NCBI GenBank assembly: GCA_960531495.1
Contig: OY482862.1
Span: 18,880,267 to 18,944,266 of the forward strand
Reading direction: 5' to 3'
Length of the DNA: 64,000 bases
Source of the DNA: Zeus faber
Taxonomy: Eukaryota > Chordata > Actinopteri > Zeiformes > Zeidae
The notes under the pieces: generated by a model
Told to the model about the DNA's origin: nothing
Databases searched by the model: none
What the model saw: only the letters and a program-made list of their open reading frames with translations
Position numbers and translations under genes: made by a program
Part shown: one piece after another, positions 1 to 64,000 of the stretch
How the letters are laid out: each line of letters begins with the position of its first letter
Position numbering within the stretch: position 1 is the stretch's first letter

Positions 1-1149
1 TTAAAAAGTGCCAGTTAAATAAAGTATTCAAATATGGGAATCCCATTTTACAATATAATCTTGCGGATTACCACTCCAGCAACTGCGACGGGATATGTAT
101 GAGTGATGACGGCAGGCTCCCCGGGAGCAAAGTTGGGATCCAATCATTTCCGTCACCGGATCTCATGTTTGAGGCGATTTTGTTTCTCAGCCGAACATTC
201 CAGTCATTCTGGCCTCAACGTCCTCGGAAGCGGAGACAAGGGAAACATCCGCACGGCCGCTCTGATGACCTCAATACACTCTGAGCTCAAATGTGGAGAA
301 CATGTGAGCAAACAGCTGAGTCGCAGTTCTCCCTGTGGTCCCAACTTAAAAGAGCGCTATCCTTCTACAGTATATGTTTACCACATGTTTGGTTTTTAAT
401 GCCGGCGTGGTTCGTTCCAACCCTTTGAACGATCCCCTTTTTGGACCCCTGACCTGGTAAAACCCCACTAAACCGTGATAGATGGTGATGACGCCGAAGG
501 CGGAGATGTTCTCCTCGTCTATATGGTGATCTCTGGTGACCTTGTGGGCATCGACAAAGTACACTTAGGAGAACATGTGCGTGAGTTCATTATGCTCTCA
601 GCCACACGTCCTGTCTAACCCTCCCCTCTTAACACAACAACATGTATTGGAGCCAGGAGGCCCTAATAGGACGCTCTCTGCTCAGGGGCCATGCATAATG
701 CACAGGGCCTCCAGCGGTCTGGATGCTAATTACAATGGCTGATTATCAGTGACACAAACAAGAGTTTACTCCTATCTATACCGTTACATACAGTACCTAC
801 TAAACAACAGCTGACACCATGCTGCCATCCCGTGGGCCCGAAGAGGCGAGAACTGTAAACTTATGATTATTAGGATATTAAAAACCCTGTCCTGCAGACT
901 TTTCTGCGTAATGTTAATTACTGGTCCTGGAACACAGAAATAAAGTGGCCTTTTATGAGATTACAGCGACAGTACAGGACTCTGCATAGTTGAAAACAAA
1001 GCTGTGCAGAAGAAATGTTTTTCCTTAGAGGGGGGATGTGTGACTTCTAACATGAAGACATACTCAGGAGATAGCAGTGCTGCTGGGCGAAAACAAGGGC
1101 CTCTTCTAAGCCCCATCGACAGACATTAGAGAAAGGCGCAAACTAAATA

Positions 1150-1535
1150 CAGTGGTACCTCGACTTACGACGGTAATTCAAATTTTTATGAATTATGAAA
1201 TCATGAAGGGTGAAAATAAACGAAATACACAGCACAAACACAATAAATATGAAAAAAATATGGATAAGCCACGAACTACGTGCACACACACAATGTAGGT
1301 CGCCTGCTGACTGACTGCTGACTGACTGCTGACTGACTGCTGACTGACTGCTGACTGACTGTTGACTGACTGTTGACTGACTGACTGCTGACTGGCTGCC
1401 GACGCACCAACTGCAAATTTCCACGGTCGTATCTTGGAGCAGTCGGTCGCAAGTCGATACAAATTTTTGCGACTATCGCTGCTCGAATCTTGGATTAGTC
1501 GTAAGTAGATGCAGTCGTAAGTCAAGGTGCCACTG
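1150..1535. mobile_element. Pogo/Tigger-like MITE carrying an internal minisatellite
   Basis: The left end CAGTGGTACCTCGACTTACGA and the right end TCGTAAGTCAAGGTGCCACTG are inverted repeats with two mismatches. Both are flanked by TA (1148-1149 and 1536-1537), as expected for a Tc1/mariner/pogo-class insertion. The 386-bp element has no transposase. Its centre (about 1303-1398) is a tandem array of the 11-bp unit TGCTGACTGAC and variants. The TIR sequence resembles Tigger/pogo ends from memory; the exact family was not checked. Confidence 0.75.
1303..1398. repeat. 11-bp minisatellite (TGCTGACTGAC)n inside the MITE
   Basis: About eight to nine head-to-tail copies of an 11-bp unit with a few variants (GCTG, GTTG). 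They lie wholly inside the inverted-repeat element at 1150-1535, so the array may travel with that element family. Confidence 0.8.
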
Positions 1536-2721
1536 TAGCGGAAGAAGGTAGAGAACGTGTGCGTCCAGTAGGAGATGGCAATGTTCCGGGACAATTCTTG
1601 CAACCCAAACCAAAACAAAGTAGAAAGCTTATCTATAACCGCGGCTTATCTATATAGCGTAGTTCTATAATCCGGTCGGCACCAACAAGAGACCGAACGG
1701 CGGAACTACACCCGTGATACAACATGGCATATTTCGCCCAAAATATGAAGGTGTTTTGACCCTGTGCTGAATATAACCCAAATACATAAAGAAAAAACAT
1801 GAAATGTTGCACTCTAGAACATGGCCCCCTGAAAAGAATTGTCTTGGGGGGGGGGATGGTGGCTGCGCCGTTCCTTCTCTCGGACCCTCGGATAGGGGCG
1901 GAGCATCGGCGCTGCCACCGGAGGCCGGTCGGAAACTATTCATAGTCCTGGCTCAGTACAAAGGCGTTCCTCAAACTGGAGCGGCAGCGGAAGGCTCATT
2001 TTCCATCGGTCCCATCTGACCCCGAGATATTAGCACCCGGGTCTATTTTCTAACCTCTCAACACGCTGCATTATTTCCCTCTCTCTCGGCGCGCTCCTTC
2101 TCCAACAGGATGTCCTCCAGACACAAAGGCCAGCGTGCCCAGCCGAACAGATAAGCTCTGGCCGTTGACTGGTCACAACAAAAAGGTTCTGTTTTTGTTT
2201 TTTTTTGTTTGTTTTAACTCAGGCTGGTGTGATGCACGTGGGGTGACCCACATATTCTCAAGCATACCGCAGCCCATCTCAAGTCATTTCAACATGATGT
2301 TTGCACTTTCGGCGTCTCGGTTCCACAGTGAAAATGGAGGGAGGACCTTCTATCAGCCAGTGCCCGAGGGGAGGAGGCTTTCGGGAAATTGACTGGTCCG
2401 GCCCGCGCAGAACATTAACAGTGTGAGATTTGGATATTAAGCGCTTCGCCGAGAAATGAGAACAGTAAATGTGTGGGAACAAGCTGATGTGGAGCCGATG
2501 ACTGCATCTTTTTTTTATTTATTTTTTTATTCTTCTTAACCAATAATTAAAATAATGAAAGATGGTTACTGATTTATCATGGCGGGAGGATAATGTGAGA
2601 CAGATGTGTGTGTGTGTGTGTGTGTGTATGTGTGCGAGGGTGGGGGGGGGGGGGGGGGGCAGGCACAGAACTGTTCTTTTACTGGGAAATTTAGCGCGCT
2701 CAAAGCTTCGGCTCCTCATAC

Positions 2722-5700
2722 CTTCCCGTAGTCGGATGTGAGGACCAGCGATGCGTGGTCACACGTGGTCACCGTCGATGGGAGGAGCTGCTCTTTGTCT
2801 CTGAGCCAGACCCGGGCTCCCTGCAACACGCAAAAAAAAACAAAAAACAACAAAAAAAAAAAGCAGAACAACGTTTAGAAACACCTCGAAATCATCTTGG
2901 CCTTACGTTGATGCAAACCATGTTTGAGGAACACACAAACTATACGTTTTACATTATATTTGCCTTTTTTAAATTTAAATTGATCTTTTCCACATGTTAA
3001 AATACGTGCGGCAGTGCGATCAGACATAGTATTGCATGGTACACAAGCCTAAATGCCAATAAGTTTCCCCAAAAACATTATTGTATTAATATGATGTTGC
3101 CAAGAAGGTTGTGGGCAACAGCTACTATGAGACCAGAAGGAAGGGACGGTGACACAATAATGTATGAATGTGTGACTCAATGAATCACATAAAATACAAT
3201 TAAAAAATTTTTTTTTAATGTAACGCGGAACGTGAAAATAGTGTTGGAGACGGGGTGTTTGTGCAAAACCCCCTCGCATCATACACGCACAGCCAATCAG
3301 ACCGCAGACTCAGGATGCAGGGGCACTCTTCGCGGTTTACAGCCGGCGATCCAACGTGGAGCGCCGTTCTATAATTGTGCGAGGAAATGACCGTCCGTCT
3401 GAGCAATCAGCCTCAGATTCCTGTTTTTCGCCCCTGGTTACTGAGCCGCGAACAAACAAGGAGGGAAGTGCCGGTGACTCCGCGCGGCTACACAAACACA
3501 GGAGCCACACAGGACCCCACCTTATTTTTAGGGTTGATTTTTAGCATCCCTCTTCAACCAGGATGTTAATTAAAAGAGGTCTGGTTGAGTGAAATCAGGC
3601 AAAAAAAAAAAGCAGGAGGAGAACGAGGAATCATCCACTATTGACTGGATAAGTGAAATAAGTGCTCCCTTCACTAGTGGATGTGGCCATCCGGCTCTCT
3701 TTCATGAGGTGAACCACTCCGGCGGAACCCAAAGTTCGGATCTTTTCATCCGGCCTCACAGGGAGCGTACGAGGCCGGGGTCGGCGGCTTCTCCCTCTGG
3801 CGCGCCCGCGGTCCACCTGACGGCGCTCCCACACCCAGACTGCCAGGGGAGGTTTGATGAGAGGGCGGCAGCCGCGTCACTGTGAAGCGGTCAGGGAAAG
3901 GCGGAGCGCAGCCGCGAACAAAGGCTTGCGGGAAGAAAGAGTCGGGCCGAGAAAGAGCTTCAAAGGATGATCGTTCACTAGATCGTCCTCTTTGGAAGGA
4001 ATTTTAAGATGCCCGGGTCAGACAGTCATTTTCAAATAGCAACATAGTGGGCTTGACAGTATATTGATATAATAATGTGATATGAAACTAGATATTGTTT
4101 GGGATCACAGTACTGAATTTAGTCATATATTGTCAAATCATATACTGTACTTAATATAGTTAAATATTTGTTACGGCTGTATTTATCCACACTACTGATG
4201 ATGCATGAATGAGTGAATGTGTGATGATGTTTCTCAAATATTTCTTGTGTGAAAATATCTTATGAAAGCACCAATAGTTATATTGAAAAAAATGATCAAT
4301 ATCAATTGATTTGTGAGGAAAATATTGTCATGTCAGATCCCCCCCACACCCCGCCCAATATCGCCCAACCAAATATTTAGCCTCATGAATTACGAATAAA
4401 GACCTAACGATTAGACCGGTTCAAAAGAATCACAAGGAGGCTGCATCTGACATGTTGAACAGCGTTAATCATCAGAAATGCCGCCGACGAGGCAGCCCAA
4501 GAGCAGCAGAGAGAGTTGTGTGTCCTAAAAGGTGAAAGATCAATGGGCCTGTGTTCCACAGGGAAACCTCATACAAGGTCGCCACTCCCAGACATTAATC
4601 CTCATTAACTATTAACAACAGGCCGCCACGTGCACGCTCCGCAAGCTCTTTTCCTCCGGCGCACGGACGCCAAGTGAGGCTGGAAACAGAGATCAACGTG
4701 ACGGTGTGTAAGACCCGCTTTTCCATCCAACGGAATCCTATCCCAGTGTCACCGATTCAACAAAAGGCGAGACATTAAAAGAGGGGGAGAAAAAAAGGTC
4801 AACGCAGCGGAAGAACCTCCGTAAAAACCGTCCTTAGTGGAAAGCAAAGACCACTGTACTTCCCTTTCTTTCTGGTTGTATCAGCCCGTTCCCCAGACAA
4901 AGGGGTCACTGAGGCGGTCTAAAAACCAACATGCACTATCAAGGGTTGTGGTTTTTTGTTTTTTTTCCAGCTGGCTAATGGAGAGGAGCTAAATGTGGCT
5001 CTCCCAAACCACTGGGGACAGTGGTGAGTGGGGTGGAAGGGGGTCAGGGAGGTGGCGGAGGGGGCAAAGACGGGGAGAGGGGAAAGAGACGAAAGGATGC
5101 GAGCGCCCTCCTCAAGTCGTCACCTCGTATCCTCCGTCTGGAAACGGGGGGATGCCGTAGAAAGACGTAGGCTCTGTGACGGTGGGATTAATACCCCTCT
5201 GACTTGATCTATCAAATATCTGACCTGAGGCCACGCCGGGTAGCCGACTGTGTCCGCCTGGTACCGGGTCGCCGCGCACGGCCGCTCAGAGAAAATCTCG
5301 CTCACGTGAGCTCGCTGGGGCGGGGCCAGGAAAATTAATGCCATTTAGTCTATAGGTTTTTAAGGAGATCAGTCCCTGTTACATAACTGGAATTCGCAGC
5401 AGCTGAAATTTTGGTGGCACGTTGCTGATACTCTAATCTAAACTAATCTCGCGGGGAACCAGTCGGGGCAAGACGTTCGACCACGCAACTCCAAACGTCT
5501 ATTATGTGAGCGTCTTTTATGTGAATCATTATGCAAACCGTAAGCCTGGGGCTCACTGGATAGGATGGAGGGCAAGTCAAGAAAATGGACGAACACAGCA
5601 CGCCGCACTTGCGTCCTTGAAGTATTTTTACTGATGTTAGTTTTACGGCGCCATTTTTTATATTCAATGGCGATAAAAAAGGAAAAGGGCGAAGGATATG

Positions 5701-8113
5701 AAAGCAGAAACCATGTCATAATCCCATGGATACAGACAGGTGGCAGAAAAAGAAACATATTGGAAGTAGCACTTTATGTTTCTGGTGGAGCTATAATGGA
5801 CATAATGATTAATTAAACCAAACTCGAATATAACTCATGACTGTTGGGGGCAGATACAGTGCCCATAAATCCGGCATGTACTGTACCCACGTGCACCCAT
5901 ATCATGGGCTTGCTGCTGCAGCATCTTAGGAGCTGCAGAATGGCTGAGTTAAGCAAGGAGGGGATGCTTTGTCCCGGCAGCAGATGGTGAACCAAACACC
6001 AGCCCCGGTCTCCTCCCCCAGCTCTGCTCTGTCACTGAGCCAGGATAAAGGGTCCCAACCCAGAGGTTAACCGGGCGGAAATACCCCAAACAAAGACCAG
6101 CTGGGACACACAGGGACGAGGCTGTCAGTGCGACACACAAACACACATGCACACGAACACACACACTTCAAACTTGCATGTGCCCGAGCCTTGAATCGCC
6201 CGCTGCAGCCCAAATGATGGTAAAGGTTGTGTCACCGTGGACACAAAATACAGTTGTCATACGGTTTTGAGCATCAGGTGTGGGTTTGACCGTCTCCCGG
6301 GCCTCTGGTAATCAGATGTTTTGATCGCTGCGTTAAAAAAGGCGTCGTCGGGCAAACGGCCACAGCGGCCGACACGCGACTTCATTCACATTCTTCCCCG
6401 CCGCACGTCCCCGAGCGCACACGGGGCGCCGCGCGCAGCTCCGCAGCGTCACTGACTGACAGCGTAAGTAACCAGAGCCATCGGAACAGGCCGCCCGGCG
6501 CCCGCCACCCCGTCGTGCTCTCTGACAGCTCAAGCCGGGATAATTTGATCCCAGAGTCGCGGGCATGAGTTTCCGCCGCTCGTATAATGATATCCAGCCT
6601 CGGAGATTTGCTAATTAATGAGGCTTAAATATTAAAAGCCTTACACGGTGCGAGGCGCCACGGCCCTTTCTCCTCGGCCCAGCTGAGCAGCGGTCGGCTC
6701 GGTGTCAGGTGATCGCGTCGGCCCGGTCAAAGGAAAGCTAATCAGCTCAAGATGACTTGGACTGGGTCGGACAAATACTGCAGATATTCAAAGCTTATTC
6801 CCCGGGTCCAACAGGGTTTAGGAGAACGGAGAGCGAGCGGGAGCCAGTGTGCGGTAGAGGAACTCTTGTTTTTTGCCTGCGCAGCGCTCCGCCGGCAGGG
6901 CTTGATGCCCGGCCGAGGGATGATTACATTCTCTTGGCTCTTGACAAGCATCTAATTTGTTTTTGCCCGGCCGTGGAGGAGGATGAAGCTGACGCAGGAA
7001 TGTTTCACTGGGCATGTGCACACAGATACTCAAAGTCGACTCCATTCATGGAACATTTATTTAACTTCACCCATTTATTATTGCGTCGTATTTATTTTAA
7101 AAAACAGTGAGATCCACTGAAATGGACTATCCGCTTGCAAATCCAGGGACTTTTTTTTTTTTTTTTTCAGAATGAACTTTTGCCTCTGTGCCCTTGTTTC
7201 GCAAATGATCTGAAAGTGGTCCATGGTCCCATTGATCTCCGGCGCCGCGCCTTTACAAGCAGCTGGTCGACTATATGTCTCTCTTTCACATTCTTTTGAA
7301 TTGCAGCTCTCTATTACCACTTCAATTACTAAGACTCCTCTGCATTATCATGACAATGCAGAGGCCCCGTGCAGAGTCACAAACAGATGTGCAGCCCAGC
7401 ACAACTGACAGGTTTGTCCACTGAAACAACATTCAAGTGGAAGCCATATTGTGTGAATATTTGTGTCTGTGTGGGTTCTAATACTCAAAGACAGATCGGT
7501 ACTGAAAACAATTGTGTGTATAGACTATAATCTTAGGGTACAGTATTCAATATCCGTTTTTACGCATAATTAAACATCTACTTCTGAAAAATAAGGAAAT
7601 TATACTTCCTTGCACTAAAATCGGTACAACAACGTAAATACCATGATTGTATTTTTCCTATAGAGAAGATAGAAAAACCCAGAAAGTAAATCTTCACCAA
7701 CACAGGGTCTTGTTGTTCGGTGCATAAAAGGGACGTGTGCCAAATTCAGGGATTGAACCCAAATCTCCTGAATGCTGAGTGAGTGGAATCCGCCAAGTAG
7801 CTGGTCAGATTGAACAAGTTGAATGGGGCTGGGAGGGACGTCTGGCTAAACATCTCTGTAGGTCTCTCATAGGGCTGCACAATTAATCGTGTATACATCG
7901 AGATGTCGATATTGGCCTCCGCAAGTTATTGATCGCGGCGGGGTACTATTTATTTTTCCCCGATTTGCCTGCCGTCTTAGCGTCCGAGTCACAAAAGATA
8001 TTGCGCTAATGACATGACAGCGCAAACATGGCCATCACGTTTTGCTGCTGAATGCAATTTGTGCTTGTTTTGCGATCGCAATGATCCACGTGTCAAAGTA
8101 AATAATCTGGAGG

Positions 8114-8166
<53 letters not shown>

Positions 8167-10362
8167 GCCATTTTGTTTCGTTCAATTAGGAAAAAGTAGA
8201 TACAACTCAAATACAAAAAACATCGTTTTTATTTTTTTCATTTGGAGAAACGGGAAACAATCACGTGCAGTGGAGCAGAGATACGTACTGGAGTCTCCAT
8301 TTACGCATTTTCACCACCGGTCTACACTTGCCCTGTTTCACGAATAATCACTCTTAAATAAGTATGAAACGTCAAATAATTGTCGTTCAGTAATTATTTG
8401 GATTGAAAGGGTTTAATGAAAATGTAAAGTTGTAAGGAAATCCTTGGGGGTGTTGTGATGGTGTTGTATCAAACTCTGTTTCCCCGTCAGGATCTGTTTC
8501 CCCCTCGCCTCTCGGGATGCGTTTTCCCCTGCTATAATGGAAAAATTTCGGGATATCAGGCTGAAAAATCACAGGATTTACCTGTTGTGAGGAAACAAGT
8601 CAGCAGTATGAATTTGACAGATGTGTGAGCTTCCTTTCTTATTGAACGCAGGGAGAACAGCATCTGAGAGTAACATTCTCAGATGTCAGGATGCGTTCCT
8701 CCTGCTATAATGGAGGTGGCTTTAAGACAACGATAAATTGCAGTGAAAGTGTACTTGTTGGGACGGAAAACCATGACATATTTTTTGTGACCGTGCACTT
8801 CCTTTCCGTTGAACAGAGGGGACTAGGGGGAAACAGATCTCTTGGTCGGTTTGTTTTCTTGCAAAAAACCTGCAGGTGTAATGTAACTGGGATCAATTTA
8901 TTTGGTGCCATATTTTTTTTTTGTAAAATGTAGTTCATATATAGCCTTAAGGAGACTGAATTCATGTGACAACAAAATCAACATCTAGGGTGGAAAAAGA
9001 GTGCGGCCTGATGCGGTACTGTGTCTGGTGCTGGCCTGTTGGTAAAGGACGTCTCATCTTGCCATGGAACGCTATGAAAGCAACAGAGAACCACAGATGT
9101 GCTGACCATTGCTCTTTGTACTTCTCTCCATGCGCATGCATCAAACCAACTCTTTAATCAACTTAGAGATCGAGTCGAGGAGAAACTTTTAATTTAACAC
9201 CATTCCATTTAACTCAACGGCCCTTTCAATCCTGAGATGGTAACCTTACTTACTTAACAAACTAACTTGCCAAACCCAGGGTAGGGCCATGGGGCTGGGT
9301 ACTCCCACGGAACAGTATGTCCAGTCACCAGGCTGGCTACCCAGGGTACGGCCACAGAGGTGGGTGTCCAGGGTATAGCCAGCAATAGGCTGGGTGCCCA
9401 GGGAATGGCTAGCCATGGGCCTGGAACCCAGGGTACAGCAGGCCATGGGGCTGGGTACCCAGGGTACGGCCATGGGGCTGGGTACCCAGGGTACGGCCAT
9501 GGGGCTGGGTACCCAGGGTACGGCCATGGGGCTGGGTACCCAGGGTACAGCAAGCCATGGGACTGGGTACACAGGGTACGGCCATGGGGCTGGGGTAGGG
9601 CAGGTGTGCAGCCAGGGTGGGGGTCAGATGAACTGAGGCCACCTTCATCATCTGTGCTAGGAGCAGCATGAATTAATGATGGAGGGAGCAGCTGATCAGA
9701 AATCAGCTAATGGCAGAGGAGGGGTCCCTCAAGGGGCCCAGGGATTCCCCCAAACCATAGGGGAGGGATGGAAGACGGAGGGAGTGGTTCATTAATTGCT
9801 GTTGACTCTGAAGAACCACGTGAATCCCCCCTGCTGGGGCGGATCCAAACAGAGCTACAGCAAACTGGCCTGGAGGCGGGAGCTTCATTGTCTAGACTGC
9901 TGCACGCCTCCACCCACCACCACGGATGACTCGATGACATCATTTTTTTTGGTCCTATTCATAAACATCATATTCTTAAGAGGTTTTGAGGAGGACGTTT
10001 GGTGTTGAATGTAACTGTGTCACTGGGTTAATAATGATCTAAAAAAAAAATTCAATCTCAAAGCATTTGCAATAGCAATTTGTAATCATCAACCTGACAA
10101 TGCATTTAATCTGCTTTTATTCTAATCTTTATTTTTCAATACCAACAAATTGAATGGAACAATGAAGAGTCTGTGTGTGTGTGCGTGCGTGCGTGTGTCT
10201 AAGGAACAGAAAAATGATATGTGCACATGTCATAGATTTGTATGAATGTGTGAAGGGATAATGCTGGCCACGGGGATTTTAAACTGACAGGTCAAAGGGC
10301 GCCAAGGAAAAAAGGAATCAGCCTCACCAGTGTCGTTGGAGGCCATATGATCTGTGGACGAC

Positions 10363-10446
<84 letters not shown>

Positions 10447-10960
10447 TGTGTGTGTAATCGTCAGATGCAGCTAATCTGCCATGTGGCTAATGACTCCTCT
10501 GTTTAATTCATGGGTACAGAATTTGCATAACAAATGATGCCCTTAAAGCCGTGGAGAGCTCACAGGCAGCGAGGCTGCTGGGCCGACACAGACACCGGGA
10601 GGATCCCTTATCCTCTTTTGAACTCCTCAGCTTTCCCATACTGTGTCCCACCAGCCCGCATCCACCCCAGAGCTTCCGCTCGGAGATGGGTTACGAGTCA
10701 TAGGGCGTTTGTTGGGGCAGAATATTTGGAGGCTGATAAAGGCAATAAACAAAATGATGCAATTTCATTATGTTTGATATTTTGCATCTTACAGCCAAGT
10801 CCTGTGAGAGGCAGCGTCAGCAGCCTTACTCACCGTGTTATTTCCGTCTAACGCCGTCTACTCATTTGCAAACAATGCTGGTATCTCACAGCGGGAATCC
10901 CAGAGATATTCCAGGAATGCAGGGTAGTGAGGACTCACTATAGAGTCAAGCCCAACACAT

Positions 10961-11035
<75 letters not shown>

Positions 11036-13984
11036 ATCTGAAGCAGGGTCTGCGTGACAGTGATTGTGCAGAACTGTCAAGCCCAGCTGAGGTCAGGCTT
11101 TGAAGGCAGGCTTTGAACCTGCTTTTGACCTTTATTCAAATACATACATACATACATACATACATACATAGTGTAATCCACACATTCACATTATTAAACT
11201 AACATAAAGCTTATTTTTCAAAGCTGAGTGATCCCAATGTCGCCAAAGAACGTGGTCGTGATTGGCCGAAATAAAGAAATGTAGTCAAAAGTTTTCCATT
11301 AACTTTTCTGAGGTTGGTAGTTTAGATTTTGGTTTTTTTTCTATTTGGTGGATAATTTGTAAATATAATTTAGGCAACTATCTCATTGTACTGAAGTTAT
11401 GACTCAGTGCATGTGCACTATGCTGCGATTAAGCTCCAGGGTGCCAGTTAAGACCCTTCAGGCCGGGCCATTTAAGACCCCGGTATGTAGCACACTGCAA
11501 ATGGACCCAGTGGGTGTGGTTATTAAGGCAAAAAAAATATGCAATTAGTCCTGCGATCATAATTACAGTGGTAATCTCTCCATCAGCAGTATTTAGAGGC
11601 ATTTTTCACTCTAGGCCATATTCCCATGCTTATCCGGGATGTACTTAAATTCACATATGCACACGTTCACACAGAGCTGGCACAACACACACACACACAT
11701 GCACAAACTCTACGGCCCCAACACTGGCTTCATCCATCCTATAATAGGCTGCCTCAGTAAGCAGTAATCACTGGCTTCTAAAAAAAGGAAAGTCAACATC
11801 TGGGCCGGGAGCAGTAATCACAGGTTGGCCGGTTATTAAACGGCTCGGCTGGATCGCTGAACCCGGGGGATTTAGGGTCCACTTATTACCAGCCAGGACC
11901 CTGTCAGGTAGGCCTGCCAAGATAGATTCCAACAAACGCGACAAAGGCAATAAACAATGAATTTAATCTTCTGTCAGAAAGGAAAAATATCGCACACACG
12001 CACACACATACACACACGCAGGTGTTGCAGAAACCCCCGCCTGTCAAATGAGACCGTGGCCCACACTGTGGCTGAATCGCGCCCCGTTCAAAACACGCCA
12101 TTCAACGTCGCCCTTATGAACGCGGACGAGAACGCGGTCTGTGGCAGGACATTTACTGGCAAGTGACACAATGACCACAGAGGGAAACTGGGAACATGAG
12201 CAGCGAACCACAGAGAAATCCACACCCATCACCCCTTCAACGTTTAAAAATATAAATAAATAAATAAATAAATCGATAAATAAATAAATAAACAAAAATC
12301 TGCATTCTGAGATCACTCTGTCCGTCTGTACAGCTATCCCAAAATAGACGGTAAATAGACGGACAGTAAATGCATCCTGTGAGCAATTATGTGATTACAC
12401 GGTGGCTGTAAAGCGGATGCAATGATTTAGTGCTTTCATTTAAGTTACTACAGTATATTCCTTTGTCCCGGAATGACTTCACTGATAGATTCAGTGTAAT
12501 TCATGTGTAATTTCGGTTGTGTTGCATCTGTCATAAGTCTTAAATTAGTTCAGTGAGTATTTGTATGTACGGCATGTCATGTATTCTAATGTCTCCTCGT
12601 TAAGAGGGGGGGGGGGGAAGCGCCTGGGTGGTTGACTTCCTGGACCATGACACACACTCTGAATTCCCCTCGTAAAAAAAAAAAAGCAAAAAAAAAAAAA
12701 GCAAACCCTCACCCCCGGTGGGGTAAAGGAAGGATGGGTGTTGGGAGATCGGAGGTGAGTGTTGAGCTTCGGGTATAACACCGAGGGACGGCGCTCTTCT
12801 GTCCGTCTTACAAACCAGGACCGGAGTCGTCGGAGGTCGACGACACAGCCGCCTCCGCTTGACACGCCCGTTCCTCCAGTCTGTCTTCACTTGAGCATTA
12901 TACTGGATGCAAAAACGAAAGGTCGCGCCACGATTCCCTTTAGGAGGAGCGCCACGTATGATGCTCTGGTGTTGGAGCAAACCACCTTAAATGGCGGTGA
13001 ATTCATCCATTCACCTTCCGTGCAAACACATGCGTCCAACCCTCGTGTCCCATCAGAACGCGTCGGCTGTTTGTTCTCATATCCATCGACCAGAGATGAT
13101 TTTACCCGGCGACAAAGGCTCCGGATCCGCGTTATTTGTGAGTGACAAACAGCGGAACAAAAGCGACAGCCTTTCTCTCCGTTAACCAGCGTGAATGGAG
13201 ACAGGTTTATCTGGGGAGCTTGGCGGGAATAGCAGGTTAAAGCTAAAGTCAATAGCGCGGTGTCAGCGGGGGATTATCACGGCTCCGGGCCCCTCCTGTG
13301 ACGGCCAGGCGGGGTCAGGATGGCTGATGCGGTCGTAAGGAACATAAAACGGCAGCCCGCCTTTTATATATTTTTAAAAAGAGGCAGAGAGCAGCGTTCC
13401 GTGAGAAAGAATTGGTGCCGGTCAACGTGTCCTGGAAGATTCCAATTTCCCGGGTCAAATGGGAGTGATTCCGGTCAAATATTATCTGTATTTATTGAGC
13501 TTAAAAACAGTTGATAAGCAGACTATATAGAGAACGATCATTAAGACATGTAGGTGTGTAACATTTTTTTTATTGAATATTACAAATAAAATAAGTCCCG
13601 CCAGTTAATGCTGTTTTAAAAATAAATAAATGTTAGGAATATTACCGCTTGAAATAATACTACGAATAATAAAAATAATTTCAGTTTGTGAACAATAAGT
13701 AACAAGTGCAGCTGCTTTAATAAACATTTCACTAAAATTACATTTTGATCAAATCAAAAATGAAATCAGTATGGCAAGTAGGCCTAAATAAACATTAAGG
13801 TTTGTGGTGTTGTTAGTATTCATCGGGACGTCCTGTTGACATATTTTGACACAATTACAATGAATATTTACCGTCTGCTTTGGGTCAGAACTTAAATATC
13901 CCCAAAAAACTCCAAACCATGGATGTATGTGCCCCAACAACACATCATCTTTCTGTTTCTCCTCAGAGTTCTAGACGCTGCGGC

Positions 13985-14020
<36 letters not shown>

Positions 14021-15153
14021 TACTGTGTTTACAAGCACAACCTGTCCACGAGGGAGGGGGCGGGGCTTAGTTCTATATCGACAAACGTGACTGGTCAGAG
14101 GTGAAAGGTCAGTTATAGATCGTCCAAACGGGTGGGCTTCCCGCTGCAACTCGCCGAGCGCGGAAATTAACAGATCTGCGGAATTCTTTATTAAAATGGT
14201 CGGGTAGAGTTTATTCCGACATTGAGGAAAATATTATGGCGATAATTATCGTTATCGTTTTATCGCCCTGCACTAATTCAAATTGTGCTCGGAGGGAATT
14301 ATTTTCACCGGACATTATGCCCGGAGAGGTTTAAATATGCCGTACCAGATTTTCCTGGCAAACCGGCAATTACCGGATAACGGAAACGCTTGTAGTTCAA
14401 GCTGATGAACGTGTTATTGCCGTGTCATTATGTGTACGCACTTTATTTTTCAGCTATTTTTTTCTGGCCTGGCAACCAACAGTGTGGGATGCAAACACAG
14501 CATCACCATTGATTTCAAGAGGTCGTACGCTTGCACGCACGACTGCGGCTCTTGAACTTCCAGAGTTTACACAAGCTTCTGCTATTGTACTTGCTTAAAA
14601 AAACAAAACAAAAAAAACACTTCAACTGTGATCTTGCCAATAACAAAAACACCCTCAATGTGTTTTCACAATGAGCGCTCCATGTGGGTTTTTCACCCAA
14701 GCACAGGACCCTCAAGACCAAATGCCATTGTTTGAGAATGAATAAACAAACCTTATTGTATTGGATACCACACAGTGTAGATTTTGCATGCCCCGTCAGA
14801 TGTATTGTTGAAATGTTCCTTCCTTCCTTCCTTCCTTCCTTCCTTCCACACGTCCTCGTCTGATTTCCGAGCGTCCTCCCTCCGCCCCGCAGGCCGTCCG
14901 TCCGTCCGTCCGTCTGGAGGTGAGGAGCCGCGCTCTCGTATGACACCTCACGCTGGGGGACGGGGCGGTTGGAGGACGTGACAACTGGGTGGAAAAAGAT
15001 TCTCCTCCTCTCCTCTCTTAAGGGGAAAAAAATAGCCGTCGCTCTCGGCCGGCATGAGACAGCCCGGGCTTTCTCGCGTTACCCGCTCCGCCGGAGAATG
15101 CTTACCCAGCATGCCGAGGCACGGCTCCGGCTTCAAAGCCCCTAGACGGGTGC

Positions 15154-15203
<50 letters not shown>

Positions 15204-16057
15204 ACGCTTCAGGTTTGGGAAGCACGAGAATGCGTGTGATGGTGTGAAACCCAAAGCCTAATGTCTGGCCATCGCAGTGTGACAGTACGGGGGCACCGGA
15301 CGGCCATGACCCCGAATCCCGGGGGGTCGGGGGCAAAGAATCTGGGAACCCCTGCGACAGAATGCCTTCGAGGAGCAGGAATTCCGTATGTAACCTTAGG
15401 TTCCTCATCTCGGAAATACTTCACGGGCGTGTAAAAGCCTTCGTGGAGCTTTCCTGCGCGAAGCAGCTGCTGCGAATAAAGGGCAGCGATTCCTAAGTTT
15501 AGAGAGGTGCATAGCTGGGATTCAGCGTGGTCAACGGGGGTGCCCTTTTCACAAAGGCGTAAAGTGTCTGACATTTGGCGCCGTGGGCGTGTGCCCCGTC
15601 TCCGAATGATGCTCTCCTCCGTGGCCACGGTTGAAGTCAGTACCTCGGCCGAAGGAAGAAGAACTAGCGACAGGCGCGTCCCCGAGCACCCTCATCGGTC
15701 TGTCAATGCGGTGATGAAATTAATTGGAGAAGAAAGTGGAACTCCGGCCCCGAGCTGATCCGCCCTGATGCAACCAGCCGTGTGATATCGACCGCTGGCA
15801 GACCACAGGAGGACTGGCCGCGCGTGAACTCAAAACACAGAGTCCCATCCCATCCCATCCGGCTCCGAGTACGTTGGCACCTCAGCTGCTTTTAGAGGAG
15901 GGAGCTTAAAAATGCAGCCAGGCCCCGAGATACACTGTTGTCCCGATGCCTTATTTGGGCTGTATCATCTACCATGACTGGCAGGAGTGAGTAGGCACTG
16001 ACTGGTCGCTCACACCTCTGACACACTCTGACTACGCACATGTACATAGGTGTGTAC

Positions 16058-16094
<37 letters not shown>

Positions 16095-17969
16095 GTGACT
16101 CGGAGGGTGGGTGAGCTGTAGAGGTGGCAAGGCCGCTGAGAGGCTTTATGGGGGTCAAGGCACCGGGTGGGTCCACAAGTGGGTGCGGTCGTCTGCTGAG
16201 CAGCGGTGGAGGATGGACACACAGGATAGACCTCTGAGCACACACACCCTTGTACTAATATCGCCCCCCCCCCCGCCCTGTAATTCCCTCTCTCGACCAA
16301 GCGCCAACAACAACAAGTGCTGCAGTGAACAAACTTTATGCGACTGCCATTAAAAGCTCCAGCAAGCATCAATATCACCTGCCGTGTAAAAACAACCATC
16401 CATTCAAATATTGAACTAATATTGAAAGTATAAAGCCTTAAGACAAAAGGTTCTAGTTCCAGATAATATGTGAAAAAAAATCCCTGTTCCTATTCCACCT
16501 CAATTATTATACTAAATATTTTACTCCGGCATTCATACATGTGTTTTTACCCAGTTGAGTTATTTTAATCTATATCCAACTTCTGTTCCAGGACTCCAGA
16601 TTAATTAAATCCACACTGGTAGCTTTGCAGTGTTTGGGATGCTGGCTTCCTTTTTTTAATCTTTCTAGACAAAATTAAAGGGGAAGTTGATTTACACCCG
16701 TTTCCAGTTTGCTACCCGTTGCCGTTCAATGATAGCCGCCCAAAAGTCATCGATATCATCTCGTTTACAACCGCTGTAAAAATCAATGTTTACGCTGATA
16801 CAGCGTTAAAACACACATCATCCAATGGCCTCTCTATTTTTCTCCCAAACAGAAGTAAAACCTATAACTATCACAGACTCAAATTAAAAGAAAATGTCCC
16901 ATAATAATAGCTTCCTGTCCGGCACAGCACATATCATCCTAATACAATCAGATTGGGAAAAAGCAGAGGTCAATTCACCACAACCAGTCCCTCGAGTGGG
17001 AAATGACACAATAAGATCTGGAGCGACTACGGTTCTGATCAGAGAAATGGGCATGGACGGTCCCACAGCCCAGCATTGGGCAGGTTAGAGGCGGAGGTGC
17101 TTACTCCGCAGCTGCCCCAATAGTTTTATTGCTGATGAGGGGGCAGGTATTTGCTGACACCAGACAAGAAGGGTGGTGAGCGAGAACAAAACCAGCTTGT
17201 TTGGAGGCGTCTGTGCCTGTGTGCGTTTGAAGTGCTCCATAAAACAGTGGAGTCACAGCAGACTGCAGCATAAAAAAAAATACATTTCACTAAAGAGATG
17301 GCGGCAACTTATTTTTCCACAAGGGCTGTTTTTTGTTTTTTTTAAACCTCAAACTACAGTGCTACAACACTGGTGTGGATACGGGGGTGGGAGGTTGGGA
17401 GGAGGTGAAGTTCAAAAAGCAGCCCCCTGCAGAGCAGTGATTCTCAACCAGTTATGTTGTGTATATATATATATACATACACATACATCACAATAATAAA
17501 TAATAAATGCATTATTCATGAATTCAGCAATCCTCAAAATTAAACGTGACTATTATCTTTGCTAGTGGACCCCCTGGAACCCCTTGACATTGGGGACCCC
17601 AGGGGGTCCGCGCACCCCAGGGGGTCCGCGCACCCCAGGTCGAGAACCATTGTCTGCACGTCGTCCGGCTGCGGTGGACTTAACGCCGTGTCCTCACCAG
17701 GTCCAGCCGTAAATAAAGAGTTGTGAACAACTACCTCGGTCTACCCGGCATCGACCCCCGCGCCCGGAGGTCCGCGTAAAACACGGACGCGGAGCGCCGG
17801 CTCCTCCGCCGGAGCGCCTAACAAAGAGCGTCGCTCCCGGGAACTGTTGACGAATCCACCCGCGGAGCGAGACAAAATGAAGAAGAAGAAGAACAATAAC
17901 AACGCGTCAACAGACGAGCGCCGGCGTCGCGGCGACCACTGGACTCACCTCCGCGAAGAACGCGTCCAT
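2722..17969 (-). CDS. myo10: Myosin X heavy chain (myo10 family), 5' end only: coding exons 1 and 2
   Basis: Unconventional myosin X is an actin-based motor that builds filopodia and carries PH, MyTH4 and FERM domains at its tail. Exon 1 (17949-17969) encodes MDAFFAE and ends in a GTGAGT donor. Exon 2 (2722-2820) has a TTGCAG acceptor and a GTATGA donor and encodes 33 residues, beginning GARVWLRDKEQLLPSTV and ending TSDYGK. This aligns without gaps to the N-terminal SH3-like segment of vertebrate MYO10 (MDNFFTEGTRVWLRENG...FPSTV...TDYGQ), with the intron at the same place. Both exons are phase 0 and join in frame. The motor domain and tail lie beyond the left edge; I found no exon 3 in 1-2721. 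Teleosts have several myo10-like paralogues and two exons cannot say which one this is. The family call is strong, the exact symbol less so. Confidence 0.85.
4040..4375. repeat. Dispersed fish hAT-like repeat (ATCGCCCA-ending)
   Basis: An AT-rich block with ATATTGATAT, CACTACTGATGAT and TGAAAGCACCAATAGT motifs and a terminal AATATCGCCCAACC. It corresponds to a very common non-autonomous repeat I recognise from teleost genomes, whose consensus ends in ATCGCCCAGCCCTA. The copy is degenerate, with no clear target duplication. Confidence 0.55.
7873..7935. repeat. Fragment of a fish repeat beginning AGGGCTGCACAATTAATCG
   Basis: The TAGGGCTGCACAATTAATCG start followed by TCGATATTGG is typical of one end of common fish hAT-like non-autonomous elements. 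Only this end is recognisable. A second end-like piece (TTATCGTTATCGTTTTATCGCCCTGCA) lies near 14245-14275. Confidence 0.4.
8115..8164. repeat. (CA)n microsatellite
   Basis: About 25 uninterrupted CA units in myo10 intron 1. Confidence 0.97.
8513..8860. repeat. Degenerate tandem duplication, period about 172 bp
   Basis: GGATGCGTT...CCCCTGCTATAATGGA at about 8515-8541 recurs as GGATGCGTTCCTCCTGCTATAATGGA at about 8689-8714. Further along, CTTCCTTTCTTATTGAACGCAGGG (about 8630) has its counterpart CTTCCTTTCCGTTGAACAGAGGG (about 8799). The same order and spacing in both halves indicates an old direct duplication. No coding content is evident. Confidence 0.55.
9281..9602. repeat. 27-bp minisatellite
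   Basis: Tandem copies of a unit near GGTACCCAGGGTACGGCCATGGGGCT. The central four or five copies (about 9440-9550) are almost identical and the flanking ones are diverged. Because the unit is a multiple of three and has few stops, both strands carry long repetitive open frames (PGYPAPWPY-like and GTQGTAMGL-like), which are not genes. Confidence 0.9.
10207..10275. repeat. Dispersed repeat, copy A (partner at 25970-26037)
   Basis: ACAGAAAAATGATATGTGCA through GATTTGTATGAATGTGTGAA to ATGCTGGCCACGGGG is nearly the same as 25970-26037. Each copy lies beside a GT-rich tract, upstream in copy A and downstream in copy B. Possibly a piece of an unnamed interspersed repeat. Confidence 0.7.
10364..10455. 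repeat. (GT)n microsatellite
   Basis: A 90-bp GT tract, one of the longest in the window, with one TTT interruption near the end. Confidence 0.97.
10964..11033. repeat. (GT)n microsatellite
   Basis: About 35 GT units in myo10 intron 1. A (CATA)n tract follows at 11141-11170. Confidence 0.97.
12245..12295. repeat. (AAAT)n microsatellite
   Basis: Two runs of AAAT units separated by CGAT. Confidence 0.9.
14817..14913. repeat. (TTCC)n and (GTCC)n microsatellites
   Basis: (TTCC)n occupies 14817-14847 and (GTCC)n 14894-14913, separated by about 45 bp. A (GT)n tract also lies just upstream at 13988-14019. Confidence 0.9.
15157..15201. repeat. (GT)n microsatellite
   Basis: About 22 GT units. A similar GT/GC tract is at 16058-16093. 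Confidence 0.95.
17435..17652. mobile_element. hAT-type MITE with internal 18-bp tandem repeats
   Basis: The ends CAGTGATTCTCAACC and GGTCGAGAACCATTG are inverted repeats of the common hAT terminal motif CAGTGGTTCTCAA. Inside are a short (TA)n tract and direct repeats of CCCCAGGGGGTCCGCGCA (about 17599-17638). The 218-bp element encodes nothing. I could not confirm an 8-bp target duplication by eye. Confidence 0.6.
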
Positions 17970-18160
17970 GTTCAGACGAGGGCTTTGTGGCCTGGGTCCA
18001 GGTGGAGGCTGTATTCCCCAAAGCTTTCCATCCGCGCGGCGCAAGGCAACTTCTCCCCGGGACCCCTTCCCCGCGGGGACGCAGCGTCCCGGCCCGGGCG
18101 GAGTCGAGAGGGTGGCGGACAACCGGTCAGGGGCAAGTCATCCTGCGGGTGCGGCAACAC
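17690..18160 (-). promoter_or_regulatory. CpG-rich promoter region of myo10
   Basis: A GC- and CpG-dense stretch surrounds the MDAFFAE start codon (17969, minus strand), with a second CpG-dense block at about 18220-18420. The density fits a CpG-island promoter; no transcription start can be read from the sequence. Confidence 0.5.
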
Positions 18161-18634
18161 TTTAGTTTTAACCTTGTTTATTTTTTATTTTTATTTTTTT
18201 TTGTTAAACTTATTTAAAGGATCGTTCTGTGGGACGCTCCCCGCTCCGTCTGGCCGCGTCCCGACTCCCGTTCCATTTTTCAATGGGCCCGGCGTGTTGT
18301 TGAAGGGGGCGGGGCTTGGCGGATAAGCCCCTCCCCCTCCCGCCGTCGAGGCACGCCCTCTCCGTGCGCCTGGCACAATGGATCGAATCGTCACCCAGGC
18401 TCAGCGGGAGGCTGCGTTGCCATCGTTTCCTCTCGACATATTCCACCTTTTGAATGGCCGTTTATTCTCTATTACCCCCCCCCCCCCCCCATTGCATGAC
18501 TTAAGATACATTTATATGGAGACGGGCGATGGGAGGAAATATGACGAGAAATGTTGGATTTCAAACATATTTATGAGGAGAGAGGGGATAGGCATGTCAG
18601 TCAGAATCAGGCTTCAGCCACCCCGGTTGTCATT

Positions 18635-19080
18635 GACATTTACATTTACATTTACATTTAGTCATTTAGCAGACGCTTTTATCCAAAGCGACTTACAAGG
18701 GAGAATAACATTCAAGCTACATTGCGACAGAGATTAGTGTAACAACAACATTCGTGTAACAATAAATACTGCAAGGTGGTGCTAAGTAGTTGTAGGTTAG
18801 GACAGGAGGTACTCACTGAAGAGCTGGGTCTTCAGGTGCTTCTTAAAGACAGAGAGGGAGGTCCCCGCTCTGGTCATTTTTGGAAGCTCGTTCCACCAAC
18901 GTGGAACTACAAATGAGAATAGCCTGGATTGCCGTGGCTGTACGGCCGGCAGAGCCAGGCGACGCTCATTTGACGAGCGCAGCATCCGGGGGGCAACATG
19001 TGCTCTTACAAGAGCATTTAAGTAGGCGGGAGCATTCCCAGCAATCACTCTGTAGGCCAGCATAAGAGACTTGAACATTG
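18635..19080 (-). mobile_element. 5'-truncated non-LTR retrotransposon (CR1/L2/Rex-like), 3' end
   Basis: The minus-strand frame 18797-19078 encodes the C-terminal tail of a LINE reverse transcriptase, with the typical APRMLRSSNERRLALP...VPRWWNELPKMTRAG...FKKHLKTQLF pattern. After the stop comes a 3' UTR containing AAGTCGCTTTGGATAAAAGC-type sequence, common in fish LINE tails. The copy ends in a short (AAATGT)n tail (18635-18660), as in CR1/L2-clade elements. Everything upstream of about 19080 is missing. Confidence 0.8.
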
Positions 19081-21782
19081 ACTCTCAATTTCCGTACGGA
19101 ACATGAAATGGCAAAAAGCAAAATAAAAAAGGCCAAGCAAATTTTAAGCAGAATATGTACGCTAAGATCTATGACAAACGGTATTTACATCGACTGCAGT
19201 AGGAAAGCACCATATCCAAAGAGACAGAGCATGCAAATAGTAATGATGAATAAATAAATATTGAATATTTACAACGAATGGATAAATGCGTGTCCAGGTA
19301 AGTGACCGACACACAGTTGGCTGTTTGTTTCTCGTTTTGTTTCTATGGCTTCAGCACACGCTGGGTTCCCGTGTGGGCTGCAGAGGACTCGGGAGGCAAC
19401 AATTCCTTTTGGTTTTCTCCTTGGGGAAATGAAATGCCCCGGAAAAAGGAAGAGAGATTGGTCCTTGACGCTTTATTTTAATCCTACTTGAGCCTACTTG
19501 TTTAACCAATGATCTATGGTCCTAGTAGGGCATCGTTTAGACTTTTAGACCTTTGCGAAGCGATAACAAAGAGGCCTTAAATATCTAAAAAAATAAGTCA
19601 CTTTTCGCTTTGATGATATAGCCAATAGATGGAATAGATCCTGGCCATGCAAAACCAACGGTATGAACAACGCCAAAAACTGCCAGATACAGGCCAATGA
19701 TTTGTCCTTTATTTTATATTTCAAGCCTATATTTCCGTTGATGGACCCCGAGGGGTCAAGAGGGGACAAATGTTTTTAATCTGTCCCACTGTGCCGGTAA
19801 GATGAGGCATCCAGTCTCTGACCTGTGCTTAACCGTGACTAGAGAACAGAAGTAAATCCTCAGTCATGGAAGACTAAACTCCCCAGCAGATTGTCTACAA
19901 TCTGTTATATCATTCTTTTTGTCCACGATGTCACGAAAAACAGGAGAAAGTCTCGCAGCCTGTGATCCTTTCCTGGTGAAGTAGAGGCATCGCAACTGGA
20001 TTTTTTTGGGGGGGGAGAAATTGGAGCAAGAGATACAATTACGGGGAGCACTTAATCCTCTGTAACACCATCCAATTATATAACAAATGTTTATCACTTC
20101 ATCTATCTTATTGGAATTGTGTATATTTTGAAGAATAAGGTCGTGTTACACCTCAAGTCTTCCAAGTTGAACTGGGTCTCCTGTGTTCCTTACTTATTAG
20201 GTTAATAACTACAGTATGTCCATTGTTGTTGTGTTGTTGTGTTGTGTTTGAGCCCCGTCAGGATTTAAACAGAATAATACACCAACAATACGCGTGTCCA
20301 TGCCAAAGACGGGCTTCCACTCAGGTGCAAGGATTCGTTTTGCTTTAAGAACATTGTTCTGGATCCTTTGGAATGACTCACCCCACCAGGCGGATCAGCG
20401 GGTCCGGATTTGTACAATGCAATGAACACCCTTCAAACATTTTAGCTAAAGAAAAACAAAACACACCCAGCTTTATTTCAAACATTTTTCTCAAATCCTT
20501 TTACCCCCTTCACTTCAGCTAAATGCGTGTAAGACAGAATGGAAGTCATTGATTTAAGCTAAAGTAATTGTTGTAGATGTACTAGTACAGAACATATTGA
20601 AAATATCTGTGTAAATGAAGGTTGACAATAATTATAATCATAATATTAACAACAACAACAACAACAAAAATAATTATTATTATTTTACATTTAATAAATA
20701 GGCCTATTTTTTATTGTATAGCACTTTTCCCAATGCTCAAAGACACTGAACATCAAAATCACTTGCAATAACAGTAAAACAAAAATAATAATAATAAATA
20801 CGGAGAGCTGCATACATGAAAAACTATTTAAAACAATAATATAAAAAAATAATAATAATATTGAAAAAATTTAACCAATGTTGAAAAGGTGAGTATTGAG
20901 CATTGTTTCGAGTGGAGTTCCAGGTCCCAACTGGCAGTACACGTGACATGCAGTATATCTGTGTGTATTGGGGTAGATGATTACCATTAAGCACTCGCCA
21001 ACACCAAACAATGGAGAATGAGTTGCTTCTCAAAGGAGTCACTTATTAGCTCAACACCGCCGTCCCACATGAGACCTGGAGACAATGTTCCAGTCGGGGA
21101 GGTGATGTCGGTCACCTTCCTCGGGCCTCGGGCTACCTGAGGGAACAAAGGAGCTCAACAACAAAAAAAAAACACCCATTTGGGCCCCAAGTGGGGGGCG
21201 GGGGGGCATCAACTTTCTGGGCCCCGCTATTGTCCCACTGTTCCCCAAATAAGTTTGACTGTTACATCCCAGGTCCCATCTGCAAAAGAGATGCTGATCT
21301 CAACGGGGACCTGTATAAATAAAGGAAAATAATAATGTTTGCACGTTTCTCATCGGAGTTCTGTTTGTTTTAATCACATTCATTTCTTCAATTCTATTCA
21401 ATTCTAATTGTCTTAATTTCTACTGGTCGTCATTTCTCTTTAGGGTTTTTTTTTTTTGGTTTATTATATTGTCAACTTCTTAGGTTTATTGCGCATGGTA
21501 AATTTGTTTTATTGTATGTCTCATATTTTTCCGTCCTCTTGTTGACGTCAAGGTTTATTTGAGATCTATCTTCTAGTTATCAGTCAGGGTATTCCAGCAA
21601 AGAAATATTGTCCCAGACCCAGTAGATAAATCAACAAATAAATACATATACGATACAAATACAAATTTTCTGCGTCATCAGGTATTTTAAAACTTTATCC
21701 AAAATAACACTTCAGCTAAGTCAGTGGAGTCCAATGGTGGAGGATCAACGGCAAAATTTCACACCGAACACTTTCTTTTCTT

Positions 21783-21785
<3 letters not shown>

Positions 21786-21826
<41 letters not shown>
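21786..21826. repeat. (CT)n microsatellite
   Basis: About 20 CT units in intergenic DNA. A (TA)n tract with an AATA interruption lies at 23228-23263. Confidence 0.95.
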
Positions 21827-21828
<2 letters not shown>

Positions 21829-23226
21829 CGTCAAAGCTTTAACTACAGGCCCCATTGTTTCCCTCTCACAATATCCCAATCACACTGAGGTGTTTGAAAA
21901 GGAATTTTGGGGCCTCCACATGTCAGGGTTTATTTCGGGGGCCCGGCGGTCCTCAGTTACTGTTGGAAAAACAGATCTGTGACCCCGCATACCAGCATGG
22001 CTCCTAAAGAGACGCGGGACACACTGCGGAGTGACACGACCATCAGCTGCACGTCGTGTCGGTCACCTACCCGCCGCCGGACGCCGACGAGGGTTGCCAT
22101 TTTATCGGATTTTAGATTTCGATGACGGCATTACCTGAAATTGTGCGTTCCTATGCTGTGTGTGCCTCGTCAACGCCGCAACCTCTGCTCCGTGTGATGT
22201 GACGAATTCAATCTTTGTAAGAATTCAAGGGTCTGCTGGGACAAGATAAGAGGCGAAAAATAGTGATCAATAGTCAATAGTCAATGTCAATGTTAATAGT
22301 GTATGGGGTTAATATAAAATATTGCTGTCTATTGACATTCAGATTAAAAAAAACTGATTGAGGCTTCTTTTACACTAGTTTTATGTTAGGGTCACATCAG
22401 ACTCCAGTTAGTCATTAAACTAGGTGAAATATTTTGGTCTGTATTTAAATATTTGAGCCTAATTTGAGACTATGGCGCTAAATATTAAGCAAAATTATTT
22501 CAGCCCCTTGTCTTGTCTTGGAGTACTGTACTTCCACCGTGAGAAGAACCAGGCACACAAATATTGTCTATTTCAGCTTCGTCATCTTTCTTTTTGACTG
22601 TTACGAGTGGGAAAACACGGAACCGAACGGGCGTCCGAAGATCGCTCCAGAACTTTGAACGGAACTCCGTCAGCCTCCTGTCTGGTCGGCGAGGAGAGCG
22701 GGGCGCGACCTGAGTCCTGATGGAGGCGGAGCGGCCGGGCCATCCCTTTGCATCGGCAGACAGAGCCCCCGAGCAAGGTCGCCCCCCCCGTGCAGCCAGA
22801 TGGAAAATAATCACTAGGTCTGGCTTAAGTGCACGTGATGGAGGCGACTGTTTGGTGATTTTCTCTGACGCTCCCGCTCGCCATCGAGGCACGGCGGCCA
22901 TTAAGCCGGACAGGGGTTGATAACGCGTCGTATGGATCCCAACTACCGACCAAACAGACGCAAAAATCATTTCTCTGCCCTGTCTGTTATCGCCCCAGGG
23001 GCCACTGTGTCGACCGTACGTGTTCCCCCCCATTTTGCTCAGAGGCAGAGAAAACGCTGCAGGATTTAATCTTCTGATAGTACAGCTGTATATGTCAATG
23101 CTCAATAGGCCATGGAAGTATACTGAATGTAGTTATAATATAATAAAGTTATATTGACTTCAAATAACCATAATGATGCCCTTTTACAGGAAATAATGCT
23201 TGATATCTATTGATTTGAATGAAAAA

Positions 23227-23262
<36 letters not shown>

Positions 23263-25265
23263 CACACTGTATATTGCAGGGTTATGGCCATTAGCTGAAG
23301 GAATAAGGTTGGGGGAGAGTTTTACTCATGAGAATAAGCATCATATGCAAATAGGGAAAATGACGCCATTTTTCAGGTTACGCCATTAAACGGGTTAAAA
23401 AGATGACCTCTGCCCGCCCCTGGTTTGAACGCCCTCTCTTCCTTGGGATCGGGACGGGGTGTCAGGGGAGCACCAGAGGAACCAAGCGGGCCAACCAGAG
23501 GGAACGAGGAAAACACGAGACGGAGGGGTAATGGATCAAACTGATTGAATCAGTCGTATTTTGAGGTTAGATGGACGTCGAGAAGGGGGGGGGGGGGTAG
23601 AACTGCACCAAGAGACGAAATTGAACATCCAACTGTGTCATAAAACTGAGGCGACTCCATCTTTATTCGATTACTCTTCCGGGCGTTCACACAATATTGT
23701 GCAAAAATGTATTGGAAGCGACAGATCCTTATTTAATTTACGAACACCGCCCGAGCCCCCACGTGTCTCCAACCGGGAACGCGGCTCACACCTTCGCCAA
23801 CATTCGACAGACACGCCCCCCCCCGCCTTTGTTAACCCGCGGCTGAGGGATGGAGCGCCGGAGGACGCAGTAAGAGCTCCGTCCATAACCACCGAGGGAA
23901 GCCCTGAGTCCGAGCTGTTTTTCGTAGGAGCTCGGTCCTACGAGCTCGGAGCTGGGGGTAATTTCAAGCCGCGGGCTTAAGCCACTTTACAATAAACTGT
24001 ACCTCCTCACCACCTCCTCACCACCCCCCCCCAGAGACATGGCACTTCCGCTCCACGTGCATACCATACCTTCCCTCATGCTGAAACATGAGGGCCAGCT
24101 CACCGTCTTCCCATGCTCCCTCCCATCGTCAACATCCTGTTTGTTTTAAGAGCCTCATGTTTCCGAGCTCCCACACTGAGAAAGGAGAACCCGCGCCCCC
24201 TCAATGTGCTGTCATGTTGTGGTGTATTGTTTTTTTCAATGAGCTTTCATTTGCGTCCTGTACATGAGGACCTTTAAGGGGGGAGCGTGGGGGGCGGGGG
24301 CAAAAAGAGCGACCTAGTTGAGTCAATCCCTCACCCACCGCTCGGTACAGGACTGGTCGTTGTTTATTGTTTAGATTCCGAGAACGATGGCGAGCGACCC
24401 GGGACGTTTCCCTCCCGGATTCCAGTCAGAGCGTTAGCCCCCGGCCCGCGAATAAGCTCGGCGGTGACTCACTGAAAGTCCCAGGGGCTGAGAGAGGGGA
24501 GAGAGGGCATACTCGCCACGCTGCCCTGGGGGCCCAGCCGCCCTGGGGGGGGGGCCCCGCTGGCCGGGGGGGCCCGGGGCTCGGTTGCACGGCCCGGCTC
24601 CCAGACTCACGGCGTCGTGAGTCAAAGCAGTGACTCAGCAACAGCTCAGCATTTAGATTTTGCCTCTGGACGAAAGGCCCTTCGCGGCTCGCGGAAATGA
24701 CCGTATATGTTCCCATTTGGGTAGAGGATGGACGTGGTTTTGGATTTGCGGTCACCTTGTTGACTGGTGGCTTCCGACCTTGGAAAGACGGGTTCGCCGT
24801 TATTCAACCCCAGGCCTTTTAAAAAAAAGAAGCTGTGTGGCGGACGAAGGGCGTGGTCAAGCAGCGTCTGCAAAACGACAGCATGGTGGAAGACAGCACA
24901 CCAAGCTGCCTCGAGTCGGCCCAATCAGCGGGAAAGGGAGCCGCACTGTCCTCCGCAGCCGGCGCTTGACCGCGCCCCTTTGTCTTCCCCTCGAACCAAC
25001 GTCCTAATAAGGCCTGGGTTGAAACATGGCGAACGTTTCCCTTTTAAGCAACCGGGGAAAATGCGAAAATTCCACAGAACCAGGACGTAGACACAGCGGC
25101 GACACCTTCTACCGCGACGGCGGGCCGTGTCGCTGTGCAAGGTTTTGGGGGGGATAACGGACAAAGACAAGTTCTCCATCATCGGCGAGATGAGAGGGGA
25201 GAGAGGCTTCCTCCATGTAATTACAGACTGTGTTTCACTGACGCCCCCTCCCCGAGGTAGCTCTA

Positions 25266-25268
<3 letters not shown>

Positions 25269-25298
<30 letters not shown>
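25269..25298. repeat. (CA)n microsatellite
   Basis: About 15 CA units. A (GACC)n run lies at 25552-25577. Confidence 0.95.
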
Positions 25299-25300
<2 letters not shown>

Positions 25301-25969
25301 ATGGGGAAGACCCCTTCCATTACCGCCCGCGGCAGGTCTAGTTGAGGCAAACCTGTGGTAATAAAACAAGGCTTAGTGAGGCACGTAGCAGCAGAACCTC
25401 TCCTCCCATCCCCATGAACAACCTTCACTGGAAGACTGATGAAGCTGCCAGGAAATGGCGTCATCTGCCGAGCACCGAGAGATAAGTACTCCGATTCGTT
25501 TTTGGGCCTGGGTCACGTTACGACGGTTTCCGCTCACCCCGGGGAGTGGGGCGACCGACCGACCGACCGACCGACCGTGCATTAGGGCCATCTTTTGTGG
25601 CTCGGACACCCATCGCCCCGCCGTCTGGGAGCTGGGATGTCGATGCATTTGTCATTAGAGCGGCTCGGCACTCTCACGCCTGTAAGAGAATTACGAGCAG
25701 GGTGCACGACCTCCGTCATCCTCACCGCCCCCCCCCCCCTTCCCTGGACAATTATCCGTGTCTGACAGTGGGCTAACGAGGCAGAAAAGCCAGAACGCCT
25801 AACCCTATCTGGAGCTGGGATCAGTTTGCCGCTGGAGATTTTAAGGTCAGCTCCCTTAGAACGGAGACTAATGAGTAAAGAGGCAGAGACAAGATTACTG
25901 TAAAGACAGTCATTACCGCTAAAAGGGCAGAATAGAGGAGAGTAAAGGAGTACTGGAAGAGTGTGTGTG

Positions 25970-26037
25970 ACAGAAAAATGATACGTGCACGTCGTAGATT
26001 TGTATGAATGTCTGAAGGGATAATGCTGCCCACGGGG
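25970..26037. repeat. Dispersed repeat, copy B (partner at 10207-10275)
   Basis: Nearly identical to copy A, from ACAGAAAAATGATA to ATGCTGCCCACGGGG, followed directly by a GT/GC tract (26038-26113). Confidence 0.7.
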
Positions 26038-26042
26038 CGTGC

Positions 26043-26082
<40 letters not shown>

Positions 26083-27810
26083 ATGCTTGCGTGTGTGCCT
26101 GCGTGTGTGTTATATTTGCGTGAAGCAAACAACAGTAGAGAGGACCGTGGCTTTACCTTCCCCTCCAAAACGGTCTAAAGCAGACAACAGAGATGTTACA
26201 TTACCAGGATTAACTGCTCTATGTTTGCAGAGACAAACTGCGGCTCCCACACGGGGCCACAGCGTGCCACTTTCACCGTCATCTCTACTGGATTCACCAT
26301 CATTCAAAATAATGTCTCAAGGTAGTTGTTGACATGAAATAAGAAGTTCTACAATATGTTCTGAAATGGCCATTTTATTCTAAATGTATTTTATCATCTT
26401 CCTAAAAAAAGAAATTGCGGGTCTGGCCCTGGTACTAAAAAACAATCATGTCCCCGTGTTCTCATATTGAAAAATAAGAAATACACGTCAGCCTGTCGCA
26501 CTGCGTGATGAGTGAGTGAAAAGACTGTAAAATCACCAGTCCATGCACTGGTAGAAATATAAGCTACACCCATGGAAAATGGAAGACTGCCCCCCCAGCC
26601 CCATTTAGTAATAGGAATGTGTGTAAATGTACACGGGTTTATTGAGCAATAGTGCATAGGAAAGCAAAAAAGGAAAGCATATTTAAAGTAATACAACCAT
26701 ATGTGATTCAATTACATTTTATTTATAGAGTACTTTTAAAAAGCACTTAGCCTCAAAATGTTTTAGGGGGGGGGGCAGGATTAAAAAAAGAAAAAGATTA
26801 AAAAATATGAAACAGGAGGCAGGACAAATCTAATCACATTATAATAATAACATTAAAAATATTACATAGGGAACATGGTTTGTTGTACTTGGACACGTTC
26901 TTTTTTCCCCATTACACTGTATTATCATAACGTGTCTGTGGTAGAAGAACTGAAACGCCCTCTAGTGTCCTATATAGAGTATTACCACGTCTCCATTGCT
27001 GGAATGCGAGCACACTTTCTCAACTGGTTTGGTTTTGGGGCAGATTAGCGTGTGGGTGTTGGATGAGCGTTAACACTTTGGGTGAAATTGTGAATTTTTT
27101 GGATTGTCACTCTGAACCAAATGAACGGCTCGACAGACGCGGCTGCGGCGGCGTTTAGGACCCAGCACCATCGCCAGCACCGACGTCACATGACTGTGAT
27201 TTATGCTGCGTTCGAATGGACGTCGAAACTCGGTTCGTTGCGGCTCCGTGGTTCGCACTGCCGAGCCGAGTAAGTTGAGTTGGGAATGTTTCCCGAACAG
27301 GGGCGATGGAACGGAGCCCGCGGGAAGACACGTGGTTGTTTGGGCGAAGCTTGTGGATTATGCAAGCTACAAAATGAATGTTTAACGCGATAATAAATCT
27401 ACAGCGTAGTTGGATGTGATTGTCTGAAGTCAGACGTGTTTTTTAGATTAAAAAAAAAAACCCAAAGGAAACTTTATTCTTTATTCTGAACCTTATACGT
27501 TTATCTCGGCAAACCGAGACCCGAGCGACCTTCCCCCGAAATCCCGACCTAACTCCGCCTAAGTTCCGATGCACTTTTCCGAGTCGGATGATGGATTTTT
27601 CCCGAGTGCAGACCTCAGCGGAATGCAGCATTAGACGCGTGAAGTGGAGGTCGCGCGTATAAACACGCGCACACACACACATACGCGCACGCACTGTATG
27701 ACTGACGGGGGAATGGAACCAAAGAGGAAATAAGTTTCAGTTTCGAAACTCGGGATGACGGGAGTGTACCGCGGTGTTTTGGGGCAAATCCCCTTAAATA
27801 AGCGGTGAAC

Positions 27811-30800
27811 ATGGCTGCGAAGATCCTGTTCCTCGTTGCTGTGAACCTGGTGCATTTATGTGCCGGAGGAAACTCGGTAAGAAACAAAGATTTAAGTTAA
27901 AAAAAAAAAAAAACTAGAACTAATGACGGTCATTTAATTCTAGTATTTATCCTGTGAGGTGTGTTAAAAGTTAGAATGACCGTGGGATAGTAAAATAACC
28001 ACATTTACGCACAACACCACATAAAATTAGAGATTCTTCTGGTTTTTAGTATTTTCCTTTTTCTAGGTCTGTTCTCTTTTGGGGTGTGTTTAATGTGTCG
28101 GTGTCTGCCTCCCTTCCAGGCTTCTGGGGGCCGAGCGTTCTCCATAGACTACAAGAACAACTGTTTCCTAAAAGATGGAGAGCGGTTCCAGTACGTTTCA
28201 GGCAGTATTCACTACTCCAGGGTCCCGCGCTTCTACTGGAAGGATCGGCTCCTCAAGATGTACATGGCCGGGCTCAATGCAGTCCAGGTGTAAGTGTCTC
28301 CAGGTCCTCACAAAGTCTAAAAGCCCTTTTTTTTAGAAGTTATTAAACAGTGGTTTTATTTTATTTTATTTTATTTATCCGTACGTGTGTTTTGGTCAAG
28401 TTGTTCTGCATCAGAGTCAACATTTCGGATGTTATTAACCAAGCAAGCTGATTCGTCCAATCATCATTCTTATATTTAGTTCAAATTTGTCTTAAAAAAC
28501 GTTACGTTCAGCTCTTTCTCCAGACACCCCATTCAGTGGTTACTGTGCCATCATTTCTCCGCTGTAAATTAATAATTTAGTGTGTGATTGCTGTTATTAT
28601 TATAATTGTGAACAGATATGTGCCTTGGAACTTCCACGAGGCGGTGCAGGGCGTGTATAACTTCACGCAGGACCGGGATCTGGAGCACTTTCTGGACCTG
28701 GCCCAACAGACCGGTCTGCTGGTCATCCTGCGCCCAGGACCTTACATATGTGCAGAGTGGGAAATGGTGAAAACTTATCCCCCCCCCTGATTTTTTTCAG
28801 CTTTGTGGAACTGATTTACGTTTACATTGCGTTCATAAATGTTTTATTCAGCAGTCGCTTTTGTTTCCGAAGCGACTTGAGGGGCTGCAAACGATGAAAG
28901 CGCACGTCAACCACTGGAGCAACCTCAGATTTAAGCGCCCGAGCTGCGGTTTATAAGTTCAACCAGATACAAGTGGAAGATAGCTGTAAGGAATCATGAA
29001 GAAAAAATAACTTGTATAAAAACTACACAATGAACTTGTATAGATAATTGAATACCAAGGTATAATGTTTATACTGAGTAGGAATCTACATTACACGTTA
29101 AACAAACTAAGCGAGGCAAATGATAGATGGGTGCATTTTTAAGTCAAGCATCGTCGGGCACGGACTTTGCCTCTGCCTGTAACATCAGTCTACTCACTAG
29201 GAACTCTGAATCCGCCTTTACAGACTTTTTATGGGCCGACTCTTTTTCACCTGACCTGACCAAAAAAGCCCATGTTCACGTTTCAAAATTCAGCTGTAAA
29301 AAAAAAAAAAAAAAAAAAAGCTAAATTCTCATTCACCTCAACAGGGTGGATTGCCCGCTTGGCTGCTTCAGAAACCGAACATAGTACTACGCTCAGCTGA
29401 CAGAGGTAGAAATTTAATTCATACTCCTTTTTGTCTGGGGTTAATCCGTATTTTGCTTTTGGAATTGATTTTTTTTTTTTTCCTTTTTATGCCAGATTAC
29501 TTGCAGGCAGTTAGCAACTGGTTGAACGTCCTCCTGCCCAAATTAAAACCCTGGCTCTACACCAACGGGGGCAACATCATAAGTGTCCAGGTAGAATGAA
29601 TGTGGATGTATAGCACAGACGTATACTACATCAGAAAATAAAGTTATTGTTCTAGAGTAAATACATTTCCACTATGTTTTCAAAGTGTAGGATTGAGATC
29701 CAGTTCCATTTGTCTTCCCTCGCTACAGGTTGAGAACGAGTATGGAAGTTACTACGCTTGCGACTACAACTACATGCGTCACCTGCGGACCCTGTTCCGC
29801 TACTTCCTCGGCGACGACGTAGTTCTCTTCACCACCGACGGAAACACGGACAAGGAAATGTCGTGCGGCGCTCTGGAAGGACTGTACGCCACCGTCGACT
29901 TTGGCACAGGTACTGCGCTCGGGCGGGGAATAGAAACGTCGGCACATAAGTTATCTGGTCAGAAATAAATACTGGGTTTTTTTCCCCCGTCTTCCCCGTT
30001 TAGACACCAATATAACGCAAGCCTTCGAGCGGCAACGGCGGTTCGAACCACAAGGTCCTTTGGTTAGTTCTGCGTGCATTCGGCAGATAGCTCCACGCGG
30101 TAAATGCTTGTTTGTAATTGACGTTTTATATGACTGTTGTTGTTTTTTTTGCAGGTGAACTCTGAGTTCTACACCGGCTGGCTGGACCACTGGGGCGAGC
30201 AGCACGCCGTGGTTGACACATGGAAGGTCAGCAGAATGCTAGCAGAAATGCTGGCAATGGGGGCCAACGTCAACATGTATGTCACACTAAGCTGAACCCC
30301 CCTGATGGGTAAAAACATCAAGGGTATCGAACGCAGAATTCCTTCTCAGGAGCAAAAGCCTGAAAAGGATAACAGCCATGTATGAATTGTCTTCACGTAA
30401 CCTTCTCCGTTCTACTCTTTTCAGGTACATGTTTGAAGGAGGGACTAACTTTGGGTATTGGAATGGTAAAGTCACGTGACGTGGTTTAATCCTCGTTATC
30501 TCAACTTTCTTTTTCGACTCGGGACGATTCCAGATTTAAGTGAAACTTGATTCGGGGCTCCACTTATTCTCTTGTGCCCCTTTTTTTTGTCTCCGTAAGG
30601 CGCCGATCACGACACCAGGTTCCGCTCCGTGGTGACTAGTTATGATTACAACGCTCCGCTGACCGAAGCAGGTGACCCCACAGAGAAGCTGTTGGTCATC
30701 AGAGATATCATCAACCAGGTGCTACTATGAAGGCCATTCTAGAGTTAAAGCCGCATATAACTGTTTTAATGGTAAAATAACTCGCAATCGATTTCAGTAT

Positions 30801-31950
30801 TATCATAAGTCTACATGAAACCATCTGCTCTCCTAAAGTCAAAAGAGGATAAAACCAGCAGCTTTCTAACCTTCTGGTTATCTGTGCCGCATTTGGCCCA
30901 CGGAAGAATTGAATATCTCTGTGAATTGCAGCTCAACAGAATAATTTGCATCATCCTATTGAGAATTAATGTTTATTTTTTCCAGTATCTGCATTTAAAT
31001 ACTCTTCATCCTAAAATCTTGCCAATTGTTATTGTTTCCATTTTGTCTTTTTTGTATGTGCAGTTTAGAACCGTTCCATCTGGCCCCATGCCGCCAGCCA
31101 CTCCTAAGTATGCCTATGGCTTTGTTACCCTGAGAAAGGTAACTGTTAATTGTCAACGTTCTCTCGAGTGGAATTTCTTAAGCTTGCCAAATATTTCCCA
31201 ACAATACAAGCTCACTGACCACAGATCATCACAAGATCCGCGACAGAGATAACATTCATTATTCATCGTTTTGGTTTTTTTTCACAGGCTGGCGACGTCT
31301 GCAGTCAGTTGAACACGCTGTCCCCGCAGGGGCCTGTCAAATCTCAGTATCCTCTGACGTTTGAAGAGATGAAACAGGTATGGAGCCTCTCTGAAGGCAA
31401 AAAACACAGACGACTGGTGTTGCATCAGTGACCAACACTCCACACAGAACTTCTAGATTGTTGTCTCTACAACCTGTGCTGTGCATTGTGTCCAGTACTA
31501 TGGATATATGCTGTATCGGACCAAACTGCCCAGGAGCCTATGGGAGCCCACACCCCTCATCTCCCCTCTGAATGGGGTTCATGACCGCGCCTATGTGTCT
31601 GTCAATGGGGTAGGAGCTCACAATATACTTTTGTTGTCCCAATCAGTCGCACTGCCGCGTTTGTGCTAATACATACATGATGAGGCATGACACGTTTGGA
31701 TTAAGACTTCAAACGGTTTGGCCACTATTGCTCTAATTCAGACATACAACCTCCAAGCATTAAATCGTCCAGACTCTTTCCGTTGCCTTTCTACTGTGTG
31801 TTTTCAGGTATTCCAGGGCCTGCTGGAGAGAGACACTGTCCTGGTGATGAATGTCACCGGGGAGCAGGGAGACACCATGGACATTCTGGTGGAGAACATG
31901 GGCAGAGTCAATTTCGGCAGCAAAATTAACGATTACAAGGCAGGAAACAG

Positions 31951-32006
<56 letters not shown>

Positions 32007-33655
32007 TCTCACACACACACACACACACACACCACAAAAAGTTAGTGATATTTGGCTTTAGGGTGAAATTTATGGAAAATGTAAAAAGTTCACACTATAG
32101 TGATATTATATCATGAAAGTAGGGCATTTAAGTAGAAGCATGCAATGGTGACTCCCTCATCTCAAACAATTTACTGAAACAAAAGTCAACAACAGTGGTG
32201 GGTTTACCACAGCAAAAAATGTCAATGTCTCAATAACTTGTCATGTGCCCTTCAGCAACAATTACAGCTTGACAACGACGTCTCATGCTGTTCACAAGTC
32301 GACTTATAGTCTGCTGAGGCACGGCCCCCCACTCTTCTTGAAGGCGGCCCTCAGGTCATTGAGGTTCTTGGGTACAGAGTTACGAGCCTCTACACGGCGA
32401 CTCAGCTGATCCCATAGGTTTTCTATGGTATTCGGGTCTGGAGAAAGTGCAGGTCACTCCATTTGAGGTGCCCCAGTCTCCAGCAGCCGTTCCCTAATGA
32501 TGCAACCTCGATGAGCTGGAGCATTGTCGTCCATTAAGATGAAACTAGGCCTGTGTTGTTCATGCAGGGGCACAATGACTGGATTAATGATGTTGTTCAG
32601 GTCGTATGGGCTTGTCACTGTACCATTCACAAAGTGTAGGGCAGTTCTGTATGGACTAGACACACCTGCCCACACTCTAACACCACCACCAGCAAAGGCT
32701 CGTCTGGTGACAACAGTGGCTGAGGCATAGCGCTCTCCTTGACGTCTCCAACATCGTTGGCGGCCATCATTTCTGCTCAATGTGAAATCGACTTTCATTA
32801 GTGAACAGCACTGAGGCCCATTGGTTCCTCGTCCAGCCTAAATGCTCCCTGGCCCGTGCAAGACAATGATGTCTGTGCCTGGTGGTGTGGTCGTCTAGCA
32901 CGCAGACCACGCTGATGTAAACGGTTTCGAATGGTCTGACGTGACACTTGGGTGCCTCTCACCTCCCTTAAATGTGCCTGGAGTTGAGTGGCATTCATCA
33001 TCCGGTTCCGCAGGGCACTGTTCACAATGCAGCGCTCATCAGCGTGGGATGTGGCCAAAGGACGTCCACTTCTATGCCTTTCTGTGACTCTTCCAGTCTC
33101 TCTGTATCTCTGTTGCAGCCCGCTGATGAAACTCTGTGACACTCTAAGCTCAGTGGCCAATTCCCTCTGAGATCATCCTGTTTGAAGCCTCGCTATGGCG
33201 AGGTCCTGTTGATCAGTTATTAGGTGTCGTCTTGGTCTCATGATGTCAAAATGTGAACAGCATGATGAAGAGGACTGTTTAAATACCAATTCTAATTGAA
33301 CCAGGAAATGTATTGGTGGATTCATGGATCAAACACCTGTTGTGAATTTTGCCGTTCAGCTCCTTGTTAGAGAACAGCAAGTTGTGCAAAAAGTACTGAA
33401 ACATTGAACAGTTGGACATGTGCATTCAAAGGTTTAGAGAAGATCAAATTAAGTTTGCCCGTAAAGGTTATAGTGCATTTTAGGTTCATCCTGAAATTTC
33501 ACCGTGTGTGTGTGTGTAATATTAATGAGCGATCACACCATTGTCTACACCCCCAGACACATTAACCTTACATTTAAATGGAAATGATATAGAATATCTT
33601 ATTAGAGATGTAATATAAGGCTTAAAGCTAAGTGATATTATGAAACTCGAAGGAT

Positions 33656-33734
<79 letters not shown>

Positions 33735-34499
33735 GAAGGGGTATACATAAATCTTGATTTGTTGAATTTTGCGTAATGCAGTTTAAACAAATATAAGTAT
33801 ATAAAAGCAGGTTCAAAGTCATTCATAGTCAGTGGAAGAGAGGAAAACAATACAGTACAACAAGCTGTCATGCCTCCAACAGGGCCTCCTGAGCAGCCTG
33901 GTCCTGGGCAGAGACGTGCTCACGGACTGGGAAATCTACTCTCTGGACATTGACAGAGCCATAGCCGGGGGCTTGCTTCATCCATCCTCTCCTGGCCTCC
34001 AGAAAGAGCCTGCTGCGGGGCCAGTCTTCTACACGGGGACCCTACAACCCAACGGTCTGGCGTGGGACACCTTCCTCAAACTCAGTGACTGGACAAAGGT
34101 AAAGTCAACACTTGGTGTTTTGGTGCATCTAGCAAAACATGTTCTCACATCAGTCCAACTTAAAAGATTCAAGAAGATGCAAATAAGAATTAGTGGCAAA
34201 ATTATTCCGAGAAAATCAGATGAACCCAAGAACAGGCTAGACATATCCAAATTAATCACAGCCTGAGGTCATATTAATATGCTGTCTTAATCACACAGGG
34301 TCAGGTGTGGATCAACGGTGTGAATCTTGGCCGCTACTGGCCGACCATGGGCCCTCAACAGACCCTTTACGTTCCTGGACCCCTGCTCAGCACCACACAG
34401 CCTAACAATATCACGGTCCTGGAGCTGGAGCAAGCACCGCTCCACCTGCGTGTCCTGTTCATGGATCGGCCTCAGCTCGACAGCACCGACAAGTCTTGA
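27811..34499 (+). CDS. glb1l: Beta-galactosidase-1-like protein (GH35), complete, 16 exons
   Basis: Glycoside hydrolase family 35, probably secreted or lysosomal. Exons: 27811-27876, 28120-28289, 28616-28766, 29345-29405, 29496-29590, 29729-29909, 30004-30062, 30155-30276, 30425-30465, 30600-30718, 31064-31138, 31288-31377, 31496-31609, 31808-31939, 33883-34098, 34299-34499. All phases agree, giving 630 aa. Residues 1-20 form a signal peptide ([19 protein letters not shown]). [20 protein letters not shown] follows. The acid/base Glu is E185 in VENEYGSY and the nucleophile E265 in NSEFYTGW, so both catalytic residues are present. [18 protein letters not shown] and GPQQTLYVP are closer to GLB1L than to GLB1, and the neighbour ankzf1 supports GLB1L. 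Intron 14 is GC-AG (AAG|gcagga) and hosts a Tc1 copy. A polyadenylation signal AATAAA is at 34894-34899. Confidence 0.93.
28823..28900. repeat. Degenerate LINE 3'-tail copy in glb1l intron 3
   Basis: TTTACATTGCGTTC...ATTCAGCAGTCGCTTTTGTTTCCGAAGCGACTT follows the same order as the LINE tail at 18637-18700 (TTTACATTT...TTAGCAGACGCTTTTATCCAAAGCGACTT). An older, shorter copy. Confidence 0.55.
31952..32032. repeat. (TA)n followed by (CA)n at the left end of Tc1 copy 1
   Basis: (TA)n runs from 31952 to 31985 and is followed by CA repeats to about 32032. The junction TA|CACACA matches the start of the related element at 37038, so the CA part probably belongs to the transposon end and the TA part to its target. 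Confidence 0.8.
31986..33516 (-). mobile_element. Tc1/mariner transposon, copy 1, in glb1l intron 14 (transposase broken)
   Basis: The minus strand encodes a degenerate Tc1-type transposase. An N-terminal helix-turn-helix region starts near 33241 ([20 protein letters not shown]), is interrupted by TGA and continues as [19 protein letters not shown]. Then come a DNA-binding region and a DDE catalytic part with [11 protein letters not shown] and [13 protein letters not shown]. Several frameshifts make it inactive. The ends share GGTGAAATTT-centred inverted repeats and terminal CA/GT tracts flanked by TA. It is nearly identical by eye to the copy in ankzf1. Confidence 0.88.
33658..33731. repeat. 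(GT)n microsatellite in glb1l intron 14
   Basis: About 37 uninterrupted GT units, 150 bp upstream of glb1l exon 15. Confidence 0.97.
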
Positions 34500-34847
34500 C
34501 GGAGCATCACGTGACAGACCGTCCAGGGAGTTACACTGACAACCAGAATTTATTTTCAATCACACTTATCCAAATACGGGTTTATTGTAGCTTAACTGTG
34601 ACATATACCAATCACCACAGTTCCTTAAGGGATTCCAATCAAAATATAGTCATTGTGAGTAGCAATGCTTGGTCATGTTTCAATAATGCAAGTTTCTTTA
34701 TAAATAAATTTCAGTCTCTCTTCAGTCATTGGTTTCAAGCTGTCACACAGCAGAACACCAATATTGTGAAATAGTTGACTGTTAGGTTTGACAGAAATGC
34801 AAAATACACAACAGTATTTTAATAGTGGTATTTTGTTATATCTTCAT

Positions 34848-35060
34848 TTTATTGCTTGTGATTTAACTTTGCTTTTTTTTAAATTACAGACTTAATAAAT
34901 TATTTTGCTTAATATAACTTCATTAATGTCTTGGTTTCATGCGTGATTAGAACGGTTTCATCTCAATGCGACAGATATTTGACTTGGCAGAGGTGTCGAG
35001 TGAAAGGATCACCGTGGTTGACGTTCACAACCTCGGCTGTGACTGAATACTTTAATAAAG
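34848..35060. terminator. Polyadenylation region between convergent glb1l and ankzf1
   Basis: AATAAA for glb1l is at 34894-34899. TTTAATAAA at 35051-35059 contains AATAAA on the plus strand and ATTAAA on the minus strand, 76 bp past the ankzf1 stop. TTTATT at 34848-34853 gives another AATAAA on the minus strand, inside the glb1l 3' UTR. The two 3' UTRs could therefore overlap. Confidence 0.45.
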
Positions 35061-35134
35061 TGAATCACTTATTCACACCGTCATGTGGTTTAAGTCAGGT
35101 AGTTCAGTTGTACTGTGCATATTCCACGTAGCTC

Positions 35135-38100
35135 TCAGTTCTTTGCTGTGGCGGCGCTGGACTTGCGATGTGCCTGGACGCAGCGCGGAGAGCAGAAGGA
35201 ATAGTCCAGGTACTGAAACGGGATCTTTCCGAGCACAGACTCACCGCACTGCCAGCACCTCCTGGCAGGAAATATGACCATCCCAGGAAAAAAAACAAAA
35301 ACAAAAAAAAACAAAAAACAGTTTAGACATTCAGTAACAAGGTCACTGGAAAACTTGTTTTAGTCTCTTGAGCAGGTTGCGATGAAAGTTGTCTTACATG
35401 GTGTTTGAGAGGCCAACTCCTGTTGCAGCCACTTGCACTGCTAATCTCCTCTCGGCTGCTAAAGCCCTCTGTAAACAGAAAAACAAAATATCTATCCATC
35501 TATCTATCTATATTCCCCCCCTAAACATTCATTTATTTATTTATTTTGTTTATTTTTAAAGGTGGTTGAATAGCTGCTCCAATCAGCAGAGTAAATCACC
35601 TTTTCACGGTCAGTGAGCGAAGCAAACCTCTTCTTTTCTTCCGCTTCCAGCTCTTGTTTTTGCTTTTCCTCCTTCTGCTCCTTCTCTCGCATTTTCTTTG
35701 AGGCCTTCTGAGCTTTCTTCTTCTCACTCTTTTTGGATTCGATCTCTGCAGTCAGCGGACCAGGAACCTTGCGCGGCGGAGCAAGCGGTATGACTTTCAA
35801 ACACACTGTGCGTTGGGACCTTTGCCACAAATGGTTGAGAAAAAGCGACCTACCTGTGCTTTACTGTAGTCGTACTTATCAGGATTCTCACCCATGTATT
35901 TCCGAAAGACATTTCTCGTGTCTTTTTCAGGAGCAACATTGTATGGAGTACGGCCTTTTTTATCCCTGTAGTAGAGGGGAATCCCACATCGTTACGTTGA
36001 ATTACACATTGTATTTTTCCTTTCTAAACTTGTTGCATTTCAACTAGGGCAGGTCAATATTAGGAATCTTTCAGCACCACCCTCATTAAATAAGGACATC
36101 CTCATATCGTGCCACACAATTCTGCAGTCTGAATGAATCATAAGAAGATATGAGCTTTTGTGAAAAGCTGCTTGAAATGTCACCTTTAACAAAATAAAAT
36201 TCTTCAAAATGGAAGCAAGTTGGTGCGACGATGTAAAAGAGTTGGCTTCTTTAAAAGGGGATTTTGAATATACTCGCACATATCTTGATAATATGAATCG
36301 TGTAAAATGATGGATAATAAAAGCCATAACCGTCTAGCCGTTCCATAAATTTAATTGGAATAACGGAAGTTCTGATGATACCTGCAGGCTGGGTCTGCTC
36401 CCGCATCCATCAACAGCTTGACTACCGACTTCTGTCCAGCTGCAGAGGCCACATGCAGCAGCGTGAACCCAGACAAGTCTATGGCTTTGTTGACGAGCGT
36501 CAGGGGACTGGTGCACCCTGCTGGCCACTCCTGGAGTGGAGCGATGTTCCCAGGCTGTTCTGAACCCTCCGCCGTCTCCTTGGAAAGATGGAGGAGGCCG
36601 CAAAGGGAATCTACGTTGCCTACCTTACAGGCTGTGAAGAGCGCGTCCCTCAGGCCAAACTCCCACGACTCATCCGCATCCTTTTCTTCTTTGTCTTCTT
36701 CTGGTTGGAAGCAAATCTAATTGTTGATTTCCCTCGTGTCGTGTGAACTCATAACAAGTCCCCGATATCAGTACGGTAGTTCTACACTATAAATCCAAAC
36801 CAATGAAAGTGCAGAAACAGGTAAAAGCAGAAAAAACATCTGACCTTCAGGTTGCTGCTTCTTATTCTGTGCTTTCCTCTTCGCCTTATTCTTTCTTTGT
36901 TTCTCTTCAGTGGTGTCCTTGGTAAGTTCAGCCGGTGACACTTCCTCTTCCTCCACAACCTGCTGCTCTGCTACTTCTGTTGTGTTCACTTCTGGCAAGA
37001 AGAAAATATTTTTTAGTGCTAAAATTATTTATATATACACACACTACTCACAAAAAGTTAGGGATATTTGGCTTTCGGGTGAAATTTATGGAAAATGTAA
37101 AAAGTTCATGCTGCAGTGATATTATATCATGAAGTAGGGCATTTAAGTAGAAGCATGCAATGGTGATTTCCTAATCTCAAACAATTTATTGAAACAAAAG
37201 CCAACAACAGTGGTGGGTACAACACAACAAAATTGTCAATGTCTCAATAACTTGTCATGTGCCCTTGAGCATCAATTACAGCTTGACAACCACGTCTCAT
37301 GCTGTTCACAAGTCGACTTATAGTCTGCTGAGGCATGGCCCCCCACTCTTCTTGAAGGGCGGCCCTCAGGTCATTGAGGTTCTTGGGTACAGAGTTACGA
37401 GCCTCTACACGGCCACTCAGCAGATCCCATAGGTTTTCCATGGGATTCAGGTCTGAGAGAAAGTGCAGGCCCACTCCATTTGAGGTGCCCCAGTCTCCAG
37501 CAGCCGTTCCCTAATGATGCAACCTCGATGAGCTGGAGCATTGTCGTCCATGAAGATGAAACTAGGCCTGTGTTGTTCATGCAGGGTCACAATGACTGGA
37601 TTAATGATGTTGTTCAGGTCGTATGGGCTTGTCACTGTACCATTCATAAAGTGAGGGCAGTTCTGTATTGACTAGACACACCTGCCCACACTAACACCAC
37701 CACCAGCAAAGGCTCGTCTGGTGACAACAGTGGCTGAGGCATAGCGCTCTCCTTGACGTCTCCAACATCGTATATCGGCCATCATTTCTGCTCAATGTGA
37801 AATCGACTTTCATCAGAGAACAGCACTAAGGGCCATTGGTCCCTCGTCCAGCGTAAATGCTCCCTGGCTCCGTGCAAGACAATGATGTCTGTGCCTGGTG
37901 GTAGTGGTCAGGTACCCTTGCAGGTCGTCTAGCACGCAGACCACGCTGATGTAAACGGTTTCGAATGGTCTGACGTGACACTTGGGTGCCTCTCACCTCC
38001 CTTAAATGTGCCTGGAGTTGAGTGGCATTCATCATCCTGTTCCGCAGGGCACTGTTCACAATGAAGCGCTCATCAGCGTGGGATGTGGCCAAAGGACGTC

Positions 38101-40671
38101 CACTTCCATGCCTTTCTGTGACTCTTCCAGTCTCTCTGTTGCAGCCTGCTGATGACACTCTGTGACACTCTAAGCTCAGTGGCCAATTACCTCTGAGATC
38201 ATCCTGTTTGAAGCCTCGCAATGGCGAGGTACTGTTGATCAGTTATTAGGTGTCGTCTTGGTCTCATGATGTCAAAATGGGAACAGCATGATGAAGAGGA
38301 CTGTTTAAATACCAATTCTAATTGAACCAGGAAATGTATTGGTCGATTCATGGATCAAACACCTGTTGTGAATTNNNNNNNNNNNNNNNNNNNNNNNNNN
38401 NNNNNNNNNNNNNNNNNNNNNNNNNNNNNNNNNNNNNNNNNNNNNNNNNNNNNNNNNNNNNNNNNNNNNNNNNNNNNNNNNNNNNNNNNNNNNNNNNNNN
38501 NNNNNNNNNNNNNNNNNNNNNNNNNNNNNNNNNNNNNNNNNNNNNNNNNNNNNNNNNNNNNNNNNNNNNNNNNNGAAGATTGTGGAGAGTTCTGTTTCTT
38601 TGTCTGTGTAACACATTTTTCACAGGCAGTTGTTGACCAAGTGATGTGACAGACAACTATCATTTCAAGTATAGTTTGATTCTCACCATAAACAAGAACA
38701 GTCGAGAGCAACTCATGTACTCTCTGCACCTCTCGAAAGGTCGCTCTGCGTGTAGCAAAAGGCAGTGTACGGATCCTGGCATCCTTTCTGTCCAGCGGGG
38801 CTCCCCGACCCCCAAAAAAGAGGGTTTTATTGTAGCTAGGGGCGCGAAGAAATTATCAGCGAGGCCTCCTTCAGGTGTTCGACCCATATGTCCAGAAGAT
38901 CCTGGACGTCCTGCAGAGGATCAGAAATCATTCATTTTGTTAAGTGAACAAAAACCTTGAGGGCACTGACAGATTCTGATAAGGCAATGAGTCTTGACAG
39001 GGGTAGAAAGTTTGACCTTGCCTTGACTAGCGCTGCCTCATTGTATCGCCTCAGTGCGGCCCCTGCTGATTTGGGCGCGTGGCTGCGGTTCTGAGCGTCT
39101 CTGAGGCCTTGAGCCGTGCCCCGCTTTGCTCGCACAGTGTAGCGGTGAAAAGTCTTGTGCTGAATCACCTCTTTTCTGGAATATAAACACACACCCGTTG
39201 GGCAAAAATGTCTTCCCATTGGGACCGCTGTTTTGTTTAATTATTTAGAGAATAAAATAATAAGGCTTTGTTTTTGTTTTTTTTATTTTGTGTATATGTA
39301 TAAATTTTGTGTGAGAAATAAATGTTGCCTGGAGCCCTTTTTGAGAAGAGATTCTTTATTTTTCAAATGCAGTCATAGGAGTATGATGCAGTTTGACATC
39401 GTATACATTTGACATTGTATAAGCTATTCTGAAAAAGTCAAGCAGTTTAGAATTTTTGAAAGGGCTCCGCCTTGCAAACAAAAAAAACAGTTAGGTTTAG
39501 TCTTCTCTCCTCATAGTATTGTATGTGAAAAAAAATATATAAAAGCATTACAGCCAGTGGCAGTAAAGAGAAAAACGCAACACTTGGGTGTAAAATATAT
39601 AAAAACCTGAGTTTTCAAATTTAAAAAGTAGACACTGACCCCTTGAAGATGGCACCAGCGAAGTGTCCTCCACCCGTCATGAGAATGACCCATACTGTCT
39701 TGTCACTGATGTTCTTTAGGGACGCCATTACATCAGCCTCACCATCTAACTTAATTACACAGAATTACCAAACAATAGTTAGGGAAAGTTATTAGTTATT
39801 CAACTAGGATTCATGTTGTAACTGCCTTCGTCTGTTAAAACTCACTTTGGCCTGGAGCACACAGCGGTGGACCCCGAGATACTGTCCTTCTGCGTTCTGA
39901 AAAACCACCTTGCTGGAAATCCGGTGAGGATACGCATCAGCTTCAGTGGAAGACTCTTTACAGGGCACATCGCTGCATTTCCCCGCCCAGTCACCATCGG
40001 AATCTTGCTCCTCCGAGTCAGAATCTGAGCCAGAGATACTTGACAGGTCTCCTGTGAAGACATAGGGGGGGGGGATCCATTATTATAATTATTGCTAACT
40101 ACATTTTGGCCTGGATGCATGATGTTTAAGACGACTCTAGAGCCCTCACCGGTCCCAGTTTTTCTCTCAAATTCTTCCACGGTGACTTGTGGCAGTCCTG
40201 TGATCCTCTGTCTCAGGTTAAACCGATGCCAGTCGAGCTTGTAGTGCTCCATCTGTGGAAAAAAAGTTATCGGTGCACAGCACTACCCGCCCCCCTTTAA
40301 GGAGGAGAGCTCTTGACAATCAGATCGCTTACTACTGTATTTACCTGTTCCTCACGGCTGTTAAAGGGGCAGCGGCAGGTTGAGCAGACCATCCTGTCTG
40401 GCACATCTCTGGGGAGAGTGCTCTCGTTTTGTTTGTCCTCCACCCACCGTTGCAAACCTCCTGTTCACACGTCGCACAAGGTCAGGTTTTCACGTGTTCG
40501 CCAACACATAGTGCGGAGAGTTTCTAAACAGATGACTCAGAGTGACTCACCGTCTGTTGGTGGCTCAACGGACACGGGCTGCTGTTCACCAGGAGTTACT
40601 TCTCTGAGCCCAATCACAGCCTTCTCCTGGAGACAGCAGTCGAACACCGAGAGGTTTCTGCAGGCGGTCAT
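35135..40671 (-). CDS. ankzf1: Ankyrin repeat and zinc finger protein 1 (Vms1 family); frameshift in exon 7, exon 8 cut by gap
   Basis: ANKZF1 is the peptidyl-tRNA hydrolase that releases nascent chains from stalled 60S ribosomes. Exons: 40551-40671, 40345-40460, 40150-40252, 39846-40051, 39640-39749, 39022-39175, 38687-38910, 38603 into the gap, 36845-36991, 36382-36700, 35854-35965, 35600-35767, 35398-35468, 35135-35261. Visible in order: C2H2-like finger (CSTCRCPF...HYKLDWH), VLRF1 domain with the catalytic GTAQ motif (Gln about 241), ankyrin repeat ([20 protein letters not shown]), coiled coil, VCP-binding motif ([15 protein letters not shown]) and a C-terminal CxxC...CxxxC finger. Intron 6 is GC-AG (AAG|gcaagg). 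Exon 7 has one extra base near 38851-38856, creating a TAG at 38836-38838; without it the frame matches the family. This could be an assembly error or a true lesion. Confidence 0.92.
37038..38374 (-). mobile_element. Tc1/mariner transposon, copy 2, in ankzf1 intron 8 (right end lost in gap)
   Basis: Same family and orientation as 31986-33516. It starts after TA at 37036-37037 with CACACACTACTCACAAAAAG, then GGGTGAAATTTATGG. The minus-strand transposase starts near 38270 with [20 protein letters not shown] and has the same in-frame TGA as copy 1, plus its own extra stop and frameshifts. [13 protein letters not shown] marks the catalytic part. The sequence runs into the N gap about 160 bp before the expected right terminus. 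Confidence 0.88.
38375..38574. other. Assembly gap (200 N)
   Basis: Exactly 200 Ns, probably a placeholder length. It begins inside the right end of Tc1 copy 2 and ends inside ankzf1 exon 8, so both are incomplete. Confidence 1.
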
Positions 40672-41168
40672 TATACTCGAGCGACCGGGTTTGCTGCTGT
40701 GTGATCACCTGGAATAGAGAAAGCGTTCACACAGTGGGAGCACAAAAAAAACGAATTCCAAAACACGTGTAATCCAATACAAGGACACGTGTATAAAAAA
40801 ATAAAAGCCCAGTTGACGGTGTCTCATTACATTAATAGTACACGCTACCTCATAGCACACACTGTCTGTTATTTGACTTGTGTAATTATTACCCGCCTCA
40901 ATCACATACCGTTGTTAAATGTTTAACTTTTCAGCAAAAAGGTAAACACTCACCATGGGAGAAGGAACGTGTGTGTACGACGGTAAAATCCATCCGCTTT
41001 ACGGCAGCCGCGACGGCTCAAAAGTGTCACAGTGAGGGAAGGCGTTTGATTGGATGGCCGAATAAGGACGCGACACTACATTTTAAAAAGGCAATAGTAC
41101 ATTTTATTCGGAAGAAACATTTTACAGGATGTATTAATAATATACATAAAAAGGTTAAAAAAAAAATT

Positions 41169-42092
41169 TCACTTCGGTCGGCGTTGGCTTCGCTTGGGTT
41201 TCTTGGATGGTTCTTGAATTAAGGATTTTGCTGGCGGGAAGCACAGTCAATAAATTACTGCATACAGTATGCAATCAAATGTATAAATATATATATAGAT
41301 GTATATGACGGATAAACAACAGCGATTAATTCGATTGACGTCTATTACCGGCCAGGGAACGTGAACGCGCCTCTGCCAGGGCCTGTTCCAATTCCAAAAC
41401 CTGGCACTGAAGGCGTTTCGCCTTCTCTGTGACACAGTCCTCCATTTGTTGTAGATTTGTAAATTTAGATTTACAATACTCACTTCAAGAAAAGAGAGGA
41501 AGTTATCCGTGTATGCAAGTGCGACGTGGGCTTACAGCTGTTTCATTCGACGCACAGGCATGGTTTTAGTGCGCTTGCCTGTCCGTCTGGGGTTTCAGCA
41601 GCAGGTCGGTGAGTTGACGCTCCCGCTGCGCTAAGTGGCCGAACTCCATCAGGACGTTAACGACTCCGCCAGACGCCACCACCAGGGTCACCCTGCGCTC
41701 CATTTCTTTGGTGCTGCGACGACATGGGGGGCAAACAAAGGCAGCACGTTGTAGAAGTTAACCCAGGAAGGGGGCACGTACGAGTCGGGGGGGGGGTATG
41801 CAGTCTGGGTACTCGCACCACTCCACGCCGTCTCTCTCCGCGCACTCTCTCTCTCGTCGGATTTCGTCCAATTTGCGGGATTTCTCAACGATGGCGAGTT
41901 GCAACTGTTTTATTTGCTCCTGCAATTTGGTGTAAAATCATTTATGGGGATGTTAATTATAACGATACCACGGCGCTGTCGTCGATGGATAGTTACCTTC
42001 AGGTTTTGGGGTGGTAGGGGAGATGTTTTCTTGTTAAAAAGTACGGTCATGCTGTCGTCTGGCGGGCCAGCTCCCAAGATGGTGTCTCCCAT
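41169..42092 (-). CDS. Small coiled-coil protein of unknown function, five exons
   Basis: Exons: 41997-42092 (starts MGDTILGAGPPDD, ends PPQNLK), 41919 to about 41825-41850 (EQIKQLQLAIVEKSRKLDEI), 41579-41713 (KEMERRVTLVVASGGVVNVL, then GHLAQRERQLTDLL), 41349-41482 (EYCKSKFTNLQQMEDCVTEK, then QCQVLELEQALAEA) and 41169-41230 (AKSLIQEPSKKPKRSQRRPK, stop). Phases agree for exons 3-5. The exon 2 donor is uncertain because several weak GT sites give the needed phase. Intron 3 uses a GC donor (ACAG|gcaagc). The product is about 170-180 aa, with heptad-like helices and a very basic C-terminus that could be a nuclear signal. I do not recognise the family. The helix-helix-basic layout would fit a centrosomal, kinetochore or chromatin scaffold, but that is speculation. 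Confidence 0.65.
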
Positions 42093-42123
42093 TATCAGGA
42101 CCACTTCCTGCTGGCCTAGCAGA

Positions 42124-42196
42124 GCCCGGATAGCTCAGTCGGTAGAGCATCAGACTTTTAATCTGAGGGTCCAGGGTTCAAGTCCCTGTTCGGGCG
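42124..42196 (+). tRNA. tRNA-Lys (anticodon UUU)
   Basis: A 73-nt cloverleaf. Acceptor GCCCGGA pairs with TTCGGGC and the discriminator is G. The D arm contains the A-box TAGCTCAGTCGG. The anticodon stem CAGA/TCTG encloses a TTT anticodon, and the T arm contains the B-box GGTTCAAGTCC. A TTTTT Pol III terminator is at 42202-42206. All stems pair, so it looks functional. It starts 31 bp from the start codon of the divergently transcribed coiled-coil gene. Confidence 0.97.
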
Positions 42197-42303
42197 TAGT
42201 ATTTTTCCTTCCTGGAAGTCTGAGCGAAACTGTTTAACTGGCGTGTACAGTGGCAGTACTTATAGATGATAGTATTTTTTTTTTCTCTGTAATACATGTG
42301 ACC

Positions 42304-42480
42304 AGTGGTGGAGGAGGTATTCACGCCAAATACTGCGCGAAAGTGCAAATACCATGGCAAACCCCCCTCTGAATGCAGTCAAAGGTACCACATTGGTATT
42401 TCTACTTCAGTAAAGTATTTACTCTTCAATGCACTAATAAAGTATAAAAAGGGGAAGTACCTGATGCCCTGACAAAACAG
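42304..42480. repeat. Fragment of a fish CAGTGGTGGA hAT-like repeat
   Basis: CAGTGGTGGAGGAGGTATTC, then ACTTCAGTAAAGTATTTACTC and an A-rich tail, matches the left part of a common fish repeat (consensus CAGTGGTGGAAGAAGTATTC, from memory). An opposite-strand end of the same family lies at 59505-59642. Confidence 0.6.
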
Positions 42481-42802
42481 CCCATAATATTCCATATGCT
42501 CATGCATGTCCTGATTACAATTAAACAAAACAAAAAATAGTACAGGTGGTGTCAGTTATTTGGACTATATGAAGCCATACGGATCCAATTTTAATCACTG
42601 ATGCGCAATTTTTATTGGGCCTGTTTTTAATATATAGATAAATCCTGATTGAAAAAAAACCACAAAAACTAAATTAACCAAACTGTGTTTTAAAATGTAG
42701 TGGAATAATAAGTGTAAATATAGCCCCTTCGAAATGTGGATGGAGTAATTGCCGAAAGTCTGAGAAACCTAGAATAAGTACAGATACTTGGAAAACATAC
42801 TC

Positions 42803-43174
42803 AAAGGTGCGGCCCGTAGAATTTAGTGGCATCTTGCGGTGAGGTTGCAGATCGCAGCCAACTGAATACCCCTCCCCATGGCGGCGCAACACGGAGGCCT
42901 CCGTGGAAGAGACGGGGGCCACAAAACGCACGACTCGTGTTTGGTTTGGCCCTTCTGGGCTACTGTAGAAGAAACGCGCCGGCGCAACACGGCGGCCTCC
43001 GTGAAGCGTACCCGCTCCCCGCACAGATAAAAACGGCTCATTCTCAGGGAACAAAAAAAAAAACGAACAACGATTCTCATGTTCATGCGATTATACACTA
43101 ATTAAACCATACTTATGGATATTACATCCCATTTCTGCCCAGTCTCTTCTGTAAACTCCACACACTGCACCTTT
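42803..43174. mobile_element. Fish MITE with AAAGGTGC terminal inverted repeats
   Basis: The block opens AAAGGTGCGGCCCGTAGAAT and closes CACACACTGCACCTTT. Inside are GTGAGGTTGCAGATCGCAGC, TTCTGGGCTACTGTAGAA and ACGGCTCATTCTCAGG. This is a very widespread percomorph repeat that I recognise from many UTRs and introns. The open frames across it (42674-43101, both strands) are spurious. Confidence 0.75.
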
Positions 43175-43797
43175 AAGTACAACAACAAAGTACTTTTACT
43201 CTGTTATTTTCCACAACTGAAAGTGGGAAATTAGAAATTTTATTAAGTAGAAGATACACATGCAGACACACACAAAAGGTGTGAAACAGCCTGTGCAGAT
43301 GACTGTAAATGATCAAATAAAACAAGTTCAACAGGTATACTATTATACATCGTAGGATCACAAACAGGGAGTTACGATGCCATATAATTCGGCCTTGTCT
43401 TAATGCCAGTAATACTGGACTGAATAAGCGCATGGCGCAACACACCTGATTTGGAACACTTAACTCAAAGGCCTCGAAATTAGCACCCAAACACGGCAGG
43501 TTGTCCCCGAGGAGGCCAGATGTACATGGAAGAAAATAACAAAATAACAGTTGACATACACCTCCTCGAATCCCAAAAACAATTCCAAACCCACACTCAG
43601 TGTTTAAAACATAGATTTCGCGGCCGGCCGCCGAACGGCAGCTGCTATTACCCCATCCTCCCCATTGGTGCTGTTGTTGATGGGAGAATGGGAGATGAGG
43701 GGATGGCGTTTCCCTCGCAAACAAATAAGAGTGACCCTGTACTTTAAGTGGGATAATGATAGTTTCCCCTCCCACACGCGCGGTGATGGGGAACGCC

Positions 43798-43803
43798 TAT
43801 AAA
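43798..43803 (+). promoter_or_regulatory. TATA box of astacin gene 1
   Basis: TATAAA lies 50 bp before the ATG at 43853, giving a short 5' UTR. It fits a strongly tissue-restricted gene. Confidence 0.65.
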
Positions 43804-43852
43804 GCTCAGCGTCGGAGCAGGTAATGGCAGCACTGCGTCCTGACTCACGGCG

Positions 43853-46800
43853 ATGGCTCGGATTATCCTGCTCTACGTGCTCTTTTGCCCCTTTCTCTCG
43901 GCTACGCTCACCCGGGTAAATATGCACGGAACCCGGGAGCGGCATTTCAACAGATTCAATAAAATTATAACAAGCCCCACCCCCCGCCCTCCTTTTCTTT
44001 TCTTTTTGTTTCTTTCTGCAGAATTATCTCATCAACACAAAATGGATCCCCAGGAGTTATTCGGGTAATTGCTGCTTTTGCCACTGAATGTTATTCAAAG
44101 TCGCCAGTTACGGTTGGGTTTAACCACCAATTCTCAAGAGCAAAATCAGTTAAACTCACTCCTTTCCTGTTGTGTGGAAGACGATCGCACGGTGCAGAGT
44201 GACGTGACGCCCATGGATGAGATCATCAAAGTGAACGAGTTTCAAGGTGAGACCTCTCCGGTTACGCTCCAAAGAACAATCTGTAACTCGATAAGAAAAC
44301 GATTTCCTTTTTTTTTTTTTTGTTGTTCTTTTTAATGGCTCACATTTCCTCGCTTGGTGCTTCAGCTTCCAGGACCATGGAGGGCTCCACCAGCCTGAGG
44401 GAGGGGGACATCGCCGTCTCCACCGGACGGCGGTCCAAGGCTTGCTTCGCCAGGAGCTGCCTGTGGTCCAAGTCGGTGGACGGCCACGTGTACATCGCGT
44501 ACAGGCTTTCTCCCCGGTACGGTGAGTGCAGTTTCTTTACTCCTCGCTACAACTACAGCTTGACACCTCTTCTTCTTTTTTTTTTTTTTTTTTTACGCTA
44601 ATGTAGAAAAAAAGAGGAACCAGCTGCCAAGGCTGGGTATGGAAATTCTCCACTTTTAGCATTAATTGTGCCTAATTGTGCGTAATCACCGGGTGTCATG
44701 ACATTTCACTGCATATATGTATGACCGTATGTATACGTATGTGACAAATAATCTCTTGAACTTCAACTTGAATACATGTAAACCTCTCATTGATCATTTT
44801 TCATTTTTCAACCCCAAATGTACATTTGTATTGTAATGAAGTATCGTTTATGGACCACTATCGGTCACGCCTCATATCGTGTTCACAGATTTTGCCCTGT
44901 GCGATTAGTCATTTGCGTTTAAAATCCGTCAGTTCCATCTTCTTTCTACGTCACGGAACAGATGAGGTTGACGGCAAAGTGATAAGGAAAGGGATGGAGA
45001 ATATAGAAAAAGGAACCTGCGTGCGCTTTGTTCCCTGGACTCACCAGAGGGACTACCTGGATATTCAGCCCAAGTCAGGGTGAGGTGCCCACATTCAAAA
45101 TCCAAACACACTCATTTCACACCCAGCAACAAAGAATCGTTCATGTTTGTCCTTTTCCAACATAGAGTGCTTGCTTTCAAATAACCATCAAAAGAATGAG
45201 CAAATGGATAATAAAGCGAATAAAGAAAGAGCAATTGTGTGTTTGTCCCTGAGTTGCGGTGAAGCTGCAACATGTTTCTACGTCGGCGGGTTTTAATTTT
45301 TCCTCACAAAATGGAGTCATTTCTGTGGCTTGGCCCAGGTGCTGGTCCTACCTGGGCGTGCGCGGCGGACGGCAGACGCTTTCTCTCCAGTCCCCGGATT
45401 GCATCAGGGCCGGAGTCACCTCCCACGAGCTCATGCACGCCCTGGGCTTCGTGCACGAGCAGTCCCGCGCCGACCGGGACAGCTACGTCACCATCATGTG
45501 GTCCAACATTTGGAGAGGTCATTGAAAAAGGCCGTGTGTGCACTGTGTCTGTCTCAGTGAGATTACTTCACAGATTGTTTCATTTGGGGTCTGCACTGTA
45601 ATTCAATGCAGCGTTTTTCTGTCAAAGGGTGCACCAGTATTGCGCTTGATTTATGCACCACGTAGAAGTGAACTAGAATATCCTGCGGAGAAGCCTATCC
45701 TCAAACACCCCTCCACAACACACACACGACCATGAAATGAATTGCATCTTCTGCAATTTGAAAGTTGCAGCAGTTGATTTTGTGATAATTCTTTATCAAG
45801 AGTTCAGTCCTAATGTGTGTTCTATTTTGATTATTTTCCATTTTCAACAGATCGTTTGAGAAACTTTGAAAAATTCAAGACCGACAACCATGATTTACCC
45901 TATGACTATGGCTCAATTATGCACTTTGGAATGTAAGTAGTAAAAAAATAAAATAAAATGACATGCACGTCCCTATTAAAATGTTGTGTAAACTAGAGTC
46001 ATAAAGGTCATATTTTTACCCATGTTGACATTGAGAAAGTTAGAATTACGCTGTATGCAAAAGTCCTCTCTACGCAAGAGAGCTTCCTGTTTTTTGATTT
46101 TATGACATCCTTTTAATCTCTCTTAATCATACAGTGATTGGTGTAAATATGGTGTTTGCCGTGCAACTCTAGTTCATGGAAGACAATGTTTTAACAGGGT
46201 CCGGTGTGACCCGTCCTTTAATGACAATCTCCTTAAATGAGCATTTTGCTTATATTTTGCCAACTATGCTATCACCATTGCATCAGACAATAACCCAACC
46301 CCGCCAACCTGAAGCCATATATACAGTACATTATGCACACTATCATCTGTGAACTTCAGGTTCACCTATTCCGAAGACGGAGAGCCGACAATCATCCCTA
46401 AGAACAAAAACGTGAAGCTGGGCCTGGTGTCGGCTCCCAGCCACATCGACAAGCTGAAGATCAACAGGCTTTACCAGTGTGGTTGGTATCAAACATCCTA
46501 GCTGTGGTGACAGATGTGGCATTCCCACGACAAATGCACTCGAAATATTCATTTTTGGCACAATATTTGTCTGTAGGGTCGGGGTAGCGATTGGTATGAA
46601 ACAGCGATCGCCGGCCTGATGAACTTAGATCGGTCGTCACTGATGACTTTCATTTTGGGGATTTTCACCCAATGCTGGCAATGATCAGCGACATGGAAAT
46701 CGCTAATTTAATAAATTCTTGCAGAGTGCTATGAATACTAGAACTGTTTACCACCATCGACTAATCAATCCCAAAAGTGGCCATGAAATTCCATCACTAA

Positions 46801-46991
46801 GACTGGATCCGACGGCCTTCTATTGGCCAACATTGATTTCAAGCAATTACAGTAACAATGACATTTTCAGCTATTAAGTTCATAAACAAGCAGATACACA
46901 CATTTTTTTGGCAGATGTACCTAACTTGTTAAATGATACCATCCATGCCGGTTTTTCTCTTTTACTGCATGTAGGTGAAACGGACGATTAA
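43853..46991 (+). CDS. Six-cysteine astacin metalloprotease (hatching-enzyme type), gene 1
   Basis: A secreted zinc endopeptidase of the c6ast/hatching-enzyme family. Exons: 43853-43915, 44022-44064, 44181-44246, 44366-44521, 44962-45079, 45339-45517, 45851-45932, 46360-46481, 46975-46991; 281 aa. It has a signal peptide (MARIILLYVLFCPFLSATLT), a short propeptide with the aspartate switch in REGD, and the extra N-terminal cysteine pair (KACFARSC). Four conserved cysteines follow (TCVRF, GCWSYLG, PDCIR, YQCG). The zinc motif HELMHALGFVHE spans residues 178-189. The Met-turn reads SIMHFG, with Phe234 where astacins normally have the zinc-liganding Tyr. No CUB or EGF domain. The exon layout matches the next gene, so they are tandem duplicates. 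A polyadenylation signal is at 47070-47075. Confidence 0.9.
44690..44775. repeat. LINE 3'-end remnant in astacin gene 1 intron 4
   Basis: CATTTCACTGCATATATGTATG...GTGACAAATAATCTCTTGAACTTCAACTTGAA resembles the A-rich, TTGAA-repeat tail of fish Rex/CR1 LINEs. Only the extreme 3' end is present. Confidence 0.5.
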
Positions 46992-47970
46992 GGACCAATC
47001 CAAGCTGCTTGGATGCAGAAACCAGTCGAAAAATCACAATGAACTTTGTCCAATAATGGGATCGTTTTCAATAAAGATCAGTACAACATTTTTTTGACTT
47101 TGTTTGTGGTTGTTTCTTTGAACACAAGTGTTGAATTGATACATTTTCTAAGAAGGTGGTCAGGGGACATGAGTATGTTCAGGTGGCGAGGCCCAGTGAA
47201 AATCATGAAAATACAAGATAATTAACAAGACTTTGGCTGAGCGTTAGTCTTCCTGATGTCTCCCTTCTAAGGCATTGCATGAATACCACAAATAAACCAT
47301 TAAAATACCACTTGTGTGAAGAACAAAAATCTGAATGAGTCTTTTTTAATCAATGTATTGATTTGGTAAATCAATGTAATTGTAAGAAATATAGATAGTG
47401 GATGATTTTAAACAGATACATAGGCAGACCAAGAAGCACACCTTCTCAAAGCAGGGGTAGAATCACATCAGATTTACTGCATTTAAGTCCAATATTAAAG
47501 CAGCATATGTAGTATAGTGCTCAGGTAAGGGATACCAAATAGCAAATAATTGTCCCCTTCATATATTAAAAATATTTAGGGAACGGTTTTCGTATGTATA
47601 TTTAACTATATCACAAGATGATAGTTGCCAAGGCCGATCGTCAAAACGACCTAATGACAGGTTGCCCGTTCAGTCAGTCACAAATTGAAGGGTCTGCCAG
47701 AATGTATGGACACTCACTAGACGGCGGCTGCTGAGTGGCCGCACGCCCCGGACAGAGGCAGTTCTAAGTGTTCAATTTTTCGAAAGTGCTGACTCTTAAC
47801 GAGTGGCTAAAGTACAGGGCACGACTGGAGGTCGGCGCGCTGGAGGGCACCTGCCGTGGATCAACGGGGGACTTCTGTTAATCACATAGGTGGTGGGTAA
47901 TAAGGGCCTCAAATCACCATTCCCAGCACAAACATGCGCCCGGGCCGCCCGGGGTGGGCAGGAGGGGAGG
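46992..47970. other. Intergenic spacer between the two astacin genes
   Basis: About 1 kb holding the 3' UTR of gene 1, then AT-rich sequence and the GC-richer proximal promoter of gene 2. Nothing else is recognised. Confidence 0.6.
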
Positions 47971-47973
47971 CGG

Positions 47974-47980
47974 TATATAG
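47974..47980 (+). promoter_or_regulatory. TATA box of astacin gene 2
   Basis: TATATAG in a GC-rich context about 100 bp before the ATG at 48080. The 5' UTR would contain a short (CA)n run at about 48042-48060. Confidence 0.6.
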
Positions 47981-48079
47981 ATCCAGCGGTGGCGAGGACT
48001 TTATCTACTGCGAGCGTTGCATTTAGAAGACCAGAGTGAGAAACACACACACACACACACACTCCAGTCTGAAGCAAGA

Positions 48080-49855
48080 ATGTATTCTGCCATGATCATG
48101 GTGGGCGTCCTGTTGGGAATGGTGCCCCCGGCGTACGCCCTTCCCCTCAAGGTCAGTGCTGTCCTGAAGCGATCTGCCTTCTACCTGCCTCGTGCTGTCG
48201 GCCTCTTGTCTCGCTTCGTCGTGGATTGTGACTGAGGCGGATTGTCGTGCATTACAGAATTCAACCGGAGTCCACGAGGGAACAGTGCGAACAAAAAGAA
48301 AACACTCAGGTGGGTTCGTTAAAAGAGATGGGATTCCTTTCCAAGGCTCTTTATTCATGGAACGGGAAAAAAAATGTGCATGTTTCAGTTAAAAGAATTG
48401 GGTGGGTTTTGTTTTTACCGATATTTCAAAACGTCACGTGTTCCTTCTCCCTCGTTTTCCGTCTGTTTAGATGAGTTCATGGAGCATGATGAAATGAATG
48501 CCATGGATGTGATCCTACAAGCCAACAGCAGTAAGTCACCCATGTTCCTGAACTGTGTTTTTAACTGATGTTGATCGTTGCGTATACCTCTGACCAGATT
48601 CAAATACATTAAAATATTTCTTACCAGGGCTTCGGGCTCCCAGGGGACTAACGCTGAAGGAAGGGGATATCGCCACCTCGTATATTAGGAGCGCCATCAA
48701 CTGCCCTGGCAACGCCTGTTTGTGGCCCAAATCAGTGGATGGATTTGTTTACGTGCCTTTCATAATGTCTCCACTGTATGGTATGTACCCACAAATGTGC
48801 TTCCCTGTTTTTCTTTTGTTTCCAATATATTCTGGAGCTCAGATTGGTATTACATAATGACTTGTACTGTCTCAAGACTTTCCATAAGGACTTAATGATG
48901 TAACTATCTTTTTTTATTTTAGATAATATGGAGAGAATCACAATAGAAACCGGCATGCAGGATATCGCCGCCGAGACGTGCATTAAATTTGTTCCACGCA
49001 CCCACGAAGCCAACTTCCTCGATATCCAGCCGAGATTTGGGTAAAAAAACGATCGCGTCACATGTGTTTCTTTGGTGCATGAGAAGCCTTTTTATGGTTC
49101 TTCTTTGTTTTTTTTTGTTTTTTTATATGTGGTTTCTATGGTTACACGGTGATATTGCGCGAAATTCTATGTTTCTTTATGTCGACGCGGGGCTGCCGTT
49201 TTTGACCCGCAGCTGCTGGTCCTATCTGGGGCAGACCGGGGGCAGCCAGGTCCTCTCCCTGCAGTCTCCTGGATGCATCTGGTCCGGCGTGGCGTCGCAT
49301 GAGCTCATGCACGCGCTGGGCTTCGTGCACGAGCAGTCTCGCTCGGACCGGGACCGCTATGTCACCATCGTGTGGAAAAACATCACGCCAGGTCAGGATA
49401 CATGACTTTCCCCGTCCCACTGCTTGGAGAAGGCCTATTCTGAGTATTTGGATAAACACTTAGGGGGATAAAGTATGAACATTTAAAACTTCAACTTTAA
49501 CTTTGTTTTTTTGTGTGTGTGGACTGGACAGACCGCATGAATAACTTCAGGAAGCAGGCGACAAACAATCTGAACACCGCGTACGACTACAGCTCTGTCA
49601 TGCACTACGGAAGGTGAGCCCGATTTCGGAGGGGGCGAAATGTTATTTTCTGTGGGGTTTTCTTTTTCATTTCTTCTAAGATGTCTCCGCGAACGAATCT
49701 ATTCTGACCGTTTTTGGAAAAACAGGTATGCCTTCTCTGAAGATGGTGGGCCCACCATCATCCCCAGGCCAGACCCGTACATTCCCATCGGGCAGCGAGA
49801 CGGACCCAGTATGATGGATCTCCATAAAATTAACCTCCTGTACAACTGTGCGTAA
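48080..49855 (+). CDS. Six-cysteine astacin metalloprotease (hatching-enzyme type), gene 2
   Basis: Paralogue of the preceding gene. Exons: 48080-48151, 48258-48309, 48471-48530, 48628-48780, 48923-49040, 49213-49391, 49532-49613, 49726-49855; 281 aa. It has a signal peptide (MYSAMIMVGVLLGMVPPAYA), a basic RTKRK stretch in the propeptide, an aspartate switch KEGD, and an N-terminal cysteine pair (NCPGNAC) plus four more cysteines (TCIKF, GCWSYLG, PGCIWS, YNCA). The zinc motif HELMHALGFVHE is at residues 181-192 and the Met-turn is canonical, SVMHYG, with Tyr237. Unlike gene 1, the last exon encodes both the segment after the Met-turn and the C-terminus. All catalytic residues are present, so an active secreted protease is expected, by analogy in hatching gland or epithelium. 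Confidence 0.92.
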
Positions 49856-50919
49856 ACTGAAAACATACACATTGCAAATCGATTTTTATGATATGAAAAC
49901 ATTATATAGTCATTAAGTTAATTCAAAAGTATTTTTTCTGCTGGTCTTAGCAGTAAAATTGGATCCAGCATACTGAGACATATTCAAAATGAATCCTCCA
50001 ACAACTCATTATCACATGGGAAGCTCAATTCTGAGACACTCTGCCGTCTTGTAAAACAAACGTTGTCATTAAAGTCATGACAACTTCTGCACTTTTTACT
50101 TTTACGCATAGAACTAGTATTTTAATAGGCCAAATTGCAGCCTGCACTTTTATTGTGACTAGCGTGACTTCACAGCTTCACTGTATTTCCTTTCAGCCAA
50201 TAGAGCGATGAGATGACTAATAAAGTTAAGTTAATAAATGAAGAAGGGTTAATCAAAGGAAATGTTATTTTGGTGTTTTTGGAAACAATTTGGCTCTCAA
50301 ACATTTTTTTCTAAATAAGCGTCATGATTAAAGTTTATGAACTTCATGCAATTACCTCTAACTTATTTTCCAGCATGTAAGTACTGTTTCATTCTGTTTG
50401 CACCTGCTTTCAATAAAAACAGAAATAATGCAATGCTTTGTCTTGGGTTTTTTGTTTTTTTTTGTTTTTTGTGAGTGATTAAACGGTTTTCTGTTGAGGA
50501 AGAAGAGCACGTGTGAGGAAGTGCACCGTGATCACTCGCTTTCTGTGATCTAGAACACATCAGGGAAAACTGAGCTTGAAATCTACCAAAGGTGATCCTC
50601 TTTAGTCCCGGACGATGCGGTCCTACTGGAGCCACAAAATTCAACTTGTACCGAATGTTGAGCATTTGATAATCACATTCACAGTCATCTACCGTATAGA
50701 AAATAACCACGTAGTATAATAGATCTCTGTGATAAATACTGAGATGTGATGCCATGTAGGACACCACACCCTGTGAGAGTCATGGGTTATAAAAAAAAAT
50801 AAAATAAAAAACAGTTTCCTGCCGTGCCTTGGGTTGCCTCTCTCTCTCTCTCTCTCTTTGTGCTCCTCCGCGGCCCGGCTCCACGCCGCTGCGGTCGGGC
50901 GGAGGGCGGCGGAGCGCTG

Positions 50920-51114
50920 CTAGCGGGTGCCCTTCCGCTGGGAGGACATCCGCGAAGACAAGCGTGTCCTCCCCCTCCGCCTCCTCTTGCGGCGGACCCC
51001 GCCCGTCCCTTTGCGCCTCTCGCCGTCCGCGGTCAGCAGGCTGCGGAGGAAGTTGGACGACAAATAGAGGGATAGATAGGTGAGGAACAGGAAGCAGGAG
51101 CAGAGAATGACCAT
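50920..51114 (-). CDS. Possible small single-pass membrane protein (uncertain)
   Basis: A 64-codon frame from an ATG at 51114 encodes a hydrophobic helix (MVILCSCFLFLTYLSLYLSS, then NFLRSLL) followed by an Arg/Lys-rich tail with RKRRRRGRTRLSS. This looks like a type-II-like or tail-out micro-membrane protein. The frame stays open upstream to 51237. A 27-nt exon-like piece with an AG acceptor and GT donor (LKRAREMSQ) lies at about 51455-51481 on the same strand, so a spliced gene is possible. No homologue is recognised. The local GC skew could create such a frame by chance. Confidence 0.25.
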   Translation of the reverse strand: MVILCSCFLFLTYLSLYLSSNFLRSLLTADGERRKGTGGVRRKRRRRGRTRLSSRMSSQRKGTR

Positions 51115-52377
51115 GTTGGCGTGACGTCCATGACACACCGTCGACGTCCGAGAAAATATCAAGAGGTTGGACGTATGAAGACGACCCTTTATCTCGTCAA
51201 CAGGATTCCCCTTTATAGTCCAAAATGCAGCCTCCAACCAAGCAATTTGCGGTACGTTGTGGTACCCCCTACCTCACCGCTTTCTAAGTGGATTAAAAGG
51301 GATTAGCACGTTGTATAGACAAGTGTTTTTTACCCCATTTGGGCTTATTAACCGCACGTGGTTTAAGAAACAGTGTTTGCATTCAACTCACCTCACCAAG
51401 TTAAATCCGTTGTTGTTTGCGTGGACCGTGGCAGTTGAGGGCCACACTACCTGGCTCATCTCCCGGGCTCTCTTCAGCTGTTTATGAAAAAAAAAACGAA
51501 AAAAAAACCTCTGTTGACTTCTACACCACATCTCCACAATGAAGCAGCACAGCTTCCTGTTTCGCTGGTGTTTTACGTTCGTGCGGATCTAACCGAAAGA
51601 GCATTGCAAATAAGTTGCTACAATTCTGGAGAAAAAAAAAACAAAAACTCTGATAAAATCCTTGTTTTGCAGACATTTTTCAAAATAATATATAGATACT
51701 GTCTGGTTATATTGTTAATTCATTCAACCTTTATTTATTCTTGAAAATCGGTGAGTGGGGGAAAAAATTTTTTTGGAAAAAAATGTACATGCCCTCATTT
51801 ACAAACGATGACGTCGGTACAACAGACGACAGGCAAACACAGTTAGAAAACAGTTACGTTCATGGGCGGCGCACTTTGCAATCATGGACCCAAACTGACC
51901 CATAGGTGTAGTTGTTTGAGTTTCCAGTGGGTGCAGCACGGAAACTAAAAGCAGTCCCCCCCCCCCAAATTTAGCGTTTGCACGCGAGATTTGGAGCACG
52001 TTGTAGACACCAATCGTTCGAGGGAGTTGAATAGTGGGTGCTCATTAAATAGGACCAATTCAATAACGGGGTGATGTGAGATGGCTTCTTGCCATTTCGG
52101 GATTGATAAATAAATAAATAAACAAACAAATAAACTAAAAATAAAAAATAAAAACTAATCAATTCATAAACCAAAAAAAAAAAAAGGCGTTTCCAAAAGG
52201 GAGATTTAGGGTGTTTTGAAAGGCACCGACCTTTGACCCGTCGGACCGCCGTCTGGGCACAGGGTTGGGCTGGGACCAGACGCGGATGACGGAGCCGGGA
52301 GCCCGTCCTTTTAAAACGGAACTTTAATGACTTTAATGGGCGATTCTGGAGGGTGGGGGTGGGTCGGTTGGGTGGGT

Positions 52378-52408
<31 letters not shown>
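52378..52408. repeat. (CA)n microsatellite
   Basis: About 15 CA units, 750 bp upstream of tra2b. Confidence 0.95.
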
Positions 52409-52410
<2 letters not shown>

Positions 52411-52699
52411 GACCACGCCCTCCCGCTTCCTCCCACAACGATCTGGCCCCAAAAACCCCGCGCGAACTGTAGCGCGCGCGCGCGAGGACGCGGGGAGGGC
52501 GGGGTTTGTCACGAGGCGCGTGCACGGCGCGGCTTCCTCCAGGGGTAGCGAGGGGCGGTTCGAGCCCCTTTTTCCAGATTCGGTCCTCGACGGGTCGCCG
52601 AGTAAAAATCGAATAAAATTACAACAACAACAAAAAAAAAAAAGGAGTCGTTCGATTTTCCGACTCTTCGTTGGTCTGATAAAGTTGAGCGTAACTTCA

Positions 52700-53163
52700 C
52701 GGCGAGCGAGGGAGGACTTCCGGTGACGCGTGGACGAGTCAGGGGAGTCGGTTCGCCCCCGAGTCCTGAATGGAGTCCTCACGGGAATCGCTTCGTTCGG
52801 TCACAATTGCTCGAGCGGGAGAAGTCTCTCGACAAATAATATTTAATTGAAGTCTGACTCACAAACGTAATATATCGGCCACATTCGACACGAATTGCGC
52901 CAAATGCCCCGGTCTTTAGGGTATTCGCTGCCCGGTAAAGTCCGCCCACTCTTCGGCCGGAGCCACTCCCGATTCGTTCGCTACGAGCGAATCGTTTGCG
53001 ACTATTTCCCGACGTCACTATCGCGCACACACAGTCCCAGATACACACGCACGCAGTGACGGGCCGCAGCGCGTTTAAAAAAAAAAAAAGAGAGAGAGAG
53101 AGAGAGGAAAAAAAAAAAAAAAGCTCCTAAATCCACATTATTCTTGTTAATTACAACAAGAAA
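52700..53163 (+). promoter_or_regulatory. CpG-rich promoter and 5' UTR of tra2b
   Basis: CpG-dense sequence up to the ATG, with a (GA)n and poly-A tract at 53077-53123 just upstream of the start codon. No TATA box is seen, as expected for a housekeeping splicing factor. Confidence 0.45.
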
Positions 53164-56100
53164 ATGAGCGATAACGACAAAGATTACGCCGAGCGGGTAA
53201 GTATGCGTCCTGCACGGGGCGATGCGCACATGCGATAACACATTTCGCGTCGATCGAAACGTTAGTGTCCGTGACACTGCCGTTAGCGAACCGCAGATTC
53301 TGACGCAGAATGTCTACACGTTGTTATAAAACGCTTGTGCCCCCCCGCCACCCCCCGGTTGTTTTCATGTATTATTCTTCCCCAAAAGCACCAAAGGGTT
53401 TCCATAGCGGTGGCGGTTACTAACCCGTTCTAGGCCCCGCGGCCCTGGCCGAGGACACCGCGTAGCCGCCATTGTGCGTGTATGGCTAATATCTCATGCT
53501 AACATCTCATGCTAACCAGTGGATTATCGCACCCAAGCGATCGACCAGTATTACATTCTATACCCAACAAGCAGCCGACAAATCTGCCGTTTATTTCACC
53601 CCGGATCCTCCTAAATACCTCATTCCGATGGGAAATCGGAGGCCCCGCACAGAACCACGTGTTTGCAGATAGGTTTTTTTTGTTTGTTTGTTTGTTTGTT
53701 TTACGACTTAACATTTTATTTTTGATTATTTCATTGATTAGCCACAGGCACGACGTCCCTTGTTATGAAACGTTCGGTGCGAATTGAAACGATTAGATTC
53801 CCTTTCGTTTGAGTTTCACGGTTGCCGCCATGCACAGCAGCCGGTGCCAGTCACCCCCTCACTTAAATGGCGTTGGGGGCATTCGCTTCAGTTTCGAGTT
53901 GAAATGAAAGCCCAAAGAACTGAGCATCGTAATTATCTAAATAATAATAATAATAATAATAATTGGACTTCTCCCATTGCTATTTGTGCCCGTGTTATTG
54001 TATACATCTTTATTCGTTCCCTACAGGAAAATACCATCTGTATTTGTACCCTAGCAGTCATATTGCCACTTAGCCCCTGCCATAGCTTTTGAATTTATCT
54101 TGTGTGTCGAATCACATTTTGTGTATATATATTTATTTATTTATTATCTTTTTTTTTTTTGCTTCCCTTTTTTTAGATTTAAGGCTAATTGTCTGTACAG
54201 CAGTGCACCAGCCCATATCTAAATACATTCCTTATAAATAGATTATTGTTCAGATTCTGATTCTGGTTTTAGTTTGAATTTATATTGTGCTATCTGTGTC
54301 TTTTATTATATGATATAACATACTATACAATTTTTACATGTTGAATTCTAATGCATGTTATGAGATTACCTTAACACATTTAAAGTTGAATGAGGCTGAA
54401 GTTCTGATTGTAGTCATATATATTCTTCATCCTTTCTTTTTCATTAAGGTAAATTTTGGAAGAAGAGAAATGCAGAAGAAGTCTCATGTCAAGTTGTTTT
54501 TGAATAATATGAAGCTCAGATGTGTGACCCTGGTTTTGTCAATGCATGCTAAAACATGAGGCGGAAAGAAGTATGGGCAGTGTGTGAGATGGGGGAAGTA
54601 AGAAGAAGTAAGACATTGGAAGAAAGAAGAATGTTATGAAGTAATGAAGTTAAGGAAGTTATCGGGGATAAGGCCACAGCGCTAAGTAATTTCTAGTCTG
54701 TTTGTCAAATGCGTGCATGTTTGTTTTTTTTTTCACAAAACACTATCACATGTTTGAAATTTCCATCAGCCTGAGTTTACCGCTCAGACTCCTGTCTGCA
54801 TAGGCTAATTAAACAATTTTACACATTCTCTGTATTCTTGAAATGGACATAAAGCTACAACTCAAAATTATTTTAACAAACATTCCACACAAGCTCTAGT
54901 CAATAGGAAATATCTTGTCCTTGACGTCCTTCGCCAATAATAACGAGCTCTGTCGGTGTGTGTGGTTCATTCAGGAGTCGCGCTCTGCGTCCAGGAGCGT
55001 GAGCCCGCGGGGTTCAGGGAAGTCTGCCAGCCGCTCCCCGGCCCATTCCCCCGCCCGCTCAAAAGAGGGGTCCCGACACTCCCGCTCCAAATCCCGGTCT
55101 CGTTCCAGGTCCAAGTCTGGGTGAGCACGTCGGACGTGGTCGTTTCTGCTCTGGCGGCCGCAATTTGAGTGACGCGTGTTGTCGAGAATGTCGGCCTGTG
55201 GACAACATAATGGAAGAGCGCTCCAGGAATTGGATTCATGGTGAAGTGTATTTATTTATTTATTTTTCCCTCTTCTCTTTCTATAGCTCCCACTCCCACC
55301 GGGGCTCACGCAGACACTACAGTCGCTCTCGCTCTCGCTCTCGCTCCAACCGTCGCCGCTCCCGCAGCAGATCCTACAGCGGGGACCGCCGGCGTCGCAG
55401 CCACAGCCGCTCCCCCATGTCCAACCGCCGCAGACACATTGGAAACCGGGTAATTTCACTGGACATTTTGGCGCCTTATAGGTTTTCACAAGTGGTCGTT
55501 CTGTGACGCTCTAGCTGTGTACGTACTTGGAATGCTTTTTATAGAAATGGTGAATCTCTGGTGTCTGTGTTTAAAATAAAACTAAGGATTTTACAGTAAT
55601 GGTGTGCGCCCTGTAATTTTGTATTTGTTAAGGAATTTGGTGTATGGCCTCACAATAATGATTTGCCTGATGGTATGGAACTGTATTGAGGTCAAACGTA
55701 TTGATAGTGATTTTTTTTTTTTTTAAGCAATATCCAGCCCAATCCAACATAAACTGCAGCTCCTCTGACTCCTGCAGACAGAATTAAAATAGCAAACAGA
55801 CTGGAAATGACTTAGCACTGTGACCGTATCCCTGATAACTCCCTTAACTTCAGAATGACCATTCTTAAATTACAGGCTAACCCAGACCCTAACTGTTGCT
55901 TGGGAGTTTTTGGCCTCAGCTTGTACACGACAGAGAGAGACCTGAGAGAAGTGTTTTCCAAGTACGGGCCTCTGGCCGATGTGTGCATCGTCTACGATCA
56001 GCAGTCCAGGCGCTCCAGGGGCTTTTCTTTTGTCTACTTTGAGGCCAGAGAAGACGCCAAAGAGGTAAATAACCTTTTAGCTGGGAGCCAGACATCCCGC

Positions 56101-57357
56101 CAGACCTGAATCTAGTGGAAGTGTGTGCCCTTAGTTGTGCAGTGTGTCAAACCTGGGGAGGTGAACGGCGTCTTGTGATTGTTGTGACAGGCAAAGGAAC
56201 GAGCCAATGGTATGGAGCTGGACGGTCGAAGAATCAGGGTGGACTTCTCCATCACGAAAAGACCTCACACCCCCACGCCTGGAATCTACATGGGCCGGCC
56301 CACATAGTAAGTCCCCCATAGTCTGTTGTTAGCAGCTGTGCGTTCATTTCAAATTGACCCTTACTTCCTTTCCCTACTTTTCCACTTTTGCGTCACGAAA
56401 GTTCCCATCAACATGTTAAACATACAGGCATGCATGATTTTGTGTATCAATGGGAACCATACATGGTAAGCGATCCGGGCGGGGCTGTGAATACCATCAA
56501 GCCTATCTGGTATTGAGTTCCAGTGTACTGGGCATGTTTAAAGTTTTAATTTCTAAGATGGCGTAAGCCTTTCTTGTGTGTATGTGTTTGAACATATTAC
56601 CCACGTCAAATTGGCACCAAAAGTATTTTTTAGCATGTAAATTACAAAAGAAATTGTTTTCTAAACTATTATGTACTCAAAATTTGAACTGCACCCTCAA
56701 TCCTGTGTTTTATAGCGGTGGAGGCGGCGGCGGCGGAGGTGGTGGAAGCAGCGGTGGAGGCGGCGGCGGTAGCGGGGGAGGTGGACCCAGCGGGCCACGT
56801 CGCTACTCGCGCGACTACGACCGTGGGTACGACCGCGGGTACGACAGGGGTGGCTATGATCGCTATGATGACAGGGATTACTACAACCGATCATCATACA
56901 GGTGGGCGCCTTTTTCAATGATCACTTCTCTATTGTAATCCATAGGAGCCATAATATGCCTCAACTTATGGTTAGGTTTATTTGGACTGCTTACATAGGC
57001 TTTGTCCGGGGCTTTTATTTTTTTTTTTAAATGTATTTATTTATCTATTTTTTAACAGTTGAATGGTACCGATCCGACTCATTACTTTAAAATGACTGTT
57101 TTAGGATTTAAAATAAGTATTTCCATTGGAAAAACTCAGTAGGGTCCATGATTTAAAACCAATGTCGTTGTTTCAGAAGGAGATCGCCTTCCCCGTACTA
57201 CAGAGGAGGAGCGTACCGCTCACGGTCCCGGTCACGCTCCTATTCTCCACGTGAGTCCCTCAGCTGCAGTTGAAATAATTTAATGTCAACAGATTGTTGC
57301 AGTTAAATTTTCAATTCTTCATTGTTAAATAATTGTCTTTTCGCAGGTCGTTATTGA
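53164..57357 (+). CDS. tra2b: Transformer-2 beta splicing factor, complete, 8 coding exons
   Basis: A nuclear SR-like protein that binds GAA-rich exonic enhancers and promotes exon inclusion. Exons: 53164-53196, 54975-55120, 55287-55449, 55876-56064, 56191-56306, 56716-56901, 57177-57250, 57347-57357; 305 aa with consistent phases. The start [18 protein letters not shown] matches TRA2B. RS domain 1 is followed by the RRM at about 115-198 ([23 protein letters not shown]1 RGFSFVYF) and by [20 protein letters not shown] and [12 protein letters not shown], which carries the Phe (not Tyr) of TRA2B. A Gly-rich linker with serine spacers leads to [13 protein letters not shown] repeats and RS domain 2, ending [14 protein letters not shown]. 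The Gly-rich run before the DRGY repeats makes it slightly longer than the mammalian protein. Followed by igf2bp2, as in human. Confidence 0.95.
54449..54685 (+). other. tra2b: Candidate tra2b poison exon (autoregulatory, purine-rich)
   Basis: It lies in intron 1 between [11 protein letters not shown] and ESRSASR. A pyrimidine-rich tract and AG (54447-54448) precede a GAA-dense segment: GGAAGAAGAGAAATGCAGAA at 54458-54477 and GAAGTAAGAAGAAGTAAGAC at 54595-54614. If spliced after exon 1 in frame, it reads 36 codons and stops at TGA 54557-54559. Mammalian TRA2B has a highly conserved non-coding exon 2 in this position, whose GAA enhancers bind Tra2-beta to limit its own level. The 3' boundary is a guess (GT at 54686). 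Confidence 0.65.
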
Positions 57358-60210
57358 ACATCATTTTCACATGTCAAGCCCTTCACCTTCGACGGAAAAG
57401 TTTCCCCAAAACAGTCAATTTGAAAAATAATTTGTTTAAATGTTCTTGGCAGGGTTCTTGTTTTTTTTTTGTTTTTTTTTTTGTTTCTTTTATCATCAGA
57501 TGTACACGGCCTGTAACTTTAACAATATATTGAGGCTGGCTGTTTTATTGACTGTAAAATGGATTACATTAGCTGACAATTGTTTTTGTTTTTAAATGTA
57601 TGGACCACACCAACCATACTTGTTTTGTACACAAATTTCTCTTGAGTGTGACTATGGATTTCTATTCCTTGTATGTGATTAAAGGAAATGCTAGTTCTTT
57701 TCCCACTTCTTGTCTCAGCATCTTTACTCCTTATCTATCTAGTGAGCCAACTAGATTAAAACAATTAATTAATTTTATCTCTTATTCCCAACAATTGGCT
57801 TTAACTACTGTTAAAAATACAACCCATCAAAAGCAAAATTTTATTTAAAAATATCCCCTTGAAAATGACAAATTGAATCCCGCAATATATTCTCCTGCAT
57901 AACTCTTTATTGCAATTGGCATCTTGGAGCAGAACCCTCATTTCCACCGAGGCGTTGGGTATAAACCCCTGAAGGACTGCATCCATCGTGACAGATCCAT
58001 GCTGCCTTGACATGTGACCTGCAGCCTCAGCTGCTGGTGGGGCTGCAGGACCACGTCTCCACCTACCGGACCCTAATGTTAGTACCCAAATAGTACAGAT
58101 AGGCTGCTGCTTCTTTAGGCATTTTCATGTTGACAAACAACGCCATGAAAGCGGAAAAATATTCATCAAGCTCAGTGCCTGTTTATTTGTTTTTGGTGAT
58201 GCTGATGTAGGACAATAACGTTTTTTTTTTTTATTACCAAGGTAAACATGACACACCCTGGACCTTAACAAAACTCACAACCTTCTAGAAGCCGTTTCCC
58301 CTCAGTAGCTCCACCCCCATGGTCTTGGGCTGCTTTGTCAATTAAGTTACTTGTTTTTAATTGTTCTACTGAACGCCATGAATGTTAATGTTCATGTGTG
58401 TGCTTTGACAATTAATTTGCACTTTCTGTATATTGATTAAAATAACATTGAAGTGAAATACACCATCACTCTACATTACTGTATGTTTTTACAGTGAACA
58501 ACTGCAGGAATTGATGCAAATAAATCCAGAGTTTGAATTGAGTTTCCCTGCTGAATGTTATCAATTGATGCAGCGATGCATCTTTCTGAGTTATCAAGAT
58601 TTTTATTTTAAAAAATTACAATGGAATAGCACATGGGTAACTTATAAAACTTGTTTTACCACTGTAAAACGACAGTAAATCTACACAAACGCAACCGGAT
58701 GCTGCTGCTTGAGTCAGTCAAATGATTTCCAGATAATCCGTTCTCCCAGTGTGTAGTCAGGTAAACATGCAAGTCGTTTAGCAGGAAGATCCTACGCTGA
58801 GTAAACCTCTCAACAGCAAAGTACCAGAGGAGCCTGTTTGGATGCAGGTCCGTGGCTGCATGGGATCATGGGCCTTCACTGCTGTCATTGTCGGGTCCCA
58901 GCAGCTAGAGGGTGGCAGTCCTGTTCCAGTGCATGATGAGCAGGTCACATGGAGATCCAACTGAAGGCTCCTCCCCTATAGGGTAGACTACACATCCATG
59001 CACAGCCACTATACTGTGCACAGGCCTGCCATGTCTCCCTGCCATTCCAAGAAACGTCCCATATGAGAAGGGTTTCCTCTCTTAAATATTTCACTCCTCA
59101 AATAATCAGTGACGCCGGCAACATCTGTACGGGCCAAGCAAGTATCAAGTGTCCGCCACATATCGAAGAAAATATCTATACAATTTATTCTAATGCATTT
59201 CCACAGTTACACAGGTGTGTAACTTCAGTTTCGAGAAATTCGGTATTCATACGTGTCCAGATCAGGGACTGGATCTATCAAAGTGCTGATCTGGGATTGA
59301 TCATCTATAATTTATTAGGTCCATATATTTTTAAATGACTATGACACCACTGACACTTTCTTTTTGGAAATTGTAACCAGGATCTGCATGAGCACTCACC
59401 TGTCAAAATAACCCCCCCCCCCCAAAAAAGACACTTTATGCTGTGTGATGTGTTACACCAGGGCACTGGAAAATGACAAGTACTTTTAATACTTTGAATA
59501 CATGTCAGAGAAAGCACTGATATACTCTAACTTAAGTACCAATGTCAGTGTGCCACTTTCACTTTCACTATAGAATAATTTGGCGTCAGAGTATTTGTAC
59601 TTTTACTTTTGAGTGAAATGCCTGAGCACTCAGTCCACCGCTGCTTATTAATCATATCGTGATATTACCATATTGCTCTGGGTCTGGAGGGGGGAGATGG
59701 GGAGGCAGGACCGGTGACATCCAGCCCGCAGAGCCAAGGCTGCGCTGCCCTGAGGATTTGATGAAATAACCCCCTGCCTCCCGGAGCCCCCGCAGCCCTG
59801 GCCGGACCCGCACCACGACACGCCGTGACACTTCCACACCGCGATGCACTTGTCTTTTCCACGACCGAACGCGGAGTGCCAGGGCCCACACGCACCTCCA
59901 AACACATTTACTGATATTTTTTAAGGCAGATTTTATTTAGAGGCGGTGCTTGCTGGCTCCAGAGGAGCGTCGCAACGACACTTTTTTTTCAATCCCAGTT
60001 AAAAGAGTTTGACCAGGGGCAGAGTTGGTGCTGGGGGGGTCGCCTAGCATTATATATATTTGTTAGGGGGGGTAATTGCTGCTTTTTTTTTTTCTCCCCA
60101 GCATTTTATTTTTCTATTTTTATTTTTTGTTTGTTGTTATTTTTTTTTTATTTTTTATTTTTTTTTTTACTTCCCTGAGTAATCGCCTCCACCACCACCA
60201 CCAAAAAAAC

Positions 60211-60241
<31 letters not shown>

Positions 60242-60269
60242 CACCATATCGAGATTTCCCCTTTAGAAC
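57358..60269. other. tra2b 3' UTR and spacer before igf2bp2
   Basis: Starts with the tra2b 3' UTR (ATTAAA near 57678-57683). It then holds unremarkable AT-rich sequence, a repeat fragment at 59505-59642, and T-rich then A-rich tracts (60076-60237) directly upstream of the igf2bp2 start. No gene is recognised. Confidence 0.6.
59505..59642. repeat. Fragment of the CAGTGGTGGA-type fish repeat, inverted
   Basis: TAACTTAAGTACCAATGTCA, then GTATTTGTACTTTTACTTTT and the end CAGTCCACCGCTG, is the reverse complement of the repeat family seen at 42304. Confidence 0.6.
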
Positions 60270-61747
60270 ATGAACAAACTATATGTCGGGAATCTGAGTC
60301 CTTCGGTCACCGTGGAGGACTTGAAGCAGCTCTTCGGGGAGAGGAAGCTTCCAGTGGCCGACCAGGTGCTGCTCAAATCCGGCTATGCCTTTGTGGACTT
60401 CCCGGACCAGAACTGGGCCATAAAGGCTATAGAGACCCTCTCCGGTGAGTATGGACGCGGGGCTGCGTGGATGATGCTGCGGCGACGACCGCGATCGGAC
60501 GTGTCGGAACTAGCGATTAAAGTGCGAATCGCGGGGGGAGAAAGGATCCCGGCGATGGTCGGCGCCCGCTGCAGGGTGCAGGTTCCCTTCAGCCCCGGGG
60601 AAGGGGGACGGTGCGATCGGTGCCAGAGTTTCGGTAAAAGGGATGAGGCTCCGACAAAACTGCGTGAAATTACACCTCGCGGGGCGAACCGGGGTCGCGG
60701 TTTTATAGTGCGCGAAACGCACGAAAAGGCGAACGTATTTTCGTGCGGGGCGTCCGAGCGCACTCCCGCTCGCCCCCGTCGGAATGCACGGGACGGGGAT
60801 GGGTCTGAGGCGTAATTATTTTTCACTTATTTTTTATCTTGATTTTATTGAAAAGAACGCAGCGACGCGAGCGGGACCAACTTGTCGGAGTCGTGTTCCT
60901 GTGCCGTCTGGGCATGTTTTTACGAGGTGTCTTGGCCGTGGGTGCCGGGGGTCCGGAGGAAAGGGCTAATAAACAGGTAGCTGGGGGGGAACGAGGTGAG
61001 ACTCCCGTTCCGCGCTGCGCCAGGGCCACTTCGCCGCACATGATCCACAGCGGAGAGAGAGAAAGAGAGAGAGAGAGAGAGGGGGAGAGAGAGAGAGGGA
61101 GAGAGAGAGAGAGAGAGAGAGGGGGGAAGCGAGGCGCGCCGCGGAAACCCTGCCTCTCGACCCCCGGACCCCCGCGTGCGGCTCCGGACGGCGAGGGGAA
61201 ACACGTCCCGCCGTCCGCGGCGCCCCGTTACCCCGTTTCTTTATTTTCCGAGGCGGGCGGCAACCCCCCTCCTCCTCCCCGCCGCGTCGGATCTTGCGTT
61301 CCTCGCTGAATAAAACGCGCTCGTTTCCAGTGAGGGCTGTGGGAGTGGAAAGCATGGCTGCCCCGTTCCCCCCTCATAGTAGGGAGCTTCTTATCACAGG
61401 AGGATTTCCCTGAAATATGACTCACTGGCACCGGGGGATATTTATGATAAAGCCGCACTCCTTTGTCCTTTATGAGGAAATACACACGGTGTGCGGTTGC
61501 TTGTTGAACGCGAGCCACCCACTTGTGAAGTGATTGGAAGCGTGTGGGTATAGGCCTTTCAGTCCTGTCAGTGATACTATATGATGTTGTGATATTATAC
61601 CGCCGTGATGCCACGCTGATCGCCCTTCAGCCTTATCTCGCTGTAATGCTGGAGCTGCTGTTACAATATCAATTTCGCCCCTACAGGTAAAGCTGAATTA
61701 CACGGAAAGGTGATAGAGGTAGACTACTCTGTTCCCAAAAAACTAAG
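60270..61747 (+). CDS. igf2bp2: IGF2 mRNA-binding protein 2, first two coding exons (partial)
   Basis: A cytoplasmic RNA-binding protein (two RRMs, four KH domains) that stabilises and localises mRNAs. Exon 1 (60270-60444) encodes [20 protein letters not shown] through [20 protein letters not shown] to AIETLSG. Exon 2 (61687-61747, 61 bp) encodes [23 protein letters not shown]2 (LYVGNL) and RNP1 (GYAFVDF) of RRM1 are intact. Residues such as [14 protein letters not shown] and [13 protein letters not shown] match IGF2BP2 rather than IGF2BP1 or 3. The open frame past 60444 (to 60815) is intronic read-through. A GC-rich block at 60440-61310 suggests a CpG island running into intron 1. The rest lies beyond 64000. 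Confidence 0.93.
61055..61120. repeat. (GA)n-rich tract in igf2bp2 intron 1
   Basis: An almost pure purine GAGA/GGGA tract in the CpG-rich first intron, which could bind GAGA-type factors. Confidence 0.85.
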
Positions 61748-62359
61748 GTAGGCCTAATGATCCATCTGATTTTATTATTATTATTAATAATAATAATTGA
61801 ATTATTATTATTATTATTATTAGTGGTGGTAGTAGTAGTAGTAGTAGTAGTATTACTACGCAGCTGTTGTGTTTATTACACATGGTAGACATTTTCCTCC
61901 TTGTCATCTTTCTTTGGCGCCTCATTTCATCATACAGTTCATGTTGTTGTTTTTTTTACCGATGTAATCAAATCTCCATTTGAAAGAATTGTAATTATTT
62001 CAAATGGTAGTGATTTCACATTTAATTCAATTTACGACCACAGACATCTGAGTGTTGACGAGCACACGGACGCCTAAAAGGCCCGAGACTATAGTGCGTG
62101 ATTTGCCACCAGACGTATTGCGAGGATGATGATGATGATGATGATGATGCTGATGATGATGATGATGATTATTTTGGTTAAATCGCCGCAGATAACGTGC
62201 ACAAAGTGAAACGAGTGCGCGTGACCCGGATCAGTTTGCAGGGGGTGTTCGGTACACACCCAGTTCACCACGGCTGCCCACGAACCTTTCGTCGCTGTAC
62301 GAGGTGCATGCTAATAATCGAGCGCGTCCCTTGTTGCGTGCACACACACACGCGCGTGC

Positions 62360-62400
<41 letters not shown>

Positions 62401-64000
62401 CGCGGGGGGACGTATAGCGCGGTGTGGCTGAGAAAGGAAGGGAGGCAGAGGTCGTTACATAACGCACGGGTCAACCAGCGTTTCATAATCCAACTTTTAT
62501 TCTGGCGTGTGCTCGGACTCCGGGCCCCTCGTTTGGGCGGCATTATCATTTGATTTGTATCTTTAAAAAAATTAAAAATAAAAATAATAATAATAATTAA
62601 ATTGTTCAATTCAATCTTTTTTTTTTTTTTTTTTTTTTCTCCCCTCTTCATTTTTTTTTTAATTTTATTTTTATTTTTAGAAAGTGGCATACGTTCTCCT
62701 TTAAAGTCTAGTTTTTCCCCTTTTCACAATAATAATTAGGTTCAGCGGTGGATAGGGTACGTAAATATTCAAAGCCCCTTGTGGACGTCACGTGACCCCG
62801 TCACCCTCCTCCTCCTCCCCGTGCACAGATCGACAGCGCACGCTTCAAGCCCACCTCCATAAACGTGTATATACGTGTTTTAAAAAAAAAATATATATAT
62901 ATATGAAAACTCTAACTCAAACGTCCATTACTTCACCTTCACTGTGTTTGAAAACTGCATTTCGTGCGCTCGAATGTGTAGGCTAGAAGTGCCACTCCCC
63001 CACTGTAAAGCACGCAGGCCATGGCAGTGTGTTCATCCTCGTAATGGCCGCCATGTTGGCTGCCGCCTCCAGCAGCCGTTAGCATGTGTAGCATGGAGCT
63101 CTTTGTTTTGGGCCTTCACGTGTCAGAAAAGCCACAACAATATTTACGCCTTTACACTAAGACTCCCACATTTATTAGCACGGGGGAGGGGGTGGTGGCA
63201 GGGGGTGGACGTGTGCCCTGGCTGCAGTTGGACTGAAGCGTTGGTCTCACATCTACATGTTTTAAAGCCGTGGAGAATTAATGGCATTGGGGCTGAAAAC
63301 AAAACAAAACAAAACCAAAACAAAACAAAACAAAAAAAAACAAAACAAAACAAAAAACAAAGACGTATGCAGGGGTCGCATCTAGAAAGCGCGCTCACCT
63401 AGAATGTCCCCACGCGGATTTGGGAAATCATTACATTTTAGCGGATTTACGGCTGTTTGAAGCGCACGTAGTTTTCAAACTAATTTTTGGTGCTTGATTA
63501 ATTTGTAGCTTCGGGCCTGAGTTATCGCAATAGCTCCAAAAAGCTAAGGCCAGATAGAGTACAAGGTCTGTTTTATATTATTTGTTGTCTGTTGTTTATC
63601 TCCTGTTTTTTTGTGTGTGTGTGTGTGTGTGCGTGTGTGTGTGTGTGTGTGTGTCTGTGTTTTTTTAAACCACACATTAAAAGGCTGCCCATGTAGGCCG
63701 AGGCAGGCCATTTGTTTGAAATGCAGTGTTAACAGGAATTATTTAACTGCGGCAACAGCCATTTTGGACACTCATCGCTTCAAAATATGGAACATTAAAA
63801 TACATTATTGAATTTAATGGCTTATGTCTGCCTACTTAAATAAATTATTTTCATTCAGGCCTAAAAGTATTCCCTATTATAAGTGAAAAAAATAATGCAA
63901 ACTAATATTATGGCTCCAGGGTCGTGTTTTTTTATTTATTTATTATTTTTTCTTTTTAGCTTTAGTGCTCATAATTAGGATGCGGGCGGATTTAGATGAC
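61748..64000 (+). other. igf2bp2 intron 2 (runs off the right edge)
   Basis: Low-complexity DNA: (TAT/TAG)n at 61777-61855, (ATG)n at 62125-62170, a CA/GT/CG tract at 62340-62403, a T-rich tract at 62617-62690, (AAAAC)n at 63299-63360 and (GT)n at 63613-63660. No exon was recognised. Confidence 0.65.

Follow-up and report, generated by a model that had tools for sequence, protein, structure and literature searches.

The first intron of tra2b in the fish Zeus faber contains a GAA-rich, stop-containing segment (54449-54685) that is very probably a poison exon, orthologous to exon 2 of mammalian TRA2B. This orthology is favored because intron position, phase, premature stops, an array of motifs for the Tra2 protein, and an acceptor similar to one in the paralogous gene tra2a all fit. 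An earlier sequence-only reading had put the segment forward as a candidate counterpart of TRA2B exon 2, and on these same features the candidacy appears sound. The window, in whose numbering positions are given, is the whole stretch of 64,000 nucleotides that was analyzed, corresponding to positions 18880267-18944266 of contig OY482862.1 (C18) in a genome of 803 Mb in 153 contigs. A slash within a splice-site sequence marks the cut.

The tra2b Gene and Its Neighborhood

Joining and translation of the exons gave a coding sequence of 305 codons distributed over eight coding exons, with the C-terminal end SRSYSPRRY of a Tra2 protein. Intron 1 extends from 53197 to 54974 and is in phase 0 at both ends; the flanking junction positions proposed earlier, 53196 and 54975, were correct.

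53164-53196, 54975-55120, 55287-55449, 55876-56064, 56191-56306, 56716-56901, 57177-57250, and 57347 onward, forward strand: coding exons of tra2b
53164-53196, forward strand: coding exon 1, with ATG at 53164, 11 codons, and donor CGG/GTAAGT at 53196/7 in phase 0 (sequence and translation)
54975-55120, forward strand: exon 2 of the coding set (ESRSASRS...), starting in phase 0 (sequence and full coding sequence)

A PDB search with the RNA recognition motif (RRM) of tra2b returned Tra2-beta chains as its best four matches, the label "Arginine/serine-rich splicing factor 10" being one that we take to denote Tra2-beta. No TRA2A chain was present among the 60 PDB matches listed, and the RRM matches therefore do not discriminate between the two paralogs. 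An open reading frame at 60267-60443, 2.9 kb past the tra2b stop, matched IGF2BP2 (2cqh, E 4.5e-30) better than IGF2BP3 (best E 1.6e-18), and human TRA2B and IGF2BP2 are neighbors as well. The gene was named tra2b rather than tra2a because igf2bp2 adjoins it and because of features of the protein. An RRM search of the genome gave 19 rows, four of which fell at two loci, tra2b and C1:25501577-25502118, with 80-97% identity, while the other 15 showed 26-49%. The gene at C1:25501577-25502118 is taken to be tra2a, likewise from features of its protein. The RRM exons of tra2a are followed on their own strand, after ~12 kb, by an igf2bp-like match at C1:25513942, and those of tra2b, after ~4 kb, by igf2bp2; a third igf2bp-like locus is found on C11. 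The tra2b and tra2a loci look like duplicated segments because an igf2bp-like gene is near each, and the gene set from the genome search, two tra2 genes alongside igf2bp-like matches at three loci, fits the expectation for a vertebrate.

Elsewhere in the window, minus-strand open reading frames at 32454-33172 and 37826-38242 resemble, by eye, pieces of Tc1-type transposase, there is a stretch of N at about 38.4-38.6 kb, and the open reading frame at 48947-49405 (HELMHALGFVHEQSRSDRD) resembles by eye an astacin-type metalloprotease.

A GAA-Rich Segment With Premature Stops in Intron 1

When the frame of exon 1 is continued from 54449, 36 sense codons are followed by TGA at 54557-54559, in agreement with the in-frame stop claimed in the sequence-only reading, and codons 51 and 79 are in-frame stops in addition to codon 37.

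54449-54685, forward strand: candidate poison exon of tra2b, 237 nt, with in-frame stops and a high density of GAA and AGAA; putative 3' end
54557-54559, forward strand: first premature stop, TGA, 126 nt upstream of the putative exon end (translation)
54459-54657, forward strand: GAA and AGAA array containing 19 GAA, putative Tra2 binding sites (exonic splicing enhancer)
54591-54595, forward strand: GGGGG run (sequence), possible counterpart of 485-GGGG-488 of human exon 2, homology assumed (human numbering as reported in PMC6003563)

The 237 bases contain 19 GAA, 10 AGAA, 14 GAAG, and 7 AGAAG motifs, and AGAA-rich sequence is the reported target of Tra2-beta (PMC3240583). Every 237-base stretch of the 64 kb was counted in the same way (on the forward strand those not overlapping the segment, and on the minus strand), and the maxima elsewhere were 11 forward and 16 minus-strand for GAA, 5 and 8 for GAAG, and 3 and 6 for AGAAG. 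The GAA-rich character noted at the outset was thus borne out, GAA and GAAG being denser here than anywhere else in the window on either strand. For AGAA, the maximum elsewhere on the forward strand was 5, and one minus-strand cluster near 36.9 kb contained 10, a tie with the candidate exon. Across the nine exon stretches listed, 10 of 13 AGAA motifs belonged to this segment.

Of 100 dinucleotide shuffles of the RNA spanning 54420-54720, 99 were predicted to form a more stable fold than the native sequence (z +1.79). Folding prediction revealed no special structure in this region, and, given the unstable predicted fold, the Tra2 sites may be accessible. A search of Rfam over 52900-57700 yielded nothing above gathering score; the sole hit, on the minus strand at 55434-55473, was to a bacterial sRNA (E 0.59) and fell below its gathering score. 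Viral and prokaryote contigs, scanned for exact 24-base matches, gave none, and a literature text search for any two of TRA2B and five 12-base pieces of the exon also found no match.

The Acceptor and Its Counterpart in tra2a

The acceptor-like AG reported earlier in intron 1 was located at 54447-54448 in the sequence TTCTTTTTCATTAAG/G, which places the start of the candidate exon at 54449.

54419-54448, forward strand: polypyrimidine tract and acceptor TTCTTTTTCATTAAG, reciprocal best match with the acceptor of the tra2a candidate exon

Exon 1 of tra2a reads MSDVEGGNYEGR and the next exon reads ESRSPSKSDHG, with a phase-0 intron between them. Within that intron (in L021), the acceptor TTCTTTTCTCATTAAG/GT precedes a GAA-rich segment in which a stop follows 21 in-frame codons and which, if its end is at 4064, contains 33 GAA and 17 AGAA in 346 bases. 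The tra2a and tra2b candidate exons occupy the same intron in the same phase, and both are GAA-rich and stop-containing.

The two poison-exon acceptors are one inserted base apart over 18 and score 34 over 30 bases as a pair. The runner-up scored 25 in tra2a intron 1, which has 97 AG sites, and 26 in tra2b intron 1, which has 90; three constitutive acceptor pairs of the paralogs, compared in register, scored 18, 9, and 12. The similarity of the two goes beyond that of ordinary acceptors. None of 297 other acceptor-like sites reached 34 against the tra2a acceptor and 1/297 did so against that of tra2b. This tying site is a true T-rich acceptor of tra2a, at L021:7078 in front of the RRM, and it reduced slightly the odds assigned to common descent of the two exons, from fairly likely to a little better than even, and by a hair those of the poison-exon reading itself, which stayed high. 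In a stricter local test of the acceptor flank, 12 and 25 of 2000 shuffles reached the observed score, a moderate result; under relaxed scoring neither flank was significant (209 and 323, and 210 and 314, of 2000 shuffles). The acceptor pattern TTCTTTTN{0,1}TCATTAAGGT had 2 matches in the 803-Mb genome, at the tra2b and tra2a candidate exons, and its backward control had 1; since this pattern and the donor pattern described below were written from both sequences, two matches are built in and the information lies in the absence of a third. By matrix, the acceptor scores 6.76 in tra2b and only 3.18 in tra2a. Stronger acceptor-like sites occur in tra2b intron 1 at 54027 (9.78) and 54177 (10.51), with no GAA-rich stretch directly behind them. 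The putative acceptor ending at 54448 is supported by its match in the paralog.

Similarity between the exon bodies ends at composition. Their alignment was no better than that of shuffles, 291 and 488 of 1000 reaching the score, and homology of the bodies was dropped. When tra2b 53000-57400 was compared with the tra2a locus by BLASTN, coding exons were detected; looser settings added the acceptor (E 0.25) but no match in the exon body. A global test of exon plus flanks gave 0/1000 for both kinds of shuffle, with windows that were pre-aligned on the acceptors and hence biased toward homology.

The Donor and Alternative Readings

The end of the segment at 54685, as first proposed, coincides with a possible donor, TAA/GTAATT, which is weak, and the earlier remark that the precise donor is not obvious still applies: sites at 54598 and 54608 outscore 54686 by matrix. 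Donors were scored by matrix and by pairing with the U1 end.

54686-54711, forward strand: putative donor TAA/GTAATT and a downstream motif common with tra2a, TAAGTAA-N9-TGTWTGT-CAAATG, whose leading TAA forms the last exon bases
54598-54609, forward strand: two alternative donors GAA/GTAAGA, with cuts after 54597 or 54607, matrix score 3.06 each

The donor-side pattern TAAGTAAN{8,10}TGTWTGTN{0,2}CAAATG likewise had 2 genome matches, at the tra2b and tra2a exons, with 1 for the backward control. In a comparison of the leading 35 intron bases, the poison-exon donors scored 23 and three constitutive donor pairs 11, 13, and 18. Among the 112 GT sites of tra2a intron 1 two others reached the donor pair score, and among the 109 of tra2b intron 1 none did. 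By score alone the donor similarity was not significant, since 67 of the 7639 GT sites in the window reached the pair score and 419 and 628 of 2000 shuffles did so in the local test. In tra2a, an alternative donor TAG/GT(T)AAG(T) was noticed at L021:4060, beside TAA/GTAAAA, with U1 pairing of -7.9 kcal/mol if one base bulges.

Placement of the tra2b donor at 54685/6 is probable and is favored because TAA/GTAA is shared with tra2a, the GAA repeats extend to 54657, and the layout resembles that of the human exon (313-588), whose GGGG element at nt 485-488 is reported 100 nt before the exon end (PMC6003563); the GGGGG run at 54591-54595 lies 90 nt before 54685. A shorter poison exon of 149 nt (to 54597) or 159 nt (to 54607) behind the same acceptor, which would leave much of the GAA array intronic, seems unlikely on balance but has the stronger donors: GAA/GTAAGA scores 3.06 against -0.01 for 54686, with U1 pairing of -5.8 (54598) and -4.5 (54608) against -4.2 kcal/mol. 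The 54686 site is in fact weaker, by matrix and by U1 pairing, than all seven tra2b coding-exon donors (2.56 to 6.63; -5.6 to -13.5 kcal/mol), a point against the best reading. Set against the shorter exon are the repeats and the human layout just described, from which a GGGGG run only 2 nt from the exon end would depart, and the tra2a segment, whose listed GT sites include no GAA/GTAAG donor.

If the exon is included, its main product might be a nuclear-retained RNA or a detained intron rather than a cytoplasmic mRNA that decays. In HCT116 cells, the human exon-2 form is reported to be nuclear and to show no increase under cycloheximide or upon UPF1 knock-down (PMC4848834), a point against a simple decay model, although these are human cancer cells, and a stop 126 nt before the putative exon end with seven junctions after it is the usual layout for decay; this outcome is judged rather improbable, and protein output would drop either way. 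It is very unlikely that the GAA array acts as a Tra2-binding element within the intron without ever being spliced as an exon: the donor is weak and the acceptor, at 6.76, falls below the sites at 54027 and 54177, which also counts against the poison-exon reading, yet the acceptor is the feature best shared with tra2a and would be needless in an unspliced element. A purine-rich stretch arising by chance could account for exon bodies that cannot be aligned between the paralogs, a further point against the favored reading, but is scarcely credible: no other part of the 64 kb, on the forward or the minus strand, reaches this density of GAA and GAAG, and the paralog has a GAA-rich segment in a similar position, behind an acceptor that matches.

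Proposed Feedback Circuit and Closest Known Systems

Under the poison-exon reading, scarcity of Tra2 would lead to skipping of the weak splice sites, joining of exon 1 to 54975, and production of the full protein. Abundant Tra2 would bind the GAA and AGAA array and cause the poison exon to be included, whereupon translation would end after 47 codons and the included mRNA would undergo nonsense-mediated decay or nuclear retention, so that Tra2 falls. The combination of weak splice sites and a dense enhancer to which the gene's own product would bind is consistent with an exon that is used only at high Tra2. We infer inclusion, Tra2 dependence, and decay for the Zeus faber exon, and the mechanism is supported by mammalian precedent (PMC3240583, PMC4848834, PMC8060298, PMC3929626). 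Mouse Tra2b is reported to be autoregulated via cassette exon 2, and mouse Tra2a also to have a Tra2b-dependent exon 2 (PMC3929626). TRA2A and TRA2B reportedly cross-regulate each other through poison exons (PMC12077678), and the mouse Tra2b poison exon is described as required for male fertility and meiosis (PMC11791180).

The closest known system is human TRA2B exon 2, or ultraconserved element uc.138 (TRA2-beta-4 isoform), which is reported to comprise 276 nt with multiple premature stops (PMC4848834, PMC8060298). The two exons are alike in gene, in premature stops, in a length divisible by 3 (237 in Zeus faber with an end at 54685), and in a G-run ~90-100 nt before the exon end, and autoregulation is known in mammals; the Zeus faber candidate differs in being 39 nt shorter with that end. 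The mouse Tra2a poison exon, of 306 nt, is likewise an AGAA-rich cassette exon 2 with premature stops; its activation by Tra2 proteins and its conservation in vertebrates, including the fish tetraodon, stickleback, and medaka, have been reported (PMC3240583). It belongs to the paralog, however, and the body of the Zeus faber tra2a candidate cannot be aligned with the tra2b exon beyond composition. A third parallel is the poison exon reported to be shared by SRSF4 and SRSF6, in which homologous unproductive splicing was retained in two paralogs after duplication (PMC4379411), in another gene family and another intron.

Possible Origin of the Switch and Its Significance

The comparison of the two loci suggests that the tra2a/tra2b poison exon is possibly older than the split of the genes. 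On this reading, which we hold to be slightly better than an even bet, self-limitation of Tra2 by a poison exon would have arisen once, before the early-vertebrate duplication that gave rise to tra2a and tra2b, and afterwards only the edges and the GAA composition would have been kept, leaving the body free to change. The edges retained would be an almost invariant acceptor, TTCTTTT(C)TCATTAAG/GT, and perhaps a TAA/GTAA donor. No statement of shared descent for these exons was found in passages of open-licence papers, and one may well be in print.

If a single origin is true, selection between the paralogs would have acted on weak, matched splice sites and on motif count, not on sequence, and comparison of tra2a and tra2b within one genome suggests that the splice-site edges are the longest-kept part. 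The suggested inheritance of the switch from one ancestor contrasts with most human SR genes, for which independent origins are reported (PMC4379411). The switch itself is already well described in mammals; what is added here is the similarity of the exon edges in both paralogs, which makes an origin before the duplication testable.
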